Program-made: the position numbers and the translations under genes
Shown here: piece by piece, positions 1 through 64,000 of the stretch
How the letters are laid out: the number at the start of each line of letters is the position of its first letter
Position numbering within the stretch: the first letter of the stretch is position 1
Origin: Candidatus Nitrospira allomarina
GTDB lineage: Bacteria; Nitrospirota; Nitrospiria; Nitrospirales; UBA8639
Direction of reading: 5' to 3'
NCBI RefSeq assembly: GCF_032050975.1
Contig: NZ_CP116967.1
Location: forward strand, 4,151,001-4,215,000
DNA length: 64,000 bases
Notes under the pieces: model-generated
The model's database searches: none
The model's input: the letters and a program-made list of their open reading frames with translations, nothing else
What the model was told of the DNA's origin: nothing

Positions 1-1447
1 CGCGAGTAGGACACCAGGGAGTTCAGTCGGCAACTGATCTTCTGGAAATCGGGGGAAATACTGTTCGCCAAGTGCGCGGCACACCACTGCAGATTCGCCA
101 TCGTGCCTGGCATATTCTTCCCCCATCACCCCCTGAAGGGTCGGAAACTCTCCAACCATTCCGGTCGTCAAATCCGCCTTGGACAGAAGAGCGGCGCGCC
201 GACACACCTCGTCCAGATCCTTTCGGCCAATCTGCTCAGCCATCCATCCGATCAGGTGACCCACCCGATCCACTTTTTGACGCACGGTTCCCAGCTTGTG
301 ATGAAAGAGGACGCCCTCTAATGCCGGCACTCGTTCATGCAGCGGGCGTTTCGAATCTTCTTTAAAAAAATGTTGAGCGTCACTCAGGCGGGCTGCCAGG
401 ACTCGTTCATTCCCCTTGGTCATGAGCGGGGTGTTTCCCCAGGGCATATTCGTCACCGCAATAAATTTTGGGAGGAGTGCGCCATCTTTTGTCATCAGCG
501 AGAAAAACCCTTGATGCTCTTTCATCGATGAGATCAGGACCGGCTTGGGAACCGCTAAAAACTCCTTCTGAAACGTTCCGAGAATGGTGTGCGGGTATTC
601 CACGCCAAAGACGGCTGCTTCAATCAGCTCATCCCGGTACATGGGGTCAACCTGACCCCTAGCAGAATTAGCCAACAGAGAAACTTCTTGCGTAATGAGA
701 CGCCGACGCTCTTCCGGATCAACCAGCACTCCCAATCGCTTCATGGCCTCGATATAATTGTTGGCGGTGGTGAGTGAAAACGTCTGCCCCCGATTTTTGC
801 CTTTCGCCCGATAAAACCGATGTCCTCTTGTCATGGTGCTGGATTGAATTCCGGCAAATTCTACGGAGAGCGATTGATCCCCTAAAAGGGCAACCACCCA
901 GCGAATCGGCCGACCAAATTTAGCCCGCGAGGCATTCCAGCGCATCGCCTTCGGAAAGGCTAGTTTACTTAAGATTTGCGGAAGCGCCCCCGTGATCACC
1001 CGTTTGGCCGACTGACCTCTTTGGTGCGTTTTGACCGCCATATAGGGCCCTTTTGGGGTTTCTTGAATACGAAGCTGGTCAACAGGCACTCCTTGGGATT
1101 TGGCAAACCCCCATGCCGCCTTTGTGGGCTGTCCCGAAGCATCGAAGGCTGCAGAGGCCGGCGGGCCCAATATGTTTTGAGTCAGGGAAGCTTGCTGAGC
1201 TTCCACCCCTTTGGCCAGCAAAGCTAAACGCCGCGGCGTGCCAACCGTCCTCAAGGACTCATACTTTAAACGACTGTCCGCAAAGAGCCGTTGCCCAAGA
1301 TTTGCCAGGTCTTCCAATGCCTGCGGAAGAACAGCCGACGGCAATTCCTCCGTCCCAATTTCTAACAGAAAAGGTACAGTCTTGGCCTGAGATTTTGAGA
1401 CCGACTTGGCCTTTACATTTTTGCGGGGTGCTCGTGATGTTACCATA
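1..1447 (-). CDS. glyS: Glycyl-tRNA synthetase beta subunit, cut by the left edge
   Basis: Beta subunit of the bacterial alpha2-beta2 glycyl-tRNA synthetase, which recognises tRNA-Gly and works with GlyQ in the cytoplasm. Reading the minus strand from the ATG at 1447-1445 gives an open frame of about 482 codons to the window edge with no stop. After a basic leader it has the family opening LLEIGTEELPSAVLPQAL, then RTVGTPRRLALL, GPYMAV, RFGRPIRWVVALL-like (here KFGRPIRWVVALL), EFLAVPKPVLISSMKEHQ, FFKEDSKRPLHERV and LLSKADLTTGMVGEFPTLQG, all typical of GlyS. The family is about 690 residues, so roughly the last 200 (including any anticodon-binding end) lie outside. It follows glyQ by 36 bp, so the two are probably one operon. 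Confidence 0.95.
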
Positions 1448-1483
1448 AGCGAATTTGCCATAACCCCGCATTGGGGCATCGAT

Positions 1484-2401
1484 TCATATAACCTTTTGTT
1501 TTCTATGAGGACGGGCGGAAGCCGCCGCGTGGCGTAAGAGTGGAAAGCCCATTTGCTCCCGTTGACCAAGATAGGCTTGGGCACATTTCCTGGCAAGATT
1601 TCGGACCCTGCCGATATAGCCTGTCCGTTGGGCCACACTGATCGCCCCTCTCGCATCCAACAAGTTAAAGAGGTGAGAACATTTCATACAGCAGTCGTAG
1701 GCCGGTAACACCAGTCCCCGTGGGTGTTCCAGTAACTGTTGGCATTCTTTTTCGTAGCGATCAAAGCTGGTCTGAATCAAATCCACATCCGCCGCTTCAA
1801 AGTTATAGACGGAAAACTGAACTTCGGACTCATGATAGAGTTCGCCGTATCGAACGTCTTCCGTCCACATCAGGTCATATACGTTATCGACCTGCTGTAA
1901 ATACATGGCAATGCGTTCCAACCCGTAGGTTAACTCAACCGTCACCGGATCTAACTCCAATCCCCCGATTTCCTGAAAGTAGGTAAATTGCGTGATCTCC
2001 ATTCCATCCAGCCGGACCTCCCAACCCAACCCCCAAGCCCCTAAGGTGGGAGACTCCCAGTCATCCTGAAGAAATTGAATATCGTGTTGATAAGGATCTA
2101 ACCCCAAATGGGCAAGGCTTTGGAGGTACAGATCCTGCGAATCCGCAGGAGCCGGTTTCAACACCACCTGATATTGGAAGTAGTGCTGAAGGCGATTCGG
2201 ATTATCTCCATATCGTCCATCGGTTGGTCTTCGACAGGGTTCGATATAGGCCGCACGCCAAGGCTCCGGGCCGATCGCGCGAAGAAAGGTCGCCGGATTA
2301 AACGTCCCAGCCCCTTTTTCAGTGTCATACGGCTGAGTCAAAATGCAGTGGTGAGATTTCCAAAACTGATGAAGGGAGAGAATAATTTCTTGAAAGGTCA
2401 C
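1484..2401 (-). CDS. glyQ: Glycyl-tRNA synthetase alpha subunit
   Basis: Catalytic alpha subunit of glycyl-tRNA synthetase (glycine activation and aminoacylation), 305 residues, the normal family length. Recognisable throughout: [13 protein letters not shown] at the N-terminus, [21 protein letters not shown], the [20 protein letters not shown] segment of the class II core, [21 protein letters not shown] and [13 protein letters not shown]. The start is GTG at 2401, with an AAGG-type Shine-Dalgarno about 9 nt upstream. It is the first gene of glyQ-glyS and is divergent from the small lipoprotein gene at 2671. Nothing unusual seen. Confidence 0.96.
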
Positions 2402-2670
2402 AACACTTGACCTTGGCCCCTAGGTTGACCCTGGAACAGCCGAGCAATGATGTACGCCATGAATATTCCGTTCGTTCTCTTGTTCTCTATATGTAGAGAG
2501 AAAAATTTTACCGTAGCAATAAACCCTATACCAGTCAAGATAATCAGATTGGAAACAGTCCATACGCGGAAGAGATCAGGAAAGAAGATTTTGACGTGCG
2601 CACCTTGTTTTTTTCTGGAGTCTCAAGTATATTTCGCGACTTGTTTATCCATTGAGGAGGGGTTCGACCA

Positions 2671-2991
2671 ATGAAACCATTTTCTACAATGTTCCTCTAT
2701 GCTTCCTTCGGCCTCGCAACCTTGACCATGGGCTGCGCTGAGATGAATGGCGGCGCCACGGGTGCAAGTGGCTCGGCAGCTTCACCAGCTTCATCTTCGT
2801 CAAGCGCTGAAGCCACAGCCGTGACGACAGGACCGACTCGAGTCTCTTCTGGCACGCAAGGCGACACGCTTGAAGCGTGTGTTTCACGGATACCTAGTGA
2901 TGCAACTGATGGCCAACGCATGATCGCCACGATGAGTTGCGAACGTGACGCCAAGGCCAGAACCTCCATTGACGCTGTCCCAGGAAAATAA
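2671..2991 (+). CDS. Small predicted lipoprotein
   Basis: A 106-residue predicted outer- or periplasmic-face lipoprotein of unknown function. It starts MKPFSTMFLYASFGLATLTMGC: a short hydrophobic signal ending in a lipobox-like LTMGC with Cys22. A Ser/Ala/Gly/Thr-rich linker follows (about residues 26-60), then a small conserved-looking tail with two cysteines (EACVSRIP and MSCERDAKA). The ATG is preceded by a strong GAGGAGG Shine-Dalgarno. It is a lone gene, divergent from glyQ and followed by a hairpin. I do not recognise a family beyond the lipoprotein architecture. Confidence 0.7.
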   Translation: MKPFSTMFLYASFGLATLTMGCAEMNGGATGASGSAASPASSSSSAEATAVTTGPTRVSSGTQGDTLEACVSRIPSDATDGQRMIATMSCERDAKARTSIDAVPGK

Positions 2992-2997
2992 GATATT

Positions 2998-3028
2998 GCT
3001 TGCTGGTGACTGACTGACACCAGCAAGC
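2998..3028 (+). terminator. Perfect 11-bp hairpin after the lipoprotein gene
   Basis: GCTTGCTGGTG (2998-3008) and its perfect complement CACCAGCAAGC (3018-3028) enclose a 9-nt loop, 7 nt after the lipoprotein stop. No U-run follows, so it may be a transcript-stabilising 3' hairpin or a weak terminator rather than a canonical intrinsic one. Confidence 0.5.
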
Positions 3029-3169
3029 ATTCTGTCAGTCGTCTCCATTCGCATTTCTAAATTTCGCTAGACAATAGAAGTCTCTCAGGTCTTTTCGACC
3101 TAAGCCAATAAAAAATCCAAGGCTTTGCAGTGGTCTGACGTTTTTTTTGTGCTTTCCTCGTTAAAGCAT

Positions 3170-3628
3170 TCATAATTTTGAGGAACGATCTTTGACGAAG
3201 ATCGTCCCCTCCATGCCGGTGTGTCCTTTTATCCAACAACGAAAGGGATAGAGACCGGCAGACGCGGTGAAAGACAATTCAATCGATTGACCAGGCTCAA
3301 GGACAATGGCATTGGCTTCTTGAAGCGCCACCATTGGCTGATGCCATAGGACGCCAGCCTCCGGCCCGAACAATTCCCGGCTATGAAACACATGTCGTTC
3401 CCGTCCCTGATTCCGAATCAGAAGACGAAGAGGCTGGTCGGCTACCCATTCAATCCTCGTAGGATTAAATCGAAACTCTTCAGCCGTCACCAGGATAGTG
3501 GATGAACCACCCCATTCACAGGAACCCTGCAGAACGAGGCAAGAGAGGCAACCGATCATCCACCCCATTCTCGGGTGGGCCTTGCGGCAAAACCACCGCG
3601 GGGGGAGGATCCATTTTCCAAATTTCAT
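3170..3628 (-). CDS. Exported cupredoxin-domain protein
   Basis: Predicted small blue-copper (type 1 Cu) protein, probably periplasmic and an electron carrier or copper binder. The start chosen is the ATG at 3628, giving MKFGKW and 152 residues, because GGAGG lies 5 nt upstream; an in-frame ATG at 3652 lacks this. A basic stretch and a hydrophobic signal (MIGCLSCLVLQGS) come first. The cupredoxin fold follows, with the copper ligand pattern: His in RHVFHS, and Cys-His-Met in FRCWIKGHTGM (C-x4-H-x3-M). An FxPTRIEW-type strand and EPGQSIELSF are also typical. The lipobox is poor (QGSC), so lipidation is uncertain. It stands alone, divergent from folB. Confidence 0.8.
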   Translation of the reverse strand: MKFGKWILPPRWFCRKAHPRMGWMIGCLSCLVLQGSCEWGGSSTILVTAEEFRFNPTRIEWVADQPLRLLIRNQGRERHVFHSRELFGPEAGVLWHQPMVALQEANAIVLEPGQSIELSFTASAGLYPFRCWIKGHTGMEGTIFVKDRSSKL

Positions 3629-3746
3629 CAACACCTCCAGAATGAGACCCATCCAAGCCCCCTATTCCGAAACACAATCCTGACCTCGAATCGCCTCCTG
3701 ATAAAAATCACATGCATAGGACAAGGAAGTTCTGACATAATGGTCC

Positions 3747-4658
3747 ATGTCCTCATCTATCGTCCTCAAAGGAATCCAGTTGTCCGCACGATGCGGGGTG
3801 ACGGAAACGGAAAGACAGCAACCTCAACCTCTTCTGGTCGATCTTACCTTCCGATGCCCCAATCAATCGGCCTTTCAGAGTGATCAAATTTCCGATACGG
3901 TCGATTACGGAACAATCACGCAACGAATTCTAGACATTGGGGAAGGGCAGGCCTTTTCGCTAATTGAAACATTGGCGGAGAGAATCTGCCAAGCCTTGCT
4001 TCATGAATTTCCCATTTCCCGTCTCAAAATATGGGTCAGAAAAATCCGCCCTCCGTTGAAGAGCATTGAGGGGTCTGTCGGGGTCCAATTGATTCGATCG
4101 CGCAAACCAATCGCCTCCACTGATCTCAGGCATCTTTCTCCATTTCTAGTAGACCAAATCTCCCGACTTCCTCACGGAACGGTGTTGGATGTGGCAACGG
4201 GACGAGGTCGTCATGCCATGTATTTGGCTTCCAAAGGGTTTTCGGTTCATGGCATCGATCGTGATGCCGACGCGCTGCATGAGCTTCAGGAGCAAGCCCA
4301 AGAAGCGGCCTTACCCTCGATAACGACGGAATGCATAGACTTAGAGGCGAACCCGCAATATCCACCGGACTTGGGCACAGCGGTGTACGATGCGATTATC
4401 GTCTTCTTCTATTTGTACCGGCCGCTCTTTCCTCAACTGGTTAACGCCCTGAAATCCGGCGGCGTCATCATGTATGAAACCTTCCTTCTGGACAACCATA
4501 TTCAACGGCAACACCCGCGACGAAAAGAGTTCTGTCTGGAAACCAATGAATTACTCACCCTTCTTCAAGGCCTTAGAATTCTCCATTACGACGAAGGGGA
4601 TCATGAAAACTTTTCAGCACGGGCGTTTACCGCACGCATTTTGGCACGAAAACCATAA
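3747..4658 (+). CDS. folB: Dihydroneopterin aldolase fused to a SAM methyltransferase
   Basis: A two-domain protein of 303 residues. Residues 1-120 are dihydroneopterin aldolase (folate pathway; 7,8-dihydroneopterin to 6-hydroxymethyl-dihydropterin and glycolaldehyde). Glu22, Asp53-Tyr54 (TVDYGT) and Lys99 (VRKIRPP) fall at the expected active-site positions. Residues 125-303 are a class I SAM-dependent methyltransferase of the TehB-like type: motif I is VLDVATGRGRH (146-156), the acidic ribose-binding residue is Asp171 in HGIDRD, followed by YDAIIVFFYLYRPLF and LKSGGVIMYETF. The frame is continuous, with no stop or overlap between the halves. The methyl acceptor is unknown. The PHP gene starts 15 bp downstream, suggesting co-transcription. 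No good Shine-Dalgarno is seen at the ATG. Confidence 0.88.
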   Translation: MSSSIVLKGIQLSARCGVTETERQQPQPLLVDLTFRCPNQSAFQSDQISDTVDYGTITQRILDIGEGQAFSLIETLAERICQALLHEFPISRLKIWVRKIRPPLKSIEGSVGVQLIRSRKPIASTDLRHLSPFLVDQISRLPHGTVLDVATGRGRHAMYLASKGFSVHGIDRDADALHELQEQAQEAALPSITTECIDLEANPQYPPDLGTAVYDAIIVFFYLYRPLFPQLVNALKSGGVIMYETFLLDNHIQRQHPRRKEFCLETNELLTLLQGLRILHYDEGDHENFSARAFTARILARKP

Positions 4659-4673
4659 AACCCAACCGATCTC

Positions 4674-5549
4674 ATGAGCCGTATCGACCTGCATACTCAC
4701 ACCCATTTCTCGGACGGGAGTGTTTCACCCACCGCACTCGTGGAACTTGCTCATCAACAAGACGTGAGCATCCTGGCCATTACCGACCATGACACGACTG
4801 AGGGGCTCCCGGAAGCCATGGAAGCCGCTCATCATCTCCCGATTGAAATCATTCCCGGTATTGAATTAAGTACAGAGTTTCAGGGGCGGGAAACGCATAT
4901 GCTCGGCTATTTCATTGATCTCGCTGATCCTCAGTTTCAAGCCAGACTCGAGCAGCTTCGCGCGACACGCGTTGATCGCCTTCACCACATCCTTGACCGG
5001 CTTCACACCCTCAAAGTGGAGATTTCTCTCGCTGAAGTGGAGCATGTTGCCGGAGGCGGAACTATGGGTCGCCCACATATCGCACACATGTTAATTGAAA
5101 AGGGCTATGTGAAGGGGATGAAAGAAGCTTTCGATCGATTCCTGGGAGTCAGAGGCGCAGCCTATGTTCGGCGAGTTGTCCCAGAGGCGGCTGAAATCAT
5201 GACGTGGATTACTGAGGCCGGCGGCATCCCAATCCTTGCTCACCCCTATTGGGAGGGATTAGGTGCCGATAAGACGACGGACTCATGCCGGACGTTAGTG
5301 GAGCAGGGATTACGAGGGCTTGAAGTCTTTTATGGTACGTTTTCCGCTCGCCAAATTTCAATCAATCTTAACTTAGCCCGCAAATTCGATTTACTCATGA
5401 CGGGAGGCAGTGATTTTCACGGCGCCTTCAAGCCTGATATTTCGGTCGGAACGGGGCGCGGTTCGTTACGGGTTCCTCCCAAGTTGATCGATCACTTACG
5501 TCAGGCGGCTGGCCGGTCAGACCCCCTAAAAATGAACGAGGCTCCATGA
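4674..5549 (+). CDS. PHP-domain phosphoesterase (RNase AM / YciV-like)
   Basis: A 291-residue PHP-superfamily metal-dependent phosphoesterase. The metal-binding motifs are in order: IDLHTHTHFSDGS (HxH plus SDG), ITDHDT, PGIELST, GRPHIA, ILAHPYW and GGSDFHG. This layout matches the YciV/TrpH group, whose characterised members hydrolyse 3',5'-nucleoside bisphosphates or trim RNA 5' ends; the exact substrate here is inference. It follows the folB fusion by 15 bp and converges with the 5567-6589 gene, leaving only 17 bp between stop codons. Confidence 0.85.
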   Translation: MSRIDLHTHTHFSDGSVSPTALVELAHQQDVSILAITDHDTTEGLPEAMEAAHHLPIEIIPGIELSTEFQGRETHMLGYFIDLADPQFQARLEQLRATRVDRLHHILDRLHTLKVEISLAEVEHVAGGGTMGRPHIAHMLIEKGYVKGMKEAFDRFLGVRGAAYVRRVVPEAAEIMTWITEAGGIPILAHPYWEGLGADKTTDSCRTLVEQGLRGLEVFYGTFSARQISINLNLARKFDLLMTGGSDFHGAFKPDISVGTGRGSLRVPPKLIDHLRQAAGRSDPLKMNEAP

Positions 5550-5566
5550 CCGCCCCAGGAGGATTT

Positions 5567-6589
5567 TTAATTGTCAGTGGCTTCCACAATATGATTTTCA
5601 AATCGCGTGCAGCCCTCAGCCAGCAGGCGATTGGTCAACAATTCCCCCGGCCACTCAATTGGCAAATCTGCCGTAAACACCCACACATCCGGCGATGTCC
5701 AAATCGGTCCATGGTCTTCAGGAAGATCCGGATCAAACAGATCGGTCCATACAGGCATATACACGCCATTCCCGCATTGGGTATGCAGATGCACCACGGT
5801 TCGGCTTCGAACCGGGCCTTCCAGGTCATGCCACACGGCAGCGGTTTCATCAGCCAATCGATGAAGACGAACGGCGTTTTGTGCATCATACAAGGCATAG
5901 GCCGCGTAATTAGGAGCCTCCAGGAGTTGCGGCGCCTTGGCGACTTCGGGGCATTGACTCACCAGATGATCCATAATAGCCTGACAGTCGTCTTCGGAAA
6001 GGGCTTCCGGCAACGTCGTATCAGGAACGCCAAGAATTTCAAAAAATAAAAATGCGGTGGCTTCAACGGGTGGATGAAGCCTCGCCGCAATCGTCTGACG
6101 TGGCTGTCCTTCAGCAAGGTTTGAAATATGGTCGTGAATCTTCTGCAAGCTTAAAAATTCCAATGTGGAATCGGTGAGAAGCCTCGGTTCGACCGTGATC
6201 ACCGCCCCTGGCGGGACATGCAGATGTTTCCGCAACAAATCCGCCGTTTCCACAGGGTCAATTTTCAATTTCAAAGGATACTCCAAATTGGCTTGGAGTG
6301 ATAATTCAAACGAGGCAAGAATCCCATACATCTCGCTGTCTTCGCTCTCATCCTCCATCAGACAGGAGCTGGCCGCTTCCGCCAGCAAATCAAATAACCA
6401 CTCCGCCATACTTTCGTCTAAGGCTGCAAGAACGGTGAGAACCTCATGTTCACGATCCTGATCTAGTAAGGCCTGCAACACTTCAATGGCCAAACTGGGA
6501 TCCCCATGTTCATGCCGCCGGGCATTAATGAGATGAATCAAATCCCTGGTAAGGGGATCAGGACGATACCAACTAGACATTGCATTCAT
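5567..6589 (-). CDS. Hypothetical protein, 340 residues
   Basis: Not recognised. Soluble, acidic, without signal peptide or membrane segment. The N-terminal third is helical and rich in Leu, Ala, Asp and Glu (ALLDQDREHEVLTVLAALDESM; MEDESEDSEMYGILASFELSL). The C-terminal third has a compact hydrophobic segment with several Trp (VWHDLEGPVRSRTVVHLH, MPVWTDLFDP, GPIWTSPDVWVFTADLPIEWPGELL). A second in-frame ATG (Met4, 6580) is an equally good start. It is the downstream partner of the yjbQ-family gene (100 bp gap, same strand). Confidence 0.75.
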   Translation of the reverse strand: MNAMSSWYRPDPLTRDLIHLINARRHEHGDPSLAIEVLQALLDQDREHEVLTVLAALDESMAEWLFDLLAEAASSCLMEDESEDSEMYGILASFELSLQANLEYPLKLKIDPVETADLLRKHLHVPPGAVITVEPRLLTDSTLEFLSLQKIHDHISNLAEGQPRQTIAARLHPPVEATAFLFFEILGVPDTTLPEALSEDDCQAIMDHLVSQCPEVAKAPQLLEAPNYAAYALYDAQNAVRLHRLADETAAVWHDLEGPVRSRTVVHLHTQCGNGVYMPVWTDLFDPDLPEDHGPIWTSPDVWVFTADLPIEWPGELLTNRLLAEGCTRFENHIVEATDN

Positions 6590-6690
6590 GGGTTTTCACG
6601 ATTCCAGGCGAAAGTAAAAATTTTCTGAGAAGGCCGATCATCAAAATTTCCAAAGTATTTTCACATGACTGGAACCCGTTTGCCAACTCA

Positions 6691-7104
6691 CTACTCTCCA
6701 ATGATCTTCACCAACACCCGCTTGCGACGTCTCCCATCAAATTCCGCGTAAAAAATTTGTTCCCATGGACCAAAGTCCAATCGTCCCTTGGTGATAGCCA
6801 CAACGACTTCCCTGCCCATGATTTGACGCTTGATATGAGCGTCACCATTGTCCTCCCCTGTTAGATTGTGCCGGTACGTACCCGTCTGCGGCACAAGGCG
6901 CTCAAGGAACTGTTCATAATCCTGCAGCAACCCGGCTTCGTCATCATTAATATAGACACTCGCAGTGATATGCATGGCATTCACCAGGACAAATCCCTCT
7001 TTGATCCCACTTTGTTGTACCACACGTTCCACCTGAGAGGTAATATTCCGATACTCCCTTCGTTCTTTAGTCTGAAACCAGAGTTCTTCCCGATATGATT
7101 TCAT
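6691..7104 (-). CDS. YjbQ/UPF0047-family protein
   Basis: A 137-residue cytoplasmic protein of the YjbQ (UPF0047) family, sometimes annotated as a secondary thiamine-phosphate synthase on the basis of complementation; its true role is unsettled. Family signatures: [20 protein letters not shown], a [24 protein letters not shown] metal-site region with the clustered His/Asp residues, and [27 protein letters not shown] at the C-terminus. The start has GGGAGG a few nt upstream. It is divergent from the SH3-type gene at 7437. Confidence 0.88.
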
Positions 7105-7436
7105 GTTCCCTCCCCAACCACAGATTCCATCCGAGGTGTATTTTCCATAACGCTGATCCCGATATCAATCCTCATGGCCAGGGACAACAGGCCACTCGAA
7201 TTATTTTATCCTCGGAATGGACTGGATCGTTTCATCCTCTGCGCTCTGTTCGCCATAAGAAGAGACCATGTTCCCTCATCAATATGCTGGGAAGATTTGA
7301 CAGGAAATAGAAGTGATGTTAATAAACTTCATGAATGGGTATTTCTTCGTACACGACCTGCTGATTTGGCAATTTCATACCACGCCAATCCGGCACTGAC
7401 ACTGCTTGCAGACCTCACGACAAAAAGGAGATAGGC
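7105..7436. other. Divergent intergenic region
   Basis: The 332 bp between the yjbQ-family gene and the SH3-type gene. Two overlapping open frames run rightwards, but neither has a Shine-Dalgarno or protein-like composition. The region presumably holds both promoters. The last 15 bp contain the AAAAAGGAG Shine-Dalgarno of the gene at 7437. No convincing -35/-10 pair was picked out. Confidence 0.4.
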
Positions 7437-7979
7437 ATGATGACCTCGACAATCGGTGCGGTGTTCTCCCCAGAACAACCTTCTCGATGGAACGTGCTCT
7501 TTGCCCAGGAGACTGACAAAGACTTGGAATTTGACGAAGGATTGGAAGAGGACGATCTCAACCAATCCAAGCCTCCTTCAAGGAAACCGCTTCTCTGGAT
7601 TGTACTGTTATTGCTGATTGTTGGAGTGGCCTATTGGGCTCTCAACTCAAATACCTTTTTGCCTCAAGGGACTACCACCGATACGGCTGCCAGCACCAGG
7701 AATCAAGACCAGACTGGCATCACACCTCCAACGTTTCACGAAAATCAGGAAGTGTCGCTGACAGATACTCTTGGGAGGTCCCTGCTGATGGGTGATCCTG
7801 CCAACACCACTCCCGGTCCCATCGTGAAACCAGGAGAAACACTCACGATTCTGGATGGAGCCTATCAGTCAACCGGATGGGTCTACCAGGTTCGAACGCC
7901 AACGGGAAAAACAGGTTGGATCTCTGCCGAAAAACTCAGGTCACAGACCCAAAATACAGGAAAGGGTTCCACCCAATAA
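7437..7979 (+). CDS. Membrane-anchored protein with a C-terminal SH3-like domain
   Basis: A 180-residue hypothetical, probably a bitopic inner-membrane protein. An acidic cytoplasmic N-terminus (about residues 1-48, including DLEFDEGLEEDD) leads to one membrane helix (PLLWIVLLLLIVGVAYWAL, about 52-70). A Thr/Ser/Gln-rich linker then leads to an SH3b-like beta domain (PGPIVKPGETLTILDGAYQS, WVYQVRTPTGKTGWISAEKL), a type often used for peptidoglycan or peptide binding. AAAAAGGAG sits about 7 nt before the ATG. It is a lone gene. The bacterial SH3 assignment rests on the KPG-x4-ILDG and GKTGWISAEKL patterns only. Confidence 0.65.
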   Translation: MMTSTIGAVFSPEQPSRWNVLFAQETDKDLEFDEGLEEDDLNQSKPPSRKPLLWIVLLLLIVGVAYWALNSNTFLPQGTTTDTAASTRNQDQTGITPPTFHENQEVSLTDTLGRSLLMGDPANTTPGPIVKPGETLTILDGAYQSTGWVYQVRTPTGKTGWISAEKLRSQTQNTGKGSTQ

Positions 7980-8418
7980 GAAGGAACCCTCCAAATTTTT
8001 CAACGCGTTGGTCGCCTTGAGTCACTTAAAGGATCAAGAGTTTGGTTATCGAGAATCATCCGGTGTTCTGTTGAATCAACTGCAAAACATTCCACAACAT
8101 CCTGGATATTACCCGCCCAACATGCATTGAAGAGGCTCGCAATCCTTGCTACCCTGGTCTCTTGCTCACGGTGGTGTCTTCGCCAATGAGATCGTTGTCA
8201 TAATGGAGCCCAGTGCCCCACCTATGAGTCACCAAGCGCTATGCGAAAAAATAAGGGAGTCCTCTACATAACCGTCTAACGCGGTAAGGAGCGAAGACGC
8301 CGTTGGTGGCCTAATCCACACTCCTTGTTCTGGGATAGGAAAATCGCCGTCATCCAGTTATTCATTTGTTCCCTCGGTTCATGATCATTGCCTGGACACC
8401 GCCTTTGGGAAATACTCC
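7980..8418. other. Intergenic region before hpnD
   Basis: About 440 bp without a supportable gene. An open frame continuing from inside the SH3-type gene is a shadow. No strong terminator, RNA or repeat is visible. The hpnD promoter should lie in the right-hand part. Confidence 0.4.
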
Positions 8419-9309
8419 ATGAAGCCCATGACTCCTATTGAAGCACAGACGTTCTGCACCAAATATACAAAAGAAAGTGGCAGCAACTTCTACTACTCTT
8501 TTTTGTTCCTGCCACAGCAACGGCGGGAAGCCATGTACACCATTTATGCCTTTTGCAAAATGGTGGATAGCGCCGTTGATGAACCGGCCCCGGGAAGCCA
8601 TCCCATCGAAGAAGTCCGCAAATGGCGACAAGAGGTGACGGCCACCTATCATGGCCATCCGACCCAACCGGTCACATTGAGCCTCGCCGCCCACTTGCAG
8701 ACCTTTGACATCCCGGAAACTCTCCTTCAAGAATTAATTTCTGGTGTAGAAATGGATTTGACTACCAATCGGTTTGCGACGTTTGCCGATCTGTATCAAT
8801 ACTGCTACAGGGTCGCTTCAGTGGTTGGACTGATTTGCCTCAAGATTTTCCAAACCAAATCCCCTGCGGCGGAGGACTATGCGGTCAACTTGGGATTAGC
8901 ATTTCAATTAACGAATATTCTTCGTGATCTCAAGGGGGATGCCGAGCAGAACCGCATCTATCTTCCGCTCGAAGACTTACAGCGTTTTGGTTATTCGGAA
9001 CATGCTCTTCTGCACCAGCAAAGGTCGCCCGCGCTGGTTGAACTTCTGAAATTTGAATGCGAAAGAGCTCGCACCTATTACCGCCAAGCTCAAGAAATTC
9101 TCCAAACCCTTCCCCCCTCCGATCAAAAATCGCTGGTGGTTTCGGAAATCATGCGTGGAGTTTACAGCCGCATTCTCAAACAACTCGAAGACCCGCACTA
9201 CGAGGTGTTCGGCCCACGGGTTCGAGTCGCCCCCCTCCAACGACTCGGGATTGCCGCTCATATTTGGATTCGGTCTTTTCTTTCCCATAACATTGCTCCA
9301 TCAGTGTGA
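8419..9309 (+). CDS. hpnD: Presqualene diphosphate synthase
   Basis: A 296-residue squalene/phytoene-synthase-family enzyme. In the three-step hopanoid squalene pathway HpnD joins two farnesyl diphosphates to presqualene diphosphate. Seen here: SGSNFYYSFLFLPQQRREAMYTIYAFCK at the N-terminus, the first Asp-rich motif MVDSAVDE, RVASVVGLICL, and the second motif NILRDLKGDAEQNRIYLP. The stop overlaps the GTG start of hpnE by 2 nt (GTGA), so translation is probably coupled. HpnD rather than phytoene synthase is chosen because of the hpnE partner. hpnC is not in the window. Two in-frame ATGs (8419, 8428) are possible starts; the Shine-Dalgarno is weak. Confidence 0.88.
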   Translation: MKPMTPIEAQTFCTKYTKESGSNFYYSFLFLPQQRREAMYTIYAFCKMVDSAVDEPAPGSHPIEEVRKWRQEVTATYHGHPTQPVTLSLAAHLQTFDIPETLLQELISGVEMDLTTNRFATFADLYQYCYRVASVVGLICLKIFQTKSPAAEDYAVNLGLAFQLTNILRDLKGDAEQNRIYLPLEDLQRFGYSEHALLHQQRSPALVELLKFECERARTYYRQAQEILQTLPPSDQKSLVVSEIMRGVYSRILKQLEDPHYEVFGPRVRVAPLQRLGIAAHIWIRSFLSHNIAPSV

Positions 9310-10694
9310 CACACCACATTCTGATACTGAGCGGAAATCTGCCAGGATTACTCGCGGCTTATCGGCTCATTCCCTACGGATTCCGGATCACCATTCTCGA
9401 AGACGACAACCCTGTCTCTCCGGCACCATCATCTCCCCCATTTGCAAAATCGATAGAACCGGATCATCCACCATCCCTGCAACGCCTCACGACGCAGCCC
9501 TCCCCACTCATTATCCCACGGTATTACCATGCCACATGGGGACTTTTTCAGGAACTGGCCTTTGAGCACGCAGCCCAATGCATTCAACCGGTGGACCTGG
9601 AATTTGGGACATCCGAAGGTCAACCACTCACCCTCTCCAACGCGAAGGGCATTGCGACACTTCACCCCATGATCCGACTCGCCGGATTTCGTGCTCTTCC
9701 CTGGTCAGATCGCTGGCACTTGATTAATTTTTTAGAAAAAAAATGGGAAGAACCCCGTTCCCCGGATCACCACCCTGACATGCTCACCGTTGAATCCTGG
9801 CTGATTTCCGCTCAACAATCGGCTCTTGCACGACAACGTATCTGGAATCCATTCTGTCGATTGTTTTTAGGATGTGATGTGACCCAGGCATCACTGGGGT
9901 ATTTTCTGGAAGTACTTTCTCGATTCTGGTTATCCAAACCAAATGGACCAGAAACATTCTTAGCCTCACCTGACATGCAGAGCCATCTTCAACAAAAACT
10001 CAGACATGTCCTAATAGAAAAAGGGGTCACGTTTTATCCTTCAAACGCCATCACCGCTATCCATGCCGACACCGAGCGGATTCAAGTCATTGGCCTGGCT
10101 ACAGGCGAACGCCTCAACGCCGACATCTACGTCTCGCCCCTTTCCCCTCCAGAGCTTCTTCGACTCCTGCCGGAAAGAGCCCCGGCTCGCTTTTCGTGTT
10201 TTTCCCATTTGGCTCAACTGCAAGAATCATCAGGAACACTTGTCCGATTGACCCTTAACGACACACTTCTTCCTCCTCGGCTTATCCTTAATACCGGTGT
10301 ATTTGATTGGGTTACCAGCCAGGCAGTTCAGCATACTGATGGCGCCAAAACGTCTATCACGGGCTTCAACCTTTCCCCTCCGCAATCCTCAGGACATACC
10401 GACGACTGGCTGAAAGAAACGGTCTGGCCTCATATCAAAAAAATACTTCAAATCTCTCCTGAGCAATCAATCCCGTCCGGTGAGCCATCCGTCACGCAAT
10501 CAGCTTACCCATATCTTCCTTGCCTGACTGGTTACCGCACCTTTCGCCCTCTGCCCAACACACCCATTCCCAATCTTTTTCTTGCCGGCCCCTGGACGGC
10601 CACCCCACTCCCCCCTTCTCTGGAAAGCACGGTCCTGAGTGCCTATGCCTGTGCCAGGGCTGTGACTGAATGGGTCCAGGCGTCTTCACATTGA
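9306..10694 (+). CDS. hpnE: Hydroxysqualene dehydroxylase-like FAD protein
   Basis: A 462-residue amine-oxidase/phytoene-desaturase-like protein, in HpnE position directly after hpnD. HpnE reduces hydroxysqualene to squalene using FAD. The start is GTG, overlapping the hpnD stop. The N-terminal dinucleotide motif is degraded: SGNLPGLLAAYRL where homologues have GGGxAGLxAAxxL. The middle (IWNPFCRLFLGCDVTQASLGYFLEVL) and the C-terminal FAD-closing motif (NLFLAGPWTATPLPPSLESTVLSAYACARAV) are well kept. Substrate assignment rests on the operon partner. Confidence 0.82.
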   Translation: MTHHILILSGNLPGLLAAYRLIPYGFRITILEDDNPVSPAPSSPPFAKSIEPDHPPSLQRLTTQPSPLIIPRYYHATWGLFQELAFEHAAQCIQPVDLEFGTSEGQPLTLSNAKGIATLHPMIRLAGFRALPWSDRWHLINFLEKKWEEPRSPDHHPDMLTVESWLISAQQSALARQRIWNPFCRLFLGCDVTQASLGYFLEVLSRFWLSKPNGPETFLASPDMQSHLQQKLRHVLIEKGVTFYPSNAITAIHADTERIQVIGLATGERLNADIYVSPLSPPELLRLLPERAPARFSCFSHLAQLQESSGTLVRLTLNDTLLPPRLILNTGVFDWVTSQAVQHTDGAKTSITGFNLSPPQSSGHTDDWLKETVWPHIKKILQISPEQSIPSGEPSVTQSAYPYLPCLTGYRTFRPLPNTPIPNLFLAGPWTATPLPPSLESTVLSAYACARAVTEWVQASSH

Positions 10695-10728
10695 CATACT
10701 AAACCGTCAAACCTAAGATCCCCTCTCA

Positions 10729-11388
10729 ATGGATCTTCATGAACTCAAATCATCCCTGCACGACTGCCGACGATGTGGATTGTGTTCAGGACGCACGCAG
10801 GTCGTGTTTGGGACAGGGCATCCTCAGGCTGACATCATGTTTGTCGGAGAAGCCCCGGGCTTTTATGAAGACCGGCAGGGAGAGCCTTTTGTCGGGGCGG
10901 CAGGAAAATTACTCAACGAGTTACTGGAATCTATCGGGCTCAGTCGGGGGGATATTTTTATTGCCAACGTCATTAAATGCCGGCCACCCAACAATCGAGA
11001 TCCTCTTCCAGAGGAAATCGAGACATGCAAACCGTTTCTGCTTCAACAAATCGAACTCATCAAACCTAAATTGGTTTGCACTTTAGGAAACTTTGCCACA
11101 CAGACGTTATTGGAAAGAAAAGTCGGTATCACCAAAGTGCGTGGGCAGGTCATCCGAATGCCCAACTTCATCGTCTTCCCACTGCTTCATCCGGCAGCCG
11201 CACTCCACCAGGGAAATCTGCGAATTCCTCTCAAGGAAGATTTCCAGAAACTGAAGACGGTTCTGGAAGAAATGAGCAAAACTCCCACCCTCCCGCAAAC
11301 CGCGTCACCGCCAACCCTTCCCCCATCAAAAGCCTCCTCCAAAGAAGAGACCTCAGCCGAGCCTCCTACACAAATGAGCCTGTTCTAG
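10729..11388 (+). CDS. udg: Type 4 uracil-DNA glycosylase with [4Fe-4S] cluster
   Basis: A 219-residue family 4 uracil-DNA glycosylase that removes uracil from DNA at the start of base-excision repair. Cluster ligands are visible: Cys13 and Cys16 (CRRC, with an extra Cys19), Cys84 (VIKCRPPNNRDP) and Cys100. Active-site motif GEAPGFYEDRQGEPFVGAAG is at residues 40-59, and LLHPAAAL gives the second His-containing motif. After the catalytic domain comes a Pro/Ser/Thr-rich tail of about 35 residues ending in QMSLF, which fits the bacterial sliding-clamp-binding pentapeptide (QxSLF). It is the last core gene before the accessory island. Confidence 0.92.
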   Translation: MDLHELKSSLHDCRRCGLCSGRTQVVFGTGHPQADIMFVGEAPGFYEDRQGEPFVGAAGKLLNELLESIGLSRGDIFIANVIKCRPPNNRDPLPEEIETCKPFLLQQIELIKPKLVCTLGNFATQTLLERKVGITKVRGQVIRMPNFIVFPLLHPAAALHQGNLRIPLKEDFQKLKTVLEEMSKTPTLPQTASPPTLPPSKASSKEETSAEPPTQMSLF

Positions 11389-11413
11389 AAACCATTTAAT
11401 CAATTTACTGGCA

Positions 11414-11630
11414 GAGGCTGGGGTTCGGCCCAGCAGCCGAGGTTTTGCCTGATGCGTCTCGAAGAGCGCGACCTTTGTTGTGGAGGCAAAAGGACCCAAA
11501 ACCATTGACGTCCCGCCCGGCCTCATAAGATTGATCAGACGCGAAGGGCGGAGACGGGCTAACTCGCGGCGCTCACACAAGCCCGCCAAGAAAAAGAGCG
11601 TCCGATCATGGGGTCGGGCGGCAGGCGTCG
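11414..11630 (+). repeat. Structured dispersed repeat, copy A
   Basis: The first of three related copies (A here, B at 11700-11889, inverted C at 15206-15398). Shared landmarks in order: a G/C hairpin, a CTTTTG/CAAAAG hairpin, CCAAAACCAxTGACG, a CCCG/CGGCCTCAT block, GGCTAACTCGC, AAGCCCGCC, AAAAAGAGCGTCC, CATGGGG and GGCAGGCGTCG. Hairpin 1 of this copy is GCTGGG (11417-11422) with CCCAGC (11429-11434). The second hairpin is disrupted by about 20 extra bases, so this copy looks the most decayed. No coding function is evident. Confidence 0.8.
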
Positions 11631-11699
11631 AACCAAAGGATCCTCATGCGTCAACGCTTCATCATATTTGTAGAGATCGTGTCGGCGTGATGTTCTGTG

Positions 11700-11889
11700 T
11701 TGCCGGGTTTCGCCCCGGCAGGCGAGCCACTTTTGTTTCGGCAAAAGTGGCCAAAACCAATGACGCCCCGTCTGGCCTCATGAGAGGGGACGGACGCCAA
11801 CTTGCGGAGAGCGGACCAACTCTCCTGGTTCAAACAAGGTCCGCAGGGGAAAAGAGCGTCCCTCCCTTTGCCCAGACGGCAGGCGTCGG
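11700..11889 (+). repeat. Structured dispersed repeat, copy B
   Basis: A direct copy of A and inverted relative to C. Hairpin 1 is TGCCGGG/CCCGGCA (11701-11707 and 11714-11720). Hairpin 2 is GCCACTTTTG/CAAAAGTGGC (11726-11735 and 11742-11751), a perfect 10-bp stem with a 6-nt loop. In copy C the equivalent stem reads GGCCCTTTTG/CAAAAGGGCC: both arms changed and pairing was kept. About 70 nt separate copies A and B. Confidence 0.85.
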
Positions 11890-12311
11890 AGTTCTCAGCT
11901 ACTCTGTCATTCTGAGCCACCGGCGAAGAATCTGTGCCCAGCCAACGAACGTATTCGTACTTGCAAAAAGACCTGGTGGATTTGCGTGTTTGGTTTCGGC
12001 CTCGAATAATTCTCGAAAAAACACAAATCTTTCCTTGACATATTTCGACGATTATTAAAATATCTCCTGGCCTGAACCTTTCAGGAAGTGATTCAATGGA
12101 TTAGCAGTTCGGGTGCCGGGCTTTGAGCTCATTCTAGAAGGTGGTGTGATGCCGATCTGAAAAAATCATGTGATAGATGGTCCCATAGTCGTAACTCATT
12201 CAAACGGAAATAATGATGGCGTTTTGCTCACGAAATTCGATGGAGTGCTATATGCACATAAAATCAGCACTCGGATCTTATGCGGGTCGGTCTACGTAAT
12301 TGGTTGCTCCC
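11890..12311. other. Non-coding left part of the island
   Basis: About 420 bp between repeat B and the P-loop kinase gene. Base composition becomes more AT-rich after 12,000. An open frame from 12170 (68 codons) lacks a Shine-Dalgarno and resembles nothing known. A small inverted repeat CCTGAA/TTCAGG is near 12,070. No integrase, attI or transposase is recognisable. Confidence 0.35.
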
Positions 12312-12773
12312 ATGTCGCTGAAAGAAATAACGGAAAACCATCTCTTACTTGTGCAACTGCTCAAGAAAGTACTTAATCCATGGAGGAAATTTACAATAGC
12401 CATCGATGGTGTAGACCATTCGGGAAAATCGACCCTTGCAAGGTTTCTTGCCTGGCAGCTAGAGATGCCCGCTATTGAGACGGACCTTTACCTATCCGGA
12501 TCAACAATGGTGCCATCTTACCATTGGAAGAAACTTAGCCTTCTTGTCCAATCTCGGCATAGACTCAATCGGCCTGTGATCATTGAAGGTGTTTTTGTTA
12601 AAAAGATACTTGAGCAACTGAAAGTTAAGCCTGACTTCTCAATTTACGTGGAGTGTTATGCATACACAGGCTCCGAAGAATGGCAAGAGGAATTTGCAAG
12701 ATACGCTATACAGTACTCACCCAGGGATACTGCACAATTCTTGTTTGTGAACCCTGGATCCGAGGGGAGCTAG
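12312..12773 (+). CDS. Short P-loop kinase-like protein
   Basis: A 153-residue protein with a uridine-kinase-like P-loop fold. Walker A is GVDHSGKST (residues 33-41). The acidic ETDLYL resembles the substrate-binding Asp region, and RPVIIEGVF (about 97-105) the Walker B strand. It is shorter than typical nucleoside kinases and lacks an obvious LID arginine cluster, so it may be a stand-alone small kinase or a truncated gene. The ATG at 12312 begins MSLKEI; a TTG at 12300 is in frame, and neither has a clear Shine-Dalgarno. It is the first gene in the island and is followed by the duplicated remnant R1. The substrate is unknown. Confidence 0.6.
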   Translation: MSLKEITENHLLLVQLLKKVLNPWRKFTIAIDGVDHSGKSTLARFLAWQLEMPAIETDLYLSGSTMVPSYHWKKLSLLVQSRHRLNRPVIIEGVFVKKILEQLKVKPDFSIYVECYAYTGSEEWQEEFARYAIQYSPRDTAQFLFVNPGSEGS

Positions 12774-12801
12774 CAACGATTTCGGGAAGGACCCAGAGCG
12801 T

Positions 12802-12899
12802 GCTTGGGGTGAGATCCTGCGATATGATTATGGATGATTATGCATTGGAATAGTTGAATGAAGCTGAAAGCCGAACGCGTGATTGCAAGTCCTGACCCC
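12802..12899 (+). repeat. Duplicated decayed coding remnant R1
   Basis: A 98-bp block that aligns without gaps to 14395-14492 (R2), 72 of 98 bases identical by my count, rising to near identity over AGCTGAAAGCCGAAxGCGTG. Differences cluster at third positions of one frame, in which both encode LGxRSC...ALxxLxEAESRxRxC. R1 carries an in-frame TAG there, so it is a relic. It runs into the 5' end of the HEPN-like ORF. Confidence 0.7.
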
Positions 12900-13379
12900 A
12901 GAAAACAGAAAGTGACCCCAGAAAGGAGCCCCGGTATACTGGCACGTGAGTGGCTACAGCGGGGGAAGTTGGCGCAATCGCCGATTGATGCATTCACCGA
13001 CTTCTGGCGTGCCTTCAACAACCTTTACAGCGCTCATCCCGGTATAAGGGAGATCGAAAGAGTTCGTGCGTTTTTGATGGCCAGAGTGCCATCTGTAGCC
13101 GCAGCAACGATACTCTCGTCTCATCAAGAGCAGGTCGACTATCTCTTGTCGCAACCAGTCAGTGACATGCGCGGTAATGGCCGAAATACCAAAACTGCAG
13201 TCGCGGCTTTCCGCGCAGGCGGTAGCGATCAGGAAAAGCTCTGTGAGCTGTTCACAATCATCTATCAAGTCAGATGCAACCTACAGCATGGCCAGAAGTC
13301 ACCGACTGTCGATCGGGACCTGCGTCTTTGCGAGTGCTCGGCTCCGGTAGTGGCGGAAGTCGTCGCATGCTCCGTATAA
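12858..13379 (+). CDS. HEPN-like protein ending in an attC-like site
   Basis: A hypothetical of up to 173 residues with a HEPN-type signature. The motif IIYQVRCNLQHGQKSP contains R-x4-H (Arg139, His144 counting from the ATG at 12858), the RNase motif of many HEPN toxins and defence proteins, followed by a charged RDLRLCE helix. The upstream segment is helical (AFTDFWRAFNNLYSAHPGIREIERVRAFLMAR). The first 14 codons lie in repeat R1, in a different frame from the coding frame of R1, so translation may really start downstream (for example the in-frame GTG at 12912). The TAA stop lies within the GTATAAC end of the attC-like site, as in integron cassettes. RNase activity is inference. Confidence 0.6.
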   Translation: MKLKAERVIASPDPRKQKVTPERSPGILAREWLQRGKLAQSPIDAFTDFWRAFNNLYSAHPGIREIERVRAFLMARVPSVAAATILSSHQEQVDYLLSQPVSDMRGNGRNTKTAVAAFRAGGSDQEKLCELFTIIYQVRCNLQHGQKSPTVDRDLRLCECSAPVVAEVVACSV

Positions 13380-13420
13380 CTATTAGCTCAAGCGGACGCC
13401 GCTTCGCTCAGGCGTTAAAC
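13374..13420 (+). other. Integron attC-like recombination site (short form)
   Basis: A 47-bp site bounded by GTATAAC (13374-13380) and GTTAAAC (13414-13420). The latter fits the GTTRRRY core; the former is one base off its complement GTTTAAC. Inside are CTCAAGCGGACGCCGCTTCG and CTCAGGCG, closely resembling the arms of classic attC sites (TTCAAGCCGACGCCGCTTCG... in aadA-type sites). The region between the arms appears shortened. It overlaps the HEPN-like stop codon and precedes the next start by about 20 bp. No integrase gene is in the window. Confidence 0.6.
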
Positions 13421-13439
13421 CAATTAGAGAAGGTGTAAT

Positions 13440-14357
13440 TTGAGAATGAAAGATTATAGGGATTTTCCAACGCTGCAAATTCTAAAAGAGATAGAAAACT
13501 CGCCTACTATGAGATTGATGCGTGCTTTGGAAAATTTTCCTGCCATGAAGATGCTCCGGAAACTTGAGGAATCCAGCGCAATGGCATCAATCAGGCGGCT
13601 GGAGGATTCGTCGTCTATGCGGGCTATCCGCCAGCTTGAGAATTCTTCGGTAATGCTGGCTATGCGTGAACTTGAGGACTCACCAGCCAACGCTGCGTTA
13701 AAGAAACTTGAAGAGTCCCCAGCCATGGAGGCGATTAGGAACCTTCGGGATTCTCCGGCATTAAGCGCTATTCGTGCAATCCAAAACTTGCCGGTCATGC
13801 GAGCGTTCTCGGAAGTGGCAGATCGATTGGCGTATGCCTACGGTCCGCTCACCCTCAGAAATGCATATAACGAAATTATTAGGAGCTATGAACAAACCAC
13901 TGCTACGTCTTCAATAGACCCCTTTGAGGCTGTATTCGCAGACGTTCAGAAACAAGCAGATCAGTCTCCTGCAGAAGCCTTAAGTGCTGAGTTCTTTCTG
14001 AGTTTAGTATTTGCGTTTTTCTTGTTTTCATTATCTCAAATGGAAGCTTCTGACTCAGAAGATCGCATAATTCGTCAGATTAAAGATTTGGAGGATCGGA
14101 TTGTTCAGCAGTTGGAAACCCTGCAGGGCAGTGAGCAAAACGACACTTTTTATGTTGTTGAACGACCTCTGAATTTAAGAGCGGGTGCTGGGAAAATGCA
14201 CGAAGTGAGGGAGGTTTTACCTTCCAATTTAAAAGTGCGTGCAACTGACAGACAGGCGCACTGGGTTAAAGTGGAATACTACGACTATCTAGAGCGAAAA
14301 ATAAAAACAGGCTGGGTGGATGAAAGGTATTTGGTGCTGATAGGTTCCCGCAAATGA
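13440..14357 (+). CDS. Protein with ten 12-residue repeats, a membrane helix and an SH3-like domain
   Basis: A 305-residue protein, family not recognised. Residues 10-129 are ten consecutive 12-residue units of consensus S-P-A-M-x-A-I-R-x-L-E-D/E/N-type (for example PAMKMLRKLEES, SAMASIRRLEDS, PAMEAIRNLRDS), probably an extended helical array. Next come a helical spacer, a hydrophobic segment (FFLSLVFAFFLFSLSQ, about 184-200), a coiled-coil-like stretch (DRIIRQIKDLEDRIVQQLETL), and a C-terminal bacterial SH3 domain (ERPLNLRAGAGKMHEV, HWVKVEYYD, KTGWVDERYL). The TTG at 13440 has AGAAGG 6 nt upstream; the ATG at 13446 is the alternative. It follows the attC-like site directly, so it could be a former cassette gene. 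Function unknown. Confidence 0.65.
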   Translation: MRMKDYRDFPTLQILKEIENSPTMRLMRALENFPAMKMLRKLEESSAMASIRRLEDSSSMRAIRQLENSSVMLAMRELEDSPANAALKKLEESPAMEAIRNLRDSPALSAIRAIQNLPVMRAFSEVADRLAYAYGPLTLRNAYNEIIRSYEQTTATSSIDPFEAVFADVQKQADQSPAEALSAEFFLSLVFAFFLFSLSQMEASDSEDRIIRQIKDLEDRIVQQLETLQGSEQNDTFYVVERPLNLRAGAGKMHEVREVLPSNLKVRATDRQAHWVKVEYYDYLERKIKTGWVDERYLVLIGSRK

Positions 14358-14394
14358 TCACGATTCCGGCTCAAAAAAGGGAAATACTGTCGAT

Positions 14395-14492
14395 GCTTGG
14401 GTTCAGGTCTTGCCATATAACAGCAGATGGACACGCTCTGGGATATTTGAGTGAAGCTGAAAGCCGAATGCGTGCTTGCAATACCAGAACCC
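14395..14492 (+). repeat. Duplicated decayed coding remnant R2
   Basis: The partner of R1 (12802-12899), same orientation, 72 of 98 bases identical without gaps. Here the shared frame is open, from an ATG at 14354 that overlaps the preceding stop (ATGA). It gives a 50-codon ORF containing LGFRSCHITADGHALGYL and SEAESRMRACN. Whether this is expressed or only less decayed than R1 cannot be told. R1 and R2 bracket the HEPN-like and 12-residue-repeat genes. Confidence 0.65.
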
Positions 14493-14626
14493 ATGCCCTT
14501 CTTTGAGGACCGACGCCCCGTATCGTTGAGGTCCGGTGGAGATTCGATTAATGTCATCGAACTCTCCACTGGGACCAAATGGCCTCCGGGCTACAAAGTC
14601 GCGGACTCCGTTGGGTGTGACCTAAA

Positions 14627-15034
14627 CTAAATCGACTCCCAAACTTGCCTAAAGGTACCCGGTGTTGGCACACGAATATTGAACCAATTCTCACGGCAAA
14701 CCGCTGCTTGCTCCTGCCTGACGGATCTCCCTGGGTGAAGAACGACCTCATCGCCGGGAATGCCGGTTTCTTGAGTCACTACAATTACGTTAAGAGGCGG
14801 CAAATCGTTGCTTTTGCAGTACTCGCCTATGATACCGAGTTGTCTGCCAAGAACATGGCCCGCTCGGCCGTCTTGACCCATCTTTGTGGCTAATTTGCCA
14901 TAAGTAATGGTTTTCCTTTTGGTTCTCCCTTCCTCACCAAACATCACAAATGCTACAAGAACCATCCAGATCTGCTGTGCCTGCACGTACAATCGGTCGC
15001 CCCGCTGGTACCGCTTCACCTTCGGAATATTCAT
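14627..15034 (-). CDS. Small protein resembling an alkyltransferase-like winged helix
   Basis: 135 residues, cytoplasmic. The start is the ATG at 15034 (MNIPKVKRY), chosen because AGGAGG lies 5 nt upstream; the longer frame to 15232 runs into repeat C. The central segment TITYGKLATKMGQDGRAGHVLGRQLG resembles the DNA-binding winged helix of O6-alkylguanine transferase-like proteins (TxxYGxLA...ARxVG). The rest, YCKSNDLPPLNVIVVTQETGIPGDEVVLHPG and FNIRVPTPGTFRQVWE, looks like a conserved, still unnamed family. The transferase PCHR motif is absent. It is the only intact minus-strand gene in the island. The domain link is inference from a short pattern. Confidence 0.65.
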   Translation of the reverse strand: MNIPKVKRYQRGDRLYVQAQQIWMVLVAFVMFGEEGRTKRKTITYGKLATKMGQDGRAGHVLGRQLGIIGEYCKSNDLPPLNVIVVTQETGIPGDEVVLHPGRSVRQEQAAVCRENWFNIRVPTPGTFRQVWESI

Positions 15035-15205
15035 AGCACCTCCTGAATCTGTGAGCGCATTAGAATATACATGTGCAGTTCTGCTCAAATCGCTCAAAGA
15101 GTGATTATGGCCAGGTCTTTGAATATAGTATAGAGAGATCCGAAAATTCAGCCCATGCTGAGTTATGTCGTGGAGCTTTTCTTCTCCCTTTCTTCTTCCT
15201 TTCCC

Positions 15206-15398
15206 CGACCAACGCCTGCCGTTCGGCCCCATGGGCGGATGCTCTTTTCAGCCGGCGGGCCTTGTCTGAGCCTGGCGAGTTGGTCCGCCCTCATTTCCTA
15301 CATCCGCCCAATCCGATGAAGCCGAACGGGGCGTCAATGGTTTTGGGCCCTTTTGCCGGAACAAAAGGGCCTCGGCTGCCGGGCCGAAACCCGGCAAA
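15206..15398 (-). repeat. Structured dispersed repeat, copy C (inverted)
   Basis: The inverted copy of A and B, closing the island on the right, and the best-preserved copy. On the plus strand, hairpin 2 is GGCCCTTTTG (15346-15355) with CAAAAGGGCC (15362-15371), a perfect 10-bp stem with a 6-nt loop. Hairpin 1 is TGCCGGG (15377-15383) with CCCGGCA (15390-15396). The remaining landmarks of copies A and B follow in reverse order to 15206. No open frame is shared among the copies. Confidence 0.85.
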
Positions 15399-15610
15399 CT
15401 TTTGATTGGCTATGCTCATTGGTCAGATAACGAGAATCTAACTTGGGATGATAAAGAATGGATACCCGCTTACAACTGCGGGGATGACGGAAATTTGATG
15501 GATATGCTCACCCCCACCAAGAACAGCAAGGCGAGCTACGCTCCGGATGCACCCGAGAGAATACTTTCCCTCAACACTTCAATGTGTTTCATAATTTCCC
15601 CCCTAAGAAA
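15399..15610. other. Island-edge spacer
   Basis: About 210 bp between repeat C and the end of the acyltransferase pseudogene. A 70-codon frame (15402-15614) has no Shine-Dalgarno and ends across the pseudogene boundary; I do not support it as a gene. Confidence 0.35.
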
Positions 15611-16150
15611 TTAAAGGGATTCCTTACTCGGACGAACCCCTTGGGGGAATTGCAGGGATTTCCAATATCGAATACCCGCTTTGCTCGGAACAAACAGGGT
15701 TTTAAGCATCGTCTCTACGAAAAGGGGGGCCGTCCCAAACAATAGACGCCGGGATCACAGGCGCACCTGATTTGATCGCCAAATAGCCAACACCCAAATG
15801 CCCCGCATCTAAACGATGCCGCCAATCCAATCCGCCTTCCGGAAAAAGGCCGATCACCTCCTGCGCTGCCAAACCATCTAACATCGTGCGAATCGCCCGG
15901 ATATCCCGCTTGCCTCTTTTTACCGGAATACACCCAAACGCGTGAAACACCCAACGGATGTGTAACTGAGCATAAATCTCTTTCGCCATTAAAAACCGGA
16001 TAGACGAGCTGCGGTGGCCCATAAGACCAATGGGTCCGACATGGAGGTATGGTCACAAACAATCAACGCCGGCCCCTGAACTGAAACCGGGCAAGGCAAC
16101 GCGGCCGTCACCCCATACATGAGCCGACAGACCAAGGAGTTCAATTGATG
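15611..16150 (-). pseudogene. Frameshifted PlsC-like acyltransferase
   Basis: Remnant of a 1-acylglycerol-3-phosphate acyltransferase-type gene, readable only by switching frames. The upstream frame gives LNSLVCRLMYGVTAALP, then ALIVCDHTSMSDPLVL, which matches the NHx4D motif with Asn replaced by Asp. A shift near 16020 moves to SSIRFLMAKEIYAQLHIRWVFHAFGCIPVKR, the FPEGG motif and SGAPVIPASIVWDGPPF. A second shift near 15716 moves to VETMLKTLFVPSKAGIRYW and a stop at 15611-15613. The 5' end is not clear: an in-frame stop lies just above 16150. It abuts the island, suggesting decay after insertion nearby. Confidence 0.8.
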
Positions 16151-16302
16151 TAACGAAGTGTGGACGAAGCCCTGTCAGGTGCTTAGAACTGGCAACATTA
16201 AAGACGAGAAAGGCGGAGGAGGTTGGTTTCCATCATGCTCCCCCATGCCATTACTCTAAAATTTAGGCTCAAGGGATCTGAAGGAACCGTACAGAAAGGA
16301 AT

Positions 16303-16800
16303 TTAGGTGACGGTTTTTTGGGGGTGCGCGGCGTCTGTAGGACCTGAGGCCTCCTCCCCCTCAGCCAACGACTCTGAATCATCAGACGACTCGCCGTCTG
16401 TGGCATCTTCGACCTCTTCTTCTGGTTCTTCAAACCAATTGACGAGCATGTCTTCCCACCAGGCCTCATTGACTTCCGAACCGGGATCTTCTCCAAAAAA
16501 TTCTGTCACCTGGTCTTTGGTAAAACTCGGATCAATGACCGTGGGTTTAAACAAGGCACGATCAATCACTTCCTTGGTGGCAAAGCCGCCCACAATCCAA
16601 GAAGGTGGATCGGCCCGGCGGGATTTGTAGGCTTGTAGCCCGACCTTAAGATACAGAAACGCTTTCCGTTGATCTTCGTCTTTCAATCCTGATGGGGGCA
16701 AACTTAAAGTCTTTTCAATTTTCTTTCTCCATTCCCGTGCATTGTACCGGGAAGTGATCAACTGGAGAACTTTTACCCCATCCTCTTTTTCCAGTGGCAT
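16303..16800 (-). CDS. Hypothetical acidic-tailed protein
   Basis: 165 residues, not recognised. A globular N-terminal part (about residues 1-120: LQLITSRYNAREWRKKIEKTLSLP, KAFLYLKVGLQAYKSRR, VGGFATKEVIDRALFKPTVIDPSFT) is followed by a very acidic low-complexity tail (EEPEEEVEDATDGESSDDSESLAEGEEAS). No signal or membrane segment. AAGGAG is 5 nt before the ATG. It lies downstream of tldE on the same strand (94 bp gap), so it may be the last gene of a tldD-tldE transcript. Confidence 0.7.
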   Translation of the reverse strand: MPLEKEDGVKVLQLITSRYNAREWRKKIEKTLSLPPSGLKDEDQRKAFLYLKVGLQAYKSRRADPPSWIVGGFATKEVIDRALFKPTVIDPSFTKDQVTEFFGEDPGSEVNEAWWEDMLVNWFEEPEEEVEDATDGESSDDSESLAEGEEASGPTDAAHPQKTVT

Positions 16801-16894
16801 CCTGACTCCTTATGGCCCTCGGGCCGCTTTTTGAATTCATGAAATAGAATAGGTAATCGATAGACTCTTGAATGGGTTCTTGTCCTCTATACCT

Positions 16895-18265
16895 CTAATG
16901 ACCGGCAACCATCATCTTGCGAATTTTAACCGTAGGACTGGCCACCCGGCCCCGAAATTCTAAATCATTCCCGACCATTTCAATATCCTTCAGGATCTGT
17001 TGTAAATTCCCGGCAATAGTGACTTCTTCCACCGGATGGGTTAGCTCTCCATTTTCAACCCAAAATCCCACCGCTCCCCGTGAATAGTCTCCCGTGACAA
17101 GGTTAACGCCAAATCCAATCAGATCCGTGACGTACAACCCTCGCTTCATTGACTTGAGAATTTCATCTGGTGAATAGGAGCCTGGCGAGAGAAATAAATT
17201 CGTGGCACCCACTGTCGGATTTTCCCCCACCGATCTTGATGCATTGCCCGTGGATGCCATTCCCAATTTTCGTCCTGAATACGTGTCTAACAGATAACTC
17301 GACAGCACGCCTCTATCGATCACTAAAGTTTTTCTCGTGGGCAACCCCTCACCATCAAATGGTCGAGACCCCAGCCCTCCGGCTAATCGACCATCATCAA
17401 CCACTGTCACCATATCTGAGGCAATAGATTTTCCGAGTTGTCCCAACAGAAACGAGGCCCCCTTATACAAGGAGTACCCGGATACCGCTGAGGAAATATG
17501 CCCAAGGAGGCCTTTGGCCGTTTCCGGATCGAAGATCACGGGAACTTCTTGTGTCGTAATGGCCCGACTGCCCAGGCGCCTCACGGTTCGGCGAGCGGCC
17601 TCCTGTCCAACCGATTCCGGGCTATCCAATTCATGAAATTTACGCTTCACGGAGTACCAATAGTCCCGCTGCATACCGCCATTTTGGCTGTCCAACGCGA
17701 TGGGCGACACGGAGAGTGAATAGGAAGAACTGGCGTACGACCCAACAAACCCATGGGAATTCGCCAACAGGATCGATCCATAGCCAGCCGAACACTCGGC
17801 CCCTTCAGAATTGGTGATGCGGGGATCTGCGGAAAATGCGGATTGTTCGGTTCGCTTGGCCAGGTCTATTTCCTCATCAACCGCCAATTGCCGATCATCT
17901 TTCATATCCATGTCAGGGATATCGACCACCATTTGATCCGGCGCTGGCAGTCCTGAAGTCTCATCTTCAACCACAGCTTTGGCCAAACTACATGTGTCAC
18001 TGACTAAACGATCCAACGAGACTTTGGAAAAATCCGATGTAGAAGAACTGGCTGACCGCTTGCCAAAAAACACCCGAATCCCCAAGACTTTCTCACGGGC
18101 TTTGGAGAGCCGATCCACCTCTGACATCCGCACCTGCACAGAGACTGAATCGCCTTCCGCTACAAGAAGATCCGCCTCCGTCGCCCCTAAAGCCTTGGCT
18201 CGTTTGAGAACCGTGGCGGCCAACTCGGGGAAACGGTCACCATGTGTAAGGGGCAAATTTGACAT
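16895..18265 (-). CDS. tldE: TldE/PmbA metalloprotease subunit
   Basis: TldE (PmbA), the non-metal subunit of the TldD/TldE heterodimeric protease that trims unfolded or modified peptides. From ATG 18265 (MSNLPLTHGDRF) it has 456 residues. The open frame extends to a GTG at 18322 that would overlap tldD, but that extension (ARRWADGYPSCF) does not look like the family. Typical segments: LLVAEGDSVSVQVRMSEVDRLSKA, VPVIFDPETAKGLLGHISSAVSG, RPFDGEGLPTRKTLVIDRGVLSSYLLDTYSGRKLG and GFGVNLVTGDYSRGAVGFWVENGE. The HExxxH site is absent, as expected for this subunit. It follows tldD by about 37 bp. Confidence 0.92.
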   Translation of the reverse strand: MSNLPLTHGDRFPELAATVLKRAKALGATEADLLVAEGDSVSVQVRMSEVDRLSKAREKVLGIRVFFGKRSASSSTSDFSKVSLDRLVSDTCSLAKAVVEDETSGLPAPDQMVVDIPDMDMKDDRQLAVDEEIDLAKRTEQSAFSADPRITNSEGAECSAGYGSILLANSHGFVGSYASSSYSLSVSPIALDSQNGGMQRDYWYSVKRKFHELDSPESVGQEAARRTVRRLGSRAITTQEVPVIFDPETAKGLLGHISSAVSGYSLYKGASFLLGQLGKSIASDMVTVVDDGRLAGGLGSRPFDGEGLPTRKTLVIDRGVLSSYLLDTYSGRKLGMASTGNASRSVGENPTVGATNLFLSPGSYSPDEILKSMKRGLYVTDLIGFGVNLVTGDYSRGAVGFWVENGELTHPVEEVTIAGNLQQILKDIEMVGNDLEFRGRVASPTVKIRKMMVAGH

Positions 18266-18302
18266 TATTAAATGGAAAGAAACAAAACAGGAGGGATATC
18301 CA

Positions 18303-19730
18303 TCAGCCCATCGCCGTGCCACCGACGATCATTTCATCGATTTTAATGGTAGGAAGTCCCACGCCGACGGGAACCGATTGTCCATCTTTTCCACAGGTCC
18401 CAATTCCTTCATCTAATTTCATATCATGTCCAACCATCGAAACTTTCTTGAGCACATCAGGACCGTTCCCAATCAACGTCGCTCCCTTGACCGGTTTGGT
18501 CACCTTCCCATCTTCGATCAGATAGGCTTCGCTGGCTGAAAAGACGAATTTTCCACTGGTGATATCAACCTGCCCACCCCCAAACGACACCGCATACAAA
18601 CCGTTTTTCACCGACCGAATGATATCCTGCGGATCGGATTCCCCTGCTAACATAAAGGTATTCGTCATACGTGGAAGGATAATACTCCGGAAATCCTCCC
18701 GTCTTCCATTTCCTGTTAACGGGATACCCATCAAACGGGCATTGAGGCGGTCCGTGATATAGCCGCGCAACACACCTTTTTCAATCAACATGGTTCGTGA
18801 CGTCGGCGTCCCCTCATCATCGATGTTCATCGAACCACGCCGAAATGGGAGCGTTCCATCATCCACGATGGTGCATAATTCGGATGCGACGGATTTCCCG
18901 ACTAAATCACTAAAGGCTGAGGTTTTGCGACGATTAAAATCCGCTTCCAACCCATGTCCGATGGCTTCGTGAAGCAGAATACCCGGCCATCCCCCACCTA
19001 ACACAACCGGCATGGTGCCGGCCGGAGCTTCAACCGCGCCCAGATTTACAATCGCCTGACGTGCAGCTTCTCGGGCAAACTCCATCGCGCGGTTCTGCTC
19101 CAGGTAAAAGGCAAATCCGACCCGCCCCCCACCTCCAAATGAGCCAACCTGGCGATTGGCTCCATCTTCGGCAATACAGCTAATTTGAAGACGAGAGAGA
19201 GGCTGCACATCCCCCACCAGTTGCCCTTGGGAGTTGATGACTAAGAATATTTTCTGTTCCGTGTTAAAAGACGCCATGACCTTGGTAATTCGCGGATCAT
19301 AACGCCTGGCTTCCACGTCAATTTTATTCAGTAAATCAACCCTAGCTTCGGTTGTAATGTCGGTGAGCGGCTGAGACAACGGATAGAGATTTTGGGAGGG
19401 CTGAGAACGATGAGTGACGGCTATGGGGTTGTCCCCTTGGGGAGAATCAGCAATATACCGTGCGGTATCAGCGGCTATTTCCAGGTCTCGTACAGATAGA
19501 TCATCTGAATAGGCAAACCCGGTTCGTTCTCCCGCCACCGCTCGAACTCCCGCCCCCTGGGAAATACTTTTGACTGCGCGCTTGACCAGGCTTTCCTCCA
19601 TAGAGACGGAATCGGTCACGCAGGACTCGACATACATGTCCACGTAATCCACTCCACGAGCAGTGGCCTTATTTAAGGCCTGGAGGACATCCTTTTCTTG
19701 GAGGGCAAAATCTGAAAGGCTGGGTACCAT
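18303..19730 (-). CDS. tldD: TldD metalloprotease subunit
   Basis: The zinc-bearing subunit of the TldD/TldE protease, 475 residues. The metal site is HEAIGHGLEADFNRR: HEAIGH at residues 254-259 with Glu262 downstream. The N-terminal domain (SLVKRAVKSISQGAGVRAV) and the C-terminal region (DEGTPTSRTMLIEKGVLRGYITDRLNA, KPVKGATLIGNGPDVL, GTCGKDGQSVPVGVGLPTIKIDEMIVGG) match the family end to end. It is the promoter-proximal gene of tldD-tldE and divergent from uppS with a 227-bp spacer. Confidence 0.95.
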   Translation of the reverse strand: MVPSLSDFALQEKDVLQALNKATARGVDYVDMYVESCVTDSVSMEESLVKRAVKSISQGAGVRAVAGERTGFAYSDDLSVRDLEIAADTARYIADSPQGDNPIAVTHRSQPSQNLYPLSQPLTDITTEARVDLLNKIDVEARRYDPRITKVMASFNTEQKIFLVINSQGQLVGDVQPLSRLQISCIAEDGANRQVGSFGGGGRVGFAFYLEQNRAMEFAREAARQAIVNLGAVEAPAGTMPVVLGGGWPGILLHEAIGHGLEADFNRRKTSAFSDLVGKSVASELCTIVDDGTLPFRRGSMNIDDEGTPTSRTMLIEKGVLRGYITDRLNARLMGIPLTGNGRREDFRSIILPRMTNTFMLAGESDPQDIIRSVKNGLYAVSFGGGQVDITSGKFVFSASEAYLIEDGKVTKPVKGATLIGNGPDVLKKVSMVGHDMKLDEGIGTCGKDGQSVPVGVGLPTIKIDEMIVGGTAMG

Positions 19731-19957
19731 AGGATATCAATTACAACGAAGTACGTAATCAGAACGAAACAAAAATCGAGTATAGCCCATCTCCCAGGTG
19801 GGCGCAATTTCCAGTGAAGAACGTCTCGATGGTAATTTGACAAGAATCGCTTTCATTATTAGACTGAAATTGTTGTGAAATTTTGCCTAGCTCCTAAAAT
19901 CTTTCAATAGAATTCCAACGCAATTCTTATCCTTACGATCGGGTTCAGCACAATTCC

Positions 19958-20743
19958 ATGGATGAATTTCACTCGGTGGAAGCAAGACAAGTTGCTGAAG
20001 GCGAATTGCTGGATCAACTTGACCTCACATCCCTCCCCAGACATATCGCAATCATTATGGATGGCAATGGCCGATGGGCCGCTCAACGCGGGTTGCCTCG
20101 AATTGCCGGTCACAAAGAAGGTCTCCGGGCGCTTCAAGATGTTCTGGAAATTGGGCATGAACTCACGATTCCTTATATCACCATCTATGCATTTTCGCAG
20201 GAAAATTGGAAACGGCCTCATTCCGAAATTCGACTGCTTATGGGGTTACTCGAGCAGTACCTGCATCAAGAACGCCAACGGTTTCAGGAGCGCCAGGTAC
20301 GATTTCTGCCAATTGGACGACTGGAACAACTACCCCCTTCCGTCCGTTCGCTGGCCTTAGAGGTGGCAGAGGAAACCCGCCATCTGACTCAGCGGACGCT
20401 GGCGGTCGCCCTCAGCTATGGGGGACGAACCGAGATTGTCGATGCCGTGCGGAAAGTCGCAATCGAGGTTCAGATGGGATCGCTCACACCAGACCAAATT
20501 GATGAATCCTTGTTTGAACAATATCTCGGCACATGGGGTCTGCCGGATCCAGATTTGCTCATCCGTACATCTGGAGAGGCGCGAATCAGCAATTTCCTTC
20601 CCTGGCAAATTGCCTACACCGAACTCTATTTCACCAAAACCCTGTGGCCTGATTTTCGTCGCGTTGAGACTCTTCTCGCCTTACTCGATTATCAAAAACG
20701 GGAGCGTCGTTTTGGCCGAATCACTCAAACCGTTTCGCCATAA
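19958..20743 (+). CDS. uppS: Isoprenyl transferase (undecaprenyl diphosphate synthase)
   Basis: A cis-prenyltransferase that builds the C55 undecaprenyl diphosphate carrier for peptidoglycan and exopolysaccharide. 261 residues, with the family motifs IAIIMDGNGRWAAQRGLPRIAGHKEG (catalytic Asp35), YAFSQENWKRP, ALSYGGRTEIVDAV, and DLLIRTSGEARISNFLPWQIAYTELYFT. It leads the string uppS-cdsA-dxr-rseP-proS, an order widely conserved in bacteria. Its product is also the lipid carrier required by the polysaccharide cluster at 45-64 kb. Confidence 0.96.
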   Translation: MDEFHSVEARQVAEGELLDQLDLTSLPRHIAIIMDGNGRWAAQRGLPRIAGHKEGLRALQDVLEIGHELTIPYITIYAFSQENWKRPHSEIRLLMGLLEQYLHQERQRFQERQVRFLPIGRLEQLPPSVRSLALEVAEETRHLTQRTLAVALSYGGRTEIVDAVRKVAIEVQMGSLTPDQIDESLFEQYLGTWGLPDPDLLIRTSGEARISNFLPWQIAYTELYFTKTLWPDFRRVETLLALLDYQKRERRFGRITQTVSP

Positions 20744-20823
20744 AACCGTCTGTGGCTTTCCTGCATACCTGGCACTCTTCTTCTTGTTTATCTGACGCAC
20801 TGCCCCTTTTACTCCTATAAACA

Positions 20824-21630
20824 ATGGATCCCCGTCGACTGTACTCAGCCATCGTATTTATTCCTTTGCTCTATGCGGGAATACGCTATTCTCCACCTTG
20901 GCTGCTTTCTCTCCTGATTGGCACAGCTTCTCTCCTCGCATTATGGGAATTCCTCACGCTTTACTTTGGACCAACCGGCACTCTTGGCAGCAAGATAATC
21001 TCCTGTCTTGGTGGCGCCATACTCCTTGTCGCCATGTACACCGGCTACTCCCAAGCCTTGAACCTCTGGCTCTTAGGAATCGTTATGATTGTTTTAACCG
21101 GGTTTTTTATAGCCCCGACAGCCATGAGGCAACGGCTCCCTTTATGGACGGCCTATCCCTTTGGAATTCTTTATGTCGTGGTTTTGCTCGGGCATTTCAT
21201 ACTCCTCCGGCAACTGCCCCATGGAATCGCCTTAATCTTTTTCGTCTTAGCGATCACATGGTTAGCTGATACCGGTGGATTTGTCGTAGGTTTAAGTCTT
21301 GGACGACATGCCCTGGCGCCAGCCCTGAGTCCTAAAAAAACGATTGAAGGTTTGATCGGAGGGGTACTTTTTTCTTTGCTGGGAGGCCTTATCAGCCACT
21401 TTTGGTTTCTCCCCTTTTTCTCGTTGGGGGAATGCGCTATTCTCGGCATGGGTATGGCCATAATCGGAGCGCTTGGGGATCTTGCAGAATCCGCGATCAA
21501 ACGTAGCGTGAGTGTCAAGGATTCAGGCACAATCATTCCAGGACATGGGGGAGTGTTGGATCGTGTGGACAGTCTGCTCTTTACCGGACCGGCCTTTTAC
21601 TACTATGCCCTATTCACGGGCCCAACCTAA
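20824..21630 (+). CDS. cdsA: Phosphatidate cytidylyltransferase
   Basis: An inner-membrane enzyme making CDP-diacylglycerol from CTP and phosphatidate. 268 residues, with about seven to eight hydrophobic helices. The signature is present in two parts: the LSPKKTIEGLIGG loop and the C-terminal KDSGTIIPGHGGVLDRVDSLLF (CDP-alcohol/CTP-binding signature). It follows uppS by 80 bp and precedes dxr by 36 bp. Confidence 0.94.
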   Translation: MDPRRLYSAIVFIPLLYAGIRYSPPWLLSLLIGTASLLALWEFLTLYFGPTGTLGSKIISCLGGAILLVAMYTGYSQALNLWLLGIVMIVLTGFFIAPTAMRQRLPLWTAYPFGILYVVVLLGHFILLRQLPHGIALIFFVLAITWLADTGGFVVGLSLGRHALAPALSPKKTIEGLIGGVLFSLLGGLISHFWFLPFFSLGECAILGMGMAIIGALGDLAESAIKRSVSVKDSGTIIPGHGGVLDRVDSLLFTGPAFYYYALFTGPT

Positions 21631-21666
21631 TAACCAGACCGTGCACAACCATAGGGAGAGAATCTG

Positions 21667-22836
21667 GTGAAACACATCGTCATCTTAGGATCTACCGGAT
21701 CGATTGGGAACAGTACATTGGATGTGATCTCCAGATTCCCTGATGAATTTCAAGTAGTCGGCTTAGCCGCAGGATCAAATGATCAGGCTCTTGAGGAACA
21801 GATCCGCATCTTCAAGCCAGAAGTGGTTGCGCTCTCCTCCCCGGATGCTGCCAATCGATTGCGAACACGGATGGGACGCACGTCCACGGAAATTTTGGAC
21901 GGAGAGCAGGGGCTCTGCGCCGTCGCCAGTGCATCGAAAGGTGACTTAGTGATTTCTGCGATCGTCGGCGGAGCAGGACTCAAGCCAACCTTGACAGCCA
22001 TTCAAGCAGGCCGGCAGGTTGCGCTTGCCAACAAAGAGCCGATGGTCATGGCAGGCCGGTTAATGCAATTGGAAGCCCACAAACATGGCGTCACCATTTT
22101 TCCCATCGATAGTGAGCATAGCGCCATTTTCCAATCGATGGAAGGACACCGAAAGATAGATATTCGCCGGATCGTGTTAACCGCTTCCGGCGGGCCATTT
22201 TGGGATTGGCCAATCAATGACCTGGAACACGTGACCCCCGAACAAGCCATGCAACATCCAAATTGGAAAATGGGTGCTAAAATCACCACCGACTCAGCCA
22301 CCTTGATGAATAAAGGCCTGGAGGTGATTGAAGCCCGATGGCTCTTTGATATCCCTCACGATCAAATCGATGTCGTCATTCACCGAGAAAGTATTATCCA
22401 CTCTTTGGTAGAATATTGTGATGGGTCAGTCATCGCACAATTAGGACACCCGGACATGCGAACACCAATTTCCTATGCTCTTAAATACCCGGAACGCATT
22501 CCTTTGAATCCTCCACTCCTGGATTTAGGAAAAATTGGGAAATTTACGTTTTATCCAACTGATTCGAAAAAATTTCCCTGTCTCCAGTTAGCCTATGACG
22601 CACTGGCAGGAGCGGACGGACTCCCACCCGCATTAAACGCCGCAAATGAAATCGCCGTTGATGCCTTCCTGAAGGAACGAATTGCCTTTTTGGATATTCC
22701 CAGAGTCATTCAGGAAACAATGAATGCCTATATTGCGACTCCCGTTACATCCATTGAAGATGCCCTGGAGGTAGACCAATGGGCCCGACGCACAGCCACA
22801 GAAATGATGAAAGCCTGTTCCTCTTCACCAATATAA
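21667..22836 (+). CDS. dxr: 1-deoxy-D-xylulose 5-phosphate reductoisomerase
   Basis: The second step of the MEP isoprenoid pathway (DXP to MEP, NADPH- and divalent-metal-dependent), feeding UppS and the hopanoid genes of this window. 389 residues. NADPH motif GSTGSIGNSTLDV is near residue 8; ALANKEPMV, the metal-site DSEHSAIFQSMEGH, TASGGPFWDWP, HPNWKMGAKITTDSATLMNKGLEVIEA and VHRESIIHSLVEYCDGSV are all present. The start is GTG, with GGGAGAG upstream. Confidence 0.96.
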   Translation: MKHIVILGSTGSIGNSTLDVISRFPDEFQVVGLAAGSNDQALEEQIRIFKPEVVALSSPDAANRLRTRMGRTSTEILDGEQGLCAVASASKGDLVISAIVGGAGLKPTLTAIQAGRQVALANKEPMVMAGRLMQLEAHKHGVTIFPIDSEHSAIFQSMEGHRKIDIRRIVLTASGGPFWDWPINDLEHVTPEQAMQHPNWKMGAKITTDSATLMNKGLEVIEARWLFDIPHDQIDVVIHRESIIHSLVEYCDGSVIAQLGHPDMRTPISYALKYPERIPLNPPLLDLGKIGKFTFYPTDSKKFPCLQLAYDALAGADGLPPALNAANEIAVDAFLKERIAFLDIPRVIQETMNAYIATPVTSIEDALEVDQWARRTATEMMKACSSSPI

Positions 22837-22856
22837 TAAACCCGCGATAAACACCC

Positions 22857-24248
22857 ATGAATAACCTCCTGTCATTTTCTCCAGATTCCATCTTTCTATT
22901 CGGACAAAAGTTATGGTGGTTCCTGGTCGTACTGGGAGTCCTTGTGACTTTTCACGAATACGGCCATTATCTGGCCGCTCGATGGGTGGGAGTCAGGGTC
23001 CTCAAATTTTCCATCGGTTTTGGACCAAAACTCATTGGTCGCAAGATTGGCGATACGGAATATCTTTTGGCAGCGATTCCGCTTGGCGGATATGTCAAAT
23101 TATATGGGGAGGAAGTGTCAGAGGCTGTTTCACCTGCTGAACAACGTGAATCCTTCATTCACCAGTCGCTTCCTCACAAAACGTTGATTGTGGCGGCTGG
23201 CCCCGGATTCAACTTTATTCTCAGTTACCTGATCTTTACGGGAATGCTGGCCTTGGGGTCACCCCTCTTTGTGCCCAGCATTGACAACATCACACCGGTC
23301 ATTGAAGCTATCACCCCCGACTCCCCAGCCGAAACTGCCGGATTACACATCGGTGATCGGGTGATCCGGGCCAATGAAGAAGACATCTCGACTCTGGGTG
23401 AACTTTACCAACAGGTCGGTAAGGCCCATGGGCGTCCCGTCACACTGGATGTCATTCGTGGGGATACCGTTAAAACGCTGATCATCACTCCAACGGTTCA
23501 AATGGTGCCGGATCGCCCGGACGAGCCTCAATACATTTTAGGCATTGAGGATCATGCTCCGCTTGTCGGGGGAGTCATGCCGGACACTCCTGCCATGGCC
23601 GCGGGACTTCAACAAGATGACCGAATTATCCAAATTAATGACACCCCGATTGTCACCTGGTCTCAAATGACCGAGATCGTTCGCCAACACCCTGAAACCC
23701 CTTTAGAAGTTCAGGTCGATCGCGGAGGACAGATCTTCTCCCTTCGCATCACCCCTGAAGGCCAAACGGTTACCTCTTCCGATGGGGAAACCCAGTCTGT
23801 TGGCCGCATTGGGATTAAACTAGCCGGTGCGGGTACGGTGCTCAAAAGCACCTCTTTATTTCTCGCCCCCTGGGATGGACTCAAGGCCACATGGAAATGG
23901 TGTGAACTCACCGTTATTGGTTTATACAAACTCTTGACGGGAGAAATTTCTTCAAAGCATCTCGGTGGCCCGCTGATGATTGCCAGTGTGTCAGGCGAAC
24001 AAGCCCAACAGGGCCTTGCCAGCGTCGTGTGGCTTATTGCGATTTTAAGTATTAATTTGGGAATTTTGAATTTGCTACCCATTCCCATTCTTGATGGAGG
24101 GCACCTCTTCTTTTTTGCCTGTGAAGGCATATTAGGCCGCCCGTTAGGAGACCGGTCGAGAGAAATGGCCCAACAAGTTGGACTGGTCTTATTGGTCTTC
24201 CTGATGGCCTATGCGACCTGGAATGACATCAGTCGCCTACTCCAATAA
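22857..24248 (+). CDS. rseP: Site-2 intramembrane protease RseP
   Basis: A zinc M50 intramembrane protease that cleaves membrane-anchored anti-sigma factors and signal-peptide remnants. 463 residues. The first helix carries HEYGH (residues 33-37, zinc site). Two PDZ-like domains follow (ITPDSPAETAGLHIGDRVI and VMPDTPAMAAGLQQDDRII). The last helices carry the LNLLPIPILDGGHLFFFACEGILGRP motif with the third metal ligand (LDG). Twenty bp separate it from dxr. Tandem PDZ domains are typical of the E. coli-type enzyme. Confidence 0.95.
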   Translation: MNNLLSFSPDSIFLFGQKLWWFLVVLGVLVTFHEYGHYLAARWVGVRVLKFSIGFGPKLIGRKIGDTEYLLAAIPLGGYVKLYGEEVSEAVSPAEQRESFIHQSLPHKTLIVAAGPGFNFILSYLIFTGMLALGSPLFVPSIDNITPVIEAITPDSPAETAGLHIGDRVIRANEEDISTLGELYQQVGKAHGRPVTLDVIRGDTVKTLIITPTVQMVPDRPDEPQYILGIEDHAPLVGGVMPDTPAMAAGLQQDDRIIQINDTPIVTWSQMTEIVRQHPETPLEVQVDRGGQIFSLRITPEGQTVTSSDGETQSVGRIGIKLAGAGTVLKSTSLFLAPWDGLKATWKWCELTVIGLYKLLTGEISSKHLGGPLMIASVSGEQAQQGLASVVWLIAILSINLGILNLLPIPILDGGHLFFFACEGILGRPLGDRSREMAQQVGLVLLVFLMAYATWNDISRLLQ

Positions 24249-24341
24249 TTCCACCCAGTTGAACGTCTCGTTGCCTGTTGCTATCCATGTGAGTTCCCCC
24301 TGCGACTCAGTCTGTCCTCAACCATATAACCAGGTGTCTTC

Positions 24342-26063
24342 ATGCGTGTATCACAAACATTAATTCCCACGATGCGACAAGATCCCGGGGAAGCTGAAGT
24401 GGTCAGCCACCGCCTCATGCTTCGCGCGGGCATGATCCGAAAAGTCGCCGCCGGCATTTATTCCTACCTTCCTCTAGGATTGAGGGTCATTCGGAAAATT
24501 GAGACCATTGTTCGCGAAGAGATGAACCGGATAGGAGCGCAAGAATTGTTACTACCGATTTTATCCTCGGCCGAGCTTTGGAAGGAAACAGATCGCTGGG
24601 ATTTCTACGGAAAGGAACTATTCCGATTACATGATCGGCATGAGCGCGACTTTTGCCTGGGCCCCACTCACGAAGAAGTCGTCACCGATTTATTCCGTCG
24701 AGAGGTCAGCTCCTATCGTCAATTGCCCGTCACGCTGTATCAAATCCAAACGAAATTTCGCGATGAAATCCGCCCCCGGTTTGGCATCATGCGAGGGCGT
24801 GAATTCATCATGAAAGATGCGTATAGCTTTGATCAAGATGTGGCAGGAGCCAAACATACGTACCAAGCTATGTACGACGCCTATTGCCGCATTTTTTCCC
24901 GCATGGGCCTCGAATTTCGTCCAGTGGAGGCCGATACCGGCTTGATCGGTGGCATCTCTTCTCACGAATTCATGGTCCTAGCCAATACCGGCGAAGAACT
25001 CATCGTTTTTGATCCTGACACGCAATATGCAGCCAATGTCGAACGGGCCGAAATTGCCCCACCCACCATCGGGAAGCCTGAGGCCGCACTACCGCTCGAA
25101 AAAGTCTCTACACCCAATGCTAAATCAGTTGAAGAGGTGTGCGCCTTTCTCAACATGCCTCCTTCCCGCCTGGTGAAAACCCTTCTGTATCAGACTGGCA
25201 CGAATGAGATAACCGCAGTCTTGATCCGAGGGGACCATCAAGCGAACGAAATTAAAATTCAACGACACCTTGGTATTCATGAATTATCATTGGCGACCCC
25301 AGAGATGGTCCTCCGCTTCACAACGGCCCCAGTCGGCTTTGTGGGCCCGATCGGTCTTCAGAAAATTCGAATTCTGGCTGACCAGGCCGTGGCTGTTTTG
25401 AGTAATTTCATTGTGGGTGGAAACGAACCAGACGTTCACCTCATTCATGTCAATATTGATCGGGATTTTGTCATTGAGAGCATAGGAGATTTTCGCCAAG
25501 CCCAAGCCGGTGATCCTTCCCCACGTGGAGGCAGCCCGCTCCAAACAGCCAGAGGAATCGAGGTGGGGCATATCTTTATGCTAGGGACAAAATATAGTGA
25601 AAAAATGGGGGCAACCTACCTGGATGCTCAAGGTCAGACCCTTCCTGCTGTAATGGGATGCTATGGCATTGGTGTCAGCAGAGCAGCGGCCGCAGCCATT
25701 GAACAAAACCATGACGACAAAGGCATCTGTTGGCCCATGCCCATTGCCCCTTTTCAGGTCCACATCTTTTCGGTCACCGCATCAGAAAATGTACGTCAAG
25801 CTTCCGAGCAGCTTTATCAGGACCTTTCCCAAAACGGGATAGAGGTATTACTTGACGACCGAGAGGAACGAGGTGGAGTTAAGTTTAACGATGCAGATTT
25901 GCTCGGCATTCCTTTCCATATTATCCTTGGGGATAAGGGACTGGCACAAAACACCATTGAAATTAAAGACCGTAAAACTGGCGAAAAGCATCACATTCCC
26001 CGTGAGAAGGCATGTGAGTGGATAACTGCCACAGTCAGAGCAAAACTCGTATTTCAAACATGA
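24342..26063 (+). CDS. proS: Prolyl-tRNA synthetase, bacterial type
   Basis: A class II synthetase of 573 residues that charges tRNA-Pro. Motif 1 region (GIYSYLPLGLRVIRKIETIVREEMNRIGAQELLLP), motif 2 (FRDEIRPRFGIMRGREFIMKDAYSF), an inserted editing domain (about 230-380, with RLVKTLLYQTG and VLIRGDHQANEIK), motif 3 (MGCYGIGVSRAAAAAIEQNHDD) and the anticodon-binding domain (VLLDDREERGGVKFNDADLLGIP) identify the bacterial type with an INS domain. It is the last gene of the uppS string. An AT-rich gap follows. Confidence 0.96.
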   Translation: MRVSQTLIPTMRQDPGEAEVVSHRLMLRAGMIRKVAAGIYSYLPLGLRVIRKIETIVREEMNRIGAQELLLPILSSAELWKETDRWDFYGKELFRLHDRHERDFCLGPTHEEVVTDLFRREVSSYRQLPVTLYQIQTKFRDEIRPRFGIMRGREFIMKDAYSFDQDVAGAKHTYQAMYDAYCRIFSRMGLEFRPVEADTGLIGGISSHEFMVLANTGEELIVFDPDTQYAANVERAEIAPPTIGKPEAALPLEKVSTPNAKSVEEVCAFLNMPPSRLVKTLLYQTGTNEITAVLIRGDHQANEIKIQRHLGIHELSLATPEMVLRFTTAPVGFVGPIGLQKIRILADQAVAVLSNFIVGGNEPDVHLIHVNIDRDFVIESIGDFRQAQAGDPSPRGGSPLQTARGIEVGHIFMLGTKYSEKMGATYLDAQGQTLPAVMGCYGIGVSRAAAAAIEQNHDDKGICWPMPIAPFQVHIFSVTASENVRQASEQLYQDLSQNGIEVLLDDREERGGVKFNDADLLGIPFHIILGDKGLAQNTIEIKDRKTGEKHHIPREKACEWITATVRAKLVFQT

Positions 26064-26120
26064 TAAATTAAGGAAAACAGATCAAATTCAGGTTGGTTAC
26101 CGATGCCCACTCATGCATGG

Positions 26121-26126
26121 TATAAT
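26121..26126 (+). promoter_or_regulatory. Candidate -10 element upstream of the leader ORF and BFN genes
   Basis: A perfect TATAAT at 26121-26126, about 44 bp before the leader ORF start. No good -35 at 16-18 bp (nearest is a weak TTACCG-like stretch), so it would be a weak or activated sigma-70 promoter if real. It is followed by a T8 run. Confidence 0.35.
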
Positions 26127-26157
26127 TTTTTTTGAAACCAAATTGCTCTCTATTCTT

Positions 26158-26241
26158 AAGGAGGATCTCATGACGAGATCCCAATCCAAAGCATACGGAG
26201 ATAGACAAGCCCTTATTTTCATTGACAATACCTATTATTGA
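26158..26241 (+). promoter_or_regulatory. Leader-like mini-ORF with its start codon in a hairpin loop
   Basis: AAGGAGG (26158-26164) lies 5 nt before an ATG at 26170 that opens a 23-codon ORF (begins MTRSQSKAYG, ends IDNTYY) stopping at 26239-26241. GGATCTC (26163-26169) and GAGATCC (26175-26181) form a perfect 7-bp stem. Its 5-nt loop is ATGAC, so the start codon is in the loop and the Shine-Dalgarno runs into the stem. The next gene (26308, BFN) has almost no Shine-Dalgarno of its own. This may be a translated leader or an RNA switch; expression is unproven. Confidence 0.45.
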
Positions 26242-26307
26242 ATGCTACTTTTCAAGGTTTGATTTTCAAGTAAACCACACGTCCTTTATTTATGACTGGC
26301 ATAGCGT

Positions 26308-26763
26308 ATGTTGAATCAAATGAACGTGAGGGGTCTCTTATTTGACCCCTACAACAATGCCTATATTGTCATCCTGAGAGATGAACAAAATTCTGATATG
26401 CTCCCAATCTGGGTTGGGAAGGCCGAAGCCAGCGCGATTAGTTTTGCCCTAGAGCGGATAGCTCCTCCAAGGCCGATGACCCATGATCTCATGAAAACGG
26501 TCCTTGATAATATGGATGCTAAGGTCATCAGTACGGTCATTACAGATCTGAAAGACAATACGTACTTCGCCAAAATCCATCTCCTTTTTGGAGATTCCGA
26601 GTTCACCGTTGACTCTCGGCCAAGTGACGCGATTGCCGTGGCCCTTCGCACGGATGCTCCTATTTTTGCTTCCGGGGAAGTGCTTCATAAACAAAACTCA
26701 GAAGAATTGGAACGATGGCTGGAAAACCTCAAGCCTGAGGATTTTGGGAAATCAGACGTCTAG
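26308..26763 (+). CDS. Bifunctional nuclease family (DUF151) protein 1
   Basis: A 151-residue BFN-domain protein. Segments typical of the family: VRGLLFDPYNNAYIVILRD, LPIWVGKAEASAISFALE, PPRPMTHDLMKTVLDNM, VITDLKDNTYFAKIHL, and the conserved VDSRPSDAIAVALRTDAPIFASGEVL. Some homologues have weak DNase/RNase activity and regulatory roles. The start is uncertain: the ATG at 26308 and one at 26320 are both without a clear Shine-Dalgarno. It is tandem with a paralogue 40 bp downstream. Confidence 0.9.
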   Translation: MLNQMNVRGLLFDPYNNAYIVILRDEQNSDMLPIWVGKAEASAISFALERIAPPRPMTHDLMKTVLDNMDAKVISTVITDLKDNTYFAKIHLLFGDSEFTVDSRPSDAIAVALRTDAPIFASGEVLHKQNSEELERWLENLKPEDFGKSDV

Positions 26764-26803
26764 CTGATGCTCATGTGGTCATCTGAAATATTTACGATTT
26801 ATA

Positions 26804-27295
26804 ATGATAGTGAGTGTGCGGGTGATGACTGAAATAAACACATTAATTCCGTTAAAGGTCCATGGGGTCCTGGTCGATCCGAATACCGACACGCAAATCG
26901 TGGTCTTACGGGATGAAAAAAATTCAGAGGTTCTTCCCATATGGGTCGGAACCGCCGAAGGAACATCGATTCGATTGGCCTTGGAGAACGTCATCCCCCC
27001 ACGCCCCATGAGCCATGACCTTATTTGCAGCTTTGCCTCGCACCTTGGATTTACCCTTAACAAAGTCGTAATCACGGAAGTCAAAAATAATACGTATTTT
27101 TCAACGCTGTTTTTGTCCAAAGATGACTTGGAAAAATCCATCGATTCAAGGCCAAGTGATGCGATTGCCCTAGCTCTCCGATGTCAATGTCCCATCTATG
27201 TTACTCCGGAGGTGCTGGAACGTCGCGGGGGGGAAGATCTGGATACCTGGCTTTCCAAGCTCGATCAAAAAGGATTAGAACAAACCGATATCTAG
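26804..27295 (+). CDS. Bifunctional nuclease family (DUF151) protein 2
   Basis: A 163-residue paralogue of the preceding gene, with the same order of motifs: VHGVLVDPNTDTQIVVLRD, LPIWVGTAEGTSIRLALE, PPRPMSHDLICSF, ITEVKNNTYFSTLFL and IDSRPSDAIALALRCQCPIYVTPEVL. The two copies are clearly homologous but well diverged, so the duplication is old. Possible starts are the ATG at 26804 and a later ATG at 26825 (MTEINTL). It lies 37 bp before rplM, so transcription into the ribosomal genes is plausible. Confidence 0.9.
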   Translation: MIVSVRVMTEINTLIPLKVHGVLVDPNTDTQIVVLRDEKNSEVLPIWVGTAEGTSIRLALENVIPPRPMSHDLICSFASHLGFTLNKVVITEVKNNTYFSTLFLSKDDLEKSIDSRPSDAIALALRCQCPIYVTPEVLERRGGEDLDTWLSKLDQKGLEQTDI

Positions 27296-27332
27296 ATATG
27301 TAATCAAGTAGAGGAAAGGAACTCAGACACTC

Positions 27333-27761
27333 ATGCGATCTTATCAAGCTAAACCGCTGGAAGTTGAACGACAATGGTTCTTAGTCGATGCTAAAGGGAA
27401 AACCGTTGGACGCTTGGCCGCCAAGGTTGCCTCCATCCTCCGTGGAAAGCATAAGCCGACCTTCACCCCGAATGTCGATACAGGCGATCATGTCGTCATC
27501 ATAAATTCCAGTGAAATTCAATTCACCAGCAATAAATTTCGTACAAAGATTTATTATCATCACACCGGTTACCCTGGAGGAATCAAAGCCATTACCGCTG
27601 AGCATCTTCATGCAAAGAAACCAACCGAAGTCCTTACCAAAGCCATTCGTGGGATGCTTCCAAAATGTACGTTGGGGAAACAAATGGCCAAAAAGCTCAA
27701 AATTTACCCTGGGGCCGAGCATCTGCATCGAGCGCAAAGCCCAACGCCTTTAAATCTCTAA
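27333..27761 (+). CDS. rplM: Ribosomal protein L13
   Basis: A 142-residue 50S subunit protein. Family features: [63 protein letters not shown], the [33 protein letters not shown]-terminus. It is paired with rpsI, as in nearly all bacteria. Confidence 0.97.
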
Positions 27762-27807
27762 ATTCATCCGTAACTGTGCCAACGAAAAAAAGGAGACTTA
27801 TTCTCAC

Positions 27808-28200
27808 ATGGTCGATACCATTCAATACGCAACTGGAAAAAGGAAAAACGCGATTGCCCGAGCGTGGGTAGAACCAGGGCAAGGCGACATTCTCATCAAT
27901 GCACGATCAGTTGATTCATATTTTCCACGATTGACGCATCAAATCCAAATACAAACACCATTCGAGGTCACCAAAACGGGCGGTCAATTTAATGTCAAAG
28001 CCACGCTGACAGGGGGAGGGGTCTCAGGTCAGGCGGGAGCCCTTCGCCATGCAATTGCCAAGGCCTTGGCCTTATATAATCCTTCGCTACGGGATCCCCT
28101 GAAAAAAAATGGATTGCTCACCAGAGATAGCAGGGTGAAAGAACGGAAAAAATACGGACAAAAGGGCGCCAGAGCCAGGTTCCAATACTCCAAACGATAA
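27808..28200 (+). CDS. rpsI: Ribosomal protein S9
   Basis: A 130-residue 30S subunit protein. Opening YATGKRKNAIARAWVEPGQGDILIN, the central GGGVSGQAGALRHAIAKALALYNPSLR, and the basic tail RDSRVKERKKYGQKGARARFQYSKR that reaches the P-site tRNA are all intact. An AAAAAAAGGAG Shine-Dalgarno is upstream. It is the last gene of the unit and is followed by a strong terminator. Confidence 0.97.
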   Translation: MVDTIQYATGKRKNAIARAWVEPGQGDILINARSVDSYFPRLTHQIQIQTPFEVTKTGGQFNVKATLTGGGVSGQAGALRHAIAKALALYNPSLRDPLKKNGLLTRDSRVKERKKYGQKGARARFQYSKR

Positions 28201-28231
28201 TTGGGCGGTTCACCTTCGCGAGGAATTAATG

Positions 28232-28259
28232 GGGGAGGCCTCACAGCCTCCCCTTTTTT
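28232..28259 (+). terminator. Intrinsic terminator after rpsI
   Basis: GGGGAGGC (28232-28239) and GCCTCCCC (28246-28253) form a perfect 8-bp GC-rich stem with a 6-nt loop, followed directly by six T. A canonical Rho-independent terminator 31 bp after the rpsI stop. Confidence 0.92.
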
Positions 28260-28398
28260 AATCCAACTTCTGTCTGATGGCGTTGCCACTCCAATCTAAC
28301 TGTTCACAAATAATTATTTGTCACAAAGGAAAATCATTTCCTAATGGGTATCCTACTCAACCTTTCTCCCCCTCAATCAACTTTCTTGAAAAAAGGCC

Positions 28399-29475
28399 AT
28401 GGATAGAAAAATTCGCGTCGCTGTAATCGGAGCCAGTGGCTATACGGGTGGTGAATTACTTCGATTACTCACCCTCCACCCTCAGATAACACTGACCCGC
28501 GTGGTGGCATCTGAAAAATCCGAAGGCCGCGCTGTCGCTTCGCTGCTTCCTCATCTTACGAAGATTTATGACTGTTCATTGTCTTCGTTGAATATCGACT
28601 CGATCGCCAAAGAAGTCGATGTGGTTTTTCTCGCGCTTCCTCATACGCAATCCTTGCAGCCAGTAGCCGATTTTCTCTCACAGGGGAAACATGTCATTGA
28701 CTTGAGTGCCGATTATCGTCTTCAAGATCCGATGGTATATGAGCAATGGTATCAAACCCCCCATACTTTCCCTGGCCTGCTCAAAAATGCGGTGTATGGA
28801 CTACCAGAACTCAATCGCGCGGCTATCGCCAAGACCCAACTTGTCGCCGTTGCCGGGTGTTATCCCACCGTCGCCATTTTGCAACTCGCGCCCCTTATGG
28901 CCCAAGACCTCATTGAGCACAACTCGATTATCATTGACGCAAAGTCGGGAATTTCAGGAGCCGGTCGCACACCTGCACTGGGCACTCACTTTCCTGAATC
29001 GCATGAAGCCATTCATGCCTATAAAATCGGCAAACATCGCCATGTGCCTGAAATCGAACAGGAGTTAGCACGACTGATTCCTGCTCCATCTTCAAAAACA
29101 GCTTTCCCCAGTCCATCTATAATTTTCACGCCTCACTTAATACCTATTAATCGAGGCATTCTGAGCACCGCCTATGCCAAATTGAAACCTGGCATTGATC
29201 AATCTCATTTGGATGCCGCCTATAAAAGTCGGTATCAAGACGAATATTTCATCCGACTCTTCCCCAGTTCCGAGGGAGTAAATCCCAAAAATCTGCGAGG
29301 CTCAAACTTTTGTGACCTCAGTTGCACCTATGATCCTCGAACGGGGTATCTCATCACCACAGGTTCGCTGGACAATCTCGTAAAAGGTGCAGCCGGGCAA
29401 GCGATTCAATGTATGAATCTTATGTTAGGACTTCCTGAAACACTTGGATTGACCGCGCCAGGCCTTTTTCCCTAA
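28399..29475 (+). CDS. argC: N-acetyl-gamma-glutamyl-phosphate reductase
   Basis: The third step of arginine biosynthesis: NADPH reduction of N-acetylglutamyl phosphate to the semialdehyde. 358 residues. NADP-binding VIGASGYTGGELLRLL is at the N-terminus; the catalytic Cys154 is in VAVAGCYPT; AKSGISGAGRTP, HRHVPEIEQEL, FTPHLIPINRGIL and TTGSLDNLVKGAAGQAIQCMNLM complete the family pattern. It pairs with argJ 43 bp downstream. Confidence 0.96.
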   Translation: MDRKIRVAVIGASGYTGGELLRLLTLHPQITLTRVVASEKSEGRAVASLLPHLTKIYDCSLSSLNIDSIAKEVDVVFLALPHTQSLQPVADFLSQGKHVIDLSADYRLQDPMVYEQWYQTPHTFPGLLKNAVYGLPELNRAAIAKTQLVAVAGCYPTVAILQLAPLMAQDLIEHNSIIIDAKSGISGAGRTPALGTHFPESHEAIHAYKIGKHRHVPEIEQELARLIPAPSSKTAFPSPSIIFTPHLIPINRGILSTAYAKLKPGIDQSHLDAAYKSRYQDEYFIRLFPSSEGVNPKNLRGSNFCDLSCTYDPRTGYLITTGSLDNLVKGAAGQAIQCMNLMLGLPETLGLTAPGLFP

Positions 29476-29518
29476 AACATTGTTCACCAGTTTCTCCTGA
29501 CGAGAAGGGGATGTTTAT

Positions 29519-30727
29519 ATGTTTAAACGCATTAAAGGCGGGATCACTGCCCCAAAGGGATTCCTAGCCGCAGGGATTCATTCAGGAATTAAAAAGACCA
29601 AGCAGCTTGATCTGACCTTGATCGTGTCAGAGAAGCCTGGACCTATTGCCGGGGTGTTCACCTCCAACAGGCTCCCGGCCGCTCCCGTGATTCTTGACCG
29701 GCTTAATCTCAAGAAAGGCACAGGTCAGGCCTTCATTGTTAATAGTGGGAATGCGAACGCATTCACCGGACCGGAAGGATTAATCCATGCCAGGGAGATG
29801 GGTCGGAGAGTTGCCGAACAACTCACAATTCCCCTTCATCATGTGTTTGTCGGTTCCACTGGTGTCATTGGGGTACCGTTACCGATGCCGGCAGTGCGAA
29901 ACGGCATTCCAATTTTGATTTCACGTCTACGCAAGGCTGGTCACCAGGAAGCTGCTAAGGCGATCATGACGACAGACACCTGTCCTAAAGAAATCGCTCT
30001 TCAAGACCAAATTGGCGGAAAAATAGTGACAATAGGGGGAATCGCCAAAGGTTCAGGAATGATCCACCCTGACATGGCGACCATGTTGGCCTATGTCACA
30101 ACAGACGCAGCCATTGACCCAAAAACGCTACAAACTACCTTTCGCGCTGTCACCAACCAAACATTTAACTGTATTTCTGTAGATGGGGAAACCAGCACCA
30201 ATGACACGGCCTTATGTCTGGCTAACGGGGAAGCCGGAAACTTACCCATCAAAACCGGAACAACGGCACATGGCAAATTTGAAGCACTTTTATTTCAGGT
30301 CTGTCACCATCTGGCCATGGAAATTGTTCGGGATGGCGAAGGTGCCACCAAAATCATCGAATTCCAGATCACTCAGGCTTCCAGTCATCGGGCCGCCAAA
30401 CAGTTTGCCAATACTCTCGCCACCTCCCCTTTAGTTAAAACCGCTATATTTGGTGCGGATCCCAACTGGGGGAGAATTGTGGCTGCATTAGGACGGGCCG
30501 GCGTCCCTGTTAAAGCGGAGAAACTTCTCATTGGATTCAATAAGATTCCCGTCGTCAAAAATGGAAAAGGGCTGGGGCCTCAGGTGGAGAACCGAATAAA
30601 ACAGGAAATGAAGAAGCCCTTCCTGACGATCTTTATTTCCCTCGGAATGGGTCAAGGATCATCCAAGATCTGGACCACGGATCTGACCTACGATTACGTG
30701 AAAATCAACGCATCCTATCGATCCTAA
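29519..30727 (+). CDS. argJ: Bifunctional ornithine acetyltransferase / N-acetylglutamate synthase
   Basis: Recycles the acetyl group in arginine synthesis (and often also acetylates glutamate). 402 residues. The precursor self-cleaves before a nucleophilic Thr: here KGSGMIHPDMATMLAYVTTDA, with Thr188 as the nucleophile. Other landmarks: FTSNRLPAAPVI, NSGNANAFTG, STGVIGVPLPM, SVDGETSTNDT, RDGEGATKIIEFQI, GADPNWGRIVAALGRAG and YVKINASYRS at the C-terminus. An AGAAGGGG Shine-Dalgarno is seen. It converges with prsR. Confidence 0.96.
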   Translation: MFKRIKGGITAPKGFLAAGIHSGIKKTKQLDLTLIVSEKPGPIAGVFTSNRLPAAPVILDRLNLKKGTGQAFIVNSGNANAFTGPEGLIHAREMGRRVAEQLTIPLHHVFVGSTGVIGVPLPMPAVRNGIPILISRLRKAGHQEAAKAIMTTDTCPKEIALQDQIGGKIVTIGGIAKGSGMIHPDMATMLAYVTTDAAIDPKTLQTTFRAVTNQTFNCISVDGETSTNDTALCLANGEAGNLPIKTGTTAHGKFEALLFQVCHHLAMEIVRDGEGATKIIEFQITQASSHRAAKQFANTLATSPLVKTAIFGADPNWGRIVAALGRAGVPVKAEKLLIGFNKIPVVKNGKGLGPQVENRIKQEMKKPFLTIFISLGMGQGSSKIWTTDLTYDYVKINASYRS

Positions 30728-30748
30728 CTTTTTTTCTCTGTTCAATCG

Positions 30749-30772
30749 GGAAATTGGAAATGGCCAATTGCC
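30749..30772. terminator. Hairpin between convergent argJ and prsR
   Basis: GGAAATTGG (30749-30757) and CCAATTGCC (30764-30772) pair over 8 of 9 positions with a 6-nt loop. A T7 run lies 12-18 bp to the right. It is possibly a weak terminator shared by argJ and prsR, but the U-tract is displaced from the stem on either strand. Confidence 0.4.
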
Positions 30773-30781
30773 GAGAGATAG

Positions 30782-32167
30782 TTATTTTTTTATGTGGTGG
30801 CGGGAAATTAAATCATGGAGGGTCGGTCGGCTCACACCAAGGATGGTCGCAGCCTTCGTAATATTTCCACCTGTCTTGGCCAGCGTTTGCTCAATCACTC
30901 GCTTTTCTACGGTGTCTCTGGCTACTTTCAGGGTAAGGCCAACTTGACTCTCATCGGGAGGGGCTAAATCTAAATCTTCCGGGGCAATCCTTGGATTGTC
31001 GGTTAACGTCACGGCGCGACGAATCCTGTTTTCTAATTCTCGAATGTTCCCGGGCCAATGATATTGCTCGAGAGACATCAGAGCTTCCCGCGTAAATCCG
31101 GAAATCTTCTTTTTCGCTTCTTCTGAATAACGCTGAAGCAGCGATTTGCCCAACATCACGATATCGCCTCCCCGCTCCCGTAAGGGGGGAGCCGTAATGG
31201 TCACGGTATTCAATCGATAATACAGATCTTCTCGGAAGCGGCCATCTTTCATTGCCAGTTGTAGATCCATATTGGTGGCTGCCAGAACCCTTGTGTCAAC
31301 TGGAATTTCTACGCGTCCGCCTACCCGCTCAATACTTCGTTCTTGTAAAACCCGCAGTAACTTGACTTGTAATGCAGGAGAAATTTCACCAATCTCATCT
31401 AGAAAAAGCGTCCCGCCCTGGGCCGACTCAATTCGACCTGGACGCTGGAGATGAGCTCCGGTAAACGCCCCTTTCTCATGTCCGAACAACTCGCTTTCTA
31501 GTAACGTTTCGGGAATAGCCCCACAATTAATCGCGATAAACGGGCCGTCCTTTCTGTGACTTTGCTGATGAATCGCCCGAGCCACTAACTCCTTTCCTGT
31601 CCCACTTTCTCCGACGATTAAAATGGAAATATCCGAACCGGCCACTCGCCGGATGGTATCGAATACTTTAACCATGACCGGGCTGCTCCCGATAATTTCA
31701 GGAAATCCCCGTTTCGCCTCACGCTCCAGAAGTTTGTGGTTTTCTTTTTCCAGGCCGGCCAAATACCCGGCCCGCTGAAGAACAACTTTTAACACTTCCA
31801 AATCTACAGGCTTTTCCATAAAATCATATGCGCCCAATTGAATAGCCTTGAGCGCATTCGCTCGATCTTGATTTCCCGTGATGACGACCACCTTCACCAA
31901 AGGATTCACCGCAAGCAATTGCTCCAAGGCAGACAGTCCCTCCGTCACCCCACCGACATCAGGTGGCAAACCTAAATCTAATGTGACCAGTGAGATCTTC
32001 TCCCGTTGAAGAATATCAACAGCTGCGGCGCGATGATCTGCCTCATAGATCATGTAGGAGGACTTTAATCCCCACTTCATCTGTTCAAGTATTTCCTTCC
32101 GGTCATCAACCAGAAGAAGTGAAGGAAGATGTGAATGCTCAGCTAGCGTATCAGAGTTCATAGTCAC
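30782..32167 (-). CDS. prsR: Sigma-54-dependent response regulator, PrsR type
   Basis: 461 residues: receiver domain (LLLVDDRKEILEQM, phospho-Asp in LVTLDLGLPP, Lys in FMEKPVDLEVL), AAA+ sigma-54 activator (Walker A GESGTGKE, GAFTGA loop intact, GTLFLDEIGEI Walker B) and a C-terminal Fis-type HTH (ITKAATILGVSRPTLHDLISRH). It is partner of the PrsK-like kinase, whose stop overlaps its start by 4 nt (ATGA). PrsK/PrsR pairs are known next to exosortase/PEP-CTERM exopolysaccharide loci, and a polysaccharide cluster follows at 45 kb. Expected targets are sigma-54 promoters of surface-protein or EPS genes. Confidence 0.88.
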   Translation of the reverse strand: MTMNSDTLAEHSHLPSLLLVDDRKEILEQMKWGLKSSYMIYEADHRAAAVDILQREKISLVTLDLGLPPDVGGVTEGLSALEQLLAVNPLVKVVVITGNQDRANALKAIQLGAYDFMEKPVDLEVLKVVLQRAGYLAGLEKENHKLLEREAKRGFPEIIGSSPVMVKVFDTIRRVAGSDISILIVGESGTGKELVARAIHQQSHRKDGPFIAINCGAIPETLLESELFGHEKGAFTGAHLQRPGRIESAQGGTLFLDEIGEISPALQVKLLRVLQERSIERVGGRVEIPVDTRVLAATNMDLQLAMKDGRFREDLYYRLNTVTITAPPLRERGGDIVMLGKSLLQRYSEEAKKKISGFTREALMSLEQYHWPGNIRELENRIRRAVTLTDNPRIAPEDLDLAPPDESQVGLTLKVARDTVEKRVIEQTLAKTGGNITKAATILGVSRPTLHDLISRHHIKK

Positions 32168-34353
32168 TTGTTTTTTCTTGAGTCATATTCTACCCCGACT
32201 TGAGACACACCAAACGCCATAGTACTTGCGTTATCGGCACTTTGAACGGGAAATGTAATCATCACCGTTGTGCCTTGCCCTTCCTGGCTCTCAATGTGAA
32301 TCACGCCATGATGGTCCTCTACAATTCGCTTACATTGAAACAGTCCTACACCCAATCCATTCTTTTTGGAGCTTTTGAATGGCTGAAAAATATTTTCAAG
32401 CTGGGCCACGGACATTCCACCCCCTGAATCGACCAATTCAACGATCACCTGCTTGCCATCATAGGCGGTGGATATATCAATCGTGCCTTGCCCCTCGATC
32501 GCCTGGCGCGCATTAAGAATGAGATTTAACAATACCTGTTTAATTGCCTCCCTTTTTAGCTGAAGGACCGGAACCTCTAACCCCGGGGAAAAATTCGGTT
32601 GGCAGCCAGGGCCATTGATGGCTGCCAGAATCTCCTTGATCAATAGGTTCACATCTACCGGCTCTGTCGGGACTCCCTCACTCAAATTCGGTTCGTTCGC
32701 CTGACGAGATAATTCTCCCATTAAATCGATAATTCGCTGAGACGTACTTTTAACGGTCTGCATGGCCGATGCCTGAAATTCAATATTACTCCCGTATTGC
32801 GCGGCATTCTGAGCCACCATAGATAAACTCGACGCCAAATTCTTTAAATCATGTAAATAAAAAGCCGAGAACCGATGCACGGCCTCCCATTTAGCGGATG
32901 AACTACGCTCTTCTACCAACTCAAATTGAATGAGCAGCATCGTCACATGGTGCGCAATGGCTCGCAGTAAATCCAAATCGTCTTGATCGTAATCGTCATG
33001 CACCGATTCCTGACTTAGCGTACAAAACCCCAGCAGTCTGCCTTGCTCCGTCACTAAGGGCACACACACATGGGCGTGAGTGATATCAAGAAATTCCTTC
33101 CAATCCTCAGCCTCCCGCTGACCCACTTGCACCAACAAGGGTTCTTGCAGTCCTTTTAATTGGTGAATAAGAGGGTGATTTTCAGGAATCGGAATCGGCT
33201 CTGACACATTCGGTGACCGATCATTTTCCGTCAATTTCCTTCGACGCCGTTCTTTCCGAATTTGATGGTACCGTCCATCAACATCAAAACGTTTCCAAAT
33301 TGTCACCCGAGACGTTCCAAATGTTCGACTGAGCCACTCAAGGTATCGGTTCAAAAGTTCGGAGACATCCTGACAGGCCGAAAACGTCTCAGTGACCTCT
33401 AACCATTTCTCTCGATAATCATACTTCGCCTTAAAAAAATGACGAGAAACAACTTGCTGAAATTCGACCCGAACACGCCTGGAAAGCATGGCGACCACCA
33501 ATCCCATAACGGCAAGAAACATAAGAACCATTCCCAGTGATTCCTTGACCTCCCAATCGGTTTGTTGCACCACTACGGTCACCATAGCGACAAGAACGAA
33601 ATACCCACTAACACACACTACGACCAGGGAAGCATATAATGCCTGGTGACTGATTTGAATCTTCTGGATCACCTCTGGTCCTCGCCATCTCCTCAAGCCC
33701 AGTGCCATGACAACCAGAGAACTAAACGATGCGAGCCCCCCTGCCCACACATCTTCCGGTCGCCACACCGAGACCACGACCAAATGAAAGGCCTGCGCGA
33801 TGGAAATACATGCCAAACCTCCCAATCCAATCAGCACATATTTCAATCGATATCGTAGAGGATCGGGAAAAGACTGAAGGATACGTTCCAGCTGAAATAT
33901 TCCCACACAGGAGACCAATACGATAAACCCCCAAATCGCCAATCCCTCTGGTTGTCTGAACACAATTTCCCCCTCAGGATTGACCTGCATGAATCCATCT
34001 GGCGTACCCACGATCACCATCGCTAAAAGAGCAGCTCCACAGGCAATAATCTTCCACCACCCTCTGCCCAATGCCAAAGAATTCGCAGAAAATTCATGCA
34101 ATAATGAAAAACCGACAAAGCCGATCAATACCGGCAGAAGGACCTCACCAATGAAAATCAGTTTTTTGTAGATAATGAGATGGCCTGGAAACACTTCTAG
34201 TATCCCATTCAGTCCATGGATCCAAATCATAACGATCATCAGCAAGAGTAAAGGGGAAAAATATGCCCCATCTTTTCTCTTCACAAATATGATCGTGGCC
34301 AAAAACAAGGAAACTCCTGCCGTGAGAATAGATGGAATAACCCACACACTCAT
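32164..34353 (-). CDS. prsK: PEP-CTERM-system-type sensor histidine kinase PrsK
   Basis: 729 residues. About eight membrane helices fill residues 1-290 (for example VIPSILTAGVSLFLATIIFV, IACGAALLAMVIVG, LVVVCVSGYFVLVAMVTVVV). A GAF-like sensor follows (about 310-480). The dimerisation/phospho-acceptor helix has RFSAFYLHDLKNLASSLSMV, with His in HDLKN. The ATPase domain has LNLILNARQAI (N box), VDSGGGM (G1) and GLGVGLFQCKRIVEDHHG (G2). This layout (membrane array, GAF, HDLKN kinase) is that of PrsK of PEP-CTERM systems. It is co-transcribed with prsR. Confidence 0.88.
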   Translation of the reverse strand: MSVWVIPSILTAGVSLFLATIIFVKRKDGAYFSPLLLLMIVMIWIHGLNGILEVFPGHLIIYKKLIFIGEVLLPVLIGFVGFSLLHEFSANSLALGRGWWKIIACGAALLAMVIVGTPDGFMQVNPEGEIVFRQPEGLAIWGFIVLVSCVGIFQLERILQSFPDPLRYRLKYVLIGLGGLACISIAQAFHLVVVSVWRPEDVWAGGLASFSSLVVMALGLRRWRGPEVIQKIQISHQALYASLVVVCVSGYFVLVAMVTVVVQQTDWEVKESLGMVLMFLAVMGLVVAMLSRRVRVEFQQVVSRHFFKAKYDYREKWLEVTETFSACQDVSELLNRYLEWLSRTFGTSRVTIWKRFDVDGRYHQIRKERRRRKLTENDRSPNVSEPIPIPENHPLIHQLKGLQEPLLVQVGQREAEDWKEFLDITHAHVCVPLVTEQGRLLGFCTLSQESVHDDYDQDDLDLLRAIAHHVTMLLIQFELVEERSSSAKWEAVHRFSAFYLHDLKNLASSLSMVAQNAAQYGSNIEFQASAMQTVKSTSQRIIDLMGELSRQANEPNLSEGVPTEPVDVNLLIKEILAAINGPGCQPNFSPGLEVPVLQLKREAIKQVLLNLILNARQAIEGQGTIDISTAYDGKQVIVELVDSGGGMSVAQLENIFQPFKSSKKNGLGVGLFQCKRIVEDHHGVIHIESQEGQGTTVMITFPVQSADNASTMAFGVSQVGVEYDSRKNK

Positions 34354-35110
34354 ACTGATCCTTAATACCTATTGAGAGTTAAGACAGACACACGTTCATT
34401 GCTCGCTGCTACCAAAGGACACAGTCTTTTCATTGTTCTGATTGATAGAGGCATGTCGCATAACACATGTTTAATTATTCCGGCGCACCGGAGTTTATGG
34501 AAGAGGCATCCGACTATCTACGGCGGCCATCGAGCCCTTCGCGTATCAAGGTAAGGTTATCTTTTTTCAGGCTCATGAGGATTCAGTCACCAAGCTACTA
34601 CAGCTTGGATTAACAGATGAAGGAATTTCTCTCAACAGATTTTCAGGACACCTTTATCATGGAGAAAGAGTTCAAGATGGAGCACCACCCTAGCCTGCTT
34701 CACAAGGACATTAATCAGAATGAAACTGTAGTAGTTTTTTCGGAAGATGAGGAGGGGGACTGTAGGGTTCGGCCTCTCAAATCGACCTCGCCTCTCGGCG
34801 GACAAGGAAAGCAAGAGTTCGATTCTGATGAAGAGGAGTATTTTTACCAGTTATAGGACAGAGCGGTCCGGTTTCACCCAAAAAATTTAATCATGCAGAA
34901 ATAGGAACATGAGGCCATCCGACAGGAACGACCTGGCAAAATTGCTAAGATGACATACCAGATATAGATGGGCTTTCCAGCCCATTCCTGCCGAGAATTT
35001 CGAAGTGTGAATCAGGGTGAGACTACTTAACTGCCGTTTTTAAAATGACCCGAATCGGCACTATCCCGACCCCCGAGCTGAAAAATAAGCCTTTTGACAG
35101 CTGTAACAAA
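34354..35110. other. Intergenic region holding one doubtful small ORF
   Basis: About 760 bp between prsK and the glrR-like gene. It contains the prsK promoter on the left, a CCAAGCT/AGCTTGG hairpin (34590-34608, 5-nt loop), and the small acidic ORF at 34617. No RNA gene or terminator with a U-tract was found. Confidence 0.4.
34617..34856 (+). CDS. Possible small acidic protein
   Basis: A 79-codon ORF of doubtful reality. Its predicted product is very acidic at the C-terminus (VVVFSEDEEGDCRV, EFDSDEEEYFYQL) and hydrophilic, with no signal or membrane segment. No Shine-Dalgarno is present before the ATG, though a 7-bp hairpin (34590-34608) sits just upstream. No strong overlapping alternative frame. 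Reported because it is the only plausible coding stretch in this gap. Confidence 0.3.
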   Translation: MKEFLSTDFQDTFIMEKEFKMEHHPSLLHKDINQNETVVVFSEDEEGDCRVRPLKSTSPLGGQGKQEFDSDEEEYFYQL

Positions 35111-36511
35111 TTACTGGAGTCCTGATTGGCCGTTTGAAGGAGACGCATCTTCTTGTCTATCGGAGGGATGCAATCCATATTTTTTGAGCAGTTTATAAAA
35201 ATCTGCCCGATAGCGCCCGGCAATTTGTGCCGCCTTAGAAATGTTTCCTTGTGTGGCTTTCAGTAAATCTTGGAGGTACTCCTTCTCAAATGCCTCTTTC
35301 GCATCAGTTAATGGTTGAAGGCCACCTGGCTTGCTTTGTTCTTGTGGAGAAAGTGCAAGGAATTCTGCCGTAATAATGTCTTGAGGAGACATGACAACCG
35401 CGCGTTCAATCATATTCTCAAGTTCTCGAACATTCCCGGGCCAAGGATACGTAATTAAGGCCTGCATAGCTTCAGGGGAAAATCCTTTGACGATTTTACC
35501 GTGATGCTCTATGCTCCGTTTGAGAAAAAACTGGGCGAGTGAAGGAATATCCTCCCGTCGTTGCCGAAGCGGAGGAATCCACAAGGGAACGACGTGAATC
35601 CGATAATACAGATCTTCTCGAAATCGTCCTTCTCGAACGGCTAACTCCAGGTCCTTGTTGGTTGCAGCCAGAATTCTCACATCCACCTTCACTGGCACTT
35701 GCCCTCCGACGGGCACCACCTCTCGATTTTGAATAGCCCGCAAGAGTTTGCCCTGTAATGACAAAGGCATTTCACCAATTTCATCTAAAAATAATGTTCC
35801 CTTATCAGCACTTTGGATTAATCCTCTTTTATTTTGATGAGCCCCGGTAAAGGAACCCTTCATATGCCCAAACAACTCACTTTCAAACAACGTTTCTGGA
35901 ATAGCTGCACAATTGACAGCCATAAAGGGTTTCGAAGCTCGAGGGCTATTACAATGTAGCACGCGCGCAATAACTTCTTTCCCCGTTCCGGTTTCTCCGG
36001 AAATACAGACAGTGGTATCGGTCTTCGCCACTTGCGCCACCTGCTTCAACACCGTATGCATTTCTGCACTCCGGGCCACGACATTTTCAAGCCCATATAA
36101 TTCGTTCACCAGCAATTGTAGTCGATGAATCTCCTGACTCATTCGTTTGGTCGTGAGAGCTTTATCAATACTCTCCAGCAACTCTTTGTCATCAAACGGT
36201 TTGGTTAAATACCCATACGCGCCCTTTTTCATGGCTTCCACCGCATTGGGAATACAGCCATGTGCCGTTAAAATCAGGATTGGAAGATTTGTCTGATGCT
36301 GATGCAATTCTTCCATTAGATCCAAGCCATCCGCATCCGGCAATCGAAGATCCAAAATGGCAAAATCATAGGGATCTTCCTGAACGCGGCTCAACGCATC
36401 CCCCCCGGAGCCACACGCCGTCACCACAAACCCCATGGAATGCAGACGCATTTTCAGGAGGGTCAGTAAACTTGGATCGTCATCAACAACAAGAATTCGT
36501 TCATCAGCCAT
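35111..36511 (-). CDS. glrR: Sigma-54 activator-type response regulator (GlrR-like)
   Basis: 466 residues from ATG 36511 (MADERILVV, with AGAGGA upstream; the frame extends 11 codons further). Receiver (VDDDPSLLTLL, phospho-Asp in FAILDLRLPDADG, Lys in GYLTKPFDDKEL), AAA+ (GETGTGKEVIARVL, GTLFLDEIGEM) and Fis-type HTH (NISKAAQIAGRYRADFYKLLKKYG). The sigma-54-contact loop reads GSFTGA rather than GAFTGA. It sits with a coiled-coil protein and a HAMP kinase in the order kinase, accessory, regulator, as in the enterobacterial glrK-qseG-glrR operon. Confidence 0.88.
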   Translation of the reverse strand: MADERILVVDDDPSLLTLLKMRLHSMGFVVTACGSGGDALSRVQEDPYDFAILDLRLPDADGLDLMEELHQHQTNLPILILTAHGCIPNAVEAMKKGAYGYLTKPFDDKELLESIDKALTTKRMSQEIHRLQLLVNELYGLENVVARSAEMHTVLKQVAQVAKTDTTVCISGETGTGKEVIARVLHCNSPRASKPFMAVNCAAIPETLFESELFGHMKGSFTGAHQNKRGLIQSADKGTLFLDEIGEMPLSLQGKLLRAIQNREVVPVGGQVPVKVDVRILAATNKDLELAVREGRFREDLYYRIHVVPLWIPPLRQRREDIPSLAQFFLKRSIEHHGKIVKGFSPEAMQALITYPWPGNVRELENMIERAVVMSPQDIITAEFLALSPQEQSKPGGLQPLTDAKEAFEKEYLQDLLKATQGNISKAAQIAGRYRADFYKLLKKYGLHPSDRQEDASPSNGQSGLQ

Positions 36512-36521
36512 CACAATTCCT

Positions 36522-37349
36522 CTATTTTTTTCCTTCACCTTCATTTGTGAATTCTTTCTCCTCGGCTCTTTCGAGTTTGGGGGTTGGGGCCATTTTTTCA
36601 GACGGGCGGGTCGGTGGGGCCTTCTCGCGAATTTCCTGATCGATACGTCGTAAAGCCTCTAATTGATTCGTCAGTTCTTGAACTTTTCTCTCACTGGACT
36701 TCAGTTCCTGCTGCACGTCCTGGCGGAGTGCCTGCTCCTTTTTTAATTGTTCTGTTTGTTTGGAAAGATTCGAGAGGGCCTGATTCAATTCGTCGACAGC
36801 CTTTTCCCGGTTCGTCAGTTCTTGCTTCAGTGCGTCAACCGAATCTGTTTCCAATTGACGACTTAATTCATGGACCAGTAATTCCTTATTCACTATTTCA
36901 CGAACCAATCGTTTAGTTAAGCCCTCGGAAGCAATCCCTCCTCCTGGAGCATTCAACACATCCAACAACCATAACCAAAATCGGCTCTCACCCGCCAATG
37001 CGCTGTTGGGGTTGGAGGCCACCACTTTTCGAAAATGCAACGCCGCTAATTCTCTATTTTCATATAACGCGACGACTCCACGAAGAAAATGAACCGCACG
37101 GCATTCATCTTCACTTTTACAAGTACTCAGCTTCTTTTCCTGATCATCTGCAATTGCCCGAAAAAATGGAACATCTTCAGGGTCAGGTGTTAACACCGAG
37201 GACACCGCAGAGGATCCGCTTGGAACAGATTGAGCCATGGCAGAACGATTCCCATCGGTGAGGGTAGACCCACCCCATCCAAGGAGACTCAGCACCAGTA
37301 CGGACAAAAAAAACACCAGAATCAACGACTCAAATTTTTGGCGTGTCAA
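36522..37349 (-). CDS. QseG-like accessory protein with coiled coil
   Basis: 275 residues. An N-terminal signal/anchor (FESLILVFFLSVLVLSLLGWGG) is followed by a TPR-like helical segment (AVHFLRGVVALYENRELAALHFRKVVASNPNSALAGESRFWLWLL). A long coiled coil then spans about residues 145-240 (DALKQELTNREKAVDELNQALSNLSKQTEQLKKEQ), with a Pro/Glu/Lys-rich tail. Probably periplasmic or membrane-attached. The position between a GlrK-like kinase and a GlrR-like regulator suggests the QseG role of modulating the kinase; sequence similarity to QseG itself cannot be judged by eye. Start overlaps the kinase stop by 4 nt. Confidence 0.65.
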   Translation of the reverse strand: MTRQKFESLILVFFLSVLVLSLLGWGGSTLTDGNRSAMAQSVPSGSSAVSSVLTPDPEDVPFFRAIADDQEKKLSTCKSEDECRAVHFLRGVVALYENRELAALHFRKVVASNPNSALAGESRFWLWLLDVLNAPGGGIASEGLTKRLVREIVNKELLVHELSRQLETDSVDALKQELTNREKAVDELNQALSNLSKQTEQLKKEQALRQDVQQELKSSERKVQELTNQLEALRRIDQEIREKAPPTRPSEKMAPTPKLERAEEKEFTNEGEGKK

Positions 37350-38830
37350 TGGACATTCCCCGCGTGTTTTCGTTTGGGAATGGTAAAATGCAATGCAGTC
37401 CCGGTTCCCAGAATACTCTCAGCCCAAATTTTTCCACCATGGGCTTCGACCACCCGCTTCGCCAACGCCAGTCCGATTCCACTCCCCACATACACACGGC
37501 CTTCTTGGGTTTTCCCCTGGTAAAATCGTTCAAAAATATGAGGCAAATCAGCTTCGGGAATTCCCGGTCCCGTATCAGACACCGAAAATTGCAACCCCTC
37601 TCCGGCACTATCCGGCCTTGATCGAATTAACACCGTCGTTCCTTCAGGACTGAATTTAATCGCATTCGATAAAAGATTTTCCAACACTTGTTCCATCCTT
37701 GGCCCATCCAGATCATAGAACCTCACCTTATTCTGAAACAAATCGAGGGTCAGATGAATATTTTTTCGTTCTGCGAGAAATTTGACTTTTTCTGTCGACC
37801 GGACGACCAAACGATTTAAGTCCGTAGGACTAAAATTATAGGAGACCATGTCGGCCTCCATCCGGGATAAATCTAAGAGATTCCCGATTAAGTGATTGAG
37901 CCGTTGACTACTCTCAGAAATAATGGTGAGGGTTTCTCGTTGGTCTTTCGTCAGTGTTCCAGGAATTCCATCCAGCAGAAGCTGTGAGCCCTCTCGAATA
38001 GACGTTAACGGGGTTCGTAACTCATGGGAAATATTTGCCAGGAATTCCGACTTCATCTCATCTAACTTTTGTAGTTTTTCACCCATCCAATTTACCTGGC
38101 CAACCAGTTCACGTAACTCCTGTGGAACAGAAAGGGAGATCGTCCCTCCAAATTGACCTTGTCCAATTCTGCGGATTTGAGCTTTGACTCGTCGAAGGGG
38201 CCGAAGGATACTATAGCTGGCGATCCCGGCCAAGCCAAGACCTAGAACCAACGCCATCACCAGAAGCTGTTTCGTAATTTCCTGGGCCTGCACCGAACGA
38301 AGATGGGAATCCTTGAGAATCGCGCCGACACTGGCTTCCTGAGCAGTGATATAGGCGTTGATGGATTGGGTTATAGCGGTAATCAATGTATCCCGATTTT
38401 GCTCATAGCTGGCGATAGCCTGAGGAGAACGGTCGGCTTGCTCAACACCAACACTCAAAAATAAGGTATGGAACTCTTCATGAAGTTCTTTTGTTTTCGC
38501 AAGTGCTTCCAGCGTACTACCAGGGTTTTCCTGCTCTTGGAGCGCTTTTAAGGTTTTGCGAAAGTTTTCAGCCTCCTGAAGAAAATCTTTCAGAAGGGTG
38601 GTATCCCGAAGTACTAAATATTGCTTGTCACTTTTTAATTGTGCATACAGACTGGTAATGAGTCGCTTAGCAGTTTCCACAGCGGGAAAGTGATGGGTCG
38701 CTAACTCAGCGCCTAATTCCGTTAAGGCACGAAATTGATGGAGAATATATAAATTCACGCCAACCACCAACGCAAGGATTGTCAGGTATCCAAGGGTTAA
38801 TCGCCAAAATATAGATAGACGTGTCAACAT
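37346..38830 (-). CDS. HAMP-domain sensor histidine kinase (GlrK-like)
   Basis: 494 residues. First membrane helix is about 11-30 (LTLGYLTILALVVGVNLYIL), a helical periplasmic sensor is about 31-180, the second helix is LLVMALVLGLGLAGIASYSIL, followed by HAMP. The phospho-acceptor is SEFLANISHELRTPLTSIREG, and the ATPase motifs are NLLSNAIKFSP, VSDTGPGIPEADLPHIFERFYQG and GSGIGLALAKRVVEAHGG. It is the first gene of the kinase/accessory/regulator operon. The signal is unknown. The promoter should lie in the AT-rich region above 38,830. Confidence 0.88.
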   Translation of the reverse strand: MLTRLSIFWRLTLGYLTILALVVGVNLYILHQFRALTELGAELATHHFPAVETAKRLITSLYAQLKSDKQYLVLRDTTLLKDFLQEAENFRKTLKALQEQENPGSTLEALAKTKELHEEFHTLFLSVGVEQADRSPQAIASYEQNRDTLITAITQSINAYITAQEASVGAILKDSHLRSVQAQEITKQLLVMALVLGLGLAGIASYSILRPLRRVKAQIRRIGQGQFGGTISLSVPQELRELVGQVNWMGEKLQKLDEMKSEFLANISHELRTPLTSIREGSQLLLDGIPGTLTKDQRETLTIISESSQRLNHLIGNLLDLSRMEADMVSYNFSPTDLNRLVVRSTEKVKFLAERKNIHLTLDLFQNKVRFYDLDGPRMEQVLENLLSNAIKFSPEGTTVLIRSRPDSAGEGLQFSVSDTGPGIPEADLPHIFERFYQGKTQEGRVYVGSGIGLALAKRVVEAHGGKIWAESILGTGTALHFTIPKRKHAGNVH

Positions 38831-39602
38831 TTTTAAAACACCAAAACGAAGGGGAACGTTTCAACAAACGTATCTGATTCTAAGGACTCTAGCCCTGAGG
38901 GAAAAAATTTCCAAACAACCTGCTTTGTGCTCTCCATTGAAAATTTAACGATCTTCCTTCCTCAAAAACACCCAAGAACTTTCACATAAAAGTTGGCTAC
39001 GTAGCAATGCTGAATTGTATTTCCTACATGAGATTGAGTAATCCTACACCAGAATCCCAATATTTCATGAGGTTTCTGTAAAAGCACCTGTCAATTTTTC
39101 TTTTTAGAAACAATCAAACATTTGGTCCATGACTTCACTGGTCTCTATATTGCATATGCCACCGTAGCTAACTTAATTATTGGAAAGATTTTCAAATTCT
39201 ATCGAAAACCCCACTTCTTGAATTTTTCCATCGGTCGGATGCGAAAATTTAACGGGGCATGTTTATTGTCGTGACAATTACTTTATTTACTCATTTCGTC
39301 TCTCTTTATTTCCCCCCCCCCAGATTTATCCATCTTCATAATTTTTCATCATCCTCCCCCTAAATTAAAAACATCTTCCAAGTTTTTTTAGATAGTACTT
39401 GGAAGTTTAGGTTTTATTGCCCGATTAAATATTTCGGCTTGTCTTTCTCCTCTTAGGAGAAATGTAAGAAAGCCATGCTTTCCCCTCTGGTTGAACTCAC
39501 ATTGAGAGAGGGCAAGTTAAAAATATTGACGCACAGAGAACAACCGTTTGAGAAAACTATTTAATAAATTGCAAAACAGTCTACCAAGGCAGGAGATGAA
39601 TA
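38831..39602. other. AT-rich divergent intergenic region with a C10 tract
   Basis: About 770 bp between the GlrK-like kinase and the Fn3/Ig protein gene, noticeably more AT-rich than the genes. It contains a run of ten C at 39312-39321 and several A/T runs. No sigma-54 GG-N10-GC element with proper spacing was found by eye in front of 39603. The Shine-Dalgarno of the next gene (AGGAG) is at its right end. No RNA gene recognised. Confidence 0.45.
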
Positions 39603-42308
39603 ATGAAATTCCAAAGCACCATCCCCTTATTTAAAGAATCTCTCTCCACCAAAATTCCTAGGACCGTGATGTCTCACCTTGGGCAAATCACTCAGAGATT
39701 TTCCAAAAACCTTGTACAGCTTTTAACAGAGTCCAGCAGCAGTTTAAGGTTTTTCAAACCACCGTCCATCTCGTTTTGCCTTCTCTTTATAGCATTGATA
39801 ACTGTAATACCTTGCGCCCAGGTTTTTTCAGCTAACGTTTCGGTGACCTGGAACAAAAATTCCGAATCGGATTTGGCAGGATACAAAGTTTACAAACGGG
39901 CGTTACCTTCTCAAGACTTTGGACAACCCATATTTTCAGGAATGCCCAGCAATCCATCCTCGCCCACAACAACCGTTTCAGGGCTCAATGGAGGCACAAC
40001 TTATGGATTTATTGCGACTGCATTTGACACAGCCGGAAATGAAAGTGCCCCTTCCACAGAAAAACAGATTTCAATACCTACAGGCACATCACCACCACCC
40101 TCTTCAGCACTTAATATCTCGAATCTGACCGTGTCCAGTGGCAAAGCCTATGTCGTGTCCACCTCAGGCCTCCAAGCTGGGGGGACCGTCTATATCGACC
40201 GCAACTATACCTTTTCGACCGTCCCTGCTCTCATTCAGGGTGCCGCGTATATCCAGACCGCCAACAATGATAAAGCAGCCACCAATGCGACCTTCCTCAG
40301 CTTCACGGTCAATCAACCTGTATCAGTGTATGTCGCCCGTGACGTGCGCACCACGAATCCCTCGTGGTTGAACACCTTTACGGATACCGGCGCCAATCTG
40401 GTGACGTCGGATACGACCCTCCGCCTGTTTGTGCGCTCTTTCCCAGCCGGCACCATTAGCCTCAGTGGCAATGCCAGTAGTGGCGGGAGTATGTATTCCG
40501 TCGTCGTCAAATCAGATGGAGGCACCCCAGGGGACACCACCGCACCCACGGTCACCCTGACGGCCCCCAACGCGGGCACCGTCTCCGGCACCGTAACGGT
40601 CAGCGCCACCGCCAGCGATAATGTCGGTGTGGCGGGAGTTCAGTTCCGCCTCCAGGGCGCGAACCTCGGCGCTGAAGATACGACTAATCCCTACAGCACC
40701 AGTTGGAACACCACCACCGTGCCGAATGGCTCCTACACCCTGACGGCTACCGCCCGCGATGCCGCCGGGAATACCACCACCTCCACACCACGCACCGTCA
40801 CGGTGAGCAATACCACCACACCGCCGCCGGACACCACGCCACCGACGGTCACACTGACGGCCCCCAGCGCGGGTACCGTCTCCGGCACGGTAACGGTCAG
40901 CGCCACCGCCAGCGATAATGTCGGCGTGACCGGTGTGCAATTCCGCCTCCAGGGCGCGAACCTTGGGGCCGAAGATACGACCAATCCCTACAGCACCAGT
41001 TGGAACACCACCACCGTGCCAAATGGTTCCTATACCCTCACCGCTATTGCCCGTGATGCCGCCGGGAATACCACCACCTCCGCATCCCGCACCGTCACGG
41101 TGAGCAATACCACCACCCCACCCCCCTCCCCGCCCTCCTCAACACTCAGTATTTCCAATCTGACGGTGGCCAGTGGGAAAACCTATGTCGTGTCCACCTC
41201 AGGCCTCCAAGCTGGGGGGACCGTCTATATCGACCGCAACTATACCTTTTCGACCGTCCCTGCTCTCATTCAGGGTGCCGCGTATATCCAGACCGCCAAC
41301 AATGATAAAGCAGCCACCAATGCGACCTTCCTCAGCTTCACGGTCAATCAACCTGTATCAGTGTATGTCGCCCGTGACGTGCGCACCACGAATCCCTCGT
41401 GGTTGAACACCTTTACGGATACCGGCGCCAATCTGGTGACGTCGGATACGACCCTCCGCCTGTTTGTGCGCTCTTTCCCAGCCGGCACCATTAGCCTCAG
41501 TGGCAATGCCAGTAGTGGCGGGAGTATGTATTCCGTCGTCGTCAAATCAGATGGAGGCACCCCAGGGGACACCACCGCACCCACGGTCACCCTGACGGCC
41601 CCCAACGCGGGCACCGTCTCCGGCACGGTAACGGTCAGCGCCACCGCCAGCGATAATGTCGGCGTGACCGGTGTGCAATTCCGCCTCCAGGGCGCGAACC
41701 TTGGGGCCGAAGATACGACCAATCCCTACAGCACCAGTTGGAACACCACCACCGTGCCAAATGGTTCCTATACCCTCACCGCTATTGCCCGTGATGCCGC
41801 CGGGAATACCACCACCTCCGCATCCCGCACCGTCACGGTGAGCAATACCACAACGCCACCTCCCCCTCCACCTACCTCAACACTCAATATTTCCAATCTG
41901 AACGTGTCCAGTGGAAAAGCGTACGTCGTGCCCACCTCAGGCATACAAGGCGGGGGGACCATTTATATCGACCGCACCTATACTTTTACGACGATCCCCA
42001 CTCTCATCCAGGGTGCGCCATATATCCGAACGGCGAATGATGACAAAACAGCAACCAATTCCAACTTCCTCAGCTTTACGGTCAATCAACCCGTGTCCGT
42101 GTATGTCGCCCATGGCGATCGCATTACTCCGAAACCTACGTGGTTGAATACGTTTACGGATACCGGAGCCAATCTGGTGACGTCGGATACGACCCTCAGT
42201 CTGTTTGTGAAGACCTTTCCTGCGGGGACCATTACTCTCGGGGGTAATGTCAGCAGTGGCAATGCCGGAAATGATTTGAGTATGTATTCCGTCATTATCA
42301 AACCTTAG
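39603..42308 (+). CDS. Secreted multi-domain Fn3 / Ig-like repeat protein
   Basis: 901 residues, probably a surface or extracellular-matrix protein. After a long leader, a hydrophobic signal-like helix (FCLLFIALITVIPCAQVFSA) ends near residue 78. Then: one Fn3 domain (VSVTWNKNSESDLAGYKVYKR...ATAFDTAGNESAPS); domain A1 (NISNLTVSSGKAYVVSTSG...SMYSVVVKS, about 140 residues); Ig-like B1 and B2 (APTVTLTAPNAGTVSGTVTV...GVQFRLQGANLGAEDTT); A2, B3, A3. Linkers are Thr/Pro-rich. Parts of A1/A2 and B2/B3 are identical in DNA. No PEP-CTERM tail is present; the protein ends MYSVIIKP. AGGAG supports the ATG at 39603. Domain A is not one I can name. Confidence 0.85.
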   Translation: MKFQSTIPLFKESLSTKIPRTVMSHLGQITQRFSKNLVQLLTESSSSLRFFKPPSISFCLLFIALITVIPCAQVFSANVSVTWNKNSESDLAGYKVYKRALPSQDFGQPIFSGMPSNPSSPTTTVSGLNGGTTYGFIATAFDTAGNESAPSTEKQISIPTGTSPPPSSALNISNLTVSSGKAYVVSTSGLQAGGTVYIDRNYTFSTVPALIQGAAYIQTANNDKAATNATFLSFTVNQPVSVYVARDVRTTNPSWLNTFTDTGANLVTSDTTLRLFVRSFPAGTISLSGNASSGGSMYSVVVKSDGGTPGDTTAPTVTLTAPNAGTVSGTVTVSATASDNVGVAGVQFRLQGANLGAEDTTNPYSTSWNTTTVPNGSYTLTATARDAAGNTTTSTPRTVTVSNTTTPPPDTTPPTVTLTAPSAGTVSGTVTVSATASDNVGVTGVQFRLQGANLGAEDTTNPYSTSWNTTTVPNGSYTLTAIARDAAGNTTTSASRTVTVSNTTTPPPSPPSSTLSISNLTVASGKTYVVSTSGLQAGGTVYIDRNYTFSTVPALIQGAAYIQTANNDKAATNATFLSFTVNQPVSVYVARDVRTTNPSWLNTFTDTGANLVTSDTTLRLFVRSFPAGTISLSGNASSGGSMYSVVVKSDGGTPGDTTAPTVTLTAPNAGTVSGTVTVSATASDNVGVTGVQFRLQGANLGAEDTTNPYSTSWNTTTVPNGSYTLTAIARDAAGNTTTSASRTVTVSNTTTPPPPPPTSTLNISNLNVSSGKAYVVPTSGIQGGGTIYIDRTYTFTTIPTLIQGAPYIRTANDDKTATNSNFLSFTVNQPVSVYVAHGDRITPKPTWLNTFTDTGANLVTSDTTLSLFVKTFPAGTITLGGNVSSGNAGNDLSMYSVIIKP
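40147..40591 (+). repeat. Perfect 445-bp repeat unit, first copy (A1)
   Basis: Identical, as read base by base, to 41182-41626 (offset 1035 bp). It covers most of domain A and the beginning of the following Ig domain. The first mismatches are at 40592/41627 on the right and just left of 40147. Confidence 0.9.
40875..41113 (+). repeat. Perfect 239-bp repeat in Ig-like domain B2
   Basis: Identical to 41613-41851 (offset 738 bp) in domain B3; B1 is similar but diverged. The two repeat families overlap in B3, which is a mosaic: its left edge matches B1 and its remainder matches B2. Confidence 0.88.
41182..41626 (+). repeat. Perfect 445-bp repeat unit, second copy (A2)
   Basis: Second copy of 40147-40591. 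The third A domain (about 41880-42305) is clearly diverged, so only A1 and A2 were recently duplicated or gene-converted. Confidence 0.9.
41613..41851 (+). repeat. Perfect 239-bp repeat in Ig-like domain B3
   Basis: Second copy of 40875-41113. It overlaps the last 14 bp of the A2 repeat unit, marking the junction of the two duplications. Confidence 0.88.
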
Positions 42309-43444
42309 AAAGAGTGATCTATGAACCATCAGACGAAATAATCAGAAATTAACGGAGAAAGATAATATGAAAATTTTCCTTACAGATAACACATTTAAGA
42401 ATAGGGTGGTGGCAAGCATTTCCATGGGAAGAGTAACCAACCCCACTACCCTTACAGAAATTTCAGGATGTGAAAGCATCTGGTTGAAACCTGGTGAAGA
42501 TACCCACAATAATTTTAGTAGCAGTAAGACACATTCGAACGGGGACTTAGGAGAGTGCAGGGAATGCACTCCTTGATACAGTTTCAATCACTCACTGACT
42601 TTCTAAGTGACCTAATGCGGGGAAAAAATAGTGTCAGGGATATGACAAACCCAAATGATCCCATCCCGCATGACCTTTTCACTGGACAGGACAACATGGC
42701 GACCTATTGTGCATCCCCCGCTAATTCAACATCAGTTATCAGATTGGGAAATCCAAACCGTAGGCTGGATGATTCCGGAAACAGCCTCTTCCTCGGCCAT
42801 GGATAGGGACCGCGGTTCGATGACAAAAAATCGATCATCTATAAAGGACTAGGGGGAGCTTGAAAGTTATCAACAAAAGAAATAAGAGAAGTGATTTTGA
42901 AACACGTACTTCATCCCTGTTGTTCCCGAGAAGGCGCAATAATAAATCAACTGTTAAAAGTCCTCTTGATTAATATTTTGGCTTATGGACTTTTACTAAA
43001 ATTTCATTTTCACAGGGCAGCAAATCGAGCGGCGTTTCGACTTAATCATTCCCGTACAAGAGCCTTCCAGTCTATTGCTGAGCTATTGGCCTTCTAACGT
43101 TATATTGATGCCAGAACAGGGCACATTTGCCTATGACTAACCATACATTCCCAGGTTAGGTGGAGTCGCCATAGTAACTCCAACCAGACACACAGTATGA
43201 TTTTTTCAAAAACTTCGTCCGTCAAAGATGTTGAGCGTTCCGCCTACATAGTTAAGGTTAAAAAGTTCCTAAAAAACTTCCTAAAGCTTTTACTTAATGT
43301 TACCGAAACATAACCAGTCACGGGCTGACAACCAATTTTATAGAGAACTATAGGAAAATACGTCTGCTACCTTTATTGTCAATTGAATTCCTATGCGTTT
43401 GTAATTTCAGGGTCGCCACGACATAGCATCAAAAGGAGAAAATC
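42309..43444. other. Gene-poor gap between the two surface-protein genes
   Basis: About 1.1 kb without a convincing gene. Three short open frames run rightwards (42367-42576 with GGAGA upstream, 42555-42806, 42891-43097), but none has a recognisable domain; the third has a modest hydrophobic stretch. The first (69 codons) is the least unlikely to be translated. The composition is AT-rich, especially 43,200-43,350, where TTCCTAAA repeats in close succession. It may contain decayed coding sequence. Confidence 0.4.
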
Positions 43445-44986
43445 ATGAAAAGCCGATATGCAACAAATCCAGCAACACTCTGTTGGCCTCTACTCGCAGC
43501 ATTTTTCTTGCTGAATGCCACTCAGAGCCTTGCTGCCACCTATTACATATCCCCCACAGGGAGTAATGTCCTTGGTAATGGGACCAGCCAGAACCCTTAT
43601 TATACGCTCTCACATGCCTTTTCGAAGGGAGGGAGCCACACTTATGTCCTCAAAGATGGTCAGTATAACTACGAAGGGAGCACCATCACGAATCCCCCAA
43701 GCGGGTCAACAACTTCACCCACGATAATTCAGGCAGAAAACGATGGCAAGGCCGTCATTGATGGTGCAGGCGTTCGTTCCGGAATTGACATCCGCCAAGC
43801 GGGCACCCATCATATCGTCATCGAAGGACTTCGCATCCAGAATTCTGGTGAAAGACCTGCCGTTTCCATTCAATCACCAGATGGGACATCCTTAACCAAT
43901 CAAATCAATAATATTACCATTCGCCGCACCGGTGCATTTGGGAGCGCAGTGAACACGAACAATAATGTCTGGAGCTTGGCCCGGATTCGTGACTCGTTAT
44001 TTGAAGAGGTGTGGGGCTGGGGGGCTGGCCGATATGTCCTGAGTGTCTATGGAGGGACAAAAGTGACGGTGCGGCGGGCTGTGCTCCGATGGGATCGTTG
44101 GGATGGTTTGGACTACAAACCCGGTGACCCGAAATTCAACATGAGTTTATACAATACCTATGACAGCCTCCTGGAGAATGTCATTCTCCTGGATGGGACG
44201 ACTGCCACAGGAGGAGGAGATCGTGGTGGGATTTTGCTTGCCGGCAATAGCAACGGCGACACCGCTCCATATACTGGCTCATCCAATAACGTCATTCTTG
44301 GTATGGTTAGCCTCAATAATGTGGGGAACGGCCTGGCTTCTGAGTCGGGAGGGGCAGTCAATAACAACAACCGATTCGAAAATGTTGTGTCGTGGGGGAA
44401 TGTATACGCAATTACAGTTCCTCGAAAGAGCAGCAACACTACCCTCAACCATGTCACATTGGGTGGGGGATCTTATGGGACGTATTTCGGTGGCGGCGGC
44501 AATCAGGTGACCAATGTCTCCCTCAAAAATAGCCTCATACACAATAATTCAAATAGTGGCATCAATGGGTCGGTTACCTCAGATTATAATAACGTCTATT
44601 CGAATAATCCTAATTATAACGGCGCAAGTCCTGGTCCCCACGATTCCAGTGTACAACCAGGATTAAAATATCTGCTACGGGCTGAAACGGGGACACCAAA
44701 TAAGGGAGCGGCCTCTGATGGTGGAGATATTGGCGCGACGATCATCAAACGTTATCAGAATGGCACCTTAACCAACGAAAATCTCTGGCCATTCCCCAAT
44801 GAAGCACGAATCAAGGCGGACCTCTGTGCAAATGTAACACGAGGATTCTGCGGCAAAGCATCCCTCACACATTATATTTGGGAATATCTTGGGAACCCTC
44901 TTCCAGCAGAATATGCAAATGGTGGTGGTACTTCAGATACGATTCCCCCTGCTCCCCCCAAGGGCCTTACCCTCACCATTCAATAA
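43445..44986 (+). CDS. Secreted right-handed parallel beta-helix protein
   Basis: 513 residues. A signal peptide (WPLLAAFFLLNATQSLA, predicted cut after residue 31) leads to mature ATYYISPTGSNVLGNGTSQNPYYTLSHAF, the usual opening of pectate-lyase-like beta-helix proteins. Asn-rich rungs follow (NNITIRRTGAFG, RIRDSLFEEVWGWG, NVILLDGTTATGGGDRGG, NNRFENVVSWGNV, VSLKNSLIHNNSNSGI). The C-terminus has DGGDIGATI and a short SDTIPPAPPKGLTLTIQ linker with no further domain, so the tail may be shortened. AAGGAG is 7 nt before the ATG. Likely a polysaccharide-binding or -cleaving (lyase/epimerase-like) enzyme acting on the product of the neighbouring cluster; catalytic residues cannot be assigned. Confidence 0.85.
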   Translation: MKSRYATNPATLCWPLLAAFFLLNATQSLAATYYISPTGSNVLGNGTSQNPYYTLSHAFSKGGSHTYVLKDGQYNYEGSTITNPPSGSTTSPTIIQAENDGKAVIDGAGVRSGIDIRQAGTHHIVIEGLRIQNSGERPAVSIQSPDGTSLTNQINNITIRRTGAFGSAVNTNNNVWSLARIRDSLFEEVWGWGAGRYVLSVYGGTKVTVRRAVLRWDRWDGLDYKPGDPKFNMSLYNTYDSLLENVILLDGTTATGGGDRGGILLAGNSNGDTAPYTGSSNNVILGMVSLNNVGNGLASESGGAVNNNNRFENVVSWGNVYAITVPRKSSNTTLNHVTLGGGSYGTYFGGGGNQVTNVSLKNSLIHNNSNSGINGSVTSDYNNVYSNNPNYNGASPGPHDSSVQPGLKYLLRAETGTPNKGAASDGGDIGATIIKRYQNGTLTNENLWPFPNEARIKADLCANVTRGFCGKASLTHYIWEYLGNPLPAEYANGGGTSDTIPPAPPKGLTLTIQ

Positions 44987-45072
44987 GATGGCCAACCTGG
45001 TGCAGCAAGCAGCCCTGAAAGGCTTGCTGCACCTCCCTCTTACAAGCAATACCTCCACTTACTCAGAAGAAA

Positions 45073-46275
45073 TCACACATCAGAACAGGAGCCGTGGAGC
45101 ACGGAATAGTATTGGGATGCAGCGGCATCCCAGGTTAAGGTACTGACAGACGCGCAAATTTCAGCTTGATTCCATTTTTTTCCCAGGGCATTTTCCAATG
45201 CCTCACACAACTGCTGACTATTGCCCGCATCAACAAGTAATCCATTGTCTTTCCCAATGAGATTGGGAATATCACCCACGTCGGATGCAACCACTGGACG
45301 GCCACAGGATAATGCCTCAAGAACCACATTGGGACATCCCTCACGAAGACTCGGCAAACAGAAAACATCACAAGCGCCTATCCATAGCGGAATGTCCTGA
45401 TGTGCCTTGGCACCAACAAACCGAATCTGCTCTTGAAGGCCCTGATTGTGGACAAGATCTTTATATGATTTGAGCATGGGGCCATCCCCGATAACATACA
45501 GGGTTACTCCCTTTCTTACTCGAACAAGTTTTTGAAAGGCCTCAATCAGATACCGAAGACCCTTTTCTTCCTCTTCTGCCAATCTTCCAACAAATACGAC
45601 GCAAGGATACCTTTGCGGAAGTCCAAGCATGCTCGCACATTCAGTCTGATCCCTTGGATAGAATAATTGTTTATTGACGCCATTACGAATAACCGTGACA
45701 TGCTCATGATTAATTCCCTCGCCTAACAGGTGAGCTTTCAATTCTTCTGAAACGACTGTGACCCGAGAAGCCTGCTTCAGGGCACGAAGTATCGCCCCTC
45801 TCTTGCGTTTTTCAAACAAAAACATATTCACATCACACCCGAGACCTGATAGTACCAAGGGTACCCCCACGATTCTAGCAAGCCGGGCAGCAGCCACTCC
45901 ATCAGGATAAAGCCAATGAGCATTGATCACATCAAACCGAAAACGGCGCTTCAGGGCAAACGCATACCGAACAAGGCCTAGGAAGAACAGGAAACTATGG
46001 TACCGGTCACCCAGTTTAGGAATAAACGGATATTTCGGGCTCAAGACGGGTATGGCATCGACATCATATTCAGTTGGGATTAAGGAATAGCCATGCCATC
46101 GCTCCAAATATTTCCATCGAGGGAGCCTGGGGAACCAGGGTTGTGGGCAAACGACTCGGACATCGCAATAGTTCATTAAACCTTGAACAAGTTGCTGACT
46201 AAAGACGCCCTTTGTTGGATTCACGGGTGTGGGAAAAATCTGGGAAATAAACAGAACCTTTAAGGGGGGTGGCAT
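45073..46275 (-). CDS. Glycosyltransferase family 4
   Basis: 400 residues from the ATG at 46275 (MPPPLKVLFISQIFP); a TTG 7 codons upstream is also in frame. GT-B fold, group 1. N-terminal FPTPVNPTKGVFSQQLVQGL, INAHWLYPDGVAAARLARI, the donor-side VFVGRLAEEEEKGLRYLIEAF, and the EGCPNVVLEALSCGRPVVASDVGDIPNLI motif that binds the nucleotide sugar. Cytosolic, adding a sugar to the lipid-linked repeat unit. It is the last gene of the minus-strand cluster and lies 34 bp after the amidotransferase gene. Confidence 0.9.
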   Translation of the reverse strand: MPPPLKVLFISQIFPTPVNPTKGVFSQQLVQGLMNYCDVRVVCPQPWFPRLPRWKYLERWHGYSLIPTEYDVDAIPVLSPKYPFIPKLGDRYHSFLFFLGLVRYAFALKRRFRFDVINAHWLYPDGVAAARLARIVGVPLVLSGLGCDVNMFLFEKRKRGAILRALKQASRVTVVSEELKAHLLGEGINHEHVTVIRNGVNKQLFYPRDQTECASMLGLPQRYPCVVFVGRLAEEEEKGLRYLIEAFQKLVRVRKGVTLYVIGDGPMLKSYKDLVHNQGLQEQIRFVGAKAHQDIPLWIGACDVFCLPSLREGCPNVVLEALSCGRPVVASDVGDIPNLIGKDNGLLVDAGNSQQLCEALENALGKKWNQAEICASVSTLTWDAAASQYYSVLHGSCSDV

Positions 46276-46308
46276 ATCAAGCAGCGCAACGATCAATAAA
46301 GAAAAGGA

Positions 46309-48174
46309 TTAATCAATATATTTCTTGTGCCACATTTCCAAAGCGATAAGGGAAAAAAGCCTTCGGCTCAAATCTTCCTTTCCCTCCCGATGTCGCTTCA
46401 AGGCATTATCGATATACGACTCTTGGAAATAATTACGTGTTAAACTTTTACTGTCCAGCAAGACATGACGAACCTGATGATAAAGGTTTTCCCTAAACCA
46501 CTTTGCCACCGGCACGGGGAAGCCCTTCTTCTTCCGATAAATAATTTCATGAGGTAGGGTTTTCTCCATGACTTTTTTTAGGATAAACTTGCCCTCCCAC
46601 CCTTTCAAACGATAATCATCCGGCAACGACATGGCAAACTCAAGAAGATGATGGTCCAAAAATGGAACACGAAGTTCAAGGGAATTAGCCATCGTCATTT
46701 TGTCCGCTTTGACTAAAAGGTCATCCGGCAACCATGACTTGATGTCCACATAACCCATTTTTCTCAATGATGAACTTTGGGGTAGGGTGGCAAAGAGATG
46801 CTCAAAAAACATATCAGAATTGTGGCCTAAACGAGAGGCAAAGGCGGGTTGATACATTTCCCCCTTTATACTCGGTGTCACATCGCTAGAAATCCCTCGA
46901 TAGCGTTTGGGAAGTGGCATTCGCATCCAATCAACATATTTTGTGTATTTTTCATTTGTCTTGGTAAGCGTTGACAGGCAATCTAAAATCCAGATTGGAA
47001 TAGATCCAAATACTCGGTGAATTCGATCAAGCATCTTCATAATGGGGTACAAAGGATAGCCGGCCAAAATCTCATCACTCCCCTCCCCTGAGAGAATAAC
47101 GGTCACATGCTCTTTAGCCAACCGGGAGAGGTGAAAGAGGGCAATAGCCGCACTTTCTACAATGGGTTCTTCCGTATACTCAAGTAACTGATCCAAAGAG
47201 GTAAAGAATTCTTCTGACTCAAGGATATACTCGTGGTGATCCGTATGAAATTTGTTCGCAATAAGCTTGGCATAGGGAAGTTCGCTGGCACCCCGATCAT
47301 CACGATATCCAACAGAAAATGTCTTAACCGGTTCGGTGTTAAATTGGCTCATTCCTGCAACAACCGCACTGGAATCAATGCCTCCACTCAAAAAGGCACC
47401 CAATGGGACATCGCTCATCAGGCTCATTTTTATACTTTTTTGAAGTAATTCCGCGTATTGCTCTTGAGCTTCCTCCAATGACACTGCACTGGGAGGGCCA
47501 TCCCTGAGGTCCCAATACTGCGAAAGAGTCACTTGCCCCTCTTGAAGATGTAAACCATACCCTGGAAGAAGTTTTTGAATACCTTGAAACAGGGTAGTCT
47601 GCCCGGGGACATACCCCACCGACACGTAAAAATCCAAAGCGGCAATATTGGTGGATGGTCGATGATCCAGTACCCTGAGAATAGCCCGTACCTCAGAAGC
47701 AAAAAGAAACTGATGCTGATCCACAAAGAAATAGAGAGGTTTTATTCCAACCCGATCCCGGGCAAGAAAGACCGAATTGTTGTTGGCATCATAAATGGCA
47801 AAAGCAAACATCCCGTCAAACCATTTGGGACAGTCAATTCCGTATTCTTCATAGGCATGAACGATGACCTCAGTATCACACCGCGTTTGAAAGGTGTGTC
47901 CCTTAGATATTAGGTGGTCCCGCAATTCAAGAAAGTTGTAAATCTCGCCATTGTAGACAACCGCAATCGTCCCATCCTCATTAAACATAGGCTGTGCGCC
48001 AGCATGTAAATCAATAATTTTTAGCCGTCGGTGTCCAAATCCCACATGCTTATTCAAGAATAATCCCGCGGAATCAGGGCCCCGATGAACCATGGAATCT
48101 CTCATCTGCACAAGGAGTCTTTGTTCGACGAGTTCACCATCCTTCATTTTCACCACACCACATATGGCACACAT
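46309..48174 (-). CDS. Asparagine-synthase-like amidotransferase
   Basis: 621 residues from ATG 48174, chosen because the catalytic Cys must follow the initiator Met: MCAICGVVKMKDG. The open frame continues 35 codons upstream but those would bury the Cys. Glutaminase domain: MVHRGPDSAGLFL, GHRRLKIIDLHAGAQPM and VVYNGEIYNFLELR. Synthetase domain: GAFLSGGIDSSAVVAGM (PP-loop SGGIDSS), TFSVGYRD, VILSGEGSDEILAGYPLYP. This type is common in exosortase-linked EPS clusters, where it probably amidates a sugar acid; true asparagine synthesis is possible. Confidence 0.85.
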   Translation of the reverse strand: MCAICGVVKMKDGELVEQRLLVQMRDSMVHRGPDSAGLFLNKHVGFGHRRLKIIDLHAGAQPMFNEDGTIAVVYNGEIYNFLELRDHLISKGHTFQTRCDTEVIVHAYEEYGIDCPKWFDGMFAFAIYDANNNSVFLARDRVGIKPLYFFVDQHQFLFASEVRAILRVLDHRPSTNIAALDFYVSVGYVPGQTTLFQGIQKLLPGYGLHLQEGQVTLSQYWDLRDGPPSAVSLEEAQEQYAELLQKSIKMSLMSDVPLGAFLSGGIDSSAVVAGMSQFNTEPVKTFSVGYRDDRGASELPYAKLIANKFHTDHHEYILESEEFFTSLDQLLEYTEEPIVESAAIALFHLSRLAKEHVTVILSGEGSDEILAGYPLYPIMKMLDRIHRVFGSIPIWILDCLSTLTKTNEKYTKYVDWMRMPLPKRYRGISSDVTPSIKGEMYQPAFASRLGHNSDMFFEHLFATLPQSSSLRKMGYVDIKSWLPDDLLVKADKMTMANSLELRVPFLDHHLLEFAMSLPDDYRLKGWEGKFILKKVMEKTLPHEIIYRKKKGFPVPVAKWFRENLYHQVRHVLLDSKSLTRNYFQESYIDNALKRHREGKEDLSRRLFSLIALEMWHKKYID

Positions 48175-48197
48175 AGCGATTGACTCCAAAGAAAAGG

Positions 48198-49562
48198 TTA
48201 TGACATGGCGCCGGCAAAAAACAGTGCAGTAAATAATCGAAGAAATACTACAAACCCAATTTCTATTAAGCCAATACAAAGGAAATCTTTAAGAGTCAAC
48301 GTCGGATTAAATCCATTTAAGGAGCAAAAAGCCGCAGCAATTCCAAGCTGTACATAAAATAGAATAAAATCTGTCGTCACAAACATGGAGGTGGCCGCAT
48401 ACGAACAAATACTTGCCAAAAGAGCCAACGCGAGTGAGCGATCCTTAGGATCGGAGACTTGCTTCGAAACATGCCACAGCCCTTTTATGGAAAGATAAGA
48501 TAAGGCGATATAGACAAATAACCCGGGAAAGCCTGTTTCTCCAAGATTTTCGACATATGAATTATGGGCGATTAGGCTAAGCCCTGTTTTATGTCTGGCA
48601 GATTCTTTAAACCGCATTTTGCCTACTCCAAAGACCGGGTTTTCCTTGGCCATTTCCAGCCCGGCCGCCCATAGATCCACACGATGAGCCGCAGACTTAC
48701 TCCCATCACTATCATCAAGCCCACGTGTTGTGAGAAACCCAACCAACGGGGCGGCCAAAACGAGGACAATAGCACCAAGGATCAATGCAGTACGCGGCTT
48801 AAACCGTAAAACAAGGGAAGCAAATAACGAAACCACGGACGCCAGCAACCCTCCCCGTGATTGGGTTAATAGAAGACCTTGAAAAATAAGAATGGCAAAA
48901 AGAAAGGAAATTATTCGGACGAAGATGTTCCAGGGAGAGAACATAAATTGGATGAGAAAAGGGAAGGAAATAACAAACAGCAACGCCAGGACATTCATCC
49001 CATCCCAAAGTCCAACCCATTTTGCACGCCCGCCATGACCATCATCCCAACCAAGACGTTGCCCAGCCCACCCGACGCCGGTAGCCACTTGATCAATACA
49101 CTGGTAGGCGAGAAGCCCTGATAAGATAATTTGAAACCAGATCAGACGGCGAATTTGTCCAGTTGAGTTCAGAAAAAGAAATAAGCACATAAAAATAAGA
49201 AAAGATTTGGAATATTCAGTAAAAGCCGCTCTGGCATACCAGGATCCTTCCCCCCCTTGCGCAAGGTTGGACAAGATGATCACAACAAGCCAGACCACCA
49301 ACACATATAATAATGGCAATTTGCCCAAACGTTGCCATCCATCCAATTGAAAAACAGAGCCAACCAGCAAAAAAGCAAAAATAATATAATCAACAGGCCA
49401 ATTCAGCATAAACGGCACCCAGTCTTGGGGCCGTAGATAGAGAGTGATGAAGTAAATATAAAGAAGGAAAGACAGGGGTGAGGGTATAGGACCATTCCCA
49501 GAAGTCGGATTGGGCCCGATGGAGTCCACAGGGTCTATCGCTGCGGTTTCTTCTTTGACCAT
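48198..49562 (-). CDS. O-antigen ligase / Wzy-like membrane protein
   Basis: 454 residues, about 11-12 membrane helices. The family loop is visible: LLLTQSRGGLLASVVSL, followed by the periplasmic stretch DDSDGSKSAAHRVDLWAAGLEMAKENPVFGVGKMRF and HNSYVENLGETGFPGLFVYI. The R/S-RGG plus GVG...HN(S)xxE pattern is characteristic of Wzy polymerases and WaaL-type ligases. Probably polymerises or attaches the repeat unit in the periplasm. It lies 23 bp upstream of the amidotransferase gene. Confidence 0.82.
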   Translation of the reverse strand: MVKEETAAIDPVDSIGPNPTSGNGPIPSPLSFLLYIYFITLYLRPQDWVPFMLNWPVDYIIFAFLLVGSVFQLDGWQRLGKLPLLYVLVVWLVVIILSNLAQGGEGSWYARAAFTEYSKSFLIFMCLFLFLNSTGQIRRLIWFQIILSGLLAYQCIDQVATGVGWAGQRLGWDDGHGGRAKWVGLWDGMNVLALLFVISFPFLIQFMFSPWNIFVRIISFLFAILIFQGLLLTQSRGGLLASVVSLFASLVLRFKPRTALILGAIVLVLAAPLVGFLTTRGLDDSDGSKSAAHRVDLWAAGLEMAKENPVFGVGKMRFKESARHKTGLSLIAHNSYVENLGETGFPGLFVYIALSYLSIKGLWHVSKQVSDPKDRSLALALLASICSYAATSMFVTTDFILFYVQLGIAAAFCSLNGFNPTLTLKDFLCIGLIEIGFVVFLRLFTALFFAGAMS

Positions 49563-49624
49563 TTGATTTGAATGAAATCCTATGCGCCTGTTCCGGAGAG
49601 AATAGGTTTGCTGGTTAATTTACT

Positions 49625-50797
49625 TTATTCAACATGCTGTGTTGATTGACGCTCACGAATTTTTTCTAAAAAGTGAGTCGGATCCCCCATAGCTCCGCTT
49701 TCCGCCGCCTTCACCACCTGAAAAAACTCATAGGCGGTGACATAATGCAAACAATATTTCCTACCATCGTTATAGTTGGTCTCCAGATAGGTCCACATAC
49801 GATCCATAGGCTCGCCAAGAAGAACGTCCATGTTTGGTTCAGAGGCGCCATGTGTATGAAGTTTCACGAAGATCCAATTGGGCCGTCCTTGCACATGAAT
49901 ATGGGTCTTGATCCAAAGGTCAACCCGATCGTTGGAGGGGGGGTTATCACCTGACAATTCACCATTTTCAATTCTGGGAAGCAAACCTAGCTTTCGAGCC
50001 TTCCAATTCAATCCTAATGGACCCTGAATGAGCATCAAATCTCCACAGGCTTTTTTGCCAAATTCAACAGCGATTCCCGCATTATGGGATTTCGGTCGCA
50101 AAGGATCATCTGTAACATAATATAGAGAATTAATCGTCTGAACCTGTGTTTCATCGGGGGCGGAAGGAAAAGTGAAATCCGCATAACACCCCGTCTCACG
50201 AAGAATGGAAATCTCATTATTCACTCCACACCATTTTCCTGCCAAGCCACTATTATCCAAGGCCCAATTCCCATGGATAAAGCCGTATTCAATATCTCCT
50301 GATTCAGGATTTTTTCGGAGAAGATGGTGCTTCTCATAGAGGAGTGTCTTAAATTCCAGGAGTATGTTTCGAAGATTTTCGGCTGTATCATTATCGTGAT
50401 GGAGGTGAACCTCAACATCTCCAAACCCCATTCGGGATAATTCTGCGAGATGGTCAAGATGCTCGGAGCGATACTCTTCTGCAGGAAAAAAAAAGCTATG
50501 CTGTGGGCATCGCCCACTTGCATCCCGATGCTTGGACGCAAGTGCCGGGTAGAGTTTCATCCACTTCTCCACCCTGACGCATTCCTGTTCATACGGGACC
50601 CCACCCACAGCGGGTTCATAATGGTCCGCTACACAAAAAAATATATGAATGGGCTCCTGAGACAGGCTGGGACGAGAACGGAACTGCTGAGCCACATAGC
50701 TAGCAATCCATAGATGCATCTGCTTTTTATGTAACACGATCCCGACAAATCCCAGGAGGAGCAAAATGCTAGTAAAAACCCCATATACGAAATACAC
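49625..50797 (-). CDS. Putative polysaccharide-deacetylase-like protein
   Basis: 390 residues. One N-terminal membrane anchor (VYGVFTSILLLLGFVGIVLH) precedes a soluble domain beginning IHIFFCVADHYEPAVGGV. The paired metal-type residues (Asp58-His59, Glu61), EVHLHHDNDTAENL and FGFIHGNWALDN-type segment (here YGFIHGNWALDN) recall the NodB-like carbohydrate-esterase barrel, and genes of this type occur in EPS clusters. The canonical TFDDGP is missing. Assignment is tentative. It lies on the same strand as, and 28 bp after, the GT2 gene. Confidence 0.55.
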   Translation of the reverse strand: MYFVYGVFTSILLLLGFVGIVLHKKQMHLWIASYVAQQFRSRPSLSQEPIHIFFCVADHYEPAVGGVPYEQECVRVEKWMKLYPALASKHRDASGRCPQHSFFFPAEEYRSEHLDHLAELSRMGFGDVEVHLHHDNDTAENLRNILLEFKTLLYEKHHLLRKNPESGDIEYGFIHGNWALDNSGLAGKWCGVNNEISILRETGCYADFTFPSAPDETQVQTINSLYYVTDDPLRPKSHNAGIAVEFGKKACGDLMLIQGPLGLNWKARKLGLLPRIENGELSGDNPPSNDRVDLWIKTHIHVQGRPNWIFVKLHTHGASEPNMDVLLGEPMDRMWTYLETNYNDGRKYCLHYVTAYEFFQVVKAAESGAMGDPTHFLEKIRERQSTQHVE

Positions 50798-50825
50798 TCA
50801 GGATTTCTCCAAGGTTATTTCATCC

Positions 50826-51962
50826 CTATCGTTCAGCTTTACGCCAAAGGCTCGTCTGTCCAGCACTGAAGAAATGACGAAAAAATCCATACAAAGCGGC
50901 CGCATTCCCCATACAGAAATACAAGGGCACATAAAAAATATTTGTCTGGCCCAGTTTTTCCATTAGGACCCACCCTAAGACCGCAGCAAGATAGAAGAAG
51001 ATTTGCCCCCAGAAAAGGCTTTGATACCAAAGAGAAGGAATCACTGCGCTAGCAAGCAGCATGGCCAAAAGAAAAAAGGGAATCAACCAACGAAATAGCT
51101 TGTGAGAAATAAACTGAAAGGCAAAGATCGTCTTTGGGGGAAGAAACATACTCCGAAATTCGGAAAGAATTTGATATCCGGCGGACGCATACCGAACTTT
51201 GAGGAAAAATTCATCATGAAGAGTTTTTGAGGAATATTCTGCTGAAGTGGCTTCCTCTTCATAAATGACTCGAAAGCCGGTTTCAACGATCTTGAGAGAA
51301 AGAAACATATCGTCATGGACGATGCTTGGCGGCATAGATGAAAAAAGACTTTTGCGAATGGCAAAGATCTCCCCATCTGCACCTACAATCGATCCTAAAT
51401 GACTTTCTTCAGATTTGAGCCAGCCTTCATAATTCCAAAAGGCTGTTTCCCCTTGACTGGTTTGCCTGGCGCTGTCCTTCAATATCACCTTTCGACCCGA
51501 AACACCTCCGACAGAGGGATCATGAAAATTTCTAACGATTTTTTGAATGACTGTTGGTTCATACAGGGTGTTTGCATCAGAAAAGAATATAATTTCCCCC
51601 TTTGCAGATGAAACAGCATGATTCAAGGCAGCCGTTTTTCCTTGCCGAAGTGGCCGATACAAGACAGTGATTCCTTGTGTGGCATATGACTGAGCAATAC
51701 TCACCGTCTGGTCCGTCGACCCATCTGCGACAACAATAATCTCTAACTGACCTTCTGGATAGGCCAACGCCATGGTGTTGACCATTTTGGCACCAATAAC
51801 TTTCTCTTCGTTATAAGCGGCAATAACCATAGAGACAGAGGGAAAAATAGTTTCTTGCTTAATGGGCCTCGGTCTTATGCGTGCGAAGACCCAAACAAGA
51901 AAGGGATATCCAAAATAGGTATACAGCACCGCCACAAATGCCACCCAAAATAGTATTTTCAT
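50826..51962 (-). CDS. Membrane glycosyltransferase family 2
   Basis: 378 residues, processive-type GT2. One N-terminal helix (ILFWVAFVAVLYTYFGYPFLVWVF), then the GT-A domain: VSMVIAAYNEEKVIGAKM, IVVADGSTDQTV, FFSDANTLYEPT (D-x-N in the DxD position), VHDDMFLSLKIVETGFRV, and a Q/R-containing acceptor loop (KVRYASAGYQIL where QxxRW is usual). Three C-terminal helices follow. Likely extends a lipid-linked glycan. It is preceded by a 204-bp gap that may hold a promoter for the downstream part of the cluster. Confidence 0.88.
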   Translation of the reverse strand: MKILFWVAFVAVLYTYFGYPFLVWVFARIRPRPIKQETIFPSVSMVIAAYNEEKVIGAKMVNTMALAYPEGQLEIIVVADGSTDQTVSIAQSYATQGITVLYRPLRQGKTAALNHAVSSAKGEIIFFSDANTLYEPTVIQKIVRNFHDPSVGGVSGRKVILKDSARQTSQGETAFWNYEGWLKSEESHLGSIVGADGEIFAIRKSLFSSMPPSIVHDDMFLSLKIVETGFRVIYEEEATSAEYSSKTLHDEFFLKVRYASAGYQILSEFRSMFLPPKTIFAFQFISHKLFRWLIPFFLLAMLLASAVIPSLWYQSLFWGQIFFYLAAVLGWVLMEKLGQTNIFYVPLYFCMGNAAALYGFFRHFFSAGQTSLWRKAER

Positions 51963-52166
51963 CCCAATTCCTTCTCAGGAGCGTAGAGATTTATCCTATA
52001 CCTTCAAATGCCTTCAAGCCGCGCCTGTGACCAGGCATCCTTTTTTTCCAGAAGGAAAAAATGAGAGATTAAACTTGATTGAAGATAAGTGTATGATATT
52101 TATGTCGGTATTTCTTCCGACAATCCTAAGTGGATAGCAATAGTGGGGTGGGAAAAACCAGACGTT

Positions 52167-53357
52167 TCAATGTTTTTCCAAGAGAGCAGAGGCAAACCGT
52201 TCAACACGCTTTCCGTTCTCGAACCACGTGTGGTTGTCCAAAACTTTTTGACGGGCACGCTCCCCTAATTCTTTCCGAAGGGCACTATCGCTCAGCAGGA
52301 GTGAGAGGGCCTGCCGTAGCGAAAAAGGATCTCCACGTTGTACGATCAATCCATCTTTTCGATCTTCAATAATATCCCGGATGGGCAGAAGATCCGGCGC
52401 AATCACGGCTTTTCCCATTCCCATAAACTCAAACAAGACAATGGGAGACCCAAAGACATTGGAATCTGGCAGGACACAGATATCCATTGCAGCGATATAG
52501 GATAAAATTTGAGATCTGGGAACAGGACCTGTCAAAAAAACAACCTCTTCCAATTTATGGTGCCGAACCTGGTCCCTAAGCCTATCAGCTACCGGGCCGT
52601 TACCCACCAGCATTAGCCGAACAAAAGGATATTCCTTATGAATATCTCTGATCACATCAATCAGCAGATCTAACCGGTCCCAGGAATCAAACCACCCGGC
52701 GAAACCAACAACAATACTTCCATTGAAGGTATAACGAGTTCGAATGTGTTCTCCGGTAACCTGGCTTTCGAGGATGCGGGAATCTATCGCGTTTGGAATC
52801 ACAAATACCCCTTCTGTTTTTCCGCTCCGTCTTAAGACTTCATCTTTTAAAAAGCTGGAGACTACGAAAATTACATCAGCTTTTTTGAATACAATTTTTT
52901 CAAACCATTTAGAAACAGGAATGAGCAACTGGTTCCGAGCTCTTTGAACTCCCACCACTTCATTCACTTCGAGCAATACAGGCCAACCCAAAAATTTTGC
53001 TAAAAAGACTCCCATAAACATGAAGAATGCATATCGTTCATAATACACATCTTGACCATGTCGCTTTAATATTGGCCCCAATCGAAACAGCACAACCAGG
53101 TTATAACTGATTTCCAGAATTTCAAAAACAATATCCGGAACCCAGCAACTGACAAACTTCCAGATTCGGTTTATCCCTTGGACCTTGGACTGCCCTTTAT
53201 CAATTGGCAAATCCCCAGCCATGGCCAGAGGGTCCACACCAGAGGGGGAAGCTATTGTGGTCGTATGCCCCAGAGTTTCAAGAGCCCGAACCATACTGGC
53301 AATATGAACCCCTTCTCCCCCACGACCTAGCGTTCTGTGATGATAAAGAAATCTCAT
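52167..53357 (-). CDS. Glycosyltransferase family 4
   Basis: 396 residues from ATG 53357 (MRFLYHHRTLGRGGEGVHI), preceded by a GGGGTGGG stretch; a TTG at 53375 overlaps the stop of the upstream fusion gene (TTGA). GT-B fold: GGEGVHIASMVRALETLGH, FVVSSFLKDEVLRRSG, GFAGWFDSWDRLDLLIDVI, MLVGNGPVADRLRDQV and SPIVLFEFMGMGKAVIAPDLLPIRDII with the conserved E-x7-E region. Cytosolic. Tightly spaced with the GT4-deacetylase fusion. Confidence 0.88.
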   Translation of the reverse strand: MRFLYHHRTLGRGGEGVHIASMVRALETLGHTTTIASPSGVDPLAMAGDLPIDKGQSKVQGINRIWKFVSCWVPDIVFEILEISYNLVVLFRLGPILKRHGQDVYYERYAFFMFMGVFLAKFLGWPVLLEVNEVVGVQRARNQLLIPVSKWFEKIVFKKADVIFVVSSFLKDEVLRRSGKTEGVFVIPNAIDSRILESQVTGEHIRTRYTFNGSIVVGFAGWFDSWDRLDLLIDVIRDIHKEYPFVRLMLVGNGPVADRLRDQVRHHKLEEVVFLTGPVPRSQILSYIAAMDICVLPDSNVFGSPIVLFEFMGMGKAVIAPDLLPIRDIIEDRKDGLIVQRGDPFSLRQALSLLLSDSALRKELGERARQKVLDNHTWFENGKRVERFASALLEKH

Positions 53358-53371
53358 CGGACCCACCCCAT

Positions 53372-55138
53372 TCAATTCCTGAGCATCCCAGAAATTGAAA
53401 CCGCCTGTAGTTTCTGGCGAACGATGTTATCTAAGATAACTGGAAGCGCCTGAAGCGCATGAGGAGTAGTCCCATGATATAAAAGAACATCCCCGGAATG
53501 AAGAGGTTGGCATTGCAGTGCAGCAAGAATTTCTCCCATGCTCTTGGCCTGAAAATCTTTAAGATCAACATTCCACATAACACATGTCATGTTTGCATTC
53601 CATGCTCCAACAAGGGAACCCAAGCATAATTTCCCGAATGGGGGACGGAATGATCGGCATGGACGTCCAGTGATGGTTTGAAGAAGAAACTGCGTCTTCT
53701 CAATTTCTCCTGCGGATTCCTTCCATGACAATGAATCGAAAGAAGGATGGGTGTAGGAATGATTGCCCAATTCATGCCCTTCTTCAGCAATTCTTTCAAC
53801 CATTTCCTTGTGCTGTTCAATTTTTTCACCAACAAGATAAAAGGTGGCTGTGACCCCATAGGCTTTGAGTAACTCCAAAATTTGAGGGGTGTAAATTGGA
53901 TCCGGGCCATCGTCGAAGGTTATGGCAATGTGACGATTAGTTATTTTCCCCTGCCATAATAACCATCGCCTTGGTAACATCCGAAGACCGGTTTTCAGGA
54001 TGTTTTTTATAAATTGATCTTGTGGTTCTGCCCCATAGAGATATCGATAGGCCTCCGACATGGCAGTCATTCCAAAACGCCCTCGAATTCGACACTCAGC
54101 ATTTTTAGCGATTCTGTCAGCTTCACCAGGATCCCGAAAAAGTTGTTCTAAAGCTTGCGCTAATGCCTCTGGCTGGCCGGGAGGAACCAAGAGACCTGAC
54201 TCCTGATGCACAACAATCTCGGGGACTCCTCCCACATTCGTCGCCACGACGGGTAGGCTGGTAGCCATTGCCTCCAACAATGAAAGGGGAATTCCTTCAG
54301 TAATTGACGGAAGAACAAAAAAGTCGAATGTTGAAAGGAACGTTTCTACATGTTCTTGATAGCCCATAAACTCTACGGTGCCAGAAATTCCTAGTGTCCG
54401 AGCAAGCATTTCCAAATCATTCCGCTGAGGCCCCTCCCCCACCAAAACAAGCCGAATAGGAAGACCCCGCAATCGAAGAATCGCATGGGCATGTAAAAGA
54501 TGATGCAGCCCTTTTTCAGGAGAAAGCCGAGCAACGCTCCCCACGACCCATTCCTTTTGTGTGCAGCCATGGGATGACTCAATAGTAATGTGGTTCCCTT
54601 CCTTCTGTTTTCTGGAAAATTTTTTCTCTTCGATACCATTTAAAATCGTCACCGACTTCTGAGAGGAAATTCCATACAGACCAAAGGCCCGAGTGGTATC
54701 TTGGGAAACGCCCACTATTTTGTGGAAGACCCTTGAAGCCACACGAAACTTCAAGCGTTCTTTCCAATTGTAAGTTCTGAGCCAGGTATCATGTTGTGTA
54801 TGAATGCGGACTGAAACGGAAGTGAACCATGCTGCCCACCCGGCATACAGCATGGGATCAAGGCTATGGGTGTGGAGGACGGTCACTCCCTCCTGCTTAA
54901 ACACCCGGGCCAAACGACCAATCAACCCAACATCAAGGCCTGCCCTGCGCTTGACCATCACAATACGGCAACCTGCTTTTTCAACCACGGGAGCGAGAAC
55001 ACCTGGCTCGTCCAGACAGACGACAATTGTGGGCAAAGAGGCCAGCACAGGAGAACTGACAAGAGTACAGACCAACCGTTCAAGTCCCCCTGGCTGAAGA
55101 CTCAAGACCACGTGAGCAACTTTTGGTTGAGCGATCAC
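53372..55138 (-). CDS. Fusion of a family 4 glycosyltransferase and a polysaccharide deacetylase
   Basis: 588 residues from GTG 55138 (AGAGGA 6 nt upstream); the frame runs to an ATG at 55192. The first about 380 residues are GT4: VVLSLQPGGLERLVCTLV, HTHSLDPMLYAGWAA, VGSVARLSPEKGLHHLLHAH, EGIPLSLLEAMATSLPVVATNVGGVPEIV. The rest is NodB-type deacetylase: IAITFDDGPDPIYTPQILELL, NHSYTHPSFDSLS (His pair for metal), RSFRPPFGKLC and GDVLLYHGT. Both halves keep their catalytic motifs. No signal peptide or membrane helix between them, so the deacetylase half would be cytosolic, contrary to the usual periplasmic location. The adjacent halves may act on the same precursor. Confidence 0.88.
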   Translation of the reverse strand: MIAQPKVAHVVLSLQPGGLERLVCTLVSSPVLASLPTIVVCLDEPGVLAPVVEKAGCRIVMVKRRAGLDVGLIGRLARVFKQEGVTVLHTHSLDPMLYAGWAAWFTSVSVRIHTQHDTWLRTYNWKERLKFRVASRVFHKIVGVSQDTTRAFGLYGISSQKSVTILNGIEEKKFSRKQKEGNHITIESSHGCTQKEWVVGSVARLSPEKGLHHLLHAHAILRLRGLPIRLVLVGEGPQRNDLEMLARTLGISGTVEFMGYQEHVETFLSTFDFFVLPSITEGIPLSLLEAMATSLPVVATNVGGVPEIVVHQESGLLVPPGQPEALAQALEQLFRDPGEADRIAKNAECRIRGRFGMTAMSEAYRYLYGAEPQDQFIKNILKTGLRMLPRRWLLWQGKITNRHIAITFDDGPDPIYTPQILELLKAYGVTATFYLVGEKIEQHKEMVERIAEEGHELGNHSYTHPSFDSLSWKESAGEIEKTQFLLQTITGRPCRSFRPPFGKLCLGSLVGAWNANMTCVMWNVDLKDFQAKSMGEILAALQCQPLHSGDVLLYHGTTPHALQALPVILDNIVRQKLQAVSISGMLRN

Positions 55139-55205
55139 AACTTTTCCTCTGCCCAATTTTCCTCTTGCCGTACAAGAAAACGAAAAGCCCAAACCACAAG
55201 ACCAA

Positions 55206-56684
55206 TCAAGCGGTTCCCCTCATCCGTTTTATCCGGTGGACAGCGAACTGCCACCCCGCCTCTACTTCTTCCCGCTTAAAGCACCCGGCAGATAAGAGCA
55301 AAACAGGGTAACAAAACACTATGGCTACCCCGGCTCCAAGAAAACCGCCATATTTCATAAACAGGATTCCCCAAATCAACCCCAATAGTAATGCACAAAT
55401 CCCGCCAATCTTTCCCAGAGCCCTATAATCATATTGGACAGGAAAAAGTTGCTGCGAATAGAACAGCATACAACTCACACTCACTACTTCGGCTAAAAGA
55501 AATGCAATACCCGCCCCTATTGCGCCCATACTAGGAATTATGGCAATACTTAAAATAATTTTGACAATCCCCGCCATAACGGTCACATAAAACAGATATT
55601 TGGTCTTTTTCATATATAAAATTCCGGTTTGAAACGGATATCCCAAACTGGACACCAACAGACCTGCGGCCAGGATTGGGATAAGGAGTTCCGCAGGCCA
55701 ATATTCCTGAGTCGTCATGATACGCAAAACACTCGGTGAAAATGCTGAAATGCCCACTACCAACAACCCAACCATTGCAGCCATATAGATGACGATTTTG
55801 GCTTGAACATCTTTGACATTTTCATTTTTCATAATGGAAAACCGGAAGGATCCATAACTGTTTTTAAATGGTTCAAGAACCAGGACATTGCCCAATTCAA
55901 CGAATTTCAACGCCAAGGCATAAAGCCCAACCGCTTCAAGCCCATATAAAGCCTTTAAGAGAAACCGATCTGAATAAAGAACAGCCACACTAACGATGGT
56001 GCTTAAAAGAAAGGGAAAACTATACTCGAGAACCTGACGAAATTTCGTTTGGTGGAAACGAAGGCCACATTCATACACCGTGGTGCCAACAACATAGCCC
56101 CATGATATCCCGACACTCATGAAATTTCCCACAAGGATTCCCCACACCCCCCAACCCAAAATAGCTACGGAGTAATAATTGCACCCTACTTGTAAGAGCA
56201 ACCGCAGAAAGGAAGAAACCACAAACCGGGTCGAATACTCTCTGGCCCGAAAGTAGGCAAGGCCAATTTCCGATGACAATTGTAGGATGAGAATCAAAAG
56301 GCCAAGTTGGAGAAGGCTTGCCTCTTGTGATGACCCAAATAGGACTCTGGACAAGAGCGGAGTCGTAAACCACAACAGGGCTACCCCAGTGCAGGCCACG
56401 ACACCGGAACCGACCAACGTCGTACTCACCAAATGTTTTCGTTCCAACTCATCCTGGAACTCGAAATAAAATCGAAGTGTGGCATGTGCCAATCCAACAC
56501 CCAACAAGGAAGAAACTAACGCAGAAACGCCATACACTAATTCCAGCGTCCCATATTCTGAAGGAGTCAAATGACTGGTATACAGCGGAAGAAGAAGAAA
56601 CGCTCCGGCACGATTAACGATCCCCCCTAATGCATAAATGGAAGAATGCTTGAATAGCCGCTTCATGTCTGACTGTATATTCAT
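55206..56684 (-). CDS. Wzx-type polysaccharide flippase
   Basis: 492 residues, about 12-14 membrane helices, MATE/MVF-like. N-terminal MKRLFKHSSIYALGGIVNRAGAFLLLPLYTSHLTPSEYGTLEL is the classic Wzx/MurJ-like opening. Further helices include FPFLLSTIVSVAVLYSDRFLLKAL and LLVSSLGYPFQTGILYMKKTKYL. Expected to flip the undecaprenyl-linked repeat unit to the periplasm, where the Wzy-like protein would polymerise it. Confidence 0.88.
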   Translation of the reverse strand: MNIQSDMKRLFKHSSIYALGGIVNRAGAFLLLPLYTSHLTPSEYGTLELVYGVSALVSSLLGVGLAHATLRFYFEFQDELERKHLVSTTLVGSGVVACTGVALLWFTTPLLSRVLFGSSQEASLLQLGLLILILQLSSEIGLAYFRAREYSTRFVVSSFLRLLLQVGCNYYSVAILGWGVWGILVGNFMSVGISWGYVVGTTVYECGLRFHQTKFRQVLEYSFPFLLSTIVSVAVLYSDRFLLKALYGLEAVGLYALALKFVELGNVLVLEPFKNSYGSFRFSIMKNENVKDVQAKIVIYMAAMVGLLVVGISAFSPSVLRIMTTQEYWPAELLIPILAAGLLVSSLGYPFQTGILYMKKTKYLFYVTVMAGIVKIILSIAIIPSMGAIGAGIAFLLAEVVSVSCMLFYSQQLFPVQYDYRALGKIGGICALLLGLIWGILFMKYGGFLGAGVAIVFCYPVLLLSAGCFKREEVEAGWQFAVHRIKRMRGTA

Positions 56685-56756
56685 AAATCCATTTCAGAAG
56701 AAGGAACATGGACGAAAACCATCCAACCTCTGCCTGCACAACTTCTATTCGTAAAT

Positions 56757-58478
56757 TTACGGGACGGAGGAGTGTGGCTCGGCAACCGAATCTAAGGCTT
56801 TCTCAAAAGCAGAACGCAGAATTGGCGCCATGGTATGAGAGAACCAATGTTCATCCGTTTTATGCCAATAATCTAAATGCTCATGGAATTGATAAAGAAG
56901 GAGAATGGCCGCATAAATTTTTTGCAAGCTTCCATCTCCCACGCAGAGTGCATGCCAATACGATTGCACGCAATCATTTTTCAAGAGATCTTCCTCAAAA
57001 GCCACTCGTACAATAGCCTGATAAAAGGGCATCGGCGCACTTAAATACTTTTCGTACCCTAAAAACCACAACAAATCCATCAACGGAAATCCCATTTTCC
57101 TGGACAAATCCCAATCAATTAAACCAATCACTTTTCCGGTTTCGTTGACTAGTAAATTCGTACGCTTAAAGTCGCCATGGGTTTGCACAAGAAGCGTCTC
57201 TTTTCCCATCAACCGTTTCTTCACCAAGGTTTTCACATTCGTAAAGACAACTTTATCGGTTCCTTTGCAATAGGTCATGAAATCCGCAAATGGAACGTTC
57301 ACCAGCTTTTCAAAAAGCACGTCGTCAAGGATCACCCTCTGTGCCGTCCCAGCATGAAGTTGTAGAAGATACCGAGAAGCCTGTGCCGTGATCTTGTCAG
57401 ATCTCCAAGCCCTTTTTTGTTCTCCTGTGGGTTCAAACCCCGGCAGCTTGGATTCTTCGAAGTACATTAAACTGCCAAAACTACCAGTGTAGGAAGCAGC
57501 TGGAATGGGCACAGGGCTTATACCCTGCAAAGCTTGCAGGGTTTCATAATTATTACGACAACGTGTCAAGGCTCCTTGGCCTAAAGGAAACCGGACAATC
57601 CGGTCTGGAAGTTTCCCTACAAGCGAACTGGCCGTTCCCACACAAGCGCTAATACCTGCTTCATCCGACGGCTCCACCCCATGTTGACTGGCAATATTCC
57701 CGATTATCCCTGAAGACGTATTTGACCAAGAGTTCCCTAAGATCAAACCATATGATTCACCTTTCACGATTTTTCTCAGGGTGGATCGCCATCCTTTAAC
57801 CGAAGACCTCCTACTTCCCTCCTGGGTCACTGTTTCGATGGGACCAAGAGCAGGATAAAACTGGAGCCTAGTTACTATTCTCCATGGACTTCCTTCCAAT
57901 GAAGTTTCAAGTCCCCGTTGGCATAATTCCTGGGAACCAATATTAAACCGAAGAGAAAATGGATCTTCCCTCATTCCCAAATAGATCATCCCCCTCGGAG
58001 TTAACAATTTCAGCAGGTTTGACAAAAAGGTCTTCCCCTGGGGGAAAACCATTCCATCGGACTCAAACCAAAACCGGGAGTTGGAAAGACAAATCAAATC
58101 AAAGAAGCCTTCCTGACAGGGAATTTGGTCTTTAATCCCATTGATGGAAATCGCTTCAATACGGCGACCGTCCTGATGGGCACGGGCCACGGCGCATCTC
58201 TTCATGGCCTCGTTTTGAAAGACTCCTGTCACATGTGAAAACAAATAGGAAAGAGCTACCGTCGTGGTTCCAATCGAATCATCAAGATTTAACACCGCAT
58301 CTTGATCAGTCCTTCCCACCCACAACATCCAAGCGGTCTGGGCACCAAAGTGGATTTCCCAAAACAGAGCTTTTCGCTCGTCCGGGTCCAACTCGTTCAG
58401 AGTGATTCCAACACCATCCCGCCACCCATGCTCTTCTACTAAATCGGCCAGACGGTCATATGTCGTTGATGCAATCAC
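56757..58478 (-). CDS. Methyltransferase-like / aminoglycoside-phosphotransferase-like fusion
   Basis: 573 residues; function unknown. GTG start overlaps the upstream GT2 stop by 4 nt (GTGA). The first half looks like a class I SAM methyltransferase (VLNLDDSIGTTTVALSYL for motif I, EGFFDLICLSNSRFWF, LLKLLTPRGMIYLGMREDP), but the motif I glycines are poor (DDSIGTTT), so activity is doubtful. The second half is kinase-like: VQTHGDFKRTNLLVNETGKVIGLIDWDLSRKMGFPLMDLLWFLGY carries the HGDxxxxN and IDW(D/E) motifs of aminoglycoside/choline kinases. Could phosphorylate a sugar or lipid intermediate. Substrate inferred only from the EPS setting. Confidence 0.75.
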   Translation of the reverse strand: MIASTTYDRLADLVEEHGWRDGVGITLNELDPDERKALFWEIHFGAQTAWMLWVGRTDQDAVLNLDDSIGTTTVALSYLFSHVTGVFQNEAMKRCAVARAHQDGRRIEAISINGIKDQIPCQEGFFDLICLSNSRFWFESDGMVFPQGKTFLSNLLKLLTPRGMIYLGMREDPFSLRFNIGSQELCQRGLETSLEGSPWRIVTRLQFYPALGPIETVTQEGSRRSSVKGWRSTLRKIVKGESYGLILGNSWSNTSSGIIGNIASQHGVEPSDEAGISACVGTASSLVGKLPDRIVRFPLGQGALTRCRNNYETLQALQGISPVPIPAASYTGSFGSLMYFEESKLPGFEPTGEQKRAWRSDKITAQASRYLLQLHAGTAQRVILDDVLFEKLVNVPFADFMTYCKGTDKVVFTNVKTLVKKRLMGKETLLVQTHGDFKRTNLLVNETGKVIGLIDWDLSRKMGFPLMDLLWFLGYEKYLSAPMPFYQAIVRVAFEEDLLKNDCVQSYWHALCVGDGSLQKIYAAILLLYQFHEHLDYWHKTDEHWFSHTMAPILRSAFEKALDSVAEPHSSVP

Positions 58479-59440
58479 CTCATGTCCTTACGAAAGGAAA
58501 TCATTTCTTGAAAATTGCGCAGAAGGCGCTTCAACTTCATTTTGATTAGTTCTCCGCTAAACCGGAAATAGTAAGAGAGGTGCGTAGGATGTAACGTTAT
58601 GGCTTTTTTTTGCAACTTCCAGGCATGACTTTCTCCCTGAAAAAAGCTACTGTCAGCCCATTCGGCATAAATTTTGGCCTTGCGTATTTTGTAGCTATCA
58701 GAAGAATATTCATTTCGGTACATTCGCAACAATTGAAATTGTGCCCCATATTCCTTTCTCAGGCTTCCATGGCTCCTTGAGTGTTTAAGGACCCGATACT
58801 GACCAACATATTTAGACGATAAGTAAATTTTTGTTTTTCCTGCAGCCCGGATCCACAAATCATAGTCTTCTGCTTTGAGGTCTTTGTTCCCAGGCTGGAA
58901 TCCCCCAATTTCCTGAAAAATTTCTTTCCTGATTAGAGAGGTCGACATCCCTATCAAATTGCCTTCCATTAGTAAGACCTGCTTGAGATTCCTGGGCTGA
59001 TCATACAGGTCTGAAGGTTTTTGACCAGAATCAAGTGTTCGACCCAGTTCATCAATTTTCTCCATGAAACCAGCGACAACCCCGACACAAGGATGTCGTT
59101 TCACAATATCCATTTGCCACTCAAGTTTCCGTGGAAACCAAATATCATCTGCATCACAAAAAGCCACATAGCTCCCGAGACTCCATTCGACTCCCACATT
59201 CCGGGCAATGGCTACACCCTGGTTCTCCTGGTGAATGCATTGAATTTGATGGGCATATTCCTCCAGAATTTTCAGAGAAGAATCTGTAGACCCATCATTC
59301 ACGGCAATAATTTCAAATGGGGTATAAGTTTGACCTAAAATCGATTCAAGAGTTTCACGCAAAAATTTGGCAGCATTATAGACAGGGACAATAACTGACA
59401 CTAAGGGGAAACTTGCCAATGAATATGAATGTGAAGTCAT
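58475..59440 (-). CDS. Glycosyltransferase family 2
   Basis: 321 residues. GT-A fold: VSVIVPVYNAAKFLRETLESILGQTYTPFEIIAVNDGSTDSSL, NQGVAIARNVGVEWSLGSYVAFCDADDIWFPRKLEWQM (the DxD is DADD), then an EDYDLWIRAA catalytic-base region. The C-terminus is basic and helical (LIKMKLKRLLRNFQEM). No membrane segment. It is coupled to the MTase/kinase fusion and follows the ArnT-like gene by 12 bp. Confidence 0.9.
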   Translation of the reverse strand: MTSHSYSLASFPLVSVIVPVYNAAKFLRETLESILGQTYTPFEIIAVNDGSTDSSLKILEEYAHQIQCIHQENQGVAIARNVGVEWSLGSYVAFCDADDIWFPRKLEWQMDIVKRHPCVGVVAGFMEKIDELGRTLDSGQKPSDLYDQPRNLKQVLLMEGNLIGMSTSLIRKEIFQEIGGFQPGNKDLKAEDYDLWIRAAGKTKIYLSSKYVGQYRVLKHSRSHGSLRKEYGAQFQLLRMYRNEYSSDSYKIRKAKIYAEWADSSFFQGESHAWKLQKKAITLHPTHLSYYFRFSGELIKMKLKRLLRNFQEMISFRKDMR

Positions 59441-59452
59441 TTTTGCTTAGGA

Positions 59453-61480
59453 TTAAGGCGGATTTCTGGCCACGTGGATCACCTGTATTCGCTTATCCCG
59501 ACCTGGGTTCACGCTAAAGATTCCGGAAACATTATTACCAAGTGCCTCCTGTACCCATTCAGTCAGAATCTTTTGGTATCTTGGTGTGGCCAAAATCCAC
59601 ACACCTCCCTTCCCATCCTGCACCGCCTTTTGTACGGTGTCCTTATTATGCAGAATTAAATTTCCCCACCGGTCTTTCATTCCTCGGGCCTGGGAATTCT
59701 CCCTAAATAAGGAGGACTGATCGTCATAAAATATGTAATTCTCATGAGTAAGATAAAATGACGAAGAAGGGACGGCATTAACAATCAGATCGCCAGCCTT
59801 CCAAGCTTCATTTATATAGTCGGCAGGACCTCTAACATCGGATCGCTGATAGTAGTGAACCGAAACTTCTTCGGAAACGTTCATCCGAAAATTCACTTCC
59901 GCTTTTCCGATATTCATAATATGGGCGAAAGAGAAGTCTTCCGAGCAGAGCAATAATCCAAATGACAAAAGTACTACCGCAAACTTAGGTACTCTTCCCA
60001 AAAATGCATTTGGAGATAGCGTATGATCCAGCCACGTTTTCCCTGCCAGCGCGCCTTCAAACCACAAGAGAAGAATCAAGGGATAAAGGAAAAATGAATA
60101 TCTTGTGGAGTTGTACATCGTATTGATCACTCCCAAGATTAGGATACAACTAACTAACACCAAAAGAAGAAAGTGTTCAGTCACAAATTGTTGGGAATTT
60201 CTTCGACCCCACAACACCAGCAAACCGAAAAGACATGAAAGCGTCATTAAATAGGGCATCACATCAAGCCAGAGAAAGACAAACTCCTCCATCACTCTTG
60301 GATAATGAAAGACAATGGCAAAAATCTTATGGAGAGATAGGCTTTCTGCTTCGTGTAAAACAATATTGCCGGTAGTCGCGAGAACCCCAACGGTGAGCCA
60401 AAAACCAAGGCATGAAACCAGGAATATTGCAAAACTCCTTTCAAGAGACTTTCGGAAAACCAACCGTGGATCAAGGATTTGAGTGAAATACGAAACAAGC
60501 AGAATGCCCGCCACGACTCCAAACAACTGCAATAGGCCGGATCCAATTAACGCTAAGGCAATGGATTTTTGCCGCCAATCCCATAAAGAATTTTTCATTC
60601 CCATATAGGCGAGTCCTATACCCATCAGAAGAAGTGCCACATACCCCACACCCCAAAGGTCTCCTCGCAGAAAGACAGACTCCCATAAGGAAATGTCCGG
60701 AAGGAGAAGAATGCCTCCCCCATTATGAGGAAGAACGAATCCTTCGGGGTACTCGCTTCCCGAATTTCCAGAAAAAAGCCACGACCACATCTTCGGAGAA
60801 ACAATATTCAAAAGAAGAATGGCGCTAGCCCAACCCCCATACCGAAACTGTTTTTCAAGGCTTACCTCTCGAAACAATAGGGGCAGGAACAACAAGCAAG
60901 CCATGAAAATCGCACCCTCATAAATGACGGTGCTAATGGAGGCAATGACATAGGACCAAATAATTGCCCGCTTTCGTCCAAGAAAAAATCCTTCATAAAA
61001 AAAATAAAGAAACCAAAGAAATGCACATTGAAACATAGAATACATTCGGGCAAATCGAGCAAATTCCACTTCCCAAATTGAAACACAGAAAAAGCCTACT
61101 AGGAGAAACGCTCCTGCGTTTCCAATTCGCTTTCTACCCAACAAAAAGAGAGGGGGGATCGTTAACAGATTAAACAGGACTGCTGGCAATCGAAGTGCAT
61201 ATTCATTTAGCCCGAATAGACCGGCACTTGCTGCTTCAAAGTACTGAAAGAGCAAACCTCGCCAATACATGCCACCACTGGGATATATTGGGATCCCCTT
61301 TTGCTGAATCAGTTCAACCGATTTGGCGATATAAAATTCATCCACAGCCAGACACCAACTGCCTAACGCATCAAACCGGGCCAAGATTCCGACAAAAAAG
61401 CCGACAAGACAAAAAATGGCACAACCTAATTCACTTTTTGAAATGGATACACCTGGAGAGGAAGCTAGTGAGAAATTCAT
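59453..61480 (-). CDS. ArnT-like GT-C membrane glycosyltransferase
   Basis: 675 residues, about 12-13 membrane helices, with a soluble periplasmic C-terminal domain. The first periplasmic loop has the acidic motif AVDEFYIAKSVELI (D-E of GT-C enzymes), followed by YWRGLLFQYFEAASAGLFGLNEYALRLPAVLF, as in PMT/ArnT-type transferases that use undecaprenyl-phosphate-linked sugars. The C-terminal domain (ADYINEAWKAGDLIVNAVPSS) is typical of the ArnT group. It probably transfers a sugar from the lipid carrier made by the DPM-like GT2 neighbours. Stands 83 bp from the next upstream gene. Confidence 0.82.
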   Translation of the reverse strand: MNFSLASSPGVSISKSELGCAIFCLVGFFVGILARFDALGSWCLAVDEFYIAKSVELIQQKGIPIYPSGGMYWRGLLFQYFEAASAGLFGLNEYALRLPAVLFNLLTIPPLFLLGRKRIGNAGAFLLVGFFCVSIWEVEFARFARMYSMFQCAFLWFLYFFYEGFFLGRKRAIIWSYVIASISTVIYEGAIFMACLLFLPLLFREVSLEKQFRYGGWASAILLLNIVSPKMWSWLFSGNSGSEYPEGFVLPHNGGGILLLPDISLWESVFLRGDLWGVGYVALLLMGIGLAYMGMKNSLWDWRQKSIALALIGSGLLQLFGVVAGILLVSYFTQILDPRLVFRKSLERSFAIFLVSCLGFWLTVGVLATTGNIVLHEAESLSLHKIFAIVFHYPRVMEEFVFLWLDVMPYLMTLSCLFGLLVLWGRRNSQQFVTEHFLLLVLVSCILILGVINTMYNSTRYSFFLYPLILLLWFEGALAGKTWLDHTLSPNAFLGRVPKFAVVLLSFGLLLCSEDFSFAHIMNIGKAEVNFRMNVSEEVSVHYYQRSDVRGPADYINEAWKAGDLIVNAVPSSSFYLTHENYIFYDDQSSLFRENSQARGMKDRWGNLILHNKDTVQKAVQDGKGGVWILATPRYQKILTEWVQEALGNNVSGIFSVNPGRDKRIQVIHVARNPP

Positions 61481-61563
61481 AAGAACCCAGACAGGAAATC
61501 GTGTTAGCCTTATCTAACTTCAGACCATCGCTCTCTTACTTGAATTTGCTTTGGCTACCATTC

Positions 61564-62553
61564 TTAAGATTTTGCCTTTAAGAGATCTTTAATGGTGTAG
61601 TCTTTCATCTTCCTGGCATGAGTGAAAACGATCATTTCACCAAGAAGGCCGACGGAGGCGGTTTGGACCCCGAGTACCATCAATAGGACACCCAGGATTA
61701 ACAGTGGGCGATCGGTAAGCCCAGTGAGACCAAAGAGTTTTTGGATGGCCAAAATCAGAGAAATGATCAGACCCCCGGAAAACAACCCTGCCCCAACCAA
61801 GCCGAAAAACCGCAATGGTTTTTTGGTGAATTTGAATAGAAACGCAACGGAAATGATATCGAGAATCCTGCGAAGATACACCCCCGGCCGTAGCATTCGG
61901 GAATGAAAATCAGCTGGATGCTGGGCGACATCTCGCTCTACCACTCGGAACCCCCGTTGATAGGCCAGTAGGGGGAGAAACCGATGAAGATCTCCATAGA
62001 GATTCACTTCACGGACCACATGCTTCCGAATTCCGCGAAGGCTACAACTCATATCATGAAACTGCACGCCAGTTAACAATCGCATGGCAAAATGGAAGAC
62101 TCGATTTTGAAGACGATTGATCCAGGGATCTTGCCGAGGGTAACGACGCGTCACAACCAGATCATAGCCCTTATTGAGGTAACTCATAACCGTATGCAGA
62201 CCTTCGGGAAGCGTCTGAAAGTACGCCGACAGAGTTATAATGACGTCAGCCCGGGCCTGCTGAAATCCCACCATAAGGACAGTAGCTTCTCCAAAATGTC
62301 GCTGAAGTGGAACGATTCGAATGGGCTCTCCCTTGTCTACCAGGCCATGAAGAGGTTGAGCGGCTTTCTCAAACCCCTCGTCTAAAACAAAAATAAATTC
62401 AAATGAAGGCACCAGGCTGCGTAGGATGTCCGCATGGACACAGTAAATCTGGTCTAAGGCATCACATCGTTCGGTGACTGGCACCACAACGGAAACAGCC
62501 ACAGGCGTTGAATCTGCAGAAACACATTCTGTCTCAAGACTATGAGGAGTCAT
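61564..62553 (-). CDS. DPM/ArnC-like GT2 protein with degenerate catalytic motifs
   Basis: 329 residues. GT-A-like N-terminus (VSVVVPVTERCDALDQI) and two C-terminal membrane helices (FGLVGAGLFSGGLIISLILAI, LLILGVLLMVLGVQTASVGLLGEMIVF) as in the DPM1/GtrB/ArnC group. The two nucleotide-sugar motifs are altered: FVLDEGFEKA stands where DDGSxDxT is usual, and ITLSAYFQTLPEG where MDADLQxPPE is usual. The DxD metal site is therefore gone. The paralogue at 62778 keeps both. The protein may be non-catalytic, a partner of that paralogue, or a subfamily with other chemistry. It is the gene nearest the ArnT-like protein. Confidence 0.8.
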   Translation of the reverse strand: MTPHSLETECVSADSTPVAVSVVVPVTERCDALDQIYCVHADILRSLVPSFEFIFVLDEGFEKAAQPLHGLVDKGEPIRIVPLQRHFGEATVLMVGFQQARADVIITLSAYFQTLPEGLHTVMSYLNKGYDLVVTRRYPRQDPWINRLQNRVFHFAMRLLTGVQFHDMSCSLRGIRKHVVREVNLYGDLHRFLPLLAYQRGFRVVERDVAQHPADFHSRMLRPGVYLRRILDIISVAFLFKFTKKPLRFFGLVGAGLFSGGLIISLILAIQKLFGLTGLTDRPLLILGVLLMVLGVQTASVGLLGEMIVFTHARKMKDYTIKDLLKAKS

Positions 62554-62777
62554 GGGAAAAGGCCCCCGGGAATAGAACGTGATTTGGTTGCGTTCATAAA
62601 TTTTGACTCTTACATTGAAAACGTGATGCCGAAACGGCTAACTACCAAACGAAGACAGACAGGTTTTTGGTGACTCCCGCTCAATCTTCCATTCCTGACC
62701 AGTGGTCTATACAATTTTGGTGAGTCAATGCGATCGTTTCCTCGACATCATGAAACCCCACGAGAAATACATGCCCG

Positions 62778-63695
62778 TTAAACATTCCATATCATTTGTT
62801 CCGGACGGTAATCTCCGGCATAGAGGATCATTTCGCCTAGCATTCCCATTGTGAGCAAATGGCCCGAAAGCGCGAATAGCAAAAAGGCTGTGGCCGGATA
62901 TACAATGCCAATACCCTCTGAAAACAGCATGCCGAGCAAGCTTAGGCTGCCTAACAATGCTCCGGGAATGGCTAATATTCCAAACCATAAGGCTGGCCTG
63001 GCAGCAAACCCTGTCACCATTTTCACCAGAAACAAATCTAAAAACACCCGCCAAGCTCTTGAAATTCCATACTTGCTTTTCCCGAATTTCCGTGGATGAT
63101 GCGTCACAATTAATTCAGCAATTCTCGCTCCGGACAAGGTTGCCATAGCGGGAATAAAGCGATGAAGTTCAGAATATAAAGCCACGCGTTTAATAATTGA
63201 GGCACGGTAAGCTTTCAGGGAACAACCGTTATCGTGAATAGCCACGCCGGTGATCTTGCCGATAAGCCAGTTTGCAATGAGAGAAGGAAATCGGCGAGAT
63301 AAAAACTTATCCTTTCTTTCCTTTCTCCATCCACAGACGACATCAAAACCCTCTTGTATTTTTTCTAGCAATCGGGGAATATCAGTGGGGTCATTTTGCA
63401 GATCTCCATCCATGCTGATAATGACCTGTCCTCGTGCTGCCCTGAATCCGGCGGCCATAGCCGCGGTTTGTCCAAAATTTTTTCGAAAACGAATCACGGT
63501 GACCCCAGGGTTCTGTTGATGGAGTGTTTGAAGTAACTCGAAAGTCCGATCTTGGCTTCCGTCATCCGCGAAAACGATTTCATAAGACTGCCCATTCTGC
63601 TCACATGCGGTTCGAATAGCCTCATAGAGAGGCTGGACGGATTCCTCCTCATTGTAAATGGGAACCACAATAGAAAGGAGAGGTCGCATAATCAT
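62778..63695 (-). CDS. DPM/GtrB/ArnC-like glycosyltransferase family 2
   Basis: 305 residues from ATG 63695 (AAGG 5-8 nt upstream); TTG 63698 and ATG 63689 are alternatives. Intact GT2 motifs: LSIVVPIYNEEESVQPLYEAI, EIVFADDGSQDRTFELL, FRKNFGQTAAMAAGFRAARGQVIISMDGDLQNDPTDI (metal-site DGD), NGCSLKAYR. Two C-terminal helices (ALWFGILAIPGALLGSLSLLGMLF, IVYPATAFLLFALSGHLLTMGMLGEMILY). Enzymes of this group load a sugar onto undecaprenyl phosphate for a GT-C transferase such as the ArnT-like protein. First complete gene of the minus-strand cluster inside the window. Confidence 0.9.
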   Translation of the reverse strand: MIMRPLLSIVVPIYNEEESVQPLYEAIRTACEQNGQSYEIVFADDGSQDRTFELLQTLHQQNPGVTVIRFRKNFGQTAAMAAGFRAARGQVIISMDGDLQNDPTDIPRLLEKIQEGFDVVCGWRKERKDKFLSRRFPSLIANWLIGKITGVAIHDNGCSLKAYRASIIKRVALYSELHRFIPAMATLSGARIAELIVTHHPRKFGKSKYGISRAWRVFLDLFLVKMVTGFAARPALWFGILAIPGALLGSLSLLGMLFSEGIGIVYPATAFLLFALSGHLLTMGMLGEMILYAGDYRPEQMIWNV

Positions 63696-64000
63696 CAAAG
63701 CCTTTCATCCAAGATGTACCAAATGAAAGTCCGATTGGTTGAAGAAACTATGGGAATATGGCACTCAGTCGTATCATGGTTTCTTCCCCTTGCATTTTCA
63801 TTTCCCGCATATCGTCGCAACAAAATTTATCTCGCGGTGGATTCAATAAGGCCCGAGTTGAACCATATGCTCTTCAGGAACCAGGAATTCTGAGCCATGT
63901 AGGCTGGAATACAAACAACACAGAAATCATAGTTTCTCTGAGAACCGGCAAAAAAGAATATGTAGGTATGTTTCGGATACGGAACGAGGAAACTAAAGGT
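63696..64000. other. Right-hand end of the window
   Basis: The last 300 bp carry the GT2 Shine-Dalgarno and probably its promoter region or spacer. On the minus strand a frame stays open from the right edge to a stop near 63830, which could be the end of a gene lying outside, but the predicted sequence is not recognisable. A plus-strand frame at 63720-63893 is not supported. Confidence 0.3.

Follow-up and report, generated by a model that had tools for sequence, protein, structure and literature searches.

The closest described systems to the locus reported here are MITEs, the RAYT-mobilised REP, BIME and REPIN elements, the attC arrays of integrons and defence-island hotspots. The locus lies in a stretch of 64,000 nt from the marine nitrite oxidiser Candidatus Nitrospira allomarina (GCF_032050975.1, NZ_CP116967.1, positions 4,151,001-4,215,000 of the forward strand), hereafter referred to as the window. 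Its repeat resembles MITEs by elements of ~400 bp with inverted ends, a constant length of target duplication, many copies and no room for a transposase, whereas a conserved ~193-nt fold makes up the body and also occurs without these ends and within a second type of ends. REP, BIME and REPIN elements are likewise palindromic, intergenic and numerous, but the present repeat is much longer and multi-stem, and no Y1 transposase domain was found in the genome. Long hairpin repeats, runs in the same orientation and cassette-like genes are shared with integron attC arrays; in contrast, gene orientation varies here and no tyrosine recombinase was found near the clusters. Finally, conserved flanks, strain-variable cargo and the presence of defence and toxin-antitoxin-like genes recall defence-island hotspots, unlike which the present site has copies of a structured repeat at both edges and not prophage or tRNA sites.

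The island is located between udg and an acyltransferase ORF followed by tldE, which are convergent around it. Its features are the following, the bit scores of the repeat copies being derived from a profile built from copies of the same genome:

10729-11388, + strand: udg, uracil-DNA glycosylase, left flanking core gene (Pfam UDG, 125 bits)
11400-11640, + strand: repeat copy A, core only (profile, 115 bits; alignment with relatives)
11680-11894, + strand: repeat copy B, core and ~20 nt of the MITE 5' arm (profile, 215 bits)
12300-12773, + strand: P-loop kinase-like ORF (Pfam hits below cut-off, best Cytidylate_kin, E 0.0019)
12801-12900, + strand: second repeat family, copy 1 (74% identical to 14394-14493)
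12858-13379, + strand: HEPN-like ORF (opens inside the second repeat, so that 12858 is an ORF start and not an assigned gene start)
13440-14357, + strand: 12-residue-repeat protein, SH3_3 domain at its C-terminus (31.4 bits, cut-off 27)
14394-14493, + strand: second repeat family, copy 2 (repeat search of the window)
14627-15034, - strand: winged-helix (wH)-like protein, 135 aa (inferred start, 15034; the ORF itself is open from 15232, within copy C)
15207-15402, - strand: repeat copy C, core only, inverted (profile, 177 bits)
15702-16022, - strand: acyltransferase ORF, first core gene on the right (Pfam PF01553, positions 41-131 of 132; this frame holds part of the domain only)
16895-18322, - strand: tldE, right flanking core gene (same order in relatives)

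The first-pass annotation had described two direct copies on the left and an inverted one on the right of a single structured repeat, enclosing accessory genes, and both points hold. The repeat search of the window recovered A and B as a direct pair and A/C and B/C as inverted pairs (B and C being 83% complementary over 95 nt, with further blocks), in agreement with the profile scores, and the copies enclose ~3.3 kb of accessory genes. The matches of A, B and C are far beyond chance, and the profile search of the 64-kb window revealed no fourth match at E<=1e-3. In copy A, an insertion of ~30 nt separates hairpin 1 from hairpin 2; copy B corresponds to positions 121-338 of the 403-position MITE profile, and at the position of copy C the relatives display a different stem subtype. 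None of the three presents the MITE inverted ends or target duplication, their matches spanning only positions 121-348 of the 403-nt consensus.

This ~193-nt repeat gave 81 matches in the window and 19 stretches of its own genome, a lower bound since 40 of 92 candidates were scored and at least one copy near 147 kb was missed, and it was matched in all 20 genomes of the genus searched, its own included. Covariation gives strong support to the fold, with both sides changing in 21 of 41 pairs, a value equalled by none of 500 shuffles. The edges of the core are sharp and coincide with the limits of the fold, and alignment with relatives shows freely varying stems together with a steady loop and 5' module. 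A pseudoknot between the linker (CGAG) and the apical loop (CTCG) has no covariation support, as judged by eye in A1.

Elsewhere, the core lies inside a MITE of ~403 bp whose inverted ends measure 20 bp and whose target duplications measure 8 bp. The ends, GGATCATNCAGAATNTATGG and its reverse complement, form 27 pairs (allowing up to 5 mismatches an end and 8 in all), 24 of them with a core. At least 6 of the 8 flanking bases agree in 22 of the 27 pairs, versus 7% of random pairings, and the 8-bp duplication is perfect in seven, while the other lengths from 2 to 12 yielded one perfect match only, at 2 bp. The end pattern occurs in 17 of the 20 genus genomes, and its reversed-letter control in none of the 20. 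MITE transposition is thus how the core was dispersed, for the subset of copies carried by such elements. Among the MITE-profile hits of at least 60 bits in the stretches of the same genome, 41 of 70 possess neither 60 nt of the 5' arm nor 25 nt of the 3' arm; as these are arm-less and the window copies end-less, decay from MITEs is an assumption. No parent transposase with the MITE ends was found at 56 IS1595 and ISL3 loci (30 of the 43 IS1595 matches and 26 ISL3).

The four gene types initially proposed for the island were retained in part. All are open frames and the SH3_3 domain of the repeat protein exceeds its cut-off, whereas the P-loop kinase hits fall below theirs and the other two proteins lack a curated match, MauJ appearing at E 0.03-0.05 only for the HEPN-like ORF and no Pfam family for the wH-like one. 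The HEPN-like ORF displays by eye an R-x4-H motif (RCNLQH), and the piece of this protein from 12942 on was matched in one of 295 genomes of the phylum, its own. By eye, the wH gene more plausibly starts at the ATG at 15034, which follows an AGGAGG, than at 15232; the protein has matches in 11 plasmid records, with 36.9-40.5% identity in the eight listed. Defence models matched only the P-loop ORF among the four proteins, weakly (best E 0.0012), and, as previously noticed, no transposase is recognisable among the island ORFs scanned with Pfam. The second repeat family is also matched in two loci of relatives, L110 and L118.

A udg match at E<=1e-40 was found in 15 of the 20 genus genomes. Alignment of the udg-tldE locus in relatives, which the first-pass annotation had suggested as a check, revealed a variable interval. 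The four island proteins have no tblastn match at E<=1e-5 in 43 loci of relatives, the site holding instead FRG/PD-Lambda-3-like, ATPase, nucleotidyltransferase or PIN-like genes, a YdbH operon, or nearly nothing. L107 has no island, and in the near-empty sites L085, L087, L088 and L090 only 209-233 bp separate the udg match from the acyltransferase match. Cargo differs among L105, L108, L110 and L111 and is flanked by repeats on both sides in these four (the contig of L111 stopping short of the acyltransferase) as in the window; that of L108 matches the defence models PD-Lambda-3_A (E 9e-34) and FRG/PDC-S15 (E 5e-23). L089 presents a 1.5-kb gap without repeat, and a second sublineage another operon, accompanied by 0 to 2 repeats. 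As in a defence hotspot, the flanks of this site are conserved and its cargo is strain-specific.

At the left edge, three relatives possess one copy each, which is an A/B chimera, and the joins differ among them; copies thus recombine, and their number changes through this recombination. At the right edge, a cargo join inside the repeat is only putative, the 60 nt shared there being conserved in all copies. The earlier suggestion that the repeats mobilise the island, or that it grew by recombination between them, is consequently divided: adjacent copies recombine and the repeat spreads as the core of a MITE, but a mobilisation of the island by A, B and C themselves is not supported, given their missing MITE ends, the absence of target duplication at the core edges and the failure to find a parent transposase at the loci searched.

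We lean towards an explanation in which arm-less cores dispersed by MITEs act as portable homology at a defence-type hotspot between udg and acyltransferase/tldE. A, B and C would be arm-less cores of a genus-wide structured element of ~193 nt, dispersed inside a non-autonomous MITE of ~403 bp, and such cores would accumulate on both sides of the convergent gap, where they could serve as portable homology. Recombination between copies, which alters their number at the left edge, would probably also help cargo exchange, the repeats themselves presumably neither excising nor inserting cargo. The site would be a hotspot for defence or toxin-antitoxin-like genes, as observed in relatives and probable for the window. 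Several observations count against this explanation: the window copies have no MITE ends, the sharp core edges coinciding with the fold would suit an independent unit, cores also occur within the second type of ends, many copies lie between genes that have matches in relatives, and the gap of L089 contains no repeat.

It is possible, if doubtful, that the repeats play no part in the hotspot, cargo being exchanged by homologous recombination via the conserved flanking genes and the repeats being passengers in convergent gaps. The second sublineage, with its other operon and few or no repeats, fits this, but the repeats on both sides of the cargo in the window and four relatives, and the recombination of copies, speak against it. 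These data do not discriminate between repeats that attract insertions and an exchange by way of the flanking genes. The gene context of the repeats also bears on this alternative. Among 62 repeat matches in nine stretches of the same genome, the neighbouring gene was matched in the fetched loci of two relatives on both sides for 35, on one side for 24 and on none for 3, some of these matches being paralogues (e.g. those at 41% in L054). The 35 copies between two matched genes favour repeat-independence and imply that repeats have no exclusive link to accessory genes. A repeat is held by 15 of 33 convergent, 21 of 120 co-directional and 6 of 37 divergent gaps in the same genome, and by 12 of 33, 31 of 126 and 7 of 33, respectively, in G010 and G014, these counts coming from stretches picked around repeats, without a random control. 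The absence of copies inside genes is partly by construction, as the gene caller dropped ORFs covered by repeat over more than 40%.

This apparent preference for convergent gaps, which suits repeats as passengers, would also suit a core that is a functional structured RNA or a 3'-end regulatory element kept at each site, as would the strong covariation. We consider this improbable. When copies occupying corresponding positions were compared among three species, the similarity of the core exceeded that of both its 150-nt flanks in 14 of 20 cases, often narrowly, but a flank exceeded the core in the other six, poor flank values often resulting from indels. Moreover, no RNA-strand bias was detected (80 G-U vs 124 A-C cells, two near-constant U-G pairs left out), and relatives show the loss or fusion of single copies.

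The core could itself be the mobile unit, for instance as a folded single strand or RNA, and be picked up by unrelated MITEs. The sharp edges at the fold limits, the variable stems with steady loop and 5' module, the location within two unrelated types of inverted ends and the architecture shared with other genera and Pasteurellaceae-like contigs agree with this, yet we judge it rather unlikely. Over 108 copies, target duplication at the core's own edges equals the null expectation. No clean core-only empty site was found, the one candidate (G014 vs G010 and the own genome) having short unaligned edges blurred by other indels. Furthermore, neither Y1 transposase (PF01797) nor reverse transcriptase (PF00078) has any match in the genome, which also argues against a REP/RAYT element and a retron or group II intron RNA, respectively.

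Locally, repeats follow one another in the same orientation and are separated by toxin-antitoxin-like genes (named from their translations), which evokes an integron-like array, with the repeat as recombination site and the genes as cassettes. This appears highly improbable: neighbouring genes lie in both orientations, attC core boxes were not recognised by eye, and the five tyrosine recombinase matches are all away from the clusters, the two full ones (at 556795 and 1744283) and, among the partial ones, the nearest (3375355) by at least 50 kb.

A blind scan for inverted ends around 116 copies gave seven at the 95% level of the null, for 5.8 expected by chance, and is not informative on its own. 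Its best-scoring cases, however, pointed to a second, unrelated type of ends around cores. The corresponding pattern, a candidate transposon end, was matched 25 times in 877 kb with up to 5 mismatches, always within, or at most 121 nt from, a core-bearing element, and never when its letters were reversed.

Beyond the genus, Rfam (release 15) gave no hit up to E 1 on any of the three window copies, its two hits in 9000-17500 being below the gathering score (E 0.14 and 0.69), and nothing at the gathering score in 12 viral loci. The window copy, a sister-genus copy and the L161 copy were all unmatched in plasmids; in phages, the matches were limited to two of 37 nt, and viral contigs presented no stretch with the Nitrospira form of hairpin 2 and its A-rich tail. 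Topic and sequence-letter searches of the literature, mostly at the level of titles and abstracts, found no description of this repeat. We tentatively propose that the core may represent an unnamed cross-phylum structured mobile element which, riding unrelated transposon ends, would make convergent gaps recombination hotspots for defence genes. Members of this class would share two constant parts, a 5' module (a hairpin, often a second one, then an A-rich linker) and the apical loop AACTCGCTNCGCTCANACA, connected by stems of freely varying sequence. Such a class would connect small non-autonomous transposons and a deeply conserved fold with the way in which defence genes are replaced between core genes, and the likely presence of the fold in distant bacteria would offer a searchable signature for a class not recognised here by Rfam release 15. 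The same architecture is found in other genera, and together with the loop it recurs in Pasteurellaceae-like viral contigs and, less surely, in other viral contigs.

The udg-tldE island looks like an ordinary hotspot, unusual in being framed by transposon-borne fold copies recombining with one another, and the fold itself is the most interesting lead to come from it. Three copies of one repeat had been described in the first-pass annotation, and they are real, each being recovered by a repeat search and by a profile built from own-genome copies:

11400-11640, forward strand: repeat copy A
11680-11894, forward strand: repeat copy B
15207-15402, reverse strand: repeat copy C

This profile yields no further copy within the 64-kb window. 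Across the genome, a single contig of 4,553,057 bp of which the window is bases 4151001-4215000, blastn gave at least 46 matches to B (40 of 92 candidates scored), and the profile gave 81 full or partial matches in the window plus 19 stretches surrounding known copies. Every one of 20 genus genomes (the own genome among them) carries a match to the repeat, as do two of four genomes from other genera in its family, and none of 16 from the rest of the order does.

Similarity between copies ends mostly at the edges of a fold, giving a unit (the core) of about 193 nt, composed from 5' to 3' of hairpin 1, a short linker, hairpin 2, CCAAAACCA and a long three-tier stem with the apical loop AACTCGCNNNGCTCAAACA. 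Among 57 aligned copies, pairing holds in 95.1% of the cells, and both sides have changed in 21 of the 41 pairs, a level reached by none of 500 shuffles and by no slid version. With two near-constant U-G pairs excluded, G-U cells are no more numerous than A-C cells (80 against 124 in 103 copies), and hence neither RNA strand is favoured. A second stem subtype occurs in the right-hand copies of five relatives' loci (L107, L108, L110, L111 and L105), with hairpins, linker and apical loop as in C and the other cores and stem sequences unrelated to theirs. From these alignments, the stems look free to vary and two modules, the hairpins with their linker and the apical loop, look fixed.

Comparison of the udg-tldE locus across relatives, where named udg-protein relatives come mostly from Nitrospirales/Nitrospirae MAGs (NPIRA, UBA8639 and others), revealed conserved flanks and differing cargo. 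The order upstream of the site and the acyltransferase-g16303-tldE-tldD block are widely conserved where contigs extend that far. Only 209-233 bp separate the udg and acyltransferase matches in four loci (L085, L087, L088, L090), and 1.5 kb without repeats in L089. In L107 (genome G010; udg 95% identical) the island is absent, one partial repeat is present and the acyltransferase is unmatched. Four further loci have repeats on both sides of differing cargo, the contigs of L111 and L105 stopping short of the acyltransferase:

L108 (genome G014): FRG protein and a PD-Lambda-3_A relative
L110 (UBA8639): 717-aa ATPase
L111 (NPIRA06): nucleotidyltransferase and an unknown protein
L105 (NPIRA03): PIN match below cut-off and an unknown protein

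In another sublineage (L080, L081, L082, L084, L115) the gap is occupied by a YdbH / small lipoprotein / DUF1318 set rather than defence-like genes, and repeats number 0 to 2; the gene assignments rest on Pfam for two L081 genes and on reading of translations for the remainder. The acyltransferase ORF at 15702-16022 covers only domain positions 41-131 of 132, its gene region is absent in G010 (L107), and it may be a decaying gene beside the island.

The left-hand copies of these loci bear on the proposal that the island grew by recombination between repeats. In L108 there are two: the first corresponds to A (body 0.93, upstream flank 0.78) and the second to B (0.94, 0.65), the downstream flank of the first being unlike either (0.25, 0.17). 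The single left-hand copy of L110, L111 and L105 resembles A in its upstream flank (0.70, 0.82, 0.70; B 0.35-0.38) and B in its downstream flank (0.96, 0.62, 0.68; A 0.34, 0.42, 0.37); in body it is closer to B in L110 (0.93 vs 0.70 for A) and to A in L111 (0.85 vs 0.71 for B) and L105 (0.94 vs 0.69). Such differing joins of the same two parents are the trace left by homologous recombination between direct copies. Recombination between copies is shown at the left edge; at the right, no cargo join is claimed, since the 60 nt common to C and the relatives' subtype are conserved in all copies.

Some dispersed copies have common flanks terminating in inverted repeats, a MITE whose consensus, from 19 intact copies, is 403 nt. 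Allowing at most 2 mismatches, 17 of the 20 genus genomes contain the end pattern and none contains its reversed-letter control. Of 20 stretches fetched around MITE ends, 19 (all except L291) gave 22 end pairs at 300-600 bp spacing, and other loci gave five more; 24 of these 27 pairs enclose the core. In 22 of the 27 pairs, the 8-base flanks outside the ends are identical at six or more positions (7% for random pairings), and in seven they are identical throughout; other flank lengths from 2 to 12 gave a single perfect match, at 2 bp. Own stretches contain 70 MITE-profile hits of at least 60 bits, of which four span the whole element and 41 are almost armless; A, B and C consist of the core alone. 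A search of 56 loci bearing IS1595- or ISL3-family genes turned up no parent transposase with MITE ends, and neither family is matched in the own genome. A second inverted end type, CTATAGTNATTCCAATNAATTTCC, unrelated to the first, encloses cores in five further places, with lengths of 345-584 bp:

L043
L055
L125, 11971-12316
L128
L132, 17217-17561

This pattern has 25 matches in 877 kb, against none with letters reversed; no target duplication was established for it.

The link between repeats and accessory genes is limited. Repeat-flanked accessory blocks exist, noted without a random control: a C5-methylase, HNH and Vsr-like block (L044 6380-9439, own 3636-3639 kb) lies between oppositely oriented repeat clusters in a layout resembling the udg island, and repeats also flank a SIR2-like block (about 3445-3453 kb), both read from translations. 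Across nine own stretches, 62 repeat matches were classed by their neighbour genes: 35 have neighbours matched on both sides in fetched G010 or G014 loci, 24 on one side and three on neither, some matches being paralogues and some missing ones possibly reflecting unfetched stretches. When 20 copy pairs occupying corresponding sites in three species are compared, the core is 0.76-0.94 identical and exceeds both flanks in 14, a weak sign that the core may be under constraint, because many flanks are broken by indels.

The fold seems older than this genus and more widely spread. A core-based covariance model matched four of 148 phylum genomes, own included, the other three belonging to two other genera of the family, where nine fetched loci score 91-109 bits over full length; with 17 candidates scored per genome under strict filters, absence elsewhere is weak. 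An exact apical-loop scan of viral contigs returned 91 stretches (80 readable), 75 with sufficient flank representing 32 distinct contexts. The upstream hairpin with A-rich tail and the inner stem occur together in 11 of these 32, against 0.063% of 3,200 shuffles, under criteria fixed after a first look. In one type of contig, full-length matches have E values down to 2.5e-7, a significance inflated by picking loci through their apical loop; other types gave mostly short or weak matches, or none. The Pasteurellaceae uptake word AAGTGCGGT occurs 2-9 times in seven first-type contigs (three nearly alike; expected 0.04-0.08) and in none of the other nine counted. Three Pasteurella multocida plasmids match one copy over half its length at 77% (blastn). 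Rfam gave no gathering-score match in 12 viral loci.

The four island proteins of the window have no tblastn match in 43 relatives' loci. The HEPN-like protein was found in one of 295 phylum genomes, namely its own, and the winged-helix-like protein has relatives over at least 80% of its length in 11 plasmid records, small Klebsiella plasmids among them. The HEPN-like and 12-residue-repeat genes are flanked by two direct copies of a second, 100-nt repeat (12801-12900 and 14394-14493), 74% identical to each other. Related copies lie at two places in L054 of the own genome, in L123 of G010 and in the relatives' loci L110 and L118. This second repeat terminates in TGCAAGTCCTGACCCC, the kind of motif found beside RAYT transposases.

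Follow-up and report, generated by a model that had tools for sequence, protein, structure and literature searches.

A twelve-residue repeat array joined to a membrane helix and an SH3 domain in Candidatus Nitrospira allomarina, with relatives on phage-plasmids

What kind of protein carries an uninterrupted array of 12-residue units ahead of a membrane helix and an SH3 domain, and how did its gene come to lie in a variable part of a Nitrospira chromosome? The gene was singled out in a stretch of 64,000 nucleotides of Candidatus Nitrospira allomarina (hereafter, the window; NZ_CP116967.1, positions 4,151,001 to 4,215,000) by an original prediction that also placed a coiled coil before the SH3 domain, regarded the gene as a possible travelling cassette and proposed a role as sensor or membrane-stress effector.

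Architecture of the window protein

The predicted order of repeat, membrane helix, coiled coil and SH3 domain is confirmed by Pfam, hydropathy and AlphaFold2 (Table 1). The open reading frame begins with TTG, with a purine-rich AGAGAAGG upstream at 13426-13433, and an alternative ATG start is possible at 13446, two codons 3' of the TTG. The SH3 domain scores above the cut-off of its Pfam model (31.4 bits versus 27, E = 2e-7), and by sequence the closest solved structure is 2kq8, the SH3 domain from a cell wall hydrolase (E = 0.019). The membrane helix is the top hydrophobic 19-residue stretch of the protein (mean hydropathy 2.08) and lies centrally, no N-terminal signal peptide being seen in the sequence; the charges on its flanks do not settle the topology.

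Table 1. Features of the repeat gene and its locus (window coordinates)
Feature	Position	Strand	Basis
CDS, 305 aa (12-residue array, spacer, membrane helix, coiled-coil-like helix, SH3_3)	13440..14357	+	ORF and Pfam
Ten 12-residue helical units, residues 8-127, consensus (D/E/N)SPAMxAIRxLE	13461..13820	+	Periodicity and shuffles, AlphaFold2, HMM
Spacer, residues 128-179, predicted helical	13821..13976	+	AlphaFold2, low confidence
Single membrane-like helix, residues 180-198, ALSAEFFLSLVFAFFLFSL	13977..14033	+	Hydropathy; conserved in G290 homologue
Coiled-coil-like helix, residues 207-229	14058..14126	+	AlphaFold2; gap-free alignment to G290
SH3_3 (bacterial SH3) domain, residues 244-298	14169..14333	+	Pfam PF08239
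Variable insertion between uracil-DNA glycosylase gene and acyltransferase/TldD-PmbA-type genes	11392..15336	.	Synteny
attC-like element, GTATAAC 13374-13380 ... GTTAAAC 13414-13420	13374..13420	+	Sequence only; not supported as functional attC

The ten units are uninterrupted, as had been proposed, and the limits first given for them (residues 10-129) were shifted by two residues. When the array is compared with itself at lag 12, 45 of 110 positions are identical, compared to a maximum of 21 among 20,000 shuffles, with further peaks at lags of 24 and 36, and the mean amino-acid identity between units is 36%. Across the units, codon position 3 has diverged to 31% identity versus 68% at position 2, and this pattern in the DNA therefore indicates an old array that selection has maintained at the level of the protein, rather than a recent duplication of the DNA. 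The repeat is real and, as the original prediction had supposed, unnamed: no model in Pfam, NCBIfam or PHROG describes it, and a literature search with most subscription journals outside its reach found no description of either the repeat or the family defined by the membrane helix and SH3 domain.

Structural predictions calculated with AlphaFold2 without an alignment render each unit as one helix of approximately 10 residues followed by a short turn, the full-length model being poor in the SH3 half. With a six-row alignment, the array attains a mean pLDDT of 75.7 at a pTM of 0.31, within the range of the window models (0.28-0.31, or about 0.3), at which the helices are predicted and their packing is not confident. 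Foldseek comparison of these models with PDB folds returned no usable match.

A family with exchanged N-terminal arrays

Sequence comparison indicates that the membrane-helix and SH3 half defines a wider family in which the N-terminal helical arrays have been swapped. The window protein is linked directly to this family by a homologue in genome G290, which is 33% identical over 141 gap-free C-terminal residues (E = 6e-28) and differs at its N-terminus. A family member from the same genus (G015; L022 1264-2316) is 350 residues long and combines short-helix repeats with a membrane helix and SH3_3; the repeat HMM scores it at E = 3e-9, but its period is 23 (units of 12 and 11 residues), and it occupies another locus, next to a PIN_3 gene. 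This G015 protein is in turn 28% identical over 238 residues to a Citrobacter phage-plasmid protein (E = 5e-22 pairwise, 7e-15 in the plasmid search). Methods including all-against-all BLAST added members in G194, Advenella, Azospirillum and enterobacterial phage-plasmids. The phage-plasmid proteins are chained to the window protein via Advenella, G015 and G194, the direct similarity between their SH3 proteins and the window C-terminus being low (about 20%).

The search for homologues with varying arrays that the original prediction had called for thus found them, with N-terminal periods of 12 in the window protein, 23 in G015, and 19 and 13/17 in two Citrobacter phage-plasmids, and with no clear period in the E. 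coli, G194 and G290 members. Since the array differs from member to member, the anchor is the constant part of these proteins and the array the variable one. The distribution is patchy, with four convincing members among 296 Nitrospirota genomes, and PADLOC yields no convincing model match for the window protein or its membrane-helix and SH3 relatives. The array of one Citrobacter phage-plasmid protein (L034 3990-5435, + strand) is near-perfect, with a unit of 19 residues (SERMTKLAQGSTIADSVSL).

Relatives at the sim locus of P1-like phage-plasmids

The E. coli relative is present in 69 of 5426 complete genomes, on plasmids in every case and never on the chromosome, and it also occurs in IMG/VR viral contigs. 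On the IncY plasmids, ant and icd lie on one strand, followed on the other by simA, a gene for an exported protein of 168 aa, the SH3 gene, pmgC and tub. Identity to P1 is 90% for simA (first 42 residues), 94% for icd, 95% for ant and 98% for pmgC and tub. Because these flanking genes match those of P1, the IncY SH3 gene and its upstream neighbor occupy the position of P1 simB-simC. P1-like phage-plasmids have eight regions that vary strongly, sim among them (PMC9603915), and P1 Sim is credited with superinfection exclusion, possibly through a block of DNA injection, in a passage of PMC8546580 that cites Kliem and Dreiseikelmann (1989). By analogy of position, a gene in the simB-simC slot may do the same job as sim.

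The resemblance to P1 SimC is one of locus position: SimC has a signal-peptide-like start, no SH3 domain and no repeat, and shows neither sequence similarity nor homology to the SH3 relatives. The IncY/P1-like SH3 domain-containing protein (e.g., WP_024174696.1) shares with the window protein a variable N-terminal helical region, a membrane helix, a C-terminal SH3_3 domain and mobility. It differs in having no clear N-terminal period in E. coli (the Citrobacter proteins carry 19- or 13/17-residue arrays) and in lying in the sim operon behind two exported proteins, whereas the window gene is chromosomal. The latter lies in an insertion and not in a recognizable prophage or a phage-plasmid sim locus, and hence we do not claim that it is a sim-locus gene.

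The same repeat in other proteins

Judged by its sequence, the 12-residue repeat is a shared module that recurs in unrelated architectures, mostly in plasmid genes. By tblastn, the same units were identified in a Sphingomonas plasmid protein (43% identity over query residues 21-99, E = 3e-6), encoded near a XamI-type restriction-modification pair and directly downstream of a recombinase gene. Furthermore, a scan of 85,000 genomes with a degenerate DNA pattern recovered Sphingomonas relatives and a Pseudomonas putida protein with a long 12-residue array; three of the 12 pattern matches in genome contigs (L011, L013 and L015) are real, and most of the remainder are chance P/A-rich or wrong-frame matches. 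Neither short exact patterns nor tblastn recovered relatives of the full window protein from genome contigs, viral contigs or phages.

In a Paracoccus plasmid protein (WP_271110033.1), about five 12-residue units precede a Swt1-type HEPN domain. A repeat HMM built without this protein scores it at E = 3e-12, with an hhalign probability of 95%, and its HEPN part matches the PADLOC defence candidate PDC-M34B at 4e-18; RNases from defence and conflict systems are numerous in the HEPN superfamily (PMC3710099). The protein has a HEPN effector and no membrane helix or SH3 domain was found in it, whereas Pfam and PADLOC place no HEPN_Swt1 domain in the window protein, so that only the repeat is common to the two. 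Among 396 Nitrospirota genomes tested, the repeat accompanies one of 28 Swt1-HEPN loci, and weakly (G184, beside XhoI and Eco57I-type methylase genes), which makes the association sporadic in this phylum.

Restriction-modification genes adjoin some carriers of the repeat (Sphingomonas, the Paracoccus Swt1-HEPN protein and P. putida). As to whether homologues lie in defence islands, some relatives, such as that of Sphingomonas, have defence-type surroundings.

The P. putida GM4FR protein (L015 4909-6312, - strand), encoded beside nhaA, carries approximately 18-19 nearly identical 12-residue units, suggestive of a recent expansion. Its N-terminal part is common to a P. syringae plasmid protein, which retains this domain with a different 12-residue unit (NPAQSAIDQLMK). 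Its Pfam, NCBIfam and PHROG matches (NNH3, TAT extension and others) were ignored, being scattered over unrelated families as is usual for repeats. A Sphingomonas-type gene (L013 2955-3557, + strand) lies on a contig filed as the cyanobacterium Tolypothrix; that assembly probably includes a contaminating associate. Matches on Klebsiella and Enterobacter plasmids were rejected, the one inspected being the translation of a DNA repeat array that lies behind an IncR replication gene and is open in many frames, as were L004 (amidase and SH3) and L005 (MgtE_N-type), with which only SH3 or weak helical similarity is shared.

The insertion locus

The insertion that holds the repeat gene spans 3.9 kb in the window, compared to about 425 bp at the same site in G011, a congener without it; G015 carries other ORFs there, including one for an FRG-domain protein. 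In the window the repeat gene shares it with a P-loop kinase-like ORF and a HEPN-like ORF. The first of these (12300-12773, + strand) has weak cytidylate kinase and VakA matches. The second (12858-13379, + strand), directly upstream of the repeat gene, contains a HEPN-like R-x4-H (RCNLQH); it exceeds the cut-off of no Pfam model (weak MauJ, E = 0.05), matches no HEPN model and has no homologue among plasmid proteins.

The empty site in G011 supports an accessory location for the gene and its mobility. Its travel as an integron cassette, proposed from the attC-like motif, is unsupported, because that motif folds no better than shuffles (z = -0.96) and occurs just once in the genome, where no integron integrase exceeds the cut-off (TIGR02249, 265 bits).

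Possible function of the window protein

Taken together, these data lead us to favor, tentatively and at somewhat short of an even chance, a mobile membrane-anchored protein that captures or senses a target in conflicts between mobile elements. The predicted secondary structure suggests that the ten units form ten short amphipathic helices offering a repetitive binding surface for some ligand. The membrane helix and the coiled coil would provide an inner-membrane anchor, probably oligomerizing, and the SH3 domain may hold a wall or envelope partner. Exchange or re-tuning of the array on a retained membrane helix and SH3 domain would direct the same chassis to different targets. By analogy with the P1 sim locus, the most likely use would lie at the envelope, where the protein would block or sense phages or other elements coming in. 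Exclusion of invaders is the leading idea because relatives on P1-like phage-plasmids occupy the position of P1's exclusion genes; the sensor or membrane-stress effector role envisaged in the original prediction is possible, but these relatives favor exclusion more. Against the conflict role stand the lack of convincing PADLOC matches, the non-homology of P1 SimC, the low direct similarity of the phage-plasmid proteins to the window C-terminus, the undecided flanking charges, the low pTM and the fact that the sim position was seen for the E. coli phage-plasmid relatives and not for the window gene.

Association with the cell wall is common among SH3_3 domains. The window protein might accordingly report on envelope stress or wall integrity, a periplasmic SH3 domain binding peptidoglycan and a cytoplasmic array relaying the signal to a partner, with its presence on mobile elements incidental. 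The cell wall hydrolase match and the single central membrane helix without a signal peptide agree with such a sensor, but the patchy distribution and the phage-plasmid and hotspot locations do not, and we consider it rather unlikely, if the most serious of the alternatives. Less probable again is a toxin, antitoxin or abortive-infection pair in which the membrane protein senses and the HEPN-like ORF acts as a killing RNase. The RCNLQH motif immediately upstream, the PIN_3 gene immediately upstream of the G015 homologue and the Paracoccus fusion of the same repeat to Swt1-HEPN all point that way; however, the ORF matches no HEPN model or plasmid protein, most family members have other neighbors, and the repeat is nearly absent from Nitrospirota Swt1-HEPN loci.

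Two further readings are improbable. The array could be a distant ARM-like superhelix of the MgtE_N/FliG type and the protein an ion- or motor-related regulator, since the MgtE N-domain and FliG are described as ARM-like superhelices of short helices, and the MgtE N-domain and FlgY as right-handed ones (PMC11870540), similar in shape to the array. The claim that a 12-residue period is unlike TPR, HEAT or leucine-rich repeats was incomplete in this respect, as the one-helix shape has precedents in these proteins, and short single helices about 12 residues apart make them the nearest analogy in spacing and shape; the array may work in the manner of such a superhelix. Kinship, however, was not found: the MgtE_N (PF03448) matches of the window protein (13 bits versus a cut-off of 25.9, E = 0.15) and of the P. 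putida protein (E = 8e-5) both fall below the cut-off, and such scores are inflated by repetitive proteins; the repeat consensus and profile are unrelated in tests (2% hhalign probability against a Nitrospira MgtE-type N domain), and no PDB fold matches. This reading is therefore given very little weight, and marginally less goes to an integron cassette product of arbitrary function mobilized by attC recombination, for which the attC-like motif immediately upstream and the run of unrelated small ORFs would speak, but which is disfavored by the lack of an integrase and the unique, unstructured site.

A broader proposal, of which we are more doubtful, is that these proteins make up a new class, anchored in the membrane and serving immunity or superinfection exclusion. 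Their constant membrane-helix and SH3 chassis would carry exchangeable short-helix arrays and spread between chromosomal hotspots and phage-plasmids, the 12-residue unit being loaned to HEPN-type effectors as well. If the favored conflict role is right, the SH3 gene would be a candidate superinfection-exclusion gene, carried by P1-like phage-plasmids without simB-simC in their place. In addition, an unnamed 12-residue repeat family common to several mobile-element proteins is now described.

Repeats and a split gene around the insertion

Direct repeats of 100 bp (12801-12900 and 14394-14493, 74% identical) flank the repeat gene together with the HEPN-like ORF, and are possibly duplication or recombination sites; a genome search found one further copy, which is partial. 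Repeat families in inverted orientation lie at both ends of the insertion (11417-11889 and 15209-15397), with related copies at the G015 locus, and look like intergenic elements at the borders of a hotspot. The window acyltransferase gene (15702-16062, - strand) is split into a 106-aa ORF and an overlapping ORF in another frame; since its G008 counterpart is a single ORF of 233 aa (L093 5224-5925), the window copy looks frameshifted.
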